The notes under the pieces: generated by a model
The model's input: the letters and a program-made list of their open reading frames with translations, nothing else
What the model was told of the DNA's origin: nothing
Databases searched by the model: none
In this document: piece after piece, positions 1 to 37,950 of the stretch
Position numbering within the stretch: position 1 is the first letter of the stretch
Layout: every line of letters begins with the position of its first letter
From: a virus
IMG/VR virus record: IMGVR_UViG_3300028375_000004
Location: 1 to 37,950 of that record
Strand: one strand, 5' to 3'
DNA length: 37,950 nucleotides
Program-made: the position numbers and the translations under genes

Positions 1-131
1 GCCACATACTCCGCAGAGATGTAGTCACCAGCCCGCACAAGCGCCGCCTCTGCACCTACATCCGCTGTTGCTGTCGGCGCGCTGTCGCCCCTTGCAAGGG
101 CGTATGCGCGGAATGATGCAAGGTCAGCCAT
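1..131 (-). CDS. Head-tail connector, DnaT-like family (3' end cut by window edge)
   Basis: The first 43 codons of a leftward gene are visible; the rest runs off the left edge. The N-terminus begins MADLASFRAYALARGD and continues with an alanine-rich helix containing ALVRAGDYI. This resembles the start of phage head-tail adaptor proteins often annotated as DnaT-like, where an early Leu-x-Arg-Ala-x-x-Tyr-Ile motif is common. Its place directly after the capsid genes fits a connector that docks under the portal. The start codon overlaps the end of the upstream HslV-like gene by 8 bases, suggesting coupled translation. The family call is by resemblance and position only; with under a third of the protein visible it stays tentative. 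Confidence 0.55.
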   Translation of the reverse strand, partial: MADLASFRAYALARGDSAPTATADVGAEAALVRAGDYISAEYV

Positions 132-555
132 TATGGTCTATCTCCACACTCTCTGCACGCCCGCCGCATCCGCTGGAAAGTGCAATGGCGGCGCTTACTG
201 CCTCGGCGGCGGTCGCGCCCATGTGCAGCGCACCAAAGGCTATATGCTGGCCCGACCCAATCGCATAGAATGGGGCTTGGTATTCAAACCAGTCGCTTTC
301 GCCGTACTTCTCGCAGACCGTGCCGTCTGCTTTTAGCCATAATCCGGCATCTACGGAAAACCCGCTTGCATGTCGATCAGCCATTGCTTTCAACGCCGAT
401 GACGCTTCGCCAAGCCCGCCCGAAAATCCAGCAAAGCCGCCGCCTATGTCAGGATGGACCGCTGTCCACTTGCGGATTTCGCCGCAATATACGTTATCGC
501 CGGATACTTGCGTATCGCAGCACATGACGCCGTCCCTGACCACAATAACAGTCAT
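124..555 (-). CDS. HslV/proteasome-beta-like Ntn-hydrolase peptidase
   Basis: This 143-residue protein looks like a compact proteasome beta or HslV subunit. After Met removal the N-terminus would be a threonine (Thr2 of the ORF), the expected Ntn nucleophile. CCDTQVS (residues 12-18) aligns with HslV GDGQVS, and Lys29 in EIRKW matches the HslV catalytic lysine region. GGGFAGFSGG and FYAIGSGQHIAFGA are typical beta-strand and turn signatures of the fold. HslV itself is a host protease with an ATPase partner; no ATPase partner is encoded here. Its position between the capsid and connector genes raises a role in head maturation, which is inference. The start forms a TAATG overlap with the upstream gene. 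Confidence 0.75.
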   Translation of the reverse strand: MTVIVVRDGVMCCDTQVSGDNVYCGEIRKWTAVHPDIGGGFAGFSGGLGEASSALKAMADRHASGFSVDAGLWLKADGTVCEKYGESDWFEYQAPFYAIGSGQHIAFGALHMGATAAEAVSAAIALSSGCGGRAESVEIDHNG

Positions 556-779
556 TAAATGCCCGTGAAAATGGCCGCTTTGACCATCCCTCGCATGTCC
601 TGAATGTTCGTTCCCTTGGGGAACTCAATGCCATGGGCTTCGCCAAGATCGCGCAGGTCGCTCTTGCCCATGGCGTCAACCGTTTCCGGCGTGAACGCTT
701 TGGGTTGCGCTGGTGCTGGTGCGCCCACTGCCTGCGCGTTATACCGCGCCTGAATGTCTAGCTGTTGCTTGATGTTCAT
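555..779 (-). CDS. Small head-module protein with a possible HeH/LEM-like domain
   Basis: This 74-residue protein has an Ala/Pro/Gln-rich linker (residues 15-27) followed by a compact C-terminal part with FTPETVDAM, SDLRDLGEAHGIEFPKG and a last helix. That helix-extended loop-helix pattern is reminiscent of HeH/LEM or Rho-N-like small domains found near phage capsid genes. It follows the capsid gene by 56 bases that contain a strong hairpin, and it overlaps the HslV-like start by one base (TAATG). Function is unknown; a head decoration or fibre-anchor role is possible but unproven. Confidence 0.6.
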   Translation of the reverse strand: MNIKQQLDIQARYNAQAVGAPAPAQPKAFTPETVDAMGKSDLRDLGEAHGIEFPKGTNIQDMRGMVKAAIFTGI

Positions 780-804
780 ATTAATTCTCCGCTGTGCTTT
801 GTGA

Positions 805-826
805 CGGGGCGAACAATGCCGCCCCG
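805..826 (-). other. GC-rich hairpin just downstream of the capsid gene
   Basis: A perfect 7-bp stem, CGGGGCG pairing with CGCCCCG, closes an 8-base loop in the gap between the major capsid gene and the next gene. No U-run follows on either strand, so it is not a standard Rho-independent terminator. It may slow readthrough or protect the 3' end of an abundant capsid message. A similar hairpin lies just after the tail tube gene at 36907-36939. Confidence 0.5.
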
Positions 827-835
827 CTTCAAAAA

Positions 836-1864
836 TCAGCCGTTTGTGACGATCGCCGCCAATGGCACGAGCTTACGTTCGATCACGCGGTCCCAGTTTG
901 CTGCTAAACGAAGCTGCGCCAGCGTGGCGTTACCGTCCGTCAGCGTGGTGTTGGTAAACGCGGTGCCGAACGGATGGATCACCCACGACTTGCGCTCCCA
1001 GAGCGTTTCAACGCCTGCGCCATTGCCCTGAGCCGCTTCGCGGTCCAGTTCCACCGGAACCTTCGGGCTGCGCTCGCCATAGCCGATCAGGCCAGTGCCG
1101 AACAGGTAGCTGGTGTAGGTCGCGGCTGCATCGGTGCCGCCCGTGCCTGCTGCGGCTGTCATGGGCAGGCTGTCGTCAATCACGAGGCGACGTCCAAGGA
1201 ATGACGGGATCGTGAGTGCGCCCGTACTGTCAGCCAGAAACTCGATATCGTCGTTGTCCACGATGCGCTTGGCAACAACCGAATGCACGGCAAACACCGC
1301 GTAATCGTCATAGTGGTCGCCAGACGTAAACGCCGCTGCCGTGAACACGCCGCGACCGAACAGCGTGCCTTCGGCAACATCTGCATTGGTAGCGCCCGCC
1401 ACGTTGTTGACCATATCGCCGCCGTCGTTTGCGATGTTGTCTGCAATGACGCCTTGCAGCGATGCAATCGTGCGGCGCTGCCACTGGCGCATCCAATAAG
1501 TGCCGAAGCGATTGCGAACCTGTTGCATGGGATCAGACCCGGCAAGTTCGCCTGTCATGTCCGCAGACGAATAGCCTTGGTTAAGGCTGGCCATGCGTGC
1601 AACCTGCGTGCCTGTCGTGACCTTCGCAGGCACGGCAATATCGGTTGGATCGTCGGTGCCGTAGTTCGGCTCATCGGATGCGTCCAGATCCTTCCAGAAC
1701 GGCAGTTCAGCAATGCGCCCGCCATCGGAGAACATGCCAGCAAGGGCAGGGTTTGCAACTGCGATACCGCTGTCAAAGAAAACAGTCTTTTCAGGGCCGT
1801 TTACGGCTGTGTACGAGGAATAGACCTCGGGGACATATACATCAGAGATTTGTGTGGTAGCCAT
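836..1864 (-). CDS. Major capsid protein
   Basis: This 342-residue protein forms the head shell. It sits right after the scaffold gene and has the make-up of a phage coat protein: an N-terminal arm (MATTQISDVYVPEVY), a mid-section with GRIAELPFWKDLD and TGTQVARMASLNQGYSSAD, and a C-terminal part with WVIHPFGTAF and a final LAAIVTNG strand. These features match coat proteins found beside DUF4055-type portals, an HK97-fold branch. No separate prohead-protease domain is fused to it. A good ribosome site (AAGGA) lies about 10 bases before the ATG. Position, length and composition make the role secure; the exact subfamily does not come from sequence alone. Confidence 0.9.
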   Translation of the reverse strand: MATTQISDVYVPEVYSSYTAVNGPEKTVFFDSGIAVANPALAGMFSDGGRIAELPFWKDLDASDEPNYGTDDPTDIAVPAKVTTGTQVARMASLNQGYSSADMTGELAGSDPMQQVRNRFGTYWMRQWQRRTIASLQGVIADNIANDGGDMVNNVAGATNADVAEGTLFGRGVFTAAAFTSGDHYDDYAVFAVHSVVAKRIVDNDDIEFLADSTGALTIPSFLGRRLVIDDSLPMTAAAGTGGTDAAATYTSYLFGTGLIGYGERSPKVPVELDREAAQGNGAGVETLWERKSWVIHPFGTAFTNTTLTDGNATLAQLRLAANWDRVIERKLVPLAAIVTNG

Positions 1865-1882
1865 GAGGCTTTCCTTTCGAGA

Positions 1883-2596
1883 TTATGTGCCAGCTAATTG
1901 CCGGAATGTTTCGGGGTCGCTGTGGAATAGAGCCGTGCGCTCTTTGTCGCCCATCTTTGCGAATGTCTCCGCATTAGCTGGGGCGTTGCCGTTCTTGCCA
2001 CCCGTTGCGCCGCCGCCTGAAGCTGGGGTCACAAAGTCCTTGCCTTCACCAGCGGCCCATCGCTTAACGTGATCGACCAAGGCCAGCGGCCCCATGTCGG
2101 TATCCACGAAGGGCTTGCCATCGTCGCCAATCTTCACATCGCCTGCCAGCATTGTGCGCGCCGCTTTTGCAAATGACGTGTTTGTGACGCCTGCGCCGTT
2201 GAGCGCGTCTGTCAGATCACGGTCGAGTGCGTTTTTAAGCGCGCGGCCTTGCTCGGCTTCGTACTTGCCTTTGTACTCGTCGCGTTCGGCTTCGAGTGTC
2301 TGGCGCAGCTTGATGAGCGCGGCCTCGTCAGCTTTCCCGTCTTTGAGTTTTGCCCACTTTTCAGCGTCAAAATCTTCGGGGAACTCCTTGGCGAGTGCCT
2401 TGGCCGCATCGCGCTCGGAACGTGCCGCATCGCGGTCGGCCTTCGTGCGCTCATATGCTGATTTGAGATTGGCAACATCGGGGTGATTATCTACGCCGGA
2501 CACCTGCAAGATGAACTTGCCGTCTGTTTCGGTGTAGAAGGGCTTAACAGCATCATCAATGCCGTCGAGAGTGTCGAGAACAGTTTGCAAAGCCAT
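1883..2596 (-). CDS. Capsid scaffolding protein (GP20-like)
   Basis: This 237-residue, highly charged protein has a long central coiled coil (residues about 45-125, rich in Ala, Lys, Glu and Arg, with repeated RDAARSERDAAK-type heptads), then a Gly-rich linker (SGGGATGGKNGN) and a short acidic helix ending LFHSDPETFRQLAGT. This is the layout of phage minor structural GP20-like scaffolds, which direct shell assembly and then leave. The N-terminus FYTETDGKFILQVSG is also typical. It lies between portal and capsid genes, as expected. AAGGA precedes the ATG by 9 bases. Confidence 0.85.
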   Translation of the reverse strand: MALQTVLDTLDGIDDAVKPFYTETDGKFILQVSGVDNHPDVANLKSAYERTKADRDAARSERDAAKALAKEFPEDFDAEKWAKLKDGKADEAALIKLRQTLEAERDEYKGKYEAEQGRALKNALDRDLTDALNGAGVTNTSFAKAARTMLAGDVKIGDDGKPFVDTDMGPLALVDHVKRWAAGEGKDFVTPASGGGATGGKNGNAPANAETFAKMGDKERTALFHSDPETFRQLAGT

Positions 2597-2640
2597 CGGC
2601 TTAATTCCTTTAGATTATGGGTGTGGCATCGCCACGGTGA

Positions 2641-3975
2641 TTACAGGCTGTCAGCCCGAATATCGCCGCCCTCAATGAGAGCGTATTCTTCATCAAACGT
2701 GCGTTCTTGGCTGGCAATTCCGCCCGCCTGAATGCGCTCGTAATATGTCTCTTGTGCAAGCCCGCCGCTTTCGACCAGCGCGAACAGCGCAACGGCCTCT
2801 TGTGGCGTGAGCGTGGCGTCCAGCAAGTCCTTCGGCGGCGTTACCGTGATGGCCTCGATTACCGCATCCGACTGCCCCAGCATCCGCGCGATGTTGCGCA
2901 GTGACGCCTCTAGCAATGAGCAGGATGATTGCGCCACCGTCTTTAGGTTGGCCGTCTCTGAGCGAAACCGCATCTTGCGCGCGGTGCCGGATTCATTGGC
3001 CTGCCCCGATTGCTCAAACAGACGCGCGCCCGCTTGAATGGCGATTGTCCGATTATCTTGGATTGCCTCAAGGTGCGCTTGAATGCCTGCGCATGTTGGC
3101 GATACATATTTCAGATCCGGCGTTAAATTTTCATCGCCTAGCATTTCGTGAACCACGCCAGCGCCAACGGCGGTAGGTGCTGGCCCGTTGATTGCGACAA
3201 GCGTTTCCTGCCCGCTCATGTAAAGCTGCAGGCGGTAGTCTGCTGAAAGCTGGTACATGGATAAAGCCGCGCGAGCGATGCCGATCATCGGTGGGGCTTC
3301 CATATCCGGCCCCATGTCTTTTGCAGACGCTACGGCAAACGGGATCGCGTTGAGTGCGCCTCCGCCAAGTCGCGTCGGAGTTACGTCCGTCTCGCCATCT
3401 GACTTGTGCAAAGTCGCGGTGTAAACGCCATCGAGAAGCTGCAAAACGCGGTATTTCTCTTGCTGCGCCCATACGAAACCATCCCGAACAGCCTCGCTTT
3501 CATTCAGCACGAAGAACCCAACGTCCCAGTTGATAATCGTGTCGCCGCGATAGCCTGCGAGGAATGGATCACCGCCGCCCTCCGGTGCATCTGCAAGCAC
3601 GCCGTAGCGTCCCGACACCAGCAAGTTGCGCGTGATGTTCTTGTGAAAGTCGTTTAGCGTAATGCCTTCGCCGTCCACGTCCTCGAACAGATATTCCATG
3701 TTGCCGGGCAATTCGACCGCGATTTCCTCGCCATGAATGATGCCAACCATAGCGCCAACGCTGGTTGCCAGAACCTCGGGGAACTGAGCGCGCATCTTGT
3801 ATGCCGCATAGGCCGCGATGCCGTTGTCTCCGTGCGTCGTGTATCCTGACGGCATGGGTAGGTAAGTTGTGCCGCGTTGCTTCACGTCGCCCTCGCCTTG
3901 ATAGGCGTCATAGCACAGCCGCCAATCGTCCAGCACTTGGCGCGTGATTTGTGGGTGCAGCGAATTAACGGCCAT
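2641..3975 (-). CDS. Portal protein (DUF4055 family)
   Basis: This 444-residue protein would form the dodecameric DNA gate at one head vertex. Its length, its place directly after the large terminase and its motifs (YLPMPSGYT near residue 40, NITRNLLVSGRYGVLADAP near 140, GARLFEQSGQANESGTA in the C-terminal half) match DUF4055 phage portals. The C-terminus is helical and acidic. The ATG follows the terminase stop directly, with no gap, and AAGGA lies 9 bases upstream inside the terminase gene, so the two are coupled. Confidence 0.88.
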   Translation of the reverse strand: MAVNSLHPQITRQVLDDWRLCYDAYQGEGDVKQRGTTYLPMPSGYTTHGDNGIAAYAAYKMRAQFPEVLATSVGAMVGIIHGEEIAVELPGNMEYLFEDVDGEGITLNDFHKNITRNLLVSGRYGVLADAPEGGGDPFLAGYRGDTIINWDVGFFVLNESEAVRDGFVWAQQEKYRVLQLLDGVYTATLHKSDGETDVTPTRLGGGALNAIPFAVASAKDMGPDMEAPPMIGIARAALSMYQLSADYRLQLYMSGQETLVAINGPAPTAVGAGVVHEMLGDENLTPDLKYVSPTCAGIQAHLEAIQDNRTIAIQAGARLFEQSGQANESGTARKMRFRSETANLKTVAQSSCSLLEASLRNIARMLGQSDAVIEAITVTPPKDLLDATLTPQEAVALFALVESGGLAQETYYERIQAGGIASQERTFDEEYALIEGGDIRADSL

Positions 3976-5370
3976 TCAGTATAATCCTTTGACCGTTGTT
4001 GTTGTTGTTTTCGGTTGACGCTTGTTGGCTAAGAAGTTGAAAGCCTGCGCTGTGCTGTCTGCGTCGTCATCATGCCCGGTTTCGGGCGGGAAGTTTTCCA
4101 ACTCAGAAAGCCACCTATCATTCCACTTGCCGCGCAAGACAAACACGTTTCCTGCCTCGGCTTGTGCGGAGAATCCCGAAAACCTTGTAACCTTGCTGCC
4201 CGTCACAGGGGCAAAGCGGCAATTATACCCAGCCAACAGCTTGCTGTAGGTCGCCACTTGCGCCTTGCCAGATTGGCCGGGGTCTTGCGGCATATCAATC
4301 GCCACATCTTTTCCGTCTTGCTCTGCGGTGCCTTTCACAAGGCGCTCCACTTCCATCGGCCCCTTGCGGTCATAAACGTGATCTAGGACGAAGTAACGTC
4401 CATCTGGCGTCACGCCCATCTTTGTGCCGCAAGTCCAGTCTGGATCATTGCTTTCAATCTTTGGCGTCCCTGCCAGGTCCCACCCTCGCACAATGCGCAT
4501 ATCAGACGGAACAGCATCAACGATCTGCGTCCAATGGCGCTGGAAGTATAGGCCCGCCGCTGGTCTGATTTTCCAGTTGCCGCCTAACAGGCGCTCACGC
4601 TCTACCGTGGGCAGTGCCAGCAAAGAAGCCATGTAGCTTGGGTCCGCAGCCATCAGCGCCTTGTTGTCTGTTAGGCTGGCCGAGACGAACGTGACTGACT
4701 TTGCCGGAATTGGCTGAGGGTCGCCGTTTTCATCCGGCATTGTGTATTGCGTCAAATCATCAGGTCCATTGCCCCATATGATCGTATCGCCGACCCGAAC
4801 GAACCAACGAAGAACACCGGACCTCTCAGGAATGGCAAGGCCCGTTTCTTGGTCAATCCACCATGATATGAACGATGCAACCCAACTATCTGCGTCGGGG
4901 TTGCACGTTGCCCTGATATACGGCTTCACGCCACACATCGAACGGTTGCGCGAAAGCATGTACCAGAATTGCGTTTCGCTAAAATGCGTCAACTCATCAA
5001 AACAGATCAGCGGGATCTGCGAGCCTTGCCAGTTGAACCGCGTCTTGTCGTGTTCCAGATGCGCAAACGATATGTTAGCGCCGGAAGGAAAGGCCCATGT
5101 GGCGTTATGCTCTTTAGGGTCGGCAGCGATGATCGGGTATAGCTTCGCGCTCTCGTCCCACAAACCGCCTTCATTTTTTACCTGCACCATAGAGCGGCGA
5201 AAGAATACCGCGCCAAAATCTTTATTTTCAACGTGTCGTAACGGCTCTAGCAGCAAGGCCCATGTCTTGCCGCCTCCTGCGCTGCCCCCGTAAATGGCTA
5301 TGTCTGCACCGCTGGCTAAGAACCGCTCTTGCGGCCCCTCCTGCGGCTTAATTGTCGTTACTGCGGCCAT
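3976..5370 (-). CDS. terL: Terminase large subunit
   Basis: This is the 464-residue packaging motor that pumps and cuts concatemeric DNA. The N-terminal ATPase has Walker A GGSAGGGKT (28-36), Walker B LICFDE (121-126) and a coupling motif ATCNP (154-158). The C-terminal RNase H-like nuclease shows Asp298 in RGWDLAGT, Asp359 in VAIDMPQDPGQSGK and an Asp-rich cluster near 434-438. The length is normal and both activities look intact. It overlaps the terS-like gene by 23 bases and abuts the portal gene. The final Lys-Thr5 stretch is a low-complexity tail. Confidence 0.96.
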   Translation of the reverse strand: MAAVTTIKPQEGPQERFLASGADIAIYGGSAGGGKTWALLLEPLRHVENKDFGAVFFRRSMVQVKNEGGLWDESAKLYPIIAADPKEHNATWAFPSGANISFAHLEHDKTRFNWQGSQIPLICFDELTHFSETQFWYMLSRNRSMCGVKPYIRATCNPDADSWVASFISWWIDQETGLAIPERSGVLRWFVRVGDTIIWGNGPDDLTQYTMPDENGDPQPIPAKSVTFVSASLTDNKALMAADPSYMASLLALPTVERERLLGGNWKIRPAAGLYFQRHWTQIVDAVPSDMRIVRGWDLAGTPKIESNDPDWTCGTKMGVTPDGRYFVLDHVYDRKGPMEVERLVKGTAEQDGKDVAIDMPQDPGQSGKAQVATYSKLLAGYNCRFAPVTGSKVTRFSGFSAQAEAGNVFVLRGKWNDRWLSELENFPPETGHDDDADSTAQAFNFLANKRQPKTTTTTVKGLY

Positions 5371-5644
5371 TGTCTGGAAGCTGATATACCGTGACAGGCG
5401 GTGACATGCTGCCGTCTGTTGACTTGTGATCCACCGTTGCCAGCTTGGAGTGAACGTAAGGAGCGGCCTTGTGGGCTGCGTCTACCCTTTCGGAACGGTC
5501 TGCATCTTCATCACGCATCACAGACAGCAGATAATCCAGCGGCGTAAGCCCGCTTTCAATAACCGCCTCTCGCTGCTCTTGCGTTGCTTTATTCACAGCG
5601 CCGGGCTTGCGGCCCGCGCCATCACGCTTGCCACCTCGTGCCAT
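5348..5644 (-). CDS. Terminase small subunit-like protein
   Basis: This 98-residue protein begins MARGGKRDGAGRKPGAVNK, the basic Gly/Arg/Lys start common to small terminase-like proteins, followed by SGLTPLDYLLSVMRDE and AAHKAAPYVHSKLA, both recurrent in this group. It overlaps the large terminase by 23 bases and is first in the packaging operon. Small terminases bind the packaging site, and a 398-base structured non-coding stretch lies directly upstream, a natural place for such a site. At 98 residues it is shorter than many small terminases and may be only the DNA-binding part. Confidence 0.75.
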   Translation of the reverse strand: MARGGKRDGAGRKPGAVNKATQEQREAVIESGLTPLDYLLSVMRDEDADRSERVDAAHKAAPYVHSKLATVDHKSTDGSMSPPVTVYQLPDNGRSNDN

Positions 5645-5876
5645 GCTATGATTTCCTTTGATTTTTTATCATTCCCCGCGCCACCAATTCGCCGTGATAA
5701 AACGAACCCACCCCCAGCGTTGAGACTTGCGCCCATTGATAGCAATATCGGCTGTGGGGGTTCGCCGTGTGGAGAGGCTGGATGTGTGGGTTGAGCGCGG
5801 GCGGGTTAATCTCACTCCTCACATAAGAGGCGCTACCGAAAGCCTTACATCGCCCGCTTCGTTATGTCGCCGCGCT

Positions 5877-5945
5877 CATGGGGTGCATCAGGTAGGCCGC
5901 GACCCTACTCCTACCGGTTATTAGCCGGACGTGATGCACCGCATG
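5877..5945 (-). ncRNA. Candidate tRNA-like three-way-junction RNA
   Basis: Read leftward, a 9-bp stem GGTGCATCA/TGATGCACC encloses two hairpins. The first is CCGG-CTAATAA-CCGG, whose 7-base loop has the CU-NNN-AA pattern of an anticodon loop. The second is GTAGG-GTCGCGG-CCTAC, a 5-bp stem with a 7-base loop like a T arm. CCA directly follows the closing stem. There is no D arm, the closing stem is longer than 7 bp, and one unpaired C separates the T-like arm from it, so this is not a normal tRNA. A CATG/CATG pair extends the stem past a mismatch. An overlapping GGTAGG/CCTACC pairing is an alternative fold. Confidence 0.35.
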
Positions 5946-5991
5946 AAAGCGTCATTAAAGCAAAATCCGCCCTGCATTTCTACAAGACGGA

Positions 5992-6038
5992 ATTATATTG
6001 GTCTCAAAATTGCATACTTACGCAGTCGCGTCAACCGA
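5992..6038 (-). promoter_or_regulatory. Possible leftward promoter for the packaging operon
   Basis: On the minus strand there is a perfect TATAAT (5992-5997) about 345 bases before the terS-like start. TTGACG occurs at 6029-6034 inside TCGGTTGACGCG, a 12-mer also found at the divergent control region (18043-18054). The spacing between the two boxes (31 bases) is too long for one promoter, so either the TATAAT uses a poor -35 box or TTGACG pairs with a weak -10. Transcripts starting here would carry the structured leader. Confidence 0.35.
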
Positions 6039-6042
6039 ATTT

Positions 6043-6567
6043 TTATTCTGCAACCCTGTCAAGCGCCGATTTCAACGCGGGCAGGTTGATGGGCTTTTCG
6101 TCGGCCCCGCGCTCGACGTGCATCTTGATTGCCGCCACGGATACGCGCCCGATCTTGTCGCATAGGCCATACCATGCTGCGTAGACTTCGGGCCTGCCGT
6201 CGCTTTCGTCATGCGCCCCTACTCCACCCGCCAAGCATGAGCGATATTCTGAGACGCCAAGCTCTGACCGATACGCCGCCCACAACTCATGGAATGTACG
6301 CGCGCTTTGCTCCTGTGATGCCGTTAGCTGGCCCTGCTGGTATAGCCTGCCGATCATGTCGTTCGCTGTGTCCACCATTGGCTGTGACCGCTTGTCGGCA
6401 CCTTGCGGCCTGATCCATTTGCCGTGCGCCATACGTTCGGGCGTGGGGCGTGTAGTTTCCCGCGCACTGGTTGCCGTGGGTGCTGCCTCTGGTGTGGTTG
6501 ACGCCTGCGGTGATTGCTGCCCCTGTGCGGCCTTCTTTTTGCGCCGCGCTTGTGCCTTGCTGCTCAT
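6043..6567 (-). CDS. Unknown protein; C-terminal helical domain, DUF6456-like pattern
   Basis: I place the start at the ATG forming an ATGA overlap with the upstream gene (174 residues) rather than at a longer, unconvincing arginine/histidine-rich extension. Residues 1-45 are basic and then Ser/Thr/Ala/Pro-rich and probably disordered (MSSKAQARRKKKAAQGQQ). The rest is helical, with LTASQEQSARTFHELWAAYR and a final part with YGLCDKIGRVSVAAIKMH. That second part faintly recalls the alphaproteobacterial DUF6456 domain. Being last before the terS leader, it could be a DNA-binding packaging or regulatory factor, but I cannot assign a function. Confidence 0.6.
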   Translation of the reverse strand: MSSKAQARRKKKAAQGQQSPQASTTPEAAPTATSARETTRPTPERMAHGKWIRPQGADKRSQPMVDTANDMIGRLYQQGQLTASQEQSARTFHELWAAYRSELGVSEYRSCLAGGVGAHDESDGRPEVYAAWYGLCDKIGRVSVAAIKMHVERGADEKPINLPALKSALDRVAE

Positions 6568-6821
6568 ACCTGATCCTCCGCCATTGTGTCCAGCATGTCT
6601 AGCTTCATAACCTCCAGAACGCCGATGGTCTGAAACGAAGGCGCGGCTGCAGTGTAGCCTGTCATGGGCCTGCCGTCTATTGTCTCGGCTATGACGGTTG
6701 CCGCGATGATTTCGCCCGCGCGGGCCTTCTCCAGCCACAACTCCAAGAACTGCACCACGTCAGCGCGTAGCGATGCCTCAGTTTTACCCATGTGGCTGGT
6801 GATGCTGGTGATGTTGTTCAT
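6564..6821 (-). CDS. Hypothetical 85-residue phage protein
   Basis: This is a small acidic protein with an N-terminal helix (SLRADVVQFLELWLEKARAG), a central ETIDGRPMTGYTAA segment and a C-terminal helix VLEVMKLDMLDTMAE. The helix, strand, helix layout resembles small alphaproteobacterial phage proteins of unknown role. It is joined to both neighbours by ATGA overlaps, so it is a real member of the operon. I do not recognise a function. Confidence 0.6.
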   Translation of the reverse strand: MNNITSITSHMGKTEASLRADVVQFLELWLEKARAGEIIAATVIAETIDGRPMTGYTAAAPSFQTIGVLEVMKLDMLDTMAEDQV

Positions 6822-7132
6822 CCCCGCATCCCCGCTTTTTGCTCCGCTACGTTCTTCGGATAGCCCTTTGCCACCATGGCCGCGATTTTGCGCTGCCGTG
6901 CTGTTGACGCCTTTGGAACCTTGATGGGGGCCACGACAAAAGTGCGGGCCGATGGTTTTGTTTTTATGCCGCGTGCGCTAAATTCGTTTTGTAGTTTTTG
7001 CGGTTTTATTCCCAGATGGCGCGCGGCAGGAGTTACGCCCATTTTTAGGGCCGCAGCTTGGTTTACCCATTCATCGCGCAAACGCTTTTTCTCCGCAGAT
7101 TGGTGCGCAAGGTGCTCTTTCCACGTCATCAT
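6818..7132 (-). CDS. Hypothetical basic protein, probable HTH DNA-binding
   Basis: This 104-residue, strongly basic protein has a middle segment GVTPAARHLGIKPQKLQNEFSARG with the spacing of a helix-turn-helix: helix, turn at Gly, recognition helix. A second helical stretch TARQRKIAAMVAKGYPKNVAEQKAG near the C-terminus could be another HTH, as seen in small terminase or transposase-like DNA binders. The ATGA overlap with the next gene and the tight spacing place it in the operon. A regulatory or packaging-site binding role is plausible but not shown. Confidence 0.6.
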   Translation of the reverse strand: MMTWKEHLAHQSAEKKRLRDEWVNQAAALKMGVTPAARHLGIKPQKLQNEFSARGIKTKPSARTFVVAPIKVPKASTARQRKIAAMVAKGYPKNVAEQKAGMRG

Positions 7133-7494
7133 AGCCCCACCTTAACGCCCTTGAGCCGCCACAGCGCCCCACGTGAGTGACGGGACCGCTTTTCTACGAG
7201 CGTGGATAGCTTGCCTTCCAGTCGATCCCGCACGCCTTGCGGCCATACGTTGCGGCCCAGCTTTTCACCGGCCGCGCGGGCAATTTCGGCTGCTGTCATC
7301 TCGCCGGATAGCACGTCGATGATGGCGGGGCTTATATCGTCAGGCATTACCTTACCTGGCGGCGTGGTGACTGGCCCGCGCGGCCTGCTGATATGGCCTT
7401 CCGAGTAGCACATAAGTTGCATTGCAGCGGCGTACTGGCGCTCTGTGTAGCCCTTGCCTTTGTGTGCGGCGACGATTGGTGCGTGGTGGGTCAT
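7129..7494 (-). CDS. Hypothetical HTH-containing protein
   Basis: This 121-residue protein has a conserved-looking core: IIDVLSGEMTAAEIARAAGEKLG, then WPQGVRDRLEGKLSTL, a winged-helix-like region with a turn and recognition helix. The final WRLKG could be the wing strand. The N-terminus carries a TERQYAAAMQLM helix. It is the first gene after a 139-base gap holding a strong hairpin that ends close to its ribosome site (GGAG). Likely DNA-binding; the target is unknown. Confidence 0.6.
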   Translation of the reverse strand: MTHHAPIVAAHKGKGYTERQYAAAMQLMCYSEGHISRPRGPVTTPPGKVMPDDISPAIIDVLSGEMTAAEIARAAGEKLGRNVWPQGVRDRLEGKLSTLVEKRSRHSRGALWRLKGVKVGL

Positions 7495-7512
7495 TAGTGT
7501 TCTCCAAACAAT

Positions 7513-7550
7513 CCCCAGATGCTTCGTGTCTTGGGTATCCGCATCTGGGG
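7513..7550 (-). other. Ten-base-pair hairpin before the HTH gene
   Basis: CCCCAGATGC and GCATCTGGGG pair perfectly around an 18-base loop in the gap between the methyltransferase and the next gene. No U-run follows on either strand. On the leftward message the stem ends just before the GGAG ribosome site of the gene starting at 7494, so it could gate translation or serve as a protein-binding site. Confidence 0.5.
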
Positions 7551-7633
7551 CAATAAGCTAAATCACTTTAGGCTGGTTCCGACACCCGTGCAAAAATTGC
7601 TATATGCCATTTACGATTCAGCTAATTGTTCTG

Positions 7634-8632
7634 TTACTGCGCTGCAAACAGATCAGCGCCACTTTGTGAAGCGTCTTGCAAGTTAAGGTTTGCCTGTTCT
7701 GCGTACTCACGCTTCAACTCAAATCCGATATACTTGCGGCGGGCTTTTAGTGCCTCATACCCCGTGCTGCCGATCCCATTGAAAGGGTCCATAACAACAT
7801 CGCCGGGGCGTGAATACAGTCGCAAGCAACGGCGGATAACATCAAGCTGCAATGGGCAGACGTGCTTTTCATCGTTAGCGCCTTTGGCTTTTCTAAAACT
7901 GCGCAAAACATTGCCTTGCTGAATATCCATCCAGACAGGCGACGCAAGACGCTGCCATTCCATCACATCGAACTCTGCATCTTTCACCAATTCGGCAAGA
8001 ACATCATCGGGTGGCGTCCCTGCGCAAAGCCCTTCGCGTGTCAGTTGATCAAGCCATTCTCGCGCAATCTCAACCGCCTCTTTTGTCTGCGGTGCCGCGT
8101 GTTCAATGGGCCGTTCGTTTACAGCATCCTTGCGAAAGAAAAGCATGTAATCAGGCATCCCTACGCGGTTCATCGCGCTGTCCTTGCGGATCTGCTTGTA
8201 GAGCAAACCAAGAGCCTTCGTCCGCTGCATTTCGACAACTGGATCTTTCCAGATTGTTGCCCTGCCATGATACACCAAACCAGCCGCCGTATGCGCCCGT
8301 ACAAGATCGCCTGAAAAGTCTTGCAGCCCTATGGCCCCATCCCTGCCCTTACGCATTGGTAGGTCTGTGCAATGAACGCAAGCGATGCGACCTGGACGAA
8401 GAACCCGCGTCAACGCTTCTGCAAAAAACTTATACTGATTAATGAATTTCTGACCAGTGCCAGCGTTTCCGAGGTCTCGCTCGCTGTCTGAGTAGACGAA
8501 CAAGTCACCAAATGGCGGCGAGAATATCGCGCAGTCTACGCTGTTTTCTGGCATGGCATGCATGCCCTCGATGCAGTCTGAATTGTGCAGCGCCCATCCA
8601 TCGCCTTGGTACTCTGGTTGTTTCTTTGTCAT
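7634..8632 (-). CDS. DNA methyltransferase, N6-adenine or N4-cytosine type (beta order)
   Basis: This enzyme would transfer a methyl group from S-adenosylmethionine to an amino group of adenine or cytosine. The catalytic motif SPPF is at residues 38-41 and the cofactor motif DPFNGIGSTG at 282-291, the permuted beta-class order. A target-recognition segment (about 125-250) lies between. I start at the ATG that overlaps the helicase stop (ATGA) and has GGGGAAG upstream, giving 332 residues. No partner restriction endonuclease is visible. It probably protects phage DNA from host restriction or marks replicated DNA; the tie to the helicase is inference. Confidence 0.88.
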   Translation of the reverse strand: MTKKQPEYQGDGWALHNSDCIEGMHAMPENSVDCAIFSPPFGDLFVYSDSERDLGNAGTGQKFINQYKFFAEALTRVLRPGRIACVHCTDLPMRKGRDGAIGLQDFSGDLVRAHTAAGLVYHGRATIWKDPVVEMQRTKALGLLYKQIRKDSAMNRVGMPDYMLFFRKDAVNERPIEHAAPQTKEAVEIAREWLDQLTREGLCAGTPPDDVLAELVKDAEFDVMEWQRLASPVWMDIQQGNVLRSFRKAKGANDEKHVCPLQLDVIRRCLRLYSRPGDVVMDPFNGIGSTGYEALKARRKYIGFELKREYAEQANLNLQDASQSGADLFAAQ

Positions 8633-10014
8633 GCTACTTCCCCTTTGATCCATTCCGGAAACGCCAAGTCCAGCGCCCGTTCGTATTTTACGTTTATCTT
8701 TGTGTCTGACTGCGCGCGCTTCATTGCGGAACTCATGCGCCTCTTCATTTCCTCATGCTTTTCAGCTTTTCCATGAACGGCCCGCCATATTGCGGCCTCA
8801 GTATCTGCAATCACAATGTCATTGCGAACCTGCTCCGTTTGACCAAAACGATGAGACCTACGCACAGCCTGATAGTGCTGCTCATATGAAAAGCTGATCG
8901 AAGCAAAAACAGCGTGCGCACAGTGCTGCCAGTTGACGCCAAAACCTGCCAACTTTGGCTTGGTTACGATTGCGCGGTATTCACCGTCTGCAAAACCAAG
9001 CAAGCGGCGCTCTTTTTCTTCCGGCTTTTGGTCGCCTCTGACCTCTATGGCCCCGTCAATCATGCTTGTGAGAAGTGTGCTTTCTTCGTTTGTCTCGCAC
9101 CATACAGTCACAGACTTGTCGTGGCTGGCCAGTTCTGCGGCGCGCTCACACCTCGCATGCAATGTCAGCCGCTTTTCCTTATGAAAGCTAGTCGCGCTCA
9201 ATTCGGGAATACGAAACAGCATGTCTTGTTCAGCATCTACGCTCCGATCCGCCTGCACCTGGTGCAGTTTACGATCAATCTCTGGCAAAACGTATCCAGT
9301 ATCGTCGCCGCCAAGGTCGCTTGGCAATGTTGCGCAACGGCTCCAGCTTGCAACCCATGACCAGAAGTCCTCGGCAGCGTGACCTTTCAAACGCCAGTCT
9401 TGGCTTGCCGTGCTGGTATCGTTGATAAACCACTTAGACAGCATTTCCTGCTGTCGCATGACGCCCAGAAACTCCGCATGATTGCCCAACTCCGTGTGAT
9501 CGTTTGGGCTTGGCGTTGCTGTAGCTGCCAGCTTGAAATGCACATCTTTGAAAACATCCATAAGCATGTTTCGAGTGCGGCCTGCAAAGGATTTCAGTAT
9601 GCTGCTTTCGTCCAGAACAATGCCACCAAAAACAGATGCGTCCAACTTAGGGAGGCGCTCATAGTTTGCCACCATGATGCCTGCGCCGACTTCTTCCGGC
9701 TCACGAATTTGGCGCGCGTCGATGCCAAACTTACGGCCTTCGCGGATCATCTGTCCAGCAACGGCCAGCGGGGTCAGGATCAAAACAGGCTTGCCAGTTT
9801 CCTCGCTTACTTGCCGCGCCCATTCCAATTCACAGAACGACTTGCCCAGACCAGTATCAAGGAAGTGTGCAGCCTTGCCAGCGTCTAGGGCAAACTCGAC
9901 TGCCTTGGTTTGGTGCAATTTCATTGCGCCATTCATATCCATCGGCACCATTCCATGCTTTTGATGGATCGTCGCCTTGCCTGCTATGAAGTCGCGGTAT
10001 TCTTGTAAACTCAT
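8629..10014 (-). CDS. SNF2/DEAD-type superfamily 2 helicase
   Basis: This 461-residue SF2 ATPase has motif I DTGLGKS (53-59), motif II LDESS (134-138, a DE-SS variant of DExx), motif III TATP (165-168) and motif VI QAVRRSHRFGQ (382-392). The RSHRFGQ form is typical of SNF2/Rad54-like translocases. Proteins of this kind translocate on duplex DNA and are common in phages, often next to a methyltransferase. Here the methyltransferase start overlaps its stop by four bases. Both RecA-like lobes appear complete, so the enzyme should be active. No nuclease domain is fused. Confidence 0.9.
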   Translation of the reverse strand: MSLQEYRDFIAGKATIHQKHGMVPMDMNGAMKLHQTKAVEFALDAGKAAHFLDTGLGKSFCELEWARQVSEETGKPVLILTPLAVAGQMIREGRKFGIDARQIREPEEVGAGIMVANYERLPKLDASVFGGIVLDESSILKSFAGRTRNMLMDVFKDVHFKLAATATPSPNDHTELGNHAEFLGVMRQQEMLSKWFINDTSTASQDWRLKGHAAEDFWSWVASWSRCATLPSDLGGDDTGYVLPEIDRKLHQVQADRSVDAEQDMLFRIPELSATSFHKEKRLTLHARCERAAELASHDKSVTVWCETNEESTLLTSMIDGAIEVRGDQKPEEKERRLLGFADGEYRAIVTKPKLAGFGVNWQHCAHAVFASISFSYEQHYQAVRRSHRFGQTEQVRNDIVIADTEAAIWRAVHGKAEKHEEMKRRMSSAMKRAQSDTKINVKYERALDLAFPEWIKGEVA

Positions 10015-10146
10015 CGCGTTTTCCTTTCGCGCTCCCCTTGTGAAACCGTGGCAGGCCGGGGGGAAAGTCCAGCTTTTCGGGGGCTACCCTATCCACAGTA
10101 TTTTAGTATCACGTAACGCAGATGATAAAAGTGCAAAGTTGCAAAG

Positions 10147-10626
10147 TTATGAGTTAAGTTGCAAACCAGCCTCCATCTGCGCCGCGACCCATTCCTGCGC
10201 TTTGAACTTGTCGGACATGACGTGCAGCATTGTGCGCGCCTCGTCCCATTCCTGCCCTGTTACGCCACGGCTCATGGCGAATTGGTACGCGTCCAGGCGA
10301 TCACAAAGGTGCAGCATCTGCTGCTCCTTGGCTGTGATCGTCCACGTCAGGCCCATTTCGGCCAGTACAACGCGCTCGGCTGTCTCGTATGCTGCTGCCA
10401 GTGCCGGAAAGCGCGCCTTTGCTGGTGCTGGCATATCGCCCAAGATCCGCTCGGCCTCATCGTGGTTCGCTGCTGCGAAGGGCAGGTCACTGCCGAATAG
10501 CGGGTGGCCCATATGATCGGCAAGCGACAGGCACAGCGTTGTAACCCGGCGCTGGTGCTCGTCGATGGTGTCTCCAGCGTCACGTAGGCGTGGGTCGGAG
10601 TTTGCGTGCCAGCGGTTTACCGTCAT
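10147..10626 (-). CDS. HD-domain phosphohydrolase (YfbR-like)
   Basis: This 159-residue protein has the metal-binding HD signature: His24 in DEHQRRV, His55-Asp56 in ANHDEAERILGDMPAPAKAR, and Asp109 in HLCDRLDAY. HDEAERILGDMPAP closely matches the HDxxE-GDxPxP block of YfbR/HDDC2-type 5'-nucleotidases, which dephosphorylate deoxynucleoside monophosphates. In a phage it could adjust dNTP pools or remove modified nucleotides. The start used makes an ATGA overlap with the upstream gene. Active-site residues look intact. Confidence 0.8.
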   Translation of the reverse strand: MTVNRWHANSDPRLRDAGDTIDEHQRRVTTLCLSLADHMGHPLFGSDLPFAAANHDEAERILGDMPAPAKARFPALAAAYETAERVVLAEMGLTWTITAKEQQMLHLCDRLDAYQFAMSRGVTGQEWDEARTMLHVMSDKFKAQEWVAAQMEAGLQLNS

Positions 10627-11096
10627 GTCAGGCGCTCCATGCGGATGGTGCCGCAATCAGGTTCCCCGTCGATGGTTTCGAAGGTGATGCTGTGGGTGTC
10701 TGTATTGTTGGGGTTGTGCTTAAATTCAAAGCAATGATTCCTTCCATAAAGCTTCACCGTCTCGCGCTTTGGTTCCGGCTTGATGCGATAGGCACGGTCA
10801 TCGCGCCATGAGGGAGTACATACCTGCCAAGGGCCGTCTGCAAACATCTCAATAGGTTTGTGCTCAAACTGCGCCAGCAACAGCGCGCCCTTTTCCTCCG
10901 GCGTCATGTCTGCCCAGATTGTGGGGGTGTCGGATGCGCGGGAAACGATGCGCCATATTCTGGCATGTGCGTTTAAGTCTGAAACCTTATAAGGTCTTCC
11001 AATGGTGTATTTTCCGGTTTTTCCGTCAATGTCAAAATGCACAACATCGCCGTATTTGACGTTCAGCGCGTGTAGCGTGGTGAGTTGATCTGTCAT
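10623..11096 (-). CDS. Conserved hypothetical phage protein
   Basis: This 157-residue protein has a block MTPEEKGALLLAQFEHK followed by WQVCTPSWRDDRAYRIKPEPK. The pattern 'EEKGALLLA...W...P.W..D.AYR.KPEP' recurs in many proteobacterial phage proteins of unknown function. The start is the ATG after a good AGGAG site, not an earlier in-frame codon. The last part, rich in polar and charged residues, probably forms strands. Its role is unknown; it shares an operon with the HD hydrolase. Confidence 0.7.
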   Translation of the reverse strand: MTDQLTTLHALNVKYGDVVHFDIDGKTGKYTIGRPYKVSDLNAHARIWRIVSRASDTPTIWADMTPEEKGALLLAQFEHKPIEMFADGPWQVCTPSWRDDRAYRIKPEPKRETVKLYGRNHCFEFKHNPNNTDTHSITFETIDGEPDCGTIRMERLT

Positions 11097-11231
11097 TGTG
11101 TGATCTCCTGTCACTGTCCCTGAAAATGCGCGCGGCAACCGATGGGAGGGTCGGTGTTCGGCGTAAGTCGATCAAACATCACCTAGCCGCGCTTGGTTAT
11201 ATTGGATATTTTCCACCAACATTGCAACGAT

Positions 11232-11423
11232 TTATTGGCTCTTGCCCTGCTTTGCTGGCGTCCACGGGATGCCGTTGCGGGCGATGAAGCTGTTGAGGTG
11301 GCCTAGCGGGATGCCCAGCTTTTGAGCCGCCTGCGTTTGGGTCAGGCCAGCGTCACGCAATGACGCTACCGCCTCGGCCTTCTCCAGTGCATGTCGGTCT
11401 TTTATTTCGGCCCACGTTTCCAT
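11232..11423 (-). CDS. Small HTH protein
   Basis: This short protein (63 residues from the start that makes a TGATG overlap with ssb; another ATG lies four codons upstream) carries a clear helix-turn-helix: AVASLRDAGLTQTQAAQKLG followed by IPLGHLNSFIARNGI, with the conserved Gly in the turn and a recognition helix. The layout resembles homeodomain-like resolvase or NinH-type domains. It probably binds DNA and could act as a regulator near ssb. Confidence 0.65.
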   Translation of the reverse strand: METWAEIKDRHALEKAEAVASLRDAGLTQTQAAQKLGIPLGHLNSFIARNGIPWTPAKQGKSQ

Positions 11424-11836
11424 CAGATGCGCCATTCCATGAGGAAGGGTATTTCATCACCTAAATCACGGTTGCTGTTTGGATTGCCGCCGCCTTCCTC
11501 CGGCGCGTCATGGTTGCCGCCGGATTGCTGAGAAGATCCACCAACTGAATTGCCGCCTTGCAGCTTCACGTCATTAACGTTGACGGTCAGATAGGTTTTG
11601 CCCTCATGCTCCCGCGTGGACATTTCACCGGATACCGTGATTTTTTCGCCCTTGCGGATGTACTGCGCAACCTTTTCACCGCGACCGCCCCACCAGTTGC
11701 AATCAAACCAGAGTGTGCGCTTGTTGTCGCCGTATCCGTCATCAACGGCCACCGTCCAGCCCGTGACCTTATTTTGGCCTGCTGTGCGGATCTCAGCATC
11801 CTTGCCGATGTTGCCTGCGATTGTAATGATTTTCAT
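11423..11836 (-). CDS. ssb: Single-stranded DNA-binding protein
   Basis: This 137-residue protein has an N-terminal OB-fold (residues 1-95: MKIITIAGNIGKDAEIR, TGWTVAVDDGYGDN, LWFDCNWWGG and KGEKITVSGEM) and a flexible Gly/Asn/Ser-rich tail. The tail carries an acidic GDEIPF segment near the C-terminus, matching bacterial SSB tails that recruit partner proteins, although here it is followed by LMEWRI rather than ending at Phe. It coats ssDNA during replication and ERF recombination. It lies one base after the GapR stop. Confidence 0.92.
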   Translation of the reverse strand: MKIITIAGNIGKDAEIRTAGQNKVTGWTVAVDDGYGDNKRTLWFDCNWWGGRGEKVAQYIRKGEKITVSGEMSTREHEGKTYLTVNVNDVKLQGGNSVGGSSQQSGGNHDAPEEGGGNPNSNRDLGDEIPFLMEWRI

Positions 11837-11837
11837 A

Positions 11838-12104
11838 TCACTTGCCCCCGTTCAATGCTTGCTCGTACATTTCCAAAACCGCAGCCTCTTCAGCCAAGTC
11901 GTCGGCCTCACGCTTCCGGCGGGCAATAACCTTGCGCACTACGGCGGTGTCATATCCGCGTGATTTGCACTCGGCATAAACTTCCTTGGATTGCTCTGCG
12001 ATGTCCTGTTTTTCGCTTGCAAGCCGCTCGATCCGATCCACGAAGGCGCGCAATTCGCCCGCCGTTACCGAATAGCTGGCGTCCTTTGTCTGTGTGTCGC
12101 TCAT
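11838..12104 (-). CDS. gapR: GapR-like DNA-binding protein (DUF2312)
   Basis: This 88-residue protein matches DUF2312/GapR: VTAGELRAFVDRIERLASEK, then KEVYAECKSRGYDTAVVRKVIARRKREADDLAEEAAVLEMYEQAL, with both helical halves intact. In Caulobacter, GapR is a nucleoid protein that clamps overtwisted DNA ahead of forks and aids topoisomerases. Several alphaproteobacterial phages carry one. Here it sits beside ssb and the initiator genes, so a replication role is sensible. It overlaps the gene upstream by ATGA. Confidence 0.88.
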   Translation of the reverse strand: MSDTQTKDASYSVTAGELRAFVDRIERLASEKQDIAEQSKEVYAECKSRGYDTAVVRKVIARRKREADDLAEEAAVLEMYEQALNGGK

Positions 12105-12322
12105 GTGTCTGTCTCCTTGGGTGTGTCTGTGGGGTTGGCTTTTGTGGCTTCACGCTCAATCCAAAGAAGCCGCTCTCGTATTTCATTGGCTACGCGCATC
12201 ACTGACTTCGCATCAACATGATTATCATCGTCTATCTCGATCATGTCAGCAGCTTCATTCGTGGCCTTGGCTACTTGAGCTGTCACCCCTGCGAGAAGCC
12301 GCGTATATCGACTGTGTTTCAT
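12101..12322 (-). CDS. Hypothetical 73-residue replication-operon protein
   Basis: I start at the ATG preceded by AGGA, four bases after the preceding stop. The protein is helical and mildly acidic, with LLAGVTAQVAKATNEAADMI and VMRVANEIRERLLWIEREA. It has no motif I recognise. The ATGA overlap with gapR argues that it is translated. A small adaptor role in replication is possible but only by position. Confidence 0.55.
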   Translation of the reverse strand: MKHSRYTRLLAGVTAQVAKATNEAADMIEIDDDNHVDAKSVMRVANEIRERLLWIEREATKANPTDTPKETDT

Positions 12323-12326
12323 GCTG

Positions 12327-12788
12327 CTATTCCTCGCTGTTTGAATTGATCGGTTTTGTGGCAAATCGTTTTGGTGCAAAGCCTGCGTTTTCCATGATTG
12401 CCGCCGCCTCAGTTTTCGTGGCACGCTGGCGCTCAATCTGCGGTGCTGGTGCAGGCGGGTTGCGCTTCACCTCAGCCTTGCCGCGCATCATCTTTAAGAT
12501 GCCTAGAATGTGGCTTGGGTTTGGCTTCCGGCTTGGATTCTCATTCCGCCACTTTCGCAGGGCATATAAGATCTGCTCTTGCGTCCAGTCCTCCAGCGTG
12601 TCGGCCCAGTCTGCGAGGATGCCAGCCTTTACATTCTCCGGCGGGCGGTCCTTCCAGTATCCGTCAAGAATTACCTCAACGTCAAAAGCTATCCGCGCTC
12701 GGTGCGCGTCTTGCTCGTCCCGCGACATTGATCGCGTTAGTTGTGGCGTGGGCGCGGGTATCGCTGGCCTTGCTGTTATCTCGTTCAT
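12327..12788 (-). CDS. Helicase-loader-like replication protein
   Basis: This 153-residue protein has a helical core, ILADWADTLEDWTQEQILYALRKWRNENPSRKPNPSHILGILKMMRG. This resembles the 'WRdenp-rP..g.IL' block of phage helicase loaders and replisome organisers (lambda P-like role). The N-terminal 45 residues are Pro/Arg-rich. It follows the DUF1376 initiator, as P follows O. The ATG has GGAAGG nine bases upstream but lies 107 bases inside the initiator gene, an unusually long overlap. No Walker motif is present. Confidence 0.6.
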   Translation of the reverse strand: MNEITARPAIPAPTPQLTRSMSRDEQDAHRARIAFDVEVILDGYWKDRPPENVKAGILADWADTLEDWTQEQILYALRKWRNENPSRKPNPSHILGILKMMRGKAEVKRNPPAPAPQIERQRATKTEAAAIMENAGFAPKRFATKPINSNSEE

Positions 12789-13518
12789 CGTAATTACCTT
12801 CCATCAATTTCGTGAAATTTGCTTGTTTGCTTAGAAAGTCAAAGGTGCAGCTAAACCCGCCGCGCTCACCTCGGAGGAATGGCGATGCCTCGGCTTTGGC
12901 CAATGCGACCTCCCAGCCCTCGGCACCGCCTGCGTCCTTGAGCCTACCCCGAACCGCCGCGCGCCGCGCTGGTGTTAGCTTTTGCACAGAAGGCCAGCCC
13001 ACCCTTGCCGCCGTGGCGTTGTATGCCGATACAGCCTTTGCGATTTCATCAATGGCAGGGGGCGCAGATTTCAAGAGTACGTTAGTACTCTCTTTCTTTA
13101 ACTCTAGCTCTGGTTCTGGCTGGCATTGCTGGTGCATATGCTTGGGCAATGCGTCCGCATCAACACTATCCTTGTTTTTGCTAGGCTTTCTGTCCCATCG
13201 TGATTGAGCCGCTGCCTTGGCTTTCGATGACTTTTCGGTCGTTTGTTCGATGACTTTTGACGCCTTTTCGTTAAACAAACCATCTTTTGTCACAATGATT
13301 TTGCCCTCTGAAATTAGGTAATTTAGCGCCTTCACAAAGGATGCCTTGGACTTGGAGCCGCACACGCGATACAGCCTATCGTCGTCGCGTTCTATTGGCC
13401 CAGCCATTTCATACATGCGAGAAATCAGGGTAATGTAGACGCCTTTCTCAGCATCAGACAGCGCGGCAGTGCCAGCTAGCCAATCAGACGGATAGAACGG
13501 TATGTGGACAATGCTCAT
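12682..13518 (-). CDS. Replication initiator, DUF1376 domain (lambda O-like role)
   Basis: Residues 1-85 are a DUF1376 domain: HIPFYPSDWLAGTAALSDAEKGVYITLISRMYE and KALNYLISEGKII, a winged-helix found in phage replication proteins. The middle is charged and low-complexity. The C-terminal part has ARVGWPSVQKLTPARRAAVRGRL, GWEVALAKAEASPFLRG and CTFDFLSKQANFTKLMEGNY, a conserved tail seen in O-like initiators. It likely binds the phage origin and recruits the loader encoded just downstream. The last 35 residues overlap that gene in another frame. Confidence 0.8.
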   Translation of the reverse strand: MSIVHIPFYPSDWLAGTAALSDAEKGVYITLISRMYEMAGPIERDDDRLYRVCGSKSKASFVKALNYLISEGKIIVTKDGLFNEKASKVIEQTTEKSSKAKAAAQSRWDRKPSKNKDSVDADALPKHMHQQCQPEPELELKKESTNVLLKSAPPAIDEIAKAVSAYNATAARVGWPSVQKLTPARRAAVRGRLKDAGGAEGWEVALAKAEASPFLRGERGGFSCTFDFLSKQANFTKLMEGNYDERDNSKASDTRAHATTNAINVAGRARRAPSADSF

Positions 13519-13599
13519 TGCCTCAACCTAAATATTTGGAATTTTGATTTCATTTTTAGCCCTTCATGTGTGGGCCGTGCCTTGCGCATTATTGCGCGG

Positions 13600-13605
13600 T
13601 ATGAT
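13600..13605 (+). promoter_or_regulatory. Possible -10 element for the small RNA
   Basis: TATGAT on the plus strand matches the -10 consensus at five of six positions and would start an RNA near 13612. The upstream -35 is poor; CTTG at 13581-13584 is the nearest candidate and might suit a heat-shock-type sigma factor if a slightly later -10 is used. The call depends on the candidate RNA being real. Confidence 0.35.
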
Positions 13606-13609
13606 ACAT

Positions 13610-13695
13610 ATGGCACAGCGTCTTGACACCGCTACTCTACCTCCTCCCGAGGTAAACTTCAAGCCCTGCCGTGAGTTATCCGGCAGGGCTTTTTC
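13610..13695 (+). ncRNA. Candidate CCUCCUCCC-motif small RNA (cuckoo/CcsR-like)
   Basis: The plus strand of this gap, opposite all neighbouring genes, encodes a compact RNA. A 6-bp hairpin TACCTC/GAGGTA (13638-13654) presents CCTCCTCCC (13640-13648). It is followed by a perfect 11-bp terminator hairpin and a U-run. Hairpin with CCUCCUCCC plus terminator is the layout of alphaproteobacterial cuckoo/CcsR small RNAs, stress-induced in Rhodobacter. The motif is an anti-Shine-Dalgarno sequence and could pair with AGGAGG-type ribosome sites. About 84 nt are expected if transcription starts near 13612. It also resembles lambda OOP in position, transcribed away from the O-like gene. Confidence 0.65.
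13661..13695 (+). terminator. Rho-independent terminator
   Basis: AAGCCCTGCCG (13661-13671) pairs perfectly with CGGCAGGGCTT (13681-13691) around a 9-base loop, and the plus strand continues with T residues (TTTTT, 13689-13693). On the minus strand the stem is followed only by TTGAAGTTT, so it works best for rightward RNA, although it may also stop leftward transcription after the gene ending at 13694. Confidence 0.85.
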
Positions 13696-13876
13696 ATTCC
13701 CCAGCAATCTTACGCGGGAACATATGCGCAAGCTGGCCCGATGCGCGCAATTCCTGCAACTCATAGCGAACCCCAGAAAGCGGTATCCGGTACATGACCG
13801 CAATATCCTCAACGCCATATCCGGCGGCGATCTGCTCGCGCACAATGCAGGCGCGGGTGGCTGTGGTCATAGTCAT
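13694..13876 (-). CDS. Small HTH protein
   Basis: From the ATG overlapping the upstream stop (ATGA) this is 60 residues. It has an HTH pattern: CIVREQIAAGYGVEDIAVMYRIPLSGVRYELQELRASG, with a Gly turn and a recognition helix SGVRYELQEL. It is the last gene of the leftward recombination operon, and its stop abuts the terminator of the opposing small RNA. Probable DNA-binding regulator; the target is unknown. Confidence 0.65.
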   Translation of the reverse strand: MTMTTATRACIVREQIAAGYGVEDIAVMYRIPLSGVRYELQELRASGQLAHMFPRKIAGE

Positions 13877-14217
13877 GGCTTTGGCCCCTCTGCAAAAATA
13901 CACGGGGCGAAAGTTGGCAAGCCGCGCATCCACTTTGCAAGCTGTGTCGCCTCATCAATGTCTTTGACCGTATAAACGTACCCTCCCCAAGCCTCATGCC
14001 ATTCTACTTGACCCTCCGTTCTTCCGTCTGGCGGAAACCGCTTTAGCTTCTCTGGCCCAATAACTTCAACGGGGAAGGTATACCCGCTTCGAGACACAAT
14101 AAGATCAGGAACGCCTTTCTTGCCAACCGCGCTAAGATCTTGAACTGTTATCCCGTAAGATTTGAATATGGTTATAATTTCTTTTTGGTTGCTATCAACT
14201 TTTGCGGCATATTTCAA
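13873..14217 (-). CDS. VRR-NUC-like nuclease, altered catalytic motif
   Basis: This 114-residue protein has the small phage VRR-NUC layout: an N-terminal SNQKEIITIFKSYGITVQDLSAVGKKGVPDLIVSR, strand PVEV, then GRTEGQVEWHEAWGGYVYTV. VRR-NUC enzymes are PD-(D/E)xK nucleases acting on branched DNA. Pro37-Asp38 and Glu51 are present, but the expected E-x-K lysine is Ile53 (EVI instead of EVK), while Gln70 and His74 of the QxxxH motif remain. It may be inactive, or Lys57/Lys59 may substitute. The ATGA overlap joins it to the HNH gene. Confidence 0.75.
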   Translation of the reverse strand: MKYAAKVDSNQKEIITIFKSYGITVQDLSAVGKKGVPDLIVSRSGYTFPVEVIGPEKLKRFPPDGRTEGQVEWHEAWGGYVYTVKDIDEATQLAKWMRGLPTFAPCIFAEGPKP

Positions 14218-14597
14218 AACTCAATCTCCATATGTGACAGCGCCGCGCGGGTCGCTGGTATGTGTTGGTAGTCCGGCCCGTACCGCCGCGTGTATTCGCC
14301 GTGGTTGCGATGGAATAGATCATGGCACTCCCTGCACAGCGGTATGGCGTCGAAGTCTGCCGATCTGTCAGCAATGCCGCCAAAGTAGCGATACACTGAC
14401 ATGTCAGCGGGTGGCCTGTCCATGCAATGATGGCCGTCAGACGGCCCAGCAGCGCCGCAACAGCAGCACGGCAGGGACTTGACGCCAGAGAAGTACACGG
14501 CGTCTTCTAGCGGCCCTGTGGCGCTCTTGCGGGTGCGTGGCTTGCTGGCCTTGCGCTTCATTGGCTTGCGGGTGCTGGTAAAGCTGGTGCGCTTCAT
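14214..14597 (-). CDS. HNH-type nuclease, Ref/DUF968-like
   Basis: This 127-residue protein has a basic N-terminus (MKRTSFTSTRKPMKRKASKP) and a zinc/HNH region: CCCCGAAGPSDGHHCMDRP (44-62) and IPLCRECHDLFHRN (86-99). The Cys pairs plus His56-His57 and the C-terminal His match Ref-type (P1 RecA-dependent) or DUF968 recombination nucleases, which make cuts in D-loops or junctions. Its place among ERF and NinB-like genes supports a recombination role. The start overlaps the upstream stop (ATGA). Confidence 0.75.
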   Translation of the reverse strand: MKRTSFTSTRKPMKRKASKPRTRKSATGPLEDAVYFSGVKSLPCCCCGAAGPSDGHHCMDRPPADMSVYRYFGGIADRSADFDAIPLCRECHDLFHRNHGEYTRRYGPDYQHIPATRAALSHMEIEF

Positions 14598-14881
14598 GTC
14601 GGGACCAGCGCAGAAGCCTTAGACAAACATTTGCCACAGAATAAAGTATCAGCCATCAAAACAACCTCGTTACAATCGGATTCGCACTCTCTGCATTCAA
14701 TCCTTGTCCACGAATCATTCCCGATAGTTTTTGCGATTATTTCAGGCGTTAGTTGAGACACGGTAAGGGCCATAAGGTCAGATGTGATCTTAGATTTGCG
14801 TTCATCATTATAACCCTTATAAGCCGCCGCCCAACGGTCAGGCACGCCAAGGCAAATTTCACGTTTAGTTATCTTTTTCAT
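14594..14881 (-). CDS. Hypothetical zinc-ribbon protein
   Basis: The 95-residue protein has a helical N-terminal half (PDRWAAAYKGYNDERKSKITSDLM) and a C-terminal CxxC-x3-C (63-70) and CxxC (82-85) set that could bind zinc. The ribbon could hold DNA or a partner. It is coupled to both neighbours by ATGA overlaps. No named family comes to mind; it sits between the HNH and NinB-like genes of the recombination operon. Confidence 0.6.
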   Translation of the reverse strand: MKKITKREICLGVPDRWAAAYKGYNDERKSKITSDLMALTVSQLTPEIIAKTIGNDSWTRIECRECESDCNEVVLMADTLFCGKCLSKASALVPT

Positions 14882-15321
14882 CTTTGCTCCATTCCGCGAA
14901 GTTCTGGATCTGTCAGGAAAACACCCTGCTCCGCATAGTCAATTTTCATCGCGTCCATGTACTCCGTCAATTCCTTCACCGTCATGCCGCTGGATATGTT
15001 GAGCGTGCCGCTGGCGAGGTATTTGCATTGCTGGTCATAGGTCAGTTTTTCGCCCGTCTGCTTCCAAACCCATGCAAACTGCTCATTCCTGCGCTTGATC
15101 GGCAGGCCGTGCTTGTGATGGCACTGGCCCTTGATCTGTGCGGCCGTCATGTCTCCGAAGTGCCGCGCCACCTCGCCAAACCACTTATGCAGCAAGGCGT
15201 TCTGAGAAAGGGACCGCGCGTCACCATCGCCAATGGTCAGCGAGAAGGGCAACGGCAGGCCGACTAGCATTTGTGCCAGCCGTTCTGCGTGTTCCTTAGT
15301 GACTGCGCGATAGGGTTTCAT
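14878..15321 (-). CDS. NinB/YbcN-like recombination protein
   Basis: This 147-residue protein has an N-terminal AVTKEHAERLAQML helix and a stretch RSLSQNALLHKWFGEVARHFG followed by AQIKGQCHHKHGLPI. The 'rS..QNalLhk.f.eiA' block is typical of NinB (lambda Orf/YbcN) family proteins, which bind SSB and ssDNA and help load annealing proteins. The start is the ATG giving a TGATG overlap, one codon after a TTG. Co-location with ERF supports the call. Confidence 0.65.
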   Translation of the reverse strand: MKPYRAVTKEHAERLAQMLVGLPLPFSLTIGDGDARSLSQNALLHKWFGEVARHFGDMTAAQIKGQCHHKHGLPIKRRNEQFAWVWKQTGEKLTYDQQCKYLASGTLNISSGMTVKELTEYMDAMKIDYAEQGVFLTDPELRGMEQR

Positions 15322-16019
15322 CAATATGCCTCCCGATCATCCCAGACGCGCACGCCGTCGATGGTCTTTGCCTTGTGGTTGCGCTTCACATAGTCCTCGA
15401 TAAACGCGGTCATAGCATCGCGGTCCTGCGCAGCAATCCAATGCAACGCCTTCTTGTGGTCCTCGATCTCATACCGCGTAACCTTGCGCATCCCTTTGAC
15501 GTTATCGGCCTTTGCATCCCGCGCAGCCTTCTCTGCGTCCAGCGCCGCCTGCTGTGCCGCCTGAGCCTCACGTTGCGCCTCAAGGTTAGAAGCATCAGCC
15601 TTGCGCGACTTTTCCTCAGCCTCACGGCGCAGGCGGTTGGTTTCCTCCCATGCGGCCTTCTCGGAAGCGGCTTTTTCAGCAGCCAGCTTGCGCTTGAACA
15701 CGTCAACAGTCGCAACCAGGCATCCCTCAATGCGCCGTGCATCTTCTATTTCTGGTTTCCAGCGGTTGCGCTCGGCCACCAGAATATCGTTGAGCGGCTT
15801 GGTCGCGTCCTTCTGGCCCTTTTCCAGATCAAGACGCCATTGGCGCATGGTGCCTCGAAGGGCGTCCACCTCCTTCATTTGCGCTTCGTTCTCAACGGGT
15901 GCGCCGTCCGTCCAGTTTTCCGCCTCTTCGCGGTCGGTCGTATAAACCGCTGTGATGGTGTCAATCGGATCTGGCGAGAGATTATCGCCGATGACTGCGC
16001 GGGTGTTTGTATCGATCAT
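15321..16019 (-). CDS. Coiled-coil protein of the ERF module
   Basis: The 232-residue protein is dominated by a long, Ala/Glu/Lys/Arg-rich coiled coil (residues about 95-175, e.g. EAEEKSRKADASNLEAQREA) between an acidic N-terminal part (DREEAENWTDGAPVENEAQM) and a C-terminal domain VTRYEIEDHKKALHWIAAQ with KAKTIDGVRVWDD. This C-terminal domain is often seen beside ERF/RecT genes. It overlaps the ERF stop by TAATG. Probably a recombination accessory; exact activity unknown. Confidence 0.65.
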   Translation of the reverse strand: MIDTNTRAVIGDNLSPDPIDTITAVYTTDREEAENWTDGAPVENEAQMKEVDALRGTMRQWRLDLEKGQKDATKPLNDILVAERNRWKPEIEDARRIEGCLVATVDVFKRKLAAEKAASEKAAWEETNRLRREAEEKSRKADASNLEAQREAQAAQQAALDAEKAARDAKADNVKGMRKVTRYEIEDHKKALHWIAAQDRDAMTAFIEDYVKRNHKAKTIDGVRVWDDREAY

Positions 16020-16759
16020 TAGTTTGCCCCATCATACGGAATGGCATCGCCGTCCAGATCGTCGGACACGGATGCGGCAACAGCTTGGATTGCATCGCGG
16101 CGCTTGTTCTTCGCGGCCTCAATCTCTGCGAACATATCGGCGCTTGCGGCCTTCACCTCGGCAATAGTGTCGCGTTCTTGCGTCCATCTGTCCTTCAGAT
16201 CGTCCAGTGTTTCGGACAAGGCCAGCTTGCCCTTGATGCGCTTCGTTGCAGCGGCGGCGTCAAACTTAGGCTCTTGATGTTGCTCAGTGGCATTAAGGTC
16301 AGCATCGTCTTTGTCGCCTGTCGGGATCATCAGCATGGCGCGGAAGAATTGCTTTAGAGCATAGCTTTGCGCTGACCCGCTAGATTGCGCTCCGTTCATC
16401 GGCACTGCTACCATCATGTTGACCGGGCCAAGCGTTTCGCCGCTTTCGTGGTGCATCGTAACATCGTAAAAGAACCGCGCCCATACAGACTTGCCGCCCT
16501 TGCTGTTTACGTTCTCGTAAAACTCAACCTCTCGCTGTGACACAATCGGGAAAAGCCCGTTGCGCCCGCATATCGGGTTAACAAGTGTCAAAAACTTGTC
16601 TATACCTGCGAAGTCGTAACCGTCAAATTTATTGCGGTCGCTTTTCCCGATTACGCGAACCTCCCGCACTGCGGATGCGATTGCAGCGGCGATGCTCTTG
16701 TGTGCCGGAGCGGCCTCTTGTGTAGCTTCGTCCTTTGGTGTTTTATTCTCGTTAGTCAT
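16019..16759 (-). CDS. erf: ERF-family single-strand annealing protein
   Basis: This 246-residue protein anneals ssDNA during phage recombination. ERF features are the N-terminal KSIAAAIASAVREVRVIGKSDR, then GYDFAGIDKFLTLV, LFPIVSQRE, VTMHHESGETLGP and the signature SSGSAQSYALKQFFRAMLMIPTGDKDDAD. The C-terminal third is charged and likely a protein-binding tail, ending DGDAIPYDGAN. It sits with NinB-like and VRR-NUC/HNH genes, making a complete recombination set. Confidence 0.92.
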   Translation of the reverse strand: MTNENKTPKDEATQEAAPAHKSIAAAIASAVREVRVIGKSDRNKFDGYDFAGIDKFLTLVNPICGRNGLFPIVSQREVEFYENVNSKGGKSVWARFFYDVTMHHESGETLGPVNMMVAVPMNGAQSSGSAQSYALKQFFRAMLMIPTGDKDDADLNATEQHQEPKFDAAAATKRIKGKLALSETLDDLKDRWTQERDTIAEVKAASADMFAEIEAAKNKRRDAIQAVAASVSDDLDGDAIPYDGAN

Positions 16760-16813
16760 GGTGCGAGTTCCTTTCGCGTTGTGATGGGGCTGGCGGTGAT
16801 GCGCTGGCCCCGT

Positions 16814-17017
16814 TTATGATTTGGCGTTGAGTGAATAGCAGGCAACCATCGCGCCGCTGTCCGTCTCAACCATCGTCTTAGTAATCCCGTGGCCCGATTG
16901 CTTTAGGTCATAGATGCGTGCGCCAAGGCGAAAGCACGAGAAGTCCCGCAGCGCGTCAATCGGGGTGAGGCGGCGTCCTGCTTTTAGTGCGGCGAGGATT
17001 TGTTGTGTCTGTGTCAT
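16814..17017 (-). CDS. Winged-helix/HTH protein (HTH_39-like)
   Basis: From the ATG overlapping the upstream stop this is 67 residues: MTQTQQILAALKAGRRLTPIDALRDF, then FRLGARIYDLKQSGHGITKTM and a C-terminal wing GAMVACYSL. This matches the small phage HTH_39-type domain, where LTP-DAL-DF-C-RLGARIYDLK is nearly invariant. A typical DNA-binding accessory protein, perhaps a regulator or replication factor. Confidence 0.75.
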   Translation of the reverse strand: MTQTQQILAALKAGRRLTPIDALRDFSCFRLGARIYDLKQSGHGITKTMVETDSGAMVACYSLNAKS

Positions 17018-17646
17018 GCTATGCACCTCACGTTTGAAACGCGCCCGCCCCACTGCATCGCCATAGCGTCGGCAATGCCTTGGTATGTGGTGCTCCGCAG
17101 CTTCCAGCGGTCAGCAGACGGCGGAAGGTAGTGCAGACGTTGGCGCTCGTTGATCGGCAACGCCATCATTTCGGTGCGCACGTTGTTTGTCTCACGCAGA
17201 GGCATAAGCCCCTTGAGCCAAAGCCCTGTTGCCTTTTGCTCGGTGTGCCCGAACATCCAAGGCTGAACGATCTGCGTTGCCTTTCCCGCGCCAGTAAGGC
17301 GGCGCGCATACTTGTGCATTATCGGGTTTTCTACGGCGATGCGCGGTATCGGCGCACTAATCATCGCCGCGAAAAACTCGGCAGCATCAAACAGTTTAGG
17401 CCAGCGCGCGGCGTCTTTGTGAAGGTGGCAAACGCCGCTGTTCGTCAAGTAGGTGCAAGGAGGGTGCGCAATGAGTAAATCCCAGCCATCCCCAAGCAAT
17501 GGCAGCGCGTCTCCGGTGATGTGGTGCGGGCTGTTATCGTCGGACGGGAGAATGTCGCACGACCAGGCGTCATGCCCTAGCGCGCGGAACGCCTCACGGA
17601 CGCGGCCTGAATATTCACAGGCGACTAATACACGCAGCTTGCTCAT
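17014..17646 (-). CDS. Cytosine-C5 methyltransferase-like protein
   Basis: At 210 residues this is a trimmed C5-methyltransferase-like fold. VLVACEYSGRVREAFRALGHDAWSCDILP matches the SAM-binding region, HPPCTYL (61-67) carries the catalytic Pro-Cys and VENPIMHK the ENP motif (106-108). A distinct target-recognition domain seems absent, as in many phage members of this group, so the DNA specificity is unclear. It is well placed to protect phage DNA from restriction. The start makes an ATGA overlap. Confidence 0.75.
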   Translation of the reverse strand: MSKLRVLVACEYSGRVREAFRALGHDAWSCDILPSDDNSPHHITGDALPLLGDGWDLLIAHPPCTYLTNSGVCHLHKDAARWPKLFDAAEFFAAMISAPIPRIAVENPIMHKYARRLTGAGKATQIVQPWMFGHTEQKATGLWLKGLMPLRETNNVRTEMMALPINERQRLHYLPPSADRWKLRSTTYQGIADAMAMQWGGRVSNVRCIA

Positions 17647-17852
17647 TCCGTAGCCTCCAGCGCCGCAATACCGCTTGGAGTAATTGTCCAATCATCATAC
17701 AGACCAGCAAACCCGCCAGATGCGCGGCGCAAATAGCCCATGCTTTCCAGCGCGCCTAGGACGTTGCCGTGGCCTGTAATGTCATGGCCTGGTCTCCATT
17801 CGCCATCGCTCATGCGGGCCAGTGCCGTGCGGCGGTGTGGTGTCAGGGTCAT
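17643..17852 (-). CDS. Small winged-helix protein
   Basis: This 69-residue protein has ALARMSDGEWRPGHDITGHGNVLGALESMGYLRR, then WTITPSGIAALEATE. The helix-turn-helix with a following short strand and the 'L...GYLRR' end are typical of winged-helix domains related to phage regulators. It sits between the ribbon-helix-helix gene and the methyltransferase, with ATGA overlaps at both ends. A DNA-binding role is likely. Confidence 0.65.
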   Translation of the reverse strand: MTLTPHRRTALARMSDGEWRPGHDITGHGNVLGALESMGYLRRASGGFAGLYDDWTITPSGIAALEATE

Positions 17853-17998
17853 TGTGCGTCCTTCTTTTCAATGCGAGCGGCAAACCTGTCGAGTGCCGCC
17901 CGCGCTATTTCGGCAAGCGTCTTGCCTTCTTTATCAAGTGCAGAACGCCAGCGGGCAATCTCGCTAGGCTCTGCTTTTATGGTGATGAGTTTTTTCAT
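17849..17998 (-). CDS. Ribbon-helix-helix protein, first gene of the leftward operon
   Basis: This 49-residue gene is short but has clear family shape: a first strand KKLITIKAE, helix PSEIARWRSALDKEG and helix KTLAEIARAALDRFAARIEKK, the CopG/Arc ribbon-helix-helix layout. Such proteins dimerise and bind palindromic operators. It is the first gene of the leftward recombination operon, its start lies 24 bases from a GTATATAC palindrome and 57 from a second, and it overlaps the next gene by ATGA. It may repress the divergent promoters, including its own. Confidence 0.75.
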   Translation of the reverse strand: MKKLITIKAEPSEIARWRSALDKEGKTLAEIARAALDRFAARIEKKDAQ

Positions 17999-18021
17999 AT
18001 GCCCAGACTACGCCAGACAAA

Positions 18022-18062
18022 GTATATACGCAATGCAAAATATCGGTTGACGCGGTATATAC
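18022..18062. promoter_or_regulatory. Two GTATATAC palindromes in the divergent control region
   Basis: GTATATAC occurs at 18022-18029 and 18055-18062, each its own reverse complement, within an inverted repeat AAGTATATAC (18020-18029) and GTATATACTT (18055-18064). Centres are 33 bases apart, about three helical turns, so both boxes face the same side of DNA. They flank the -35 of the rightward promoter, and one falls in its spacer. Likely an operator pair for the ribbon-helix-helix protein encoded just to the left. Confidence 0.6.
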
Positions 18063-18075
18063 TTGCCTGTAATGT
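18047..18075 (+). promoter_or_regulatory. Rightward early promoter
   Basis: TTGACG (18047-18052) and TAATGT (18070-18075) are separated by exactly 17 bases. The start point would be near 18083, with a ribosome site GAGG and ATG at 18114. It drives the rightward accessory genes. A mirrored leftward TATACT at 18021-18026 (minus strand) may serve the opposite operon. Confidence 0.55.
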
Positions 18076-18113
18076 CAATCCATAGGCCACAACGGCACAT
18101 GAGGGAAAAGACA

Positions 18114-18338
18114 ATGATTAGCAGCACCACAGAATTTCCGGTAAACACAGTCACAATCATCGCTATCAACGATATGAACGAAGCGATTGCAGTGAAAGAA
18201 GATACCGGACGTTACTTCATGGGCGATGTCGACGGCGATGTTTTCGTTAACTGCTTTAACGTGAAATTCAAGGGTGGCCGCGATGATGTTCGCGCCGTTT
18301 CTCACTTCGTAGACACATACGGATACGAAGCAGCCTAA
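18114..18338 (+). CDS. Hypothetical 74-residue early protein
   Basis: The start is the ATG after GAGGGAAAAG, not an upstream TTG. The protein is a mix of strands: NTVTIIAINDMNEAIAVKEDTGRYFMGDVDGDVFVNCFNVKF, with a final helix. It is the first rightward gene after the control region and so likely an early regulator or anti-host protein, but no family is recognised. Confidence 0.6.
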   Translation: MISSTTEFPVNTVTIIAINDMNEAIAVKEDTGRYFMGDVDGDVFVNCFNVKFKGGRDDVRAVSHFVDTYGYEAA

Positions 18339-18355
18339 CCCCAACGCGGGGTTTT
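18337..18355 (+). terminator. Weak terminator or attenuator hairpin
   Basis: AACCCC (18337-18342) pairs with GGGGTT (18348-18353) around a 5-base loop and is followed by two more T residues. It begins at the stop codon of the first early gene. The U-run is short, so it would only partly reduce transcription into the lipoprotein gene. Confidence 0.4.
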
Positions 18356-18385
18356 GCGCCCCGCTCCAAACACAGGAGAACCACA

Positions 18386-18733
18386 ATGACAATCATCAAA
18401 ACAATCACCGCCCTGACAGTAGCAGCCACAATGGCGGGTTGCGCTGCATCGCCCGAAAGCATCGCGCCTGCATATGTCAGCCCGAACGCCTTTGCATCGC
18501 AGTCCTGCGGCCAGCTTAACGCATCCGCCGCGCAGATCAACGCACGACTGGCAACGGCGACCGGACAGCAGGCACAGCAGGCTGGCAATGACGCGGCCAT
18601 GACGGCTGTGGCCCTCATCCTGTTCTGGCCCGCAGCGTTTGCCATTGGCGGCAATGACCAGGCACCAGCGATTGCACAGATGCGCGGCGAAGCGCAGGCA
18701 ATCCAGTCCGCAGCCGTAGCGCGCGGGTGCTGA
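18386..18733 (+). CDS. Early lipoprotein
   Basis: The 115-residue protein has a signal peptide and lipobox: hydrophobic MTIIKTITALTVAATMAGC, with Cys19 as the lipid-attachment site. The mature part has SPNAFASQSCGQLNASAAQINARLATATGQQAQQ, then a hydrophobic stretch AVALILFWPAAFAIGG and a helix AQMRGEAQAIQSAAVARGC. This resembles small Rhodobacterales lipoproteins of unknown role. AGGAG precedes the ATG. A membrane-level superinfection effect is possible but is inference. Confidence 0.75.
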   Translation: MTIIKTITALTVAATMAGCAASPESIAPAYVSPNAFASQSCGQLNASAAQINARLATATGQQAQQAGNDAAMTAVALILFWPAAFAIGGNDQAPAIAQMRGEAQAIQSAAVARGC

Positions 18734-18740
18734 TGTGGAA

Positions 18741-18914
18741 ATGACCCAAGCCAACGGATACATCACTTGCAGCCAGTGCAACGGCACCGGAAGCCCGTCA
18801 ACGCATTACGACTATGTTCGGGGCAGCAATCACACCCAGTTCTGCGCGCGGTGCGATGGCGATGGCCAGGTATACGTAGGACAACAGGCGGCACTTGTCG
18901 CAATTTCAGAATAG
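18741..18914 (+). CDS. DnaJ-type zinc-finger mini-protein
   Basis: This 57-residue protein was found by reading the gap after the lipoprotein. It has CSQCNGTGSP (10-19) and CARCDGDGQV (35-44), two CxxCxGxG repeats as in the zinc centre of DnaJ. No J-domain is present. A GTG six bases upstream is an alternative start. These mini zinc fingers are common among phage early proteins; a chaperone-like or binding role is inferred only from the repeat. Confidence 0.65.
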   Translation: MTQANGYITCSQCNGTGSPSTHYDYVRGSNHTQFCARCDGDGQVYVGQQAALVAISE

Positions 18915-18925
18915 GGAGAGAAGAT

Positions 18926-19111
18926 ATGATAATCAGTTCAAACATGCACGGCGTTACAGGCATGGAAGCAGGATCGAACGGTGAAACAACGTGGCTCGAT
19001 ATAACATCAAAGGCCGGTCACTACACGATTTTCATGCCGCTGCACGTCGCCGAAGCAACGGCGCTCGCTTTCAATGTCGCAAACGTTCTCAGCAAGGAGC
19101 CAGCGCAATGA
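18926..19111 (+). CDS. Hypothetical 61-residue protein
   Basis: The ATG follows AGGGAGAG. The protein is beta-rich (WLDITSKAGHYTIFMPLHVAEATALAFNVANVL) with a short C-terminal helix, no obvious motif, and an ATGA overlap with the next gene. Function unknown. Confidence 0.55.
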   Translation: MIISSNMHGVTGMEAGSNGETTWLDITSKAGHYTIFMPLHVAEATALAFNVANVLSKEPAQ

Positions 19112-19200
19112 TCCGCAACATCATCAAAGACGCAATCGAGCTGATATGCCTTGGCGTGATATTCTGGGGTCTGATGTTTCTGCCGCTGGTGATGCCATGA
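19108..19200 (+). CDS. 30-residue membrane peptide
   Basis: The sequence is a charged N-terminus (IIKDAIE) and one transmembrane helix (LICLGVIFWGLMFLPLV), read by codon-level inspection between overlapping neighbours (ATGA at both ends). Too short for family assignment; the coupled start and stop make it credible. Confidence 0.5.
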   Translation: MIRNIIKDAIELICLGVIFWGLMFLPLVMP

Positions 19201-19592
19201 GCGCGCCGGAGCGGATATGGGCAACAGGCAACGCAACAAGCGGCTCATGGAACGACAGGCAGCTTACAAACGCCATAATCGACTATGACGAAAAGTTATA
19301 CATTCGCGCCGACCTTGCCCCGCAATGGCAACCTATAGCCACATCTCCGAAGGATGGGACCAGCATATTTATTTATCGAAAGGGTTGGGATTGTGCACCT
19401 GTAGCGCAGTGGATGGATTACCCGTCAAATCCGGTTCTGGACGCAAGCGGTGCCGATAGCTGGATGCAAGGCTGGGGCCATGACACCATGTCTTTATGCG
19501 TAGGCGAGGAAGATTATTGGCTGGGTTGGGACGGGGACCCCATGCCCACTCACTGGATGCCACTACCAACCCCACCGGAGCAAGCTCCATGA
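19197..19592 (+). CDS. Hypothetical protein, DUF551-like
   Basis: This 131-residue protein ends with THWMPLPTPPEQAP and has QPIATSPKDGTSIFIYR and a W-rich middle (WMQGWG and YWLGWDGD). The 'P.ATaPkDG...W...PTHWMPLP' pattern is the DUF551-type domain frequent in phages, of unknown role. The start overlaps the membrane peptide stop by ATGA. Confidence 0.7.
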   Translation: MSAPERIWATGNATSGSWNDRQLTNAIIDYDEKLYIRADLAPQWQPIATSPKDGTSIFIYRKGWDCAPVAQWMDYPSNPVLDASGADSWMQGWGHDTMSLCVGEEDYWLGWDGDPMPTHWMPLPTPPEQAP

Positions 19593-19807
19593 GCGCGCCG
19601 GATTGGGAGGGGTTCGGGCGCGCGGTCATGGAGGAATGGCAAGATCACTACGACATTGAGGCATCTGAAAAGTTTGATCTTGTTGTGAGGTATGGTGTGC
19701 TTGTCAAAATCCCCGGCGGCTATGACCCAGAAACCCATGTAGATAACTATGGCGGCGCTGAAAAAGGTGAGCCTTGGTATCAGATTGCACCGGAGCCAGC
19801 CACATGA
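19589..19807 (+). CDS. Hypothetical 72-residue protein
   Basis: It starts MSAPDWEGFGRAVMEEWQ and has YGVLVKIPGGYDPETHVD and GEPWYQIAPEP. Similar short phage proteins carry a 'DPE.H.D.YG..G..WY' end. No function is known. ATGA overlaps join it to both neighbours. Confidence 0.6.
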   Translation: MSAPDWEGFGRAVMEEWQDHYDIEASEKFDLVVRYGVLVKIPGGYDPETHVDNYGGAEKGEPWYQIAPEPAT

Positions 19808-19992
19808 TCCGCGCGATATGGCGTATCCTACGCCGCCCCCAGCCACCCCGGCGCAAGATCCACAACTGCCTAGCGCACCTATCCGAAGCGCCGATAACCT
19901 ACCGCAGCAACCGCGATGAGATAGCGGATCTGCTGCACGAACCACACCTAGAAAAGCTGGCCTGTATGCGCCGCGATCTGAACGGAGAATGA
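19804..19992 (+). CDS. Hypothetical basic 62-residue protein
   Basis: The protein is arginine-rich at the N-terminus (MIRAIWRILRRPQPPRRK) and has a C-terminal helix DLLHEPHLEKLACMRRDLN. It could bind nucleic acid through its basic part. It overlaps its upstream neighbour (ATGA) and lies 3 bases before the next start. Unknown family. Confidence 0.5.
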   Translation: MIRAIWRILRRPQPPRRKIHNCLAHLSEAPITYRSNRDEIADLLHEPHLEKLACMRRDLNGE

Positions 19993-19995
19993 AGC

Positions 19996-20190
19996 GTGAA
20001 AAGCAACATAATTGACATAGAAGTAAAGGTCCATGCGCGCACGGATAAAGGTATCCGCGTGTCTGCAACAGGCCAGCAAATTGACGCGGAATGGTTGCCG
20101 CTATCCCAGATTGAAGTTCAGGATGCGGGCGGCGGGATTGCCACCGTGACGCTGCCTGAATGGATGGCGATGGAAAAGGGGCTGATATGA
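19996..20190 (+). CDS. Hypothetical 64-residue protein (GTG start)
   Basis: GTG starts the reading frame, with GGAG nine bases upstream. The protein is probably beta: NIIDIEVKVHARTDKGIRVSATG, then LPLSQIEVQDAGG and ATVTLPEWMAMEKGLI. This looks like a small single-domain early protein. It overlaps the next gene by ATGA. Confidence 0.55.
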   Translation: MKSNIIDIEVKVHARTDKGIRVSATGQQIDAEWLPLSQIEVQDAGGGIATVTLPEWMAMEKGLI

Positions 20191-20330
20191 CCACCCCTGA
20201 GCGCCGCCTAATCATCGCGCACCGCATCTGGAATGTTGCGCTCCTGCTGACCGTGATCGGCGCAATGATCTACGTCGCCAACGCTGGCGTCCTGCCAACT
20301 GAATTGAAAGGGCACGTTGGATATGAATAA
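20187..20330 (+). CDS. 47-residue membrane protein
   Basis: One hydrophobic helix (WNVALLLTVIGAMIYVANA) follows a basic N-terminus (ERRLIIAHR), so the orientation should be N-inside. It overlaps the preceding gene (ATGA) and, by eight bases, the HNH gene. The role is unknown. Confidence 0.5.
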   Translation: MTTPERRLIIAHRIWNVALLLTVIGAMIYVANAGVLPTELKGHVGYE

Positions 20331-20820
20331 TGCAGCCATTGATGATGCCAAACTTTGCAGAACTTGCGGTGAAACAAAGCCGAAGCATGATTTCCACAAA
20401 CGGAAAGCCTTGAAAAGTGGCTTTAGTCCAAAGTGTAAATCCTGCGTATCTGAATACAGCAAGAAAAGGCACGCGGCCAACTCTGGAACTATAAATGAGA
20501 GAACTAGAGCATATTACGCGGCTAACAAAAAAGCGATCTTAGCGACTAAGGCGGCCAGACGGGCTAAGAAGCCAGACGAGATCAAAGCAAAGCGGGCTGA
20601 ATGGTACGCCAAAAACACAAAGAAGTGGAAATCGCATAACGCTGTGAAAAGCGCCGTTGATTCCGGTGATTTAATTAAGCCGGTTGAATGTGAGCATTGC
20701 TATTCAAAAGAGCGCCTAGATGGCCACCACCCAGACTATGACAAGCCGTTACAAGTAATGTGGTTGTGCCGTGGGTGCCACATGAAGGAACACGTAAGAC
20801 TGAAGGACGCAACCCCATGA
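20323..20820 (+). CDS. HNH-like zinc protein
   Basis: This 165-residue protein has an N-terminal CxxC pair (CRTCGETKP and CKSCVSEYSK), a long basic helix-rich middle (KKAILATKAARRAKKPDEIKAK) and a C-terminal block CEHCYSKERLDGHHPDYDKPLQVMWLCRGCHMKEH. The GHHPDY-KP-MWLC-CH motif is the treble-clef HNH relative found in many phage proteins. It may be a homing or structure-specific nuclease or a DNA-binding protein; catalytic status is uncertain. Confidence 0.65.
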   Translation: MNNAAIDDAKLCRTCGETKPKHDFHKRKALKSGFSPKCKSCVSEYSKKRHAANSGTINERTRAYYAANKKAILATKAARRAKKPDEIKAKRAEWYAKNTKKWKSHNAVKSAVDSGDLIKPVECEHCYSKERLDGHHPDYDKPLQVMWLCRGCHMKEHVRLKDATP

Positions 20821-21041
20821 CCCGCCTTGACCGCCTGACAGCAAACCCGCCCCAGACCGCCCCAGACCGCCACGAGATAGGCAACGAGGACGGCGAGACG
20901 TGTAATCGCGTGCATGAGCCGGATGAGGATGCGCCGCGCGGATACAAGCCCAAGCCGTGCAGTGGCGTGATGAGTGACGATGACTTCGCAACGGGCGCAA
21001 TATTCTGCGACACCTGCGGCAAGATTGGAGACTGGATATGA
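20817..21041 (+). CDS. Hypothetical 74-residue zinc-binding protein
   Basis: The polar protein has a proline-rich N-terminus and a C-terminal FCDTCGKIGDWI, with a CxxC pair and another Cys (KPCSGV) 17 residues before. A single zinc knuckle is possible. The gene joins both neighbours by ATGA overlaps; function unknown. Confidence 0.5.
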   Translation: MTRLDRLTANPPQTAPDRHEIGNEDGETCNRVHEPDEDAPRGYKPKPCSGVMSDDDFATGAIFCDTCGKIGDWI

Positions 21042-21118
21042 AACCATCATGGTGGATCGTGCCCGCTGCGGCACTGGGCCTAGTCTTTTGGCTTTTGGTA
21101 ATTTGGAGACTGATATGA
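21038..21118 (+). CDS. 26-residue membrane peptide
   Basis: It is almost entirely one transmembrane helix (IVPAAALGLVFWLLVIW) with charged ends. Stop and start overlaps on both sides (ATGA) support translation. No family can be named. Confidence 0.4.
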   Translation: MKPSWWIVPAAALGLVFWLLVIWRLI

Positions 21119-21753
21119 CACCGGAACAGATTGAAGCGCTGCCTACCGTATCTAATGTTGACCAAGATTTGCAGCACGAGCCTGATATTCGTGAGGGTTA
21201 TGTTCTGGTCGGTGGGCCAGTTAAATGGGTGCCGTACAAGCCGCAGGGCGCAAAGCAGATGAATCGCAAGGGTCGGTGGAAGGCCATGAACGAATATGGC
21301 GGATGGGATAACTGCGAAACACCCGCGCAAATATGGTCTGGCTTTATTTCATACGAAGAAATGGCCGCGCACATCATCGCCCAGCGTGAGCAGATCGCAG
21401 CCCTAGAGGCGCGCGTGAAATCTGCTGAAGAATTGGTTGCGCGCGCCGAAGAGGAGCTAAGACTTATCCGCATGAAAGATAGCCCCGCTGTCTATGACGT
21501 GATGTTGCGGACTGACCTCTCCACCTACCGCGCCACAGAAGGGCAGCCTCTAGGATCATCTGCGGCTCCATGGGATTGGGCTGTTCGCAAATGGCACGAT
21601 GAGGTAGCCAATCGTCCACTGAAGAATATTCACCGCCGCACACTGGACGATACATGGCGGCAGGTGATCCGTCACTATGGCGGGAACGATGTTGATCTTT
21701 TGGGACCGATACACGACGATCTTTGCGCCACAGGAGGGCAGGACAATGAGTGA
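21115..21753 (+). CDS. Hypothetical 212-residue early protein
   Basis: It has a first part with EGYVLVGGPVKWVPYKPQG, a coiled-coil segment (about 80-120: REQIAALEARVKSAEELVAR) and a C-terminal part WDWAVRKWHDEVANRPLKN, RRTLDDTWRQVIRHYGG. The end of this sequence is commonly present in phage early proteins of unknown function. It overlaps the next gene by eight bases. Confidence 0.6.
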   Translation: MTPEQIEALPTVSNVDQDLQHEPDIREGYVLVGGPVKWVPYKPQGAKQMNRKGRWKAMNEYGGWDNCETPAQIWSGFISYEEMAAHIIAQREQIAALEARVKSAEELVARAEEELRLIRMKDSPAVYDVMLRTDLSTYRATEGQPLGSSAAPWDWAVRKWHDEVANRPLKNIHRRTLDDTWRQVIRHYGGNDVDLLGPIHDDLCATGGQDNE

Positions 21754-22165
21754 GGTTGATACGAGCGCGGTGCGATGGCGATGGCCGCGCGAGATATGGG
21801 CAGAGGAGCGGGGTGAATTTATGCACGAGGGTGTTCACGTCTATCACCCTGCTGCGACAGTGCCGCGCTGGGAAGACGACCGTCCGGGTCCATATCATAA
21901 ATATATCGACGTAGATATTTATGACAGCTCGGAGAAGCACCACGCGGCTAGATATCACGTCCTCGCCGCCGAACGTAACGCCCTACGCGCCCAGCTTGCC
22001 GACGCACAAACACAGCTACAGACGGCGCGGGATGATGCGCTGCGTGAGGCTATTGCCCTTTGCGATTGGGATACCAGCGACAGCGAACTTTTCGCGCTGG
22101 AAAATAAACTGCGCGCCCTGATCCAAACCACAGAACCCCGCAACGATGCGGCAAAGGAGGAATAA
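21746..22165 (+). CDS. Hypothetical 139-residue protein with a coiled coil
   Basis: An N-terminal WPREIWAEERGEFMHEGVHVYHP part precedes a helical coiled coil (about 75-125: AAERNALRAQLADAQTQLQ, REAIALCDWDTSDSELF). It has a strong ribosome site (AGGAGGGCAGG). Function is unknown; the coiled coil suggests an oligomeric partner protein. Confidence 0.55.
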   Translation: MSEVDTSAVRWRWPREIWAEERGEFMHEGVHVYHPAATVPRWEDDRPGPYHKYIDVDIYDSSEKHHAARYHVLAAERNALRAQLADAQTQLQTARDDALREAIALCDWDTSDSELFALENKLRALIQTTEPRNDAAKEE

Positions 22166-22166
22166 A

Positions 22167-22490
22167 ATGACTGGCCTGAAACAGCACCTAGAAGATTATG
22201 AATGCTCTATCCCGATCAATGGGAGACCAGACCTTAATGACAACGAAGAAAATATTCTTCTTATTAGGATGATTGATTTTGCCCACCGAAACAAGGTTCT
22301 GCATGAGTCTCTGGCGCAACTGAAACAGGGTCCGATCTGGGACGGTGATGTTGTCTCAAAATCAGAAAGAAACACGCTTTTGCAAGTTGGGGCTTGCGCA
22401 AAAGTCAGCATGAAGGGCGAGCAAGGTTATAACGCCTGCACTTATTTCGGGTGTGAACTTCTGTCAGTTTTTGATTGGCTTTACCAATGA
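22167..22490 (+). CDS. Hypothetical 107-residue protein
   Basis: This mixed alpha/beta protein has LKQHLEDYECSIPINGRPDLN and VLHESLAQLKQGPIWDGDVVSKSERNTLLQVG. GGAGGAAT precedes the ATG. It overlaps the next gene by ATGA. No recognised domain. Confidence 0.55.
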   Translation: MTGLKQHLEDYECSIPINGRPDLNDNEENILLIRMIDFAHRNKVLHESLAQLKQGPIWDGDVVSKSERNTLLQVGACAKVSMKGEQGYNACTYFGCELLSVFDWLYQ

Positions 22491-22894
22491 CCCCAGCACA
22501 GACAGACGAAGCAATCACCGTCAAATACACAAATTGGCGCGGGGAGACAGATGTGCGTATGCTTTTGCTTGGAGAGGTCCGCTACGGCACGACAGAATGG
22601 CACCCCGAACCCACACATTTAATCAGCGCATTTGATTTGAACCACCCCGCGCAGATTTGGAAGGAGTACGATCTTTCCAAGATGGACTTCACGCGCGCCG
22701 CCATGCAGCCCAGCGTTGCGGATGCTGCAAAGGTGTTGCTGAATGCGCTTGGCAATGAGTATGGCCCAAAGTGTCCAATCTGGGGCAGGATAATAGACGC
22801 CATTATGTCCGACCGGATTGGAATGAAGGTGAGAGGCAGTGACGGCATACTGATTGCCCTCCGCGCCCTATCCAAGGAGACACCCGATGCGTGA
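22487..22894 (+). CDS. Hypothetical 135-residue phage protein
   Basis: The N-terminal half has YTNWRGETDVRMLLLGEVRYGTTEWHPEPTHLISAFDLNHPAQIW, a domain often found in alphaproteobacterial phages, perhaps a small WYL/SH3-like fold. The C-terminal half is helical (VADAAKVLLNALGNEYG). It is the last gene of the rightward operon, facing the leftward tail module. Confidence 0.6.
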   Translation: MTPAQTDEAITVKYTNWRGETDVRMLLLGEVRYGTTEWHPEPTHLISAFDLNHPAQIWKEYDLSKMDFTRAAMQPSVADAAKVLLNALGNEYGPKCPIWGRIIDAIMSDRIGMKVRGSDGILIALRALSKETPDA

Positions 22895-22904
22895 TTTCGA
22901 ACAC

Positions 22905-22938
22905 AAAAAAGCCCGCGCAACCATTACGGCGCGCGGGC
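22905..22938 (-). terminator. Rho-independent terminator of the leftward tail module
   Basis: GCCCGCGC (22911-22918) pairs with GCGCGGGC (22931-22938) around a 12-base loop, and on the minus strand the stem is followed by six U (the six A at 22905-22910). This ends leftward transcription coming from the tail genes, right at the convergence with the rightward operon. Confidence 0.85.
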
Positions 22939-23035
22939 AGTGATTTGCGTACAGGCAAACGTCAGCAAAGGTATGTAACGCTAAATAGTGGACCTTTCTT
23001 TAGTTGAGTATGCGACGTGCCCCGTCGCCTGGTCG

Positions 23036-23341
23036 TTACTCCGGTACGCGCAAGAAGCGATAGCCGTTCTGCCCGCGCAGGCCGGTTAATTCCCAGCCAA
23101 GCGGTCGCAGCTTTTTGTTGATGTTGTGAACGTGCTGACGAGCGGCGCACTCGGCAAGATCTGGCCCACCATCTTCGTCATCCTCATACATCCTATTCGA
23201 CAACTCAACGCGGCTCAAGTTGGGCGTGCGCAAAACAATATCGCACACCCTGCGCTCAGTGACGGTCAAGCCGCACTGGTTTAGGATCTCGGGCAAGGAG
23301 CTTTCGACTTCCTGCCCGCAAGCGTGGCAAATCAGGCCCAT
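23036..23341 (-). CDS. Zinc-finger/winged-helix protein
   Basis: This 101-residue protein has an N-terminal CHACGQE that could bind zinc, and a C-terminal winged-helix: LTVTERRVCDIVLRTPNLSRVELSNRMYE, VHNINKKLRPLGWEL, GYRFLRVPE. The K-L-x-x-x-G-W-E-L-x-G-L and GYRFL segments look like OmpR/PhoB-type winged-helix domains. It is the most distal gene of the tail module and overlaps the end of the fibre gene by ten bases. DNA-binding regulator; target unknown. Confidence 0.65.
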   Translation of the reverse strand: MGLICHACGQEVESSLPEILNQCGLTVTERRVCDIVLRTPNLSRVELSNRMYEDDEDGGPDLAECAARQHVHNINKKLRPLGWELTGLRGQNGYRFLRVPE

Positions 23342-25410
23342 GTGCCGAACCCTGCTGGTCGTGTGGCGGGTGATAGGTTCAGGATAGCCCCATTTTCAGG
23401 GCCGGATGCCAATCCCGCAACAGGCAGAACGCTGACGGGCATGTTTGCGATGCTGACGCCCCCCACACCTGTCGCTGGGTTTGCAGAGGCATTGTTGTTC
23501 CAAACGGAAACCGACTCTTTCTTAATCCAAAGCAGGCGTGCATCCAGATCGACGGCAATCTGCACCGTATCTGCTGTGTTTACGCCCTCACCCATCGGCA
23601 CGTTAGAACCAGAGCTTACTACGTTACCAAACAACCACCCGACACGCTCTGTGCCGTTTATACTACTACTCCCGCCACCTACTGGCAAATTAACATCAGC
23701 AATGCCTGCAAACGAAAGCGTGCCGATTGTGTTGATCTGGAACATGCGCTTGCCTGTTGTTTGTCCCTGAGCAGATCGGGCGTACCGTATTGCGCCTGCG
23801 GTGTTGTTGGCCTGCCCGCCGTTGTTCGAGTAAGTGATAAAGCCCGTCTGAAACGTGGTATCCCAGCCAGAGGCCACAGGTGCAGCGGCGATTGCGATGC
23901 CAGTCACGCTTCGGGACAGGCTGTTTAACCCGTTCCTGAGTATCGCATGAATATCGACTGACCCACCTGTAGGAATGCCCGTAAGCGTTGTAGCAAGGGT
24001 AGATCCCGGTGCAAACAGTCCAGAGAACACTTGCGATCCGCGCGCAGTTACATCGCCACCTCCGTTAATGATCTCATCATCAGTAGGAGTGTCAGAACCA
24101 GCAGGAACAGATGCCGTGTAAATCGTGCCCACATCAGTAGTTGTTAGTGTCAGTGCCACACTACCGCCTGTAACAGTCCCAGTCTCTATATTAAGTATTA
24201 CGGGGCGAGGCAGAACAGGAAGCGCGCTAGACAATCCGTCACCTGCGTGAATGGTCTTTTCCGCAGTGTCGATGATAGCCCCAAGCTGTCCCATATGAAT
24301 TGCGTTGAGGTGAACGTCTACGCCGTTTGTAATGTTGTGTTCGACAAAATACCTGTTTGGATTACCACTACCGTTTGCTGTAATCGTACCCGTTGCATCG
24401 ACTGTAAAACCACAAAGAGATTTTAGCTGTGCATTGATCGCAGCTGTATAAGGGTTGGCTACACCACCACCGTCAACAGATAGTTGGCATATAAACCATG
24501 TCGGCTGTTCGCCCATCTGAGCAACATCAAAAGCGTAGACCTGCTCAAACTTGGCAGGATACTCAACGATATCTGGGTGACTTAGGTTTTCTGCTGCGCG
24601 CGGGGCGTTGGTGTTTGCCTCACCTTGCATCCAGATTTTTGACTGGTACAAAACGGGCGTTTCTGAAGCAAGAACCGCAGTCCGCACTGCGCGACGACCA
24701 TAAACCAAGTTTTTCCAGACAGCCGCCGCATTGATGGGGAGAAACTCATCTATGTGGGTTCCGGGAGTGGACGCCTTCATGAGCCAAAGGGCTTCGGCTG
24801 TGGCATACAACCCGTTGTCGTCGTACCCTTTCACGACCCCGTAAGTAGGACCAACGCCACCGCTACTGCTTCCAATATTTCTTTCGCCCTTGCGACCTAC
24901 TACGCCATCTATTGTTTGCCCATCTGGTACAAGCGTATATGGCAGGCGCTCAACGACCGAGGCAGTAGTGCCCAAGCCGCTTGTAAGTTCAAAGGCGCTG
25001 ACATTTGCGTATGTCTTGAGCTGTGCACTTGGCAGCGCATCAACAGAGTTGAAGCCTGTAATGTTAGATTGACCCTGTGTTTCGACGTAGGCAATTCCAG
25101 CGACACTCGAAGGAGTCAGCTCCATTGAATACATCAATGGCGCCATGCTCAAACCAGCAGGCGAAATAAGCACAGCTTCGGCCACTTCCGAAAGAGTCAG
25201 CGATGCAGTTGATATCAATGGTGTCATATTCAGGTCAGCAAGCGAAATAAGTGGAACCCCAACCACTTCCGACAGCGTTGGAGAGCCAAGCGTAGTCGTC
25301 ATCAGAAGCCCTTGCATCCCGAACGGCGCATCACCTTGGACTGGGAACTCCTTGAGAAGCGCTCCGCCCAGATAAATGCGGCGCACGTAACGGTCGCCAA
25401 AATACATCAT
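23332..25410 (-). CDS. Tail fibre with SGNH-esterase and SPRY-like domains
   Basis: This 692-residue protein combines modules. The start MMYFGDRYVRRIYLGG is a typical alphaproteobacterial tail-fibre attachment end. Residues 45-100 hold imperfect repeats (LSEVVGVPLISLADLNMTP and related). Residues 110-395 form an esterase: VETQGQSN (Ser115), WMQGEAN (261-267), DVHLNAIH (Asp365, His367), matching the SGNH sialate O-acetylesterase motifs. The C-terminal part (about 505-665) resembles a SPRY domain (GTERVGWLFG, DTVQIAVDLDARLLWI). It probably deacetylates host surface glycans during adsorption. The start overlaps the gene upstream (ATGA). Confidence 0.8.
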   Translation of the reverse strand: MMYFGDRYVRRIYLGGALLKEFPVQGDAPFGMQGLLMTTTLGSPTLSEVVGVPLISLADLNMTPLISTASLTLSEVAEAVLISPAGLSMAPLMYSMELTPSSVAGIAYVETQGQSNITGFNSVDALPSAQLKTYANVSAFELTSGLGTTASVVERLPYTLVPDGQTIDGVVGRKGERNIGSSSGGVGPTYGVVKGYDDNGLYATAEALWLMKASTPGTHIDEFLPINAAAVWKNLVYGRRAVRTAVLASETPVLYQSKIWMQGEANTNAPRAAENLSHPDIVEYPAKFEQVYAFDVAQMGEQPTWFICQLSVDGGGVANPYTAAINAQLKSLCGFTVDATGTITANGSGNPNRYFVEHNITNGVDVHLNAIHMGQLGAIIDTAEKTIHAGDGLSSALPVLPRPVILNIETGTVTGGSVALTLTTTDVGTIYTASVPAGSDTPTDDEIINGGGDVTARGSQVFSGLFAPGSTLATTLTGIPTGGSVDIHAILRNGLNSLSRSVTGIAIAAAPVASGWDTTFQTGFITYSNNGGQANNTAGAIRYARSAQGQTTGKRMFQINTIGTLSFAGIADVNLPVGGGSSSINGTERVGWLFGNVVSSGSNVPMGEGVNTADTVQIAVDLDARLLWIKKESVSVWNNNASANPATGVGGVSIANMPVSVLPVAGLASGPENGAILNLSPATRPAGFGTWA

Positions 25411-25856
25411 ACAGACGGCTCCGTGATGATGTAGATTGTATCAGCCGGGAAATCCGAGATCTGGTCATACTCGAATTGCGAAAGATGAATGATGTTCGTG
25501 CCTGAGCTGAGATACTGGCTCGCATACTCAACAAAACCGGGCTGGATCGTGTTTTCGGTTTTGAACGTCCCATTGACTAGTTGCAACGGATCGGCCGGGT
25601 TGGTCGTGTTCCAGATGTTCATCTGAAACGACTGGCCTTCGGTCAGGCTGGAAACAAGGGATGGCGAAATTATGATCAACCCAGCCGTGCCGGGGATCTC
25701 TACAATTGGTTCGCCCCCAGCCGTTGGGCTGATAGTCAGCGCAACTGATGCGACCTCTTGAGACAGCGTGATCCGCAAGGTCTCTGCGCGACGAACGGAG
25801 ATGGTCTGCGTTACAGGCTTATCCGTGACGATTTCGATGGTAAGTGCTCTTGGCAT
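25407..25856 (-). CDS. Hypothetical tail-associated protein
   Basis: This 149-residue protein is mainly beta: ALTIEIVTDKPVTQTISVRR, TLRITLSQEVASVALTISP, FQMNIWNTTNPADPLQLVNG. It is likely an accessory structural protein that joins or decorates the fibre encoded next, sharing a four-base overlap. No enzyme motif is seen. Confidence 0.6.
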   Translation of the reverse strand: MPRALTIEIVTDKPVTQTISVRRAETLRITLSQEVASVALTISPTAGGEPIVEIPGTAGLIIISPSLVSSLTEGQSFQMNIWNTTNPADPLQLVNGTFKTENTIQPGFVEYASQYLSSGTNIIHLSQFEYDQISDFPADTIYIITEPSV

Positions 25857-25889
25857 GATACGTCCTTTGCGCAGATATTTGCAGCGGGA

Positions 25890-26252
25890 TTATGTCGCGG
25901 CGGGGAAGTTGATATCGAAAGCGGCAAGGTCGTAATCACTGCCTGACGTCACCGCCTGAGACGCTGAAAGAGCGCCAGTGGCCACCAGAACACCCGTGCC
26001 GTCTGTCAAGGCCCAGTGCGTGCCTGTGCCTGTCGCTGTGGCGGTGGCCGCTGAGACTGCGGGCACAGTGACCTTGCGGCCTGTCGCGCTGTTCACAGTG
26101 GAGCCTGTGTTGACGGTCGCAGTGATCAGCGTATAGGTGCTGGTCGCCTCAGCGTAGGTTGCAGGCTCTTGAGAGCAAACATCGAGGCGGGTGCCGTTGG
26201 TGTCGATCCAATCAAGTCCTTGGTCGAGTGCTTCTGGGTTGAGATAAGCCAT
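25890..26252 (-). CDS. Hypothetical beta-rich structural protein
   Basis: The 120-residue protein is rich in Thr, Ala and Val (RKVTVPAVSAATATATGTGT, VLVATGALSASQAVTSG) and looks like a beta-sandwich structural or decoration protein. Similar sequences lie in tail and lysis regions of Rhodobacterales phages. Function is uncertain. Confidence 0.6.
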   Translation of the reverse strand: MAYLNPEALDQGLDWIDTNGTRLDVCSQEPATYAEATSTYTLITATVNTGSTVNSATGRKVTVPAVSAATATATGTGTHWALTDGTGVLVATGALSASQAVTSGSDYDLAAFDINFPAAT

Positions 26253-26283
26253 AATGCTTTCCTTTGATGGTTGCCCGATGGGG

Positions 26284-26517
26284 CTATTGTGTTTTTCCGC
26301 AGACGGCTTCTGTGCCTAGCACAATGTCAGCCGCCGGGGTTGCCACGGCTTCGGCTGTGTCTGGGTTGGCAATGATGCCCGCCCGCAGCGCGTCGGTCTT
26401 TGGTTTAAGTACGACGCAGGGAACGCCCTTAGTTGGCGCTTCCGCATCGGGCCAGCATCCGGTCAAGGCCACTGCAATCAGGGCCAGTGCCATCGCCTTC
26501 GTTGAACGTGTCAGCAT
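26284..26517 (-). CDS. o-spanin (Rz1-like lipoprotein)
   Basis: The 77-residue protein has a signal peptide and lipobox, MALALIAVALTGC, with the Cys about residue 21. The mature part is short, Pro-containing and extracytoplasmic. Its start lies inside the i-spanin gene (89-base overlap) in another frame, the nested Rz/Rz1 layout. It would be anchored in the outer membrane and fuse with the inner-membrane partner in the last lysis step. Confidence 0.7.
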   Translation of the reverse strand: MLTRSTKAMALALIAVALTGCWPDAEAPTKGVPCVVLKPKTDALRAGIIANPDTAEAVATPAADIVLGTEAVCGKTQ

Positions 26518-26635
26518 CTTGCAGTGTCCTTTCGAGTTGATCGGTGCGGGCGTTGTCACCGCCGCGCGAATACAGCCACATGCTTGCGGCGGCAATGCCT
26601 GCCAGAAGCACGGCTATGAAGACAAGGCGGATCAT
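26429..26635 (-). CDS. i-spanin (Rz-like)
   Basis: This 68-residue protein has an N-terminal transmembrane anchor (IRLVFIAVLLAGIAAASMWLY), a charged helix (ARTDQLERTLQDADTFN) and a short tail with two Cys. Its second half overlaps the lipoprotein gene. It is short for an Rz, but the pairing with a nested lipoprotein after holin and endolysin supports the call. It overlaps the small membrane gene by ATGA. Confidence 0.65.
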   Translation of the reverse strand: MIRLVFIAVLLAGIAAASMWLYSRGGDNARTDQLERTLQDADTFNEGDGTGPDCSGLDRMLARCGSAN

Positions 26636-26730
26636 ATCAGCAGCTTCCACGCGCCAAGGGAGATCACCAGAAGCACCGCGCCCCAGAAAATGGTCACGAC
26701 AACGCCCACGCCTGTGGGTCCGAGCCTCAT
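26632..26730 (-). CDS. 32-residue membrane protein of the lysis cassette
   Basis: This tiny protein is one hydrophobic helix (VGVVVTIFWGAVLLVISLGAW), coupled by ATGA overlaps to the holin and the i-spanin. It might be an antiholin or second holin component; the sequence gives no further evidence. Confidence 0.5.
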   Translation of the reverse strand: MRLGPTGVGVVVTIFWGAVLLVISLGAWKLLI

Positions 26731-26915
26731 GGCTTCGTGAACCATGTGCGGAACGTGGCAACCAACATCGGGCCGATAATCAGCGCTGCTTCGGTCACAG
26801 GCTCTTTCAGTTCTTCGGGGATAACCCCCAGCGCTGCACCAACACCGATCAGAGCCATCACAAGCGCGGTCCAGTTGATTTTCGACACGGCGGGCGGGTT
26901 GATATCGTTTTTCAT
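26727..26915 (-). CDS. Holin
   Basis: This 62-residue protein has two hydrophobic helices (ALVMALIGVGAALGVI and EAALIIGPMLVATF), a short linker and a charged end RTWFTKP. Size, membrane segments and location right after the endolysin match phage holins, including the SKINWTALV start of related proteins. It opens the inner membrane at the end of the cycle. The start overlaps the endolysin stop (ATGA). Confidence 0.75.
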   Translation of the reverse strand: MKNDINPPAVSKINWTALVMALIGVGAALGVIPEELKEPVTEAALIIGPMLVATFRTWFTKP

Positions 26916-27682
26916 TTGTTGCCTCCAAAGATTGCAGAGAAAAGGGTTTGCAGAGCGACCCACCAAGGGCGCTGCGGTGATGTTTGCTCAGTAAACGGAG
27001 CATCTGTGTCAGCGGGTGCGGGCATGATCGGCGGGACCGGATCAGGACGCTTTGCACTTACGCCACCGCCTGCCTCAATTGCAGCCAGAAACGCGCGGTA
27101 GTAGCCTGCAATAACCGCCCATTTGTCAGTGATGTTGACCGTGCGCCGCGCGCCTTCCAGATCGCCCTTGTCCAGATAATAGCGCAGGCCGTGGCCGCGA
27201 CCATTCCAGCGGCCATCAAGCAAGCCCTTGATCATCACGCGGGCGCTAATGGCCGGATCGAGCATGGCGTCCGGCGTTTTGACAAGATCCACGCCCGCAT
27301 CCGTGCTGCTGTCGCGGTAGTTGTCCAGCCAAGTCAACTGAACGTGGCCGCGCCCGTAATAGACATGGCCGTAGGGCTGCTGTGGCTTGGCATACTTTGC
27401 GACGTTGCTGTTAGGCCCACGCTTGCGCGCCAAAGCCTCTACGGCCCGCCGTGCGCCCGCGTCGGTGCTGGCAAAGCCTTCACGCACCGGAACCATGCGC
27501 CCGCCGACTTCATGGTAAGCTGTGGCAAGTGCATAAGCCAACGTGCTGGACCTGCCGTCACCGACCTGCTCAAACGCCGTCAGGATGCCCTCGATACCAT
27601 TCACCTGAGACTGCGAAAGGCGTGTGCCGAACACACCGCTTTCGCGCCTCCGAAGCGACTTGTAAAATGCTGCCTTGTCCAT
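26912..27682 (-). CDS. Endolysin, glycoside hydrolase family 19-like
   Basis: This 256-residue enzyme would cut peptidoglycan glycan strands. It has GIEGILTAFEQVGD, LAYALATAYHEVGGRMVPVREG with the catalytic-type Glu58 in the YHEVGG block, and YYGRGHVQLTWLDNY, a signature of GH19 chitinase-like lysins. A proline-rich linker (about 211-232) precedes a C-terminal WWVALQTLFSAIFGG that could contact the membrane. No signal peptide is seen, so it needs the holin. Confidence 0.85.
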   Translation of the reverse strand: MDKAAFYKSLRRRESGVFGTRLSQSQVNGIEGILTAFEQVGDGRSSTLAYALATAYHEVGGRMVPVREGFASTDAGARRAVEALARKRGPNSNVAKYAKPQQPYGHVYYGRGHVQLTWLDNYRDSSTDAGVDLVKTPDAMLDPAISARVMIKGLLDGRWNGRGHGLRYYLDKGDLEGARRTVNITDKWAVIAGYYRAFLAAIEAGGGVSAKRPDPVPPIMPAPADTDAPFTEQTSPQRPWWVALQTLFSAIFGGNK

Positions 27683-27686
27683 TGAT

Positions 27687-28268
27687 TTATCCTTTCGGTA
27701 CTACGCTGAATGTTTCAGTCGGGTGCATGACGATTGGCTCGTAAATCCCGCACTCAATCGGCGTGGCGACGGGAATGTATGAATATTCGCCGTAGGGCAT
27801 ATCCATCGGGATGGTCACTTCGATCTTGAACGGGATAAAGCCAGTCGTGACCGGTGCCTGCTGTGCGATGAATGACCCGCCGTTGAACTGCGTTGCCGTG
27901 TTGACGTTGAAAAAGTTGCGGTTGTATCTGGTGACGCATGTAATGTTGCGGCGAAGCATGTAGAACAGTGTCAGCGTGTCGCCGCGATGCACCGTATTTT
28001 CCCCGACAATCAAGCCAATGCCCGCCACGTCTATCACCTTGGGGCTTTGCAGCTCGGTCAGTGTCGCCTGCACCTGCGAAACCGTCTTGCCCAAGTCACT
28101 CACTGCAATCGGCAAGTCTCGAAACGGCAACCAATAGGGAGCCAGCAACGCACCCACCGCAGAACCCACAACTCCAAACATCGCAGTGAAAACGAGAATG
28201 TCCCGCGCCGCTGCCACCAAGTGTTGCCGCATGGTTTTTTGACCCACTTGCACATCATCCTCGCTCAT
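27687..28268 (-). CDS. Membrane protein of unknown function
   Basis: The 193-residue protein has an N-terminal transmembrane segment (ILVFTAMFGVVGSAVGALLAPYW) followed by a likely periplasmic domain with a short coiled coil (GKTVSQVQATLTELQ) and a beta-rich part (CVTRYNRNFFN, GGSFIAQQAPVTTG). It lies four bases upstream of the endolysin gene and may modulate lysis or exclude superinfecting phages. No known domain. Confidence 0.65.
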   Translation of the reverse strand: MSEDDVQVGQKTMRQHLVAAARDILVFTAMFGVVGSAVGALLAPYWLPFRDLPIAVSDLGKTVSQVQATLTELQSPKVIDVAGIGLIVGENTVHRGDTLTLFYMLRRNITCVTRYNRNFFNVNTATQFNGGSFIAQQAPVTTGFIPFKIEVTIPMDMPYGEYSYIPVATPIECGIYEPIVMHPTETFSVVPKG

Positions 28269-28330
28269 ACTTTTCCTTACGCCGTACTACATTCGGGCTT
28301 TACATGGCCTTATGGCCTTCTGTGTCGGTT

Positions 28331-28738
28331 TTAGGCAGGCCAGTTCGCGTCGTCTGCAAAGTCTGCGGGAATTTCAGCGCTGTCTTTGATCGCCCATGCC
28401 GCTGCATAGATCGCCGATGCCGCCGCCTTGCCCTTTCGCGCCAGTTCCGCAACCTGCTGAGGCGTGAGCATGTGCATCACGTTGTCACCGTCCCGAAACG
28501 GGATGATCGCGCCGGAGATGCTGGCATCAATCAAGTCGCGTGCCGTGTCTCCAAGTGCGATCAGGTTGATTTGGTCGTGTATCCGACCTTGAACAGGAAT
28601 ATCGCCGTAGCCTGTGACGGCGACAACGGCCCCCGCCGCAAGCCTGCGGTCGCGCTCAACCGTGACGGCATCGCTGCGCGATTGCTGTTCTTGGGCAGCA
28701 ATCTCCGCAGCAGTTGTGATGGTCAGGGAAAAGGTCAT
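28331..28738 (-). CDS. DUF4376-type tail protein
   Basis: This 135-residue protein has a helical N-terminus, SDAVTVERDRRLAAGAVVAVTG, then IPVQGRIHDQINLIALGDTA and a C-terminal YAAAWAIKDSAEIPADF. The 'erdrRla.G....tg.......R..dq.ni.al...A' pattern is DUF4376, usual at the ends of phage tail-fibre modules, perhaps an assembly helper. It overlaps the gene upstream by ATGA. Confidence 0.75.
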   Translation of the reverse strand: MTFSLTITTAAEIAAQEQQSRSDAVTVERDRRLAAGAVVAVTGYGDIPVQGRIHDQINLIALGDTARDLIDASISGAIIPFRDGDNVMHMLTPQQVAELARKGKAAASAIYAAAWAIKDSAEIPADFADDANWPA

Positions 28739-29052
28739 TCTTGCACCTCCAAACGCTGCACGGGGTCGGGAACCGCGCCGCTCGTGGTTACAAAAACAGG
28801 ATGCTCGCTGCCCTGATCTGGTGAGGCGGTGGCCGTATCATAAGACCAATGCACCGACACCTCGATCTGCCCGCCGACGCGCTTAATTGCCCCCACAAAG
28901 GGATGATCGCCACCAGGAACGGCAGAGCCGCCTTCCGGAACGTCGGATAGGTCGTAAGCTGTGCCGTTGACAGTCGCTACGTCAGCAGACACCGACATGG
29001 TTGTTTCAGGTGATCCGGGCAGGGCTGCCGATAGGTGTACTGTAATTTTCAT
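28735..29052 (-). CDS. Hypothetical tail-module protein
   Basis: The 105-residue protein is beta-rich: KITVHLSAALPGSPETTMSVSA, TVNGTAYDLSDVPEGGSA, FVGAIKRVGGQIEVSVHWSY. The layout, with a short fibre gene upstream and DUF4376 downstream, matches small tail accessory proteins in alphaproteobacterial phages. Unknown function. Confidence 0.6.
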   Translation of the reverse strand: MKITVHLSAALPGSPETTMSVSADVATVNGTAYDLSDVPEGGSAVPGGDHPFVGAIKRVGGQIEVSVHWSYDTATASPDQGSEHPVFVTTSGAVPDPVQRLEVQE

Positions 29053-29063
29053 TATTTTATCCT

Positions 29064-29810
29064 TTAGAACCAGCGACCGATTGCGAATAGGTCGGAGTTA
29101 TTGGCCTGCCGATCGCCTGCAACGTCATATACACCAAAAGTTATGTTGGTTAATTGAGCGCCAGTTCCGACCACGCCGATCCTAAACCCGCCAGATTTAG
29201 GGCTTGTAGAGGTTTTGGGTGATGTGGCGAAAACTGCTGGGAAAGTCCAAGTCACGTCAGTGGTGGCGCTAGCGTTGAGCTGATGGCTACAAATCTGAGT
29301 ACCGTCCGCAAACCGGACATACTCGCCGTTGCCGTTGCTGCCACGCTGGATAATCGCACCAGTCGGAACGCCTGCCGACTGGGAAACAGTGCCCAGAATA
29401 TTGCCGCGCCGATACGCTTGTGCTGGTCCAGCAACTGTTTTCAGAAGTCGCTCAGCGGTGACATCGGTGTCGCTTGAAACAACTGCTGTACCTGTAATCG
29501 GAACATCGACCTGAAAAGCCGTATTGCTCAGAAGCCATCGCCGCACCCCACCCGTCGATGCACCGATCTGATCCGCTGCCACGCGATAGAAACCAGTATT
29601 CAGGTCGCTTGCAAAGGCCATAGAGGGCAATGCCGCCGAACCATTGGCCAGCTCGGTTGCAAAGTCCGTCTGCAAAAAGTCCGCCATCTCTTCAACGTAG
29701 GTCAACAGATCGGGGAACGCCCCAAGGTATCCTTGAGCGTCTGCCGCAAAGTCTGGGTCGCCCAAAACAGGCGGATCGTTCGGGAATACAAATGTCGTTG
29801 GCCGAGGCAT
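29064..29810 (-). CDS. Tail fibre protein
   Basis: This 248-residue protein starts with RPTTFVFPNDPPVLGDPDF and has GFYRVAADQIGASTGGVRRWLLS, a repeated phage fibre segment, and IQRGSNGNGEYVRFADGTQICSHQLN near the C-terminus, a common tail-fibre end domain. It likely forms a trimeric fibre tip. It overlaps the preceding gene by one base (TGATG). Confidence 0.75.
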   Translation of the reverse strand: MPRPTTFVFPNDPPVLGDPDFAADAQGYLGAFPDLLTYVEEMADFLQTDFATELANGSAALPSMAFASDLNTGFYRVAADQIGASTGGVRRWLLSNTAFQVDVPITGTAVVSSDTDVTAERLLKTVAGPAQAYRRGNILGTVSQSAGVPTGAIIQRGSNGNGEYVRFADGTQICSHQLNASATTDVTWTFPAVFATSPKTSTSPKSGGFRIGVVGTGAQLTNITFGVYDVAGDRQANNSDLFAIGRWF

Positions 29811-30724
29811 CAGGTTGCTCCTGTTATTGAAAGGGTCGCTTGTGTTGTTCCGCCGCCCTCAAGCGCAGGAAAGAAGTCATCAACCACGCCGTACACGCTA
29901 ACGTAGAAATCGGTCATTTCAGGGCCGGGGTAGAAGTAAGCGGGCGCGCCTCTAGCGTCTTCAAGTGCGCGCTGGATACGGTGGTTTGCCCGCGTCTCGA
30001 AAGACAACTCCCACTCTGCTCGCCGTGCCGTGGGGCGCTTCACGATGGTGATGTTTCCGAAGTCGTCAATCTCCTTACGGCTGTAGTCTGTAAAGCCACT
30101 GCGCGTTCCAGATAGGAGCGTGCCGAGCGACTCGGCTTTTCCCGCGACGATCTCCGAGACCTCAGCCGTGCCTCCGATTGTCGAGATTGTGATCTCGACC
30201 CTGAAGCCAGACAGCGCGCCGATGTCGTTGAACACGATTTCGGGATCGTAGCTGCCATCATACGAGAAGAAGTCCAGCCAGCTTGTAATGCCGCTCACGT
30301 CGATCAGGTCTTGTGTCATGTCGTAGCGAACCGTCGACGATCCGTCCTTGACTATCACCCGAACAAATGTTCCGACCAGCCCAATAAATGCCACGCTGTC
30401 GAGCCGCTGCGGTGTGGTCAGAACGTACTCAATCGTATCCGGGTTGGTGACGCTTTGGCCCAGAGATGTATCAAAAGCACGCCATCGGTTCGTGCTGCCG
30501 ACCACCAACCAAAATGTAGGCACGTTGGCAGGCAGAGTTGGATCATTGCCAGTGTTGCCAGCGGACACGCTCTCATAGATCTTGTGGGTTGTCGTTGAAA
30601 TAACCCGATCACCTTGAGCGTATGTTGTGCCAACCACCCACGCAGGATGGTCCGTTTCGGGCACGTTGCTGGACACGAAGTTACCGTCCGTCACAGAAAA
30701 GGGAATGACCATAATTGCGGTCAT
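29810..30724 (-). CDS. Tail tip protein
   Basis: This 304-residue protein follows the tape measure gene directly (ATGA overlap). Residues 25-75 (WVVGTTYAQGDRVI and YESVSAGNTG) look like a carbohydrate-binding-type or structural repeat. The C-terminal half has FTDYSRKEIDDFGNITIVKRP and RIQRALEDARGAPAYFYPGPE, patterns seen in tail-tip proteins. It could take the place of the distal-tail protein, since no larger hub gene follows. Confidence 0.65.
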   Translation of the reverse strand: MTAIMVIPFSVTDGNFVSSNVPETDHPAWVVGTTYAQGDRVISTTTHKIYESVSAGNTGNDPTLPANVPTFWLVVGSTNRWRAFDTSLGQSVTNPDTIEYVLTTPQRLDSVAFIGLVGTFVRVIVKDGSSTVRYDMTQDLIDVSGITSWLDFFSYDGSYDPEIVFNDIGALSGFRVEITISTIGGTAEVSEIVAGKAESLGTLLSGTRSGFTDYSRKEIDDFGNITIVKRPTARRAEWELSFETRANHRIQRALEDARGAPAYFYPGPEMTDFYVSVYGVVDDFFPALEGGGTTQATLSITGAT

Positions 30725-33700
30725 AGCAGCTCCTCTGCGGCAGCGCGGCGCTCTTCGATGAGGCGAATCCGGCGCAGGTCAGTGCCTCGGTTTTTCGCAA
30801 GCTGCGTGTTTTCGTCCCGCATCCGCGCAACCTCCATCGTGAGTTTTTCGACAAGCATTTCAAGTCGAGCGTTATCACCGCCCGACATCATCGCGCGTGT
30901 CTGTGGCGCGCTGTAGATGCGGGACGGCCCTGTGACCTCAAGCTCAGGCCCATTCTCGCCAACCATGCGCAAACCGCCCATGTGCGTTCCACCCGTAGCG
31001 AATGCAGGCACTGCCCCCATTCCCGCGATCTGGGCGCGCAGTCCGTTAATCTGCTGATTGTACGCCGCTGGAATTTGTCCGAGGGCCATCAGTTGCGCCT
31101 CAAGTCCGTTTGGGCCTCGGAACGCGGAATTAAACCCTGCAAGATCAGAACCGCTGCGGTAGCTGACGTGAGACGCCTGATAGTTCACGTTACCCCCTGC
31201 GTGAAAACCCATCACCGCATCGCTGGACCCGTTGCGGATATCCACGCCAGTCCGCGCTTCAAGATCACGGATCTGACCCATTACGCCTGCGGCCTCGTCA
31301 ATTGCAGTCTGACGTGTGCCCGCTACCGTTCCGAGTTGCGCCTGAAGCCCCGCAAGATACTGGGCGCGCGCGGCTGCTGCTGCACGGTCGGCCATGTCCG
31401 CGCGGATTTGGTCCGCCAGTGCATTTAGGCTTAATTGCAGTCCCGCCATGGGAACTGTGATTGCTGCGCGCGTTGTGGTCGCATACCAAGTCTGGAAGCC
31501 CGTTGACGGGTCAAACTGGAACGAGCCGCCAAGCGTAATTCTACCGTCCACACTGCCGCCGATGGCGTCAATAATGCTGCGCTGCGCTGCTGTCGTGTCT
31601 GTCGCGTAGGTCGCGCGCATGACCACATTGCGCAAGACCGCAGTATCCGCTCCAAGGTCAAGCAGGGCGATCTGGCGCTGCGCATTGGTCAGCCTGTCAT
31701 CTGCGATAAGTTCCAACGTGCTAACATGGCTGCTCGTACCAGTCAGCGCCAGCCACCGCAGATCAGGCGTAAGGTCAGGTGCCCGCACGATGTAGTCGAT
31801 GGTCGCGGTGATGCCCGTGGCAGTATTGGCCAGAAGGTCGCGGATCGGCTGCGGGATATCTGCGTCCGCAATCAGATCAACCGACACCGAAAGGCGCTCC
31901 TGCAAGAACGCATAATTGATCATTTCGGCGGCTTTGATCGCACCCTCAAGCGCGCCCATCTGCGCGTTCAGCCCGTCAATATCATCGGCAGACAGATCAC
32001 CGCTGTTGATTGCATCGCGCACACCCTCAAGCAGATCTACCTGCTGACCCATCAGTCCAGCGATCACGTCATGCCGCGCGCCCTCGATATCCGACACACC
32101 GCCCGCCAGTTGCAAGTCCGAGATCACGCGCGCCTCCGCCCGCGCGACTTCCAGCGCTGTTGTCGCAGTGGCCTTGGTGTTGTCCAGCAGCGTGCGAGCC
32201 GCCGCGCCCAAACCTGCCGCCGCGCCGCTATCCCCCGCCATAGCCGACGCAAGAAGCGTCTGAAACCGCGTTTCGGAGAACTCCCGCGCCTTAGCACCGG
32301 AGATCAAAGCCCCGGCAGTGCTGCGCATATCCGTGATGACGCCGCGCAGGGTGTCGGCTGTCCGATACCACAGCGCCGCCGCCTGCTCATTTGATCGCAT
32401 TGCGGTCGTGGCTTCACCGATGATTGTGTCAATCTCCGTGCTGATCGCTCCCACCATCGCCGCAATTTGCGCCGTGAAGCTCGATACGGCGGGCAGGACG
32501 GCATCAAGTGCGCTCGACAGGGAAACTAGCGACGCATACATGCTCCTGCCGCTCTCCGTGGTCAAATCCAGAATATCGACCATCGCGCGGAACTGGTCGC
32601 GGGTTTGTGGCGTCGTGACACCCAAAGCCGAGAACTGTGCTTCGATCTGGCGTTGTGCTGTGGCGAACCGTTCTGCCTCGCTGTAGAAGCCGGTGAAAAA
32701 TGCTGTGGTTGCTGCGTTCATCGCTTGAATACCGCCAAACATGGCAGCAAAGTCCGACGCCGTACCAGCGCCGATAACAGTAGCTTCTCGCAGTGTGTGG
32801 CCGAGCGTATCCATCATAAGATTAACCGCGCCGAGATCACTTGCGAGCCGTGTCAGTGTATCGCCAGCTTCTTCGCCCTCGCGCATGAATTGCTCAAGGT
32901 CTGGGGTCAGTGCAGCAAACGCGTTCCCGATGCCGTTCAGAGCTTCTACCACGGCGCGCTGTGCGTCTTCTTCGCTCAAGCCCTTCGTAGATATCTGGAC
33001 CTCATGCGCAAAGGCCTCATACGCATCAGCGCCCACGCCGATCGAGCCTGCTGCGTCAAGAACGCTGCCCTGCATCTGTGCCACAATAGCTTCGAGAGGA
33101 TCAGCGACACTGGCCTCCGCCGCAGTGAATGACGTGCTGACCTTCTTGGACAAACCCCAAAACTTCTTCTTTTCGATGGTGCTGAATGTCTCAACTAGCG
33201 TGTCCATACCGTCGATAGTGACGCGCAGTCCTGCGTCCAGCTCTTTGGTTTTGGACTTGAAGAACGAGAATACCGCCGCCACAGCCAGCAGTGGTGCCGC
33301 AATTGCGCCTATTGCGCCCGCGATGGCCGTTCCTGTTCCCGTTGCGAAAGCTGTACCAACCTGCGCGCCAATCGCACCAAACCCGCCAGACAAGCCACCG
33401 CCCAAAAACCCGCCCACCGAGTTCATAAAGCCCCCTGCTAGGGCGCTGCCGATACCGCCAAGCCCGCCCAGAGCGCCGCCTGCGCCAAGTATTCCGCCGC
33501 CGGGGGCGGTTGCCGCTGCTGCGGTGCCGCCGATGCTACCACCCATTCCAAGGCCAATGGTGATCTTGTTTTTGATCGCAGTTGCGGCCATTTGCCTGAG
33601 CGTGTTTTTGAAAATATCCACAAGCCCGGACATGCCGCCTTTGAAGCCGTCAATCATGTAATCGACCATAGAGCCGAAGCCCTGTGCAAGCGTTTGCTCT

Positions 33701-35586
33701 GCGGAATCTAGCGCCGCCTCGCCTGTCTGCGTCACCTGATCAACAAGCGCACCCGTCTTGCCGTCTATGCCGACGATCAGGCCATCTACGCTATGCGCGC
33801 CCAGCTTTGCGAACTCCTTGGACGGCGACTGGATGCCCAGCTTATTCTTTAGTCCGTCGAGCATTCCAGCGCCCAAGCTGGTGACAGAGTTTTTAATGTC
33901 CGCAGCTTTGGATTTGATGCTGCCGGTGATGCCCGCAATGATATTGCCGCCAATCTCTTTCGCCGCAGTAAGTACGTTGGATGCAAGATCCTTTATGGTC
34001 TGCAAAATGTTCGCGGCAAAATCCACAACAAATGCAACCGCTGCGTCGAGCGGGCGCGTGACGTATTCCTTCGCGGCGGTCCATGCTCCTGCCCAGTCAC
34101 CGTTTAGGATCGCGTCCACCACCGCCACCATCGAAGTTACCTGCGCAACGACGAACTCCCCAACGGCCATCGCCACTGGCATGATCGCGTCGAAAGCTGC
34201 TGTAACCAGATCAAACGCCGCCGCAAGCGCGCCCGTAATGCCGGGGAACTTCGCGCTGATCTCCTCCCAGTTGGTGTATAGATAAACGCCCGCCGCCGTG
34301 ACGCCTGCCACAGCCGCTGCCATTGCGATGAACGGGGATGCCGCGATAGCTGCCGCTGCTGCAAGAGCGCCGAGGGCGATTGCCACCTCGTCGATACCAG
34401 ACCAGCCCATGAGGGCCGTTGCCGCCGCACTAATCTGCTCAACCGGGATGGCGTTTGCAAAATAAGTAGCCGCGTCCGCCGCTTTCTCCATCACTGGCAC
34501 GAGAACAGTCAACAGCGCATCGCCAACGCCTATTTGCAGGTCCGCAAACCGCGACTGCACCACCTTTAGGCGCTGATCCATATCCTCGGACATTTTGCCA
34601 AATGCGGTGTCGGTTGCGCCTGCCTTGCCAGCCATATCGTCCAGAATAGCCGCCATGTCCGCGCCAGCGGTGCCAGCGAGTGCGAGTGCTACCTTTGTGG
34701 CCTCGGTGCTGCCGAACAGCGTGCGCATAGCGTCAGCGCCGCCTCCTGTAGCCTCAACCGCATCCGCCATGAATTGCGCGAAACCTTTTGTTTCAAGCGC
34801 CGCCGAATTGAACTCAAGGCCCAGAGATGCAGCCAAGTCGCTTGCTTGCTTGCTTGGTCCGATGATCGATGTCAGCGCGGCATTGATGCCCGTGACACTT
34901 TCGGATGTGTTGATGCCGCCCTTGGTGAGCGCCGCCGTGGCCGCTGCTACTTCGTCAAAACTCAATCCCAGTTTTTGCGCCAACGGCAGAACCTGCCCCA
35001 AAGATGCCGACAATTCGGGGATCGTGGTCACACCAGCCCGCACAGCCACGAACAGCGCGTCCGACGCTTCCGCAGCGGTCAGCCCGCTATCTGCATAGAC
35101 GTTTGTGGCGCTGGTCAGGATGCCGACCGCCGATGCAACGTCCGTGACGCCCGCAATGGCAAGTCTGTTCGCGGTATCCAGCAACATAGTTGCTTCCGCG
35201 CCCGCCTCCGCGCCGCCTGAAATAGCCTGATAGTACGCCTTTGCCTGCTGTGTGGCGCTGGTTCCGTATGCCTTGGCGAAGTTGCGCGTGGCAACCTCAG
35301 CCGATTTCATCTGCGCGGGAGTTCCTTCGATCAACGTCGAGACTTCGGACATGGCCGCGCCGTATTCCCGCGCCTGCCGGATGCCGTTGGATGCCCACGA
35401 CACGGCCCCCAGAGCCACCAGTGCGCCCGCTGCGACCTTAGCCGCCGCGCCGACACCGCCCAATGCTTTGCGCGTGCGTGTTTCCGTGCGCTCGCCTTCG
35501 CTGGTCAGCCGTTGCAGATCGCCACGCGCGGCACGCAAGCCAGACGTATTTGCAGAAAGTACAAGCTCGGCAAATGATGTGGCCAT
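30721..35586 (-). CDS. Tail tape measure protein
   Basis: At 1621 residues this protein sets tail length; at about 0.15 nm per residue it predicts a tail near 240 nm. The N-terminal third is a TP901-type core (e.g. AYGTSATQQAKAYYQAISGG, ASLGLEFNSAALETKGFAQF). Hydrophobic and Gly-rich parts follow: about 395-435 (IALGALAAAAAIAASPF) and 680-785. A charged C-terminal helix LVEKLTMEVARMRDENTQL ends it. AAGGA lies 9 bases before the ATG. It follows the tail chaperones except for an inserted lipoprotein gene on the other strand. Confidence 0.93.
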   Translation of the reverse strand: MATSFAELVLSANTSGLRAARGDLQRLTSEGERTETRTRKALGGVGAAAKVAAGALVALGAVSWASNGIRQAREYGAAMSEVSTLIEGTPAQMKSAEVATRNFAKAYGTSATQQAKAYYQAISGGAEAGAEATMLLDTANRLAIAGVTDVASAVGILTSATNVYADSGLTAAEASDALFVAVRAGVTTIPELSASLGQVLPLAQKLGLSFDEVAAATAALTKGGINTSESVTGINAALTSIIGPSKQASDLAASLGLEFNSAALETKGFAQFMADAVEATGGGADAMRTLFGSTEATKVALALAGTAGADMAAILDDMAGKAGATDTAFGKMSEDMDQRLKVVQSRFADLQIGVGDALLTVLVPVMEKAADAATYFANAIPVEQISAAATALMGWSGIDEVAIALGALAAAAAIAASPFIAMAAAVAGVTAAGVYLYTNWEEISAKFPGITGALAAAFDLVTAAFDAIMPVAMAVGEFVVAQVTSMVAVVDAILNGDWAGAWTAAKEYVTRPLDAAVAFVVDFAANILQTIKDLASNVLTAAKEIGGNIIAGITGSIKSKAADIKNSVTSLGAGMLDGLKNKLGIQSPSKEFAKLGAHSVDGLIVGIDGKTGALVDQVTQTGEAALDSAEQTLAQGFGSMVDYMIDGFKGGMSGLVDIFKNTLRQMAATAIKNKITIGLGMGGSIGGTAAAATAPGGGILGAGGALGGLGGIGSALAGGFMNSVGGFLGGGLSGGFGAIGAQVGTAFATGTGTAIAGAIGAIAAPLLAVAAVFSFFKSKTKELDAGLRVTIDGMDTLVETFSTIEKKKFWGLSKKVSTSFTAAEASVADPLEAIVAQMQGSVLDAAGSIGVGADAYEAFAHEVQISTKGLSEEDAQRAVVEALNGIGNAFAALTPDLEQFMREGEEAGDTLTRLASDLGAVNLMMDTLGHTLREATVIGAGTASDFAAMFGGIQAMNAATTAFFTGFYSEAERFATAQRQIEAQFSALGVTTPQTRDQFRAMVDILDLTTESGRSMYASLVSLSSALDAVLPAVSSFTAQIAAMVGAISTEIDTIIGEATTAMRSNEQAAALWYRTADTLRGVITDMRSTAGALISGAKAREFSETRFQTLLASAMAGDSGAAAGLGAAARTLLDNTKATATTALEVARAEARVISDLQLAGGVSDIEGARHDVIAGLMGQQVDLLEGVRDAINSGDLSADDIDGLNAQMGALEGAIKAAEMINYAFLQERLSVSVDLIADADIPQPIRDLLANTATGITATIDYIVRAPDLTPDLRWLALTGTSSHVSTLELIADDRLTNAQRQIALLDLGADTAVLRNVVMRATYATDTTAAQRSIIDAIGGSVDGRITLGGSFQFDPSTGFQTWYATTTRAAITVPMAGLQLSLNALADQIRADMADRAAAAARAQYLAGLQAQLGTVAGTRQTAIDEAAGVMGQIRDLEARTGVDIRNGSSDAVMGFHAGGNVNYQASHVSYRSGSDLAGFNSAFRGPNGLEAQLMALGQIPAAYNQQINGLRAQIAGMGAVPAFATGGTHMGGLRMVGENGPELEVTGPSRIYSAPQTRAMMSGGDNARLEMLVEKLTMEVARMRDENTQLAKNRGTDLRRIRLIEERRAAAEELL

Positions 35587-35597
35587 AGGGTGAGTCC

Positions 35598-35626
35598 TTG
35601 TACATGCGCGGAACCCGCCCTAACTT
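35598..35626 (+). promoter_or_regulatory. Possible promoter of the inserted lipoprotein gene
   Basis: On the plus strand TTGTAC and TAACTT are spaced 17 bases apart, 27 bases before the lipoprotein ATG. Both boxes are imperfect, but together with a terminator after the gene they suggest an independent transcription unit. The region also contains the leftward ribosome site of the tape measure gene. Confidence 0.35.
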
Positions 35627-35652
35627 CAGGACGAACCAACGGAGAATTTCAG

Positions 35653-36006
35653 ATGAAAAAGATTGCCCTGGCGCTTGTCGCCGTAGCCACGGTTGCCGCT
35701 TGCGCCTCAACGCCAGCCGCTCCCGTCAAAATTGATAACGCCCTAGCCGCGCGCGCGACGAAGGATATCCGCGTAAAGCTGCGTGACCCTGCCAGCGGAG
35801 ATTTTCAGAACTTCCGTGCCTACGATGTAGCAAATGGCGAAAAGGCAGTATGTGCCAGCGTGAACGCCAACAACGCGATTGGCGGTAAAACAGGGTTCAA
35901 GGACACCGTGATTTTCTATCGGGGCGGCCAGCACATCGTTTTCTTTGACGATCCGGCTGCATATGAATGTGCGAACCTTGCGCGCGGCACGTCCGCGCGG
36001 TTTTGA
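35653..36006 (+). CDS. Lipoprotein (moron gene inside the tail module)
   Basis: This 117-residue protein has a lipoprotein signal (MKKIALALVAVATVAAC, Cys17) and a mature part with RVKLRDPASGDFQNFRAYDVANGE, VCASVNANNAIGGKTGF and VFFDDPAAYECANLARG. The 'vk.lkDP.sa.F.n.....eng..vCg.vNa.N..GGytGf' pattern is frequent in small bacterial lipoproteins. Alone in the tail module it reads rightward, with its own likely promoter and terminator, so it is a moron. It may change the cell surface or exclude superinfecting phage; that is inference. GGAG precedes the ATG. Confidence 0.8.
   Translation: MKKIALALVAVATVAACASTPAAPVKIDNALAARATKDIRVKLRDPASGDFQNFRAYDVANGEKAVCASVNANNAIGGKTGFKDTVIFYRGGQHIVFFDDPAAYECANLARGTSARF
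35981..36004 (+). terminator. Terminator at the end of the lipoprotein gene
   Basis: CGCGCGG (35981-35987) pairs with CCGCGCG (35993-35999) around the 5-base loop CACGT, followed by G and four T. The stem overlaps the last codons of the lipoprotein gene. A second small hairpin CCCG/CGGG (36010-36021) follows. Confidence 0.6.
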
Positions 36007-36013
36007 CACCCCG

Positions 36014-36876
36014 CTAACGGGATGCCTTTGGCCTATCCACCGGAGCAATCGCCAGCGCGTTGACGCCGTTCTCGCGCTCTACGTGGTAGGCTTTGCACAT
36101 ATCAGACAAGATGCTGGTATCGTCTGCGTCCAGCCCCTTGGCTGTGGCGTATGGCAACAGAATATCCCAGTCCGTTGGGCCTTCCGACATACCGTTGTTG
36201 CGAGTCGGTCCAAGATCGAAAAACAGATCGACAAGGTATTCCTCGGGGTCAAGTTCCGGCAGACCAAAGTCAGTAACGCCCGCATCTTTCCATTGATCCA
36301 GACGGCACCGCTTTTGATCTTTTGGAAATGCGTGGAGGTAGCCAAGCTGTTTCGCGTAGAGGGTTAGCCCTTCGGCGCGTTTCCCATCCGATTCGCCTGC
36401 TTACTAGCAAACTCGCCGATCTGCTTTGCAAACGGGTTGTTCTTCATTTCGAAAACTGGCGATCCGTCTTTGTCCAGAACAGCCTCGCCGTCCGCATCTT
36501 CTTTCACACCCATTTCTGGGAATGTCAGGTCAAGGAACCACATGGCGTCTTCGGCTGTCGCAGGCTTGGCCCCGTTCATCACGTTCTCAAAGCCCACAAT
36601 GAAGGGTGCAGCGCCTTCGCATAGCTGGTTGTGAACGTCCTCCATAACGCGCGCTTCTTCATCATCCGCAGCATCGCCCTTGGCCTTCTTAGACATAATC
36701 GCCGCTTTTTGCTTGGCGCGCATGTTTGCCTGTACCGACTTGGACGCGGTGCCGCGCACGATCACACGGCAAGGCTTGTCGTCGTCCATCATCGGCTCGC
36801 CTGTCCACGGGTCCATGATCTGCATGGGCGATCCTGTTTCGGCATGAGCGCGGCTGTTGTACTTGTTGAAGTCCAT
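36014..36876 (-). CDS. Tail assembly chaperone GT, made by -1 frameshift
   Basis: The 0-frame chaperone ends at 36364, but slippage by -1 at GGGAAAC opens a frame that stays open to 36014 (121 more residues, total about 287). The extension is clearly coding: AKQLGYLHAFPKDQKRCRLD, LPELDPEEYLVDLFFDLG, TDWDILLPYATAKGLDADD. It has no start codon of its own at its beginning. This is the lambda G/GT arrangement: gpG binds tail protein and the T domain links it to the tape measure. Confidence 0.8.
36364..36876 (-). CDS. Tail assembly chaperone, 0-frame (G-like) product
   Basis: This 170-residue protein starts at an ATG with AAGGA 8 bases upstream; an earlier ATG nine codons upstream lacks a ribosome site. 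It has PWTGEPMMDDDKPCRVIVRGTASKSVQANMRAKQKAAIM, then a helical stretch around LDLTFPEMGVKED and a final KQIGEFASKQANRMGN. This is the layout of phage tail chaperones between tail tube and tape measure. Its last codons contain the slip site. Confidence 0.8.
   Translation of the reverse strand: MDFNKYNSRAHAETGSPMQIMDPWTGEPMMDDDKPCRVIVRGTASKSVQANMRAKQKAAIMSKKAKGDAADDEEARVMEDVHNQLCEGAAPFIVGFENVMNGAKPATAEDAMWFLDLTFPEMGVKEDADGEAVLDKDGSPVFEMKNNPFAKQIGEFASKQANRMGNAPKG
36379..36385 (-). other. -1 frameshift slippery heptamer GGGAAAC
   Basis: On the minus strand the 0-frame reads ATG-GGA-AAC, giving G-GGA-AAC, a classic XXXYYYZ slippery site close to lambda's GGGAAAG. The 0-frame stop is five codons later. 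Slippage joins the chaperone to the 121-residue downstream frame. Confidence 0.75.
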
Positions 36877-36906
36877 CTGAAAAATCCTTGGGTTCTGGTT
36901 CATGGT

Positions 36907-36939
36907 GAGGGGCAGCGGCGAACCATTCCGCCACCCCTC
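36907..36939 (-). other. GC-rich hairpin between tail tube and chaperone genes
   Basis: GAGGGG pairs with CCCCTC and GCGG with CCGC, separated by a small symmetric CA/CA internal loop, with a 9-base loop. No U-run. It lies after the abundant tail tube gene, as the 805-826 hairpin does after the capsid gene. Confidence 0.5.
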
Positions 36940-36962
36940 GATTACCCGCCGAAGCGGATTGA

Positions 36963-37448
36963 TTATGCAGGCTCTTCGTCTTTGATCGTCAGAGCGTTCT
37001 GCTTGAAGTTGTAGACGAAACCTTCATAAGAACTGTCCGTCGCTTGGTTCTCTTGGTACGAGTGAACGTAGCCCTGCGCGTACTCCACAGGATCGGTTGC
37101 CACCAAAGCAGCAGCAGCGCCAGAGCCTGTGCCAATCTTGATCGCACACGCCCCGCTAGCGCCGTCGCACAGCGTCTTGAACGCAGCTTGGCCCGTCGCC
37201 AAAACACTGCCGTCGATGCGGTTTGACCCTTGGCTGTCCACACCGGACGCCGCGCCCTTCGTACCTTTGGTAAAGCCTGATTTCAGGTCTGGCACATCGA
37301 TGTTGTTGTTGGTCACACCGAACTGCGGGAGTGTCTCAGGGAACTCCAGCTCAACCCATGTGAGGGCCTCGAAGCCCGCCGCGTCATTGGTCGCGGGGAG
37401 CGTGGTAGAGAAGTAGATCGTTTTACCGATGTTGTTCCGGGTAGCCAT
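36963..37448 (-). CDS. Major tail tube protein
   Basis: This 161-residue protein has features of the tail tube subunit: MATRNNIGKTIYFST, WVELEFPETLPQFGVTNNN, VPDLKSGFTKGTKG, GSNRIDGSVLATGQAAF and a C-terminal YEGFVYNFKQNALTI. Location next to the chaperones and size agree. The tube forms the non-contractile tail channel; no sheath gene is seen. Confidence 0.88.
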   Translation of the reverse strand: MATRNNIGKTIYFSTTLPATNDAAGFEALTWVELEFPETLPQFGVTNNNIDVPDLKSGFTKGTKGAASGVDSQGSNRIDGSVLATGQAAFKTLCDGASGACAIKIGTGSGAAAALVATDPVEYAQGYVHSYQENQATDSSYEGFVYNFKQNALTIKDEEPA

Positions 37449-37564
37449 GATATTGCCCTTTCATTTGGCAAAGCGGACAGGCCTGCCGTAGCAAGGTGTT
37501 GCTGTCCAAAGTTGAGTGAATTGCCTACCGTTCGCCCCTTGGGGCAGCCCGCAGGCGGGGCAAA

Positions 37565-37747
37565 TCAGTCGGCGTCGACCCAGCCGATTGCGCGCCATGC
37601 GGCGGCATCTTTTTGCAGCGGCCGGGCGATTGCGCCAATCTCGCCGTTGCTGGCTTTGGTGTTTTTCAAGGTCGCGCGCTTTGATGGCTGTGGTACATCC
37701 TCGCCATCATCTTCGCGCTGTTCTGTCTTGGGTGAAAACTTCTTCAT
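37565..37747 (-). CDS. Hypothetical 60-residue protein
   Basis: A basic, polar, probably flexible protein with KKFSPKTEQREDDGEDVPQP and a C-terminal IGAIARPLQKDAAAWRAIGW. It starts at an ATG after AAGGA. It lies between the tail terminator and tail tube genes. A role in tail assembly is possible. About 115 bases downstream, before the tube gene, hold only short GC inverted repeats. Confidence 0.55.
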   Translation of the reverse strand: MKKFSPKTEQREDDGEDVPQPSKRATLKNTKASNGEIGAIARPLQKDAAAWRAIGWVDAD

Positions 37748-37757
37748 GTCGTGATCC

Positions 37758-37950
37758 TTATGATGCCCAATAATCAATCTGGACGCTAACACGCCAGTCG
37801 CTTTCATCGCGCATGGCCTGCATAATATTAGGTGCGTCCAGTACCGTGACCGCACCAGTATCGTCGGTGAGCCTAAGTGCCTTCGGAAAGTGCGCCGCTA
37901 TGTTGTCTGCAATTGTCTCGGCTGGTCCGCTGAACTGGTCTAGATCGGCA
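37758..37950 (-). CDS. Tail terminator-like protein (5' end cut by window edge)
   Basis: The last 63 codons of a leftward gene: DQFSGPAETIADNIAAHFPKAL, LTDDTGAVTVLDAP, MQAMRDESDWRVSVQIDYWAS. The 'fpgp...i...ia.hFP..lrl.......tv.dap....a.....wr..v.i.y' pattern recalls phage tail terminator or completion proteins that cap the tail before head joining. Position just before the tail tube genes supports this. The N-terminus is outside the window. Confidence 0.6.
   Translation of the reverse strand, partial: ADLDQFSGPAETIADNIAAHFPKALRLTDDTGAVTVLDAPNIMQAMRDESDWRVSVQIDYWAS

Follow-up and report, generated by a model that had tools for sequence, protein, structure and literature searches.

The window, by which we mean the whole stretch of DNA analysed, comprises the 37,950 bases of the virus record, and its early and packaging region reads leftward. 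Genes for terminase, portal, capsid and tape measure proteins are present. The best relatives of the terminase belong to Rhizobium phages (69%), and the nearest relative of an O-like gene belongs to Sulfitobacter phage pCB2047-C; since these relatives come from alphaproteobacterial phages, an alphaproteobacterial host appears likely. The O-like, or primosomal, replication gene (DUF1376; minus strand, 12682-13518) was recognized through Pfam PF07120 (3.9e-13) and through primosomal and O-like PHROG families. Just upstream lies a 12-codon frame, MKSKFQIFRLRQ (minus strand, 13515-13553). The stop codon of this frame overlaps the start of the O-like gene (ATGA), and because of this overlap the O-like gene may be translated by coupling to it. 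No clear array of ori iterons was found in the O-like gene. Further upstream is gene A (minus strand, 13694-13876), delimited by its open reading frame and by alignment, which encodes a 60-aa three-helix protein. Its product has no Pfam or PHROG family match; in the AlphaFold model it forms three helices with a core pLDDT of 75-89, and it probably binds DNA. Elsewhere in the window, the Rfam int-alpA RNA (RF02996) matches at 10034-10099 on the minus strand (44.1 bits), upstream of a helicase-like gene, and it also matches in the related phage loci L021, L031 and L024.

The 12-codon frame opens at the conserved start codon of a small module (13550-13694) that was delimited by alignments and BLAST breakpoints and that moves as a unit between phages. 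In the window, this module takes up exactly the interval from the leftward downstream frame, at its start codon, to the upstream gene, at its stop codon. The original prediction described a plus-strand small RNA ending in a perfect 11-bp terminator with a U-run, and such a terminator is indeed present: the stem AAGCCCTGCCG/CGGCAGGGCTT pairs 13661-13671 with 13681-13691 and is followed by TTTTT, the intrinsic terminator as a whole spanning 13661-13694 of the plus strand. No other hairpin with perfect arms of at least 10 and a T-run occurs on either strand of the 37,950-bp window. The 96-nt stretch at 13600-13695 folds at -33.9 kcal/mol (z = -4.0). Judging from the folds of 12 homologues, and with a 5' end placed by the promoter described below, the predicted product is an antisense RNA of ~78 nt with three hairpins (plus strand, 13617-13694); the homologous RNAs are predicted to be 72-81 nt long and to fold into hairpins at the 5' end and in the middle, followed by the terminator. 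The stop codon of gene A touches the terminator, and the gene and the RNA overlap by 1 nt in the window. Across the homologues the terminator stems covary, with GGCC/GGCC in place of GCCC/GGGC; four elements have wobbles in these stems, which read as G-U on the plus strand, with no C-A. The stems were aligned by hand and are thus given less weight than the covariation of the leader helix described below. Three of the distant members have only a weak T-run. Protein-coding readings of the same DNA were rejected. A small protein in the plus frame (ATG at 13610, ...LPPPEV...) is contradicted by a frameshifting base in L031 and by the lack of such a frame in type b, and tblastn gave no relative of it; the minus frame at 13564-13845 is broken as a gene by indels between homologues.

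The motif that drew attention to this RNA, CCTCCTCCC at 13640-13648 of the plus strand, occurs once on the two strands of the window, where its dinucleotide composition predicts 0.14 occurrences. In the RNA, as CCUCCUCCC, it is carried by the middle hairpin, UACCUC-CUCCC-GAGGUA (plus strand, 13638-13654), identified from the sequence and its folds. The hairpin had been thought to present the motif, and this it does not do: the stem UACCUC/GAGGUA pairs C-C-U-C of CCUCCUCCC (unpaired probability 0.01 or less), four of the nine motif bases are paired, and only CUCCC lies in the loop. Across the family the position of the stem is kept and its sequence is replaced. The hairpin itself is stronger than shuffled segments (combined p of about 8e-10 over nine members), and its loops vary among CUCCC, UUCCC, AUAACC, AACCCA, CGACCAA and CCAUCCA. 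Conservation of the loop in related phages had been proposed as a check; the loop is not conserved, and the motif, kept in the window and in G2 copy a, is lost in 10 of the 12 homologous elements, with CCUUUUCCC in its place in the close relative L031 and unrelated loops elsewhere.

These findings bear directly on the suggestion that the RNA belongs to the cuckoo/CcsR family. RNAs of the cuckoo/CcsR/alpha-r14 type are defined by several (2-4) hairpins, each with CCUCCUCCC in an unpaired loop (PMC10746234, PMC3927594, PMC4504443), and CcsR is co-transcribed with a DUF1127 gene (CcaF1) from an RpoH promoter (PMC10253847). The promoter of this family is stress-induced and of the RpoHI/RpoHII type. 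The resemblance of the phage RNA to this type (including NfeR1, of the alpha-r14 group) lies in the letters of CCUCCUCCC and a terminal hairpin. It has a single, half-paired copy of the motif, and the module family does not follow the cuckoo pattern of a constant motif on variable stems. DUF1127 (PF06568) occurs neither in the window nor in two related records. The putative plus-strand promoter looks sigma-70-like (TTG-N17-TA). A covariance-model search, also proposed beforehand, found no Rfam family that matches the element or its homologues at the curated threshold; the scores for suhB/mmgR (RF00519), anti-hemB (RF02837) and the Betaproteobacteria toxic sRNA (RF02278) were 17.6, 18.6 and 17.8 bits, against gathering thresholds of 41, 49.5 and 50, respectively. 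Nor was a copy found in cellular genomes that the phage could have acquired from, or could imitate in, its host: when 84,980 species genomes were scanned by pattern, the four matches were attributable to chance, and the covariance model R1 found only terminator matches in 385 alphaproteobacterial genomes, the best of them (28 bits) covering the terminator part alone. Taken as a whole, the module differs from cuckoo/CcsR/alpha-r14 RNAs in that its motif is single, half paired and unconserved, lies without a DUF1127 gene and is confined to phages, and an assignment to that family does not stand. With neither a match to a family model nor a conserved loop, two of the three observations named beforehand as refuting it have been made.

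Perhaps the RNA could nonetheless act in trans as an anti-Shine-Dalgarno RNA of this type, derived from the host or imitating it. The exact CCUCCUCCC in the window and in G2 copy a, the sub-threshold likeness to the three Rfam families and an 8-nt match to the ribosome site of a NinB-like gene (minus strand, near 15329), where TCGGGAGG is complementary to CCUCCCGA of the plus-strand RNA, speak for this reading; matches of the latter kind to ribosome sites are common by chance. Set against the loss of the motif in most homologues, its partial pairing in a single hairpin, the missing DUF1127 gene and the missing host copy, this explanation appears very improbable, and an anti-Shine-Dalgarno role as a trait of the family is largely refuted by the comparison.

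The closest homologue lies in the IMG/VR contigs G001/G002, which share a 148-bp block with the window at 93% identity between unrelated flanks. G002 (L014) contains two copies of the module (G002:C1:23928-24075 and 27209-27355, about 70-71% identical) at two operon junctions, before different genes, and only one of them has CCTCCTCCC. The copy without CCTCCTCCC adjoins a gene A that is 99% like that of the window; thus, the block was exchanged at one junction and gene A was retained. Homology to other phages breaks exactly at the module ends (13549 and 13694-13715 in the window), as though exchange of modules were concentrated at these points.

Further homologues, in L021/L025, L024, L031 and L035, came from pattern scans, and a profile search of 58 loci with a related exonuclease gene added L086, L088, L090 (at first only at E = 0.016), L092 and L097; in reversed-sequence controls of the latter search, no match fell below E = 2.3. 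Scanning 56 related loci for a generic promoter plus terminator proved too coarse, as it failed to pick up the window's own element. With the covariance model, 12 distinct elements, all from viral contigs, scored 69-111 bits, and the rest of the 68 phage loci scored 23 bits or less, mostly on terminators alone. All 12 elements have a common plan of about 150 bp. The module is absent from pCB2047-C, two Rhizobium phages, a Paracoccus phage and phiLM21, and from 14 prophage records judged by their names to be isolate-derived.

In every element with readable flanks, leftward genes adjoin the module on both sides. On the left it ends with the downstream gene's ribosome site and start codon, and on the right it ends at or slightly within the stop codon of the upstream gene (offsets from -11 to +52 nt), the plus-strand RNA overlapping that gene by 16-52 nt in some of the homologues. 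A primosomal, O-like or DnaD-like replication gene lies downstream in the window, L031, L086, L092 and L097. In L090 the replication gene is one gene further on, and L088 resembles L086 by eye; in the other elements, either another gene is inserted or the downstream gene is of unassigned identity, and the downstream genes of G2 copies a and b, L021 and L035 are not recognized as replication genes. The upstream genes differ between elements. A Lar-like restriction-alleviation gene follows the module in L090 (812-1261, minus strand). The module is probably a small, horizontally exchanged control unit of uncultured phages whose hosts are probably Alphaproteobacteria.

Two putative promoters face each other within the module. 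The rightward promoter (plus strand, 13582-13610), recognized from TTG and TA columns aligned in 12 elements, consists of a -35 box TTGCGC (13582-13587), a 17-bp spacer and a -10 box TACATA (13605-13610) preceded by TG, with a predicted start near 13617. Its boxes are weak matches in the window; across the homologues it appears as TTG, 17-18 bp and TA, with TG before the -10 box in most. The leftward promoter (minus strand, 13634-13662), likewise recognized from conserved columns, consists of TTGAAG (13662-13657), 17 bp and TAGAGT (13639-13634), with a predicted start near 13627. Its TTG, its N17 and the A2 and T6 of its -10 box are invariant in all 12 elements, the -10 box of type b being CAAGAT. 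This promoter, missed in the original prediction, overlaps the motif: the middle hairpin sits in its predicted spacer, and CCTCCTCCC is the part of that spacer abutting the leftward -10 box.

When columns were shuffled, the rightward score was reached in 1 of 2000 trials and the leftward score in none of 2000, and with seven lineages neither was reached (0/2000), figures to be read with the proviso that the distant members came from a profile search, which favours conserved columns; the leader covariation is unaffected by this choice. Separate scoring of the promoters against shuffled sequences gave combined p values of 1.5e-4 (rightward) and 5.9e-5 (leftward). The promoter claim rests on conservation; taken singly, promoter matches in the window do not exceed those in shuffled sequence. 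That last result is what would be expected if the locus were functionless, a terminator accompanied by chance promoter-like sequences; conservation across phages, covariation and module exchange all argue against such a reading, which is hardly credible. The -10 boxes are separated by 23 bp in the window (13611-13633). Given the established size of the RNA polymerase footprint, two polymerases are unlikely to sit on sites this close, and simultaneous occupancy of the two promoters is thus unlikely. No conserved operator or regulator for the module was identified, and LexA-type sites (GTTCN7GTTC/GAACN7GAAC) were not found within it.

The leftward transcript would begin with a structured leader. 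Its main element is the helix P1 (minus strand, 13574-13619), in which GCUGUGCC (13619-13612) pairs with GGCACGGC (13581-13574), enclosing the hairpin GCGCA-AUAA-UGCGC. The leaders were aligned by MAFFT without structure, and RNAalifold, unaided, then returned P1 as the one consensus helix, with compensatory changes in five of seven pairs. At eight pairs, 89.6% of the cells are paired, a value reached by none of 500 shuffles, and the covariation score is 0.617 compared with 0.244 or less when the helix is slid. Wobbles in P1 are of the leftward strand (9 G-U and 0 C-A cells) and would be mismatches on the plus strand. The leftward leader therefore looks like a functional RNA, which in turn implies a leftward transcript starting upstream of 13619. 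P1 is followed by a hairpin, GCCC-N9-GGGC (minus strand, 13559-13575; from sequence and fold), that lies over the ribosome site, its 3' arm containing the Shine-Dalgarno-like AAGGGC before the start codon. Because the leader wobbles favour the minus strand and the terminator wobbles the plus strand, both strands look like functional RNA.

It might be argued that the leftward promoter and its structured leader alone matter and that the hairpin at the right is a boundary terminator, with little or no plus-strand RNA being made. The leftward promoter is indeed the better conserved of the two (12 of 12 with N17) and scores better in the window, and the leader helix has the strongest covariation. 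However, the rightward promoter is conserved too, the T-run and the G-U wobbles of the terminator favour the plus strand, and the middle hairpin is kept despite lying in the spacer of the leftward promoter, which that promoter would leave untranscribed. A leftward-only function is for these reasons rather unlikely. Comparison of the homologues establishes the conservation and location of the module, its two promoter signatures, its terminator and its leader helix.

The placement of the plus-strand RNA recalls OOP of phage lambda, a resemblance already pointed out in the original prediction and one that, unlike the cuckoo assignment, is well supported: in 12 elements, a predicted antisense RNA of the size of OOP has its own promoter and terminator, in the window beside the O-like gene. 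OOP is a 77-nt antisense RNA made from pO next to O (PMC12197685, PMC3985674), and pO opposes transcription into O (PMC3985674, PMC5869508). Like OOP, the predicted phage RNA is short and terminated (~78 nt), lies opposite an early operon, starts beside a replication gene and ends at the 3' end of a small upstream gene, so that it is antisense to the region between that gene and the O-like gene; a length of about 77 nt (predicted range, 72-81 nt), an own promoter and an intrinsic terminator are likewise shared. In lambda, the upstream gene whose 3' end is overlapped encodes CII, whereas here it is variable and not recognizably CII. Moreover, the module has a second, local leftward promoter facing that of the RNA, and its leader RNA is structured. 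In the lambda cII-O region, model R1 gives at most 0.6 bits, and there is no homology in sequence or structure. In its presumed working, the module has its nearest known counterpart in lambda pO/OOP, and the comparison is supported as an analogy, without homology.

The simplest form of this analogy would be an OOP-type antisense RNA with the one rightward promoter, the pairing of which with the polycistronic leftward mRNA would mark a site of RNase III cleavage between the upstream and replication genes. Size, place and orientation are those of lambda OOP, and, in homologues whose upstream gene could be placed, the RNA reaches or overlaps that gene's 3' end with its own. Such a scheme leaves out the conserved opposing promoter and the leader helix, the overlap with the upstream gene is just 1 nt in the window, and upstream genes vary; we regard it as unlikely.

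Opposed promoters of a comparable kind are known from other systems. In the helD/pps alarm of B. subtilis, two promoters stand face to face and the antisense promoter restrains the sense promoter, which is induced by rifampicin (PMC12802891). There, as in the module, opposed TTG...CAA promoters of the sigma-70 type lie upstream of one gene. The -10 boxes are 45-55 bp apart in helD/pps versus 23 bp in the window, and the module differs further in having a strongly terminated antisense RNA, a phage replication gene and no known inducer. Convergent phage promoters with transcriptional interference are represented by pR/pL of coliphage 186, as cited in PMC12802891. The coliphage promoters form a lysis-lysogeny switch and are more widely spaced, whereas the module lies inside an early operon and produces a short terminated RNA. 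The mobile regulatory cassettes of T4-type phages (PeSL) combine a promoter with a stem-loop. They resemble the module as promoter-and-terminator units exchanged between phages; the module, by contrast, has two opposed promoters, includes a start codon and is not known from T4-like phages.

The reading towards which we lean, with guarded confidence, is a mobile module that sets an OOP-like antisense RNA, together with the promoter of that RNA, against the promoter of a replication gene. Two sigma-70-type promoters would face each other so closely that polymerase could hardly occupy both. From the leftward promoter, transcription would pass through a structured leader, whose final hairpin covers the ribosome site, into the downstream gene (in the window, the O-like gene). 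The ~78-nt RNA would arise from the rightward promoter and be halted by the strong terminator precisely where the upstream gene has its stop codon. Together, the RNA and the rightward promoter would restrain the replication gene by transcriptional interference (occlusion or collision) with the leftward promoter, and an OOP-like second restraint might come from a duplex of the RNA with read-through mRNA from the upstream gene. We infer from the comparison that both promoters fire, and likewise their relative strength and the direction and outcome of the control.

A bolder version, decidedly unlikely, would make the module a self-contained switch. With promoters so near each other that a polymerase bound at one shuts out a second, the antisense promoter might hold the replication gene almost silent, and a change in the state of the host RNA polymerase, as in phage take-over or transcription stress, would flip the balance; the leader helix and the ribosome-site hairpin would then constitute a second, RNA-level check, and the alarm logic of helD/pps would be packed into a traded cassette of 150 bp.

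We present here a new, hitherto unlisted phage module, exchangeable between phages, in which opposed promoters come together with an OOP-like RNA and a structured leader. A literature search, which covered few subscription papers and is therefore weak evidence of absence, brought up no account of such a module. An anti-Shine-Dalgarno motif can be incidental when it is seen in a single copy of an RNA, which calls for caution. The module is small enough for a reporter, in which close convergent promoters could be tested directly as a switch of phage replication. If the favoured reading is true, uncultured phages outside the lambdoid group possess a counterpart of the OOP-like arrangement, without sequence homology, and this counterpart would add an opposing promoter and a structured leader to the OOP-like layout.
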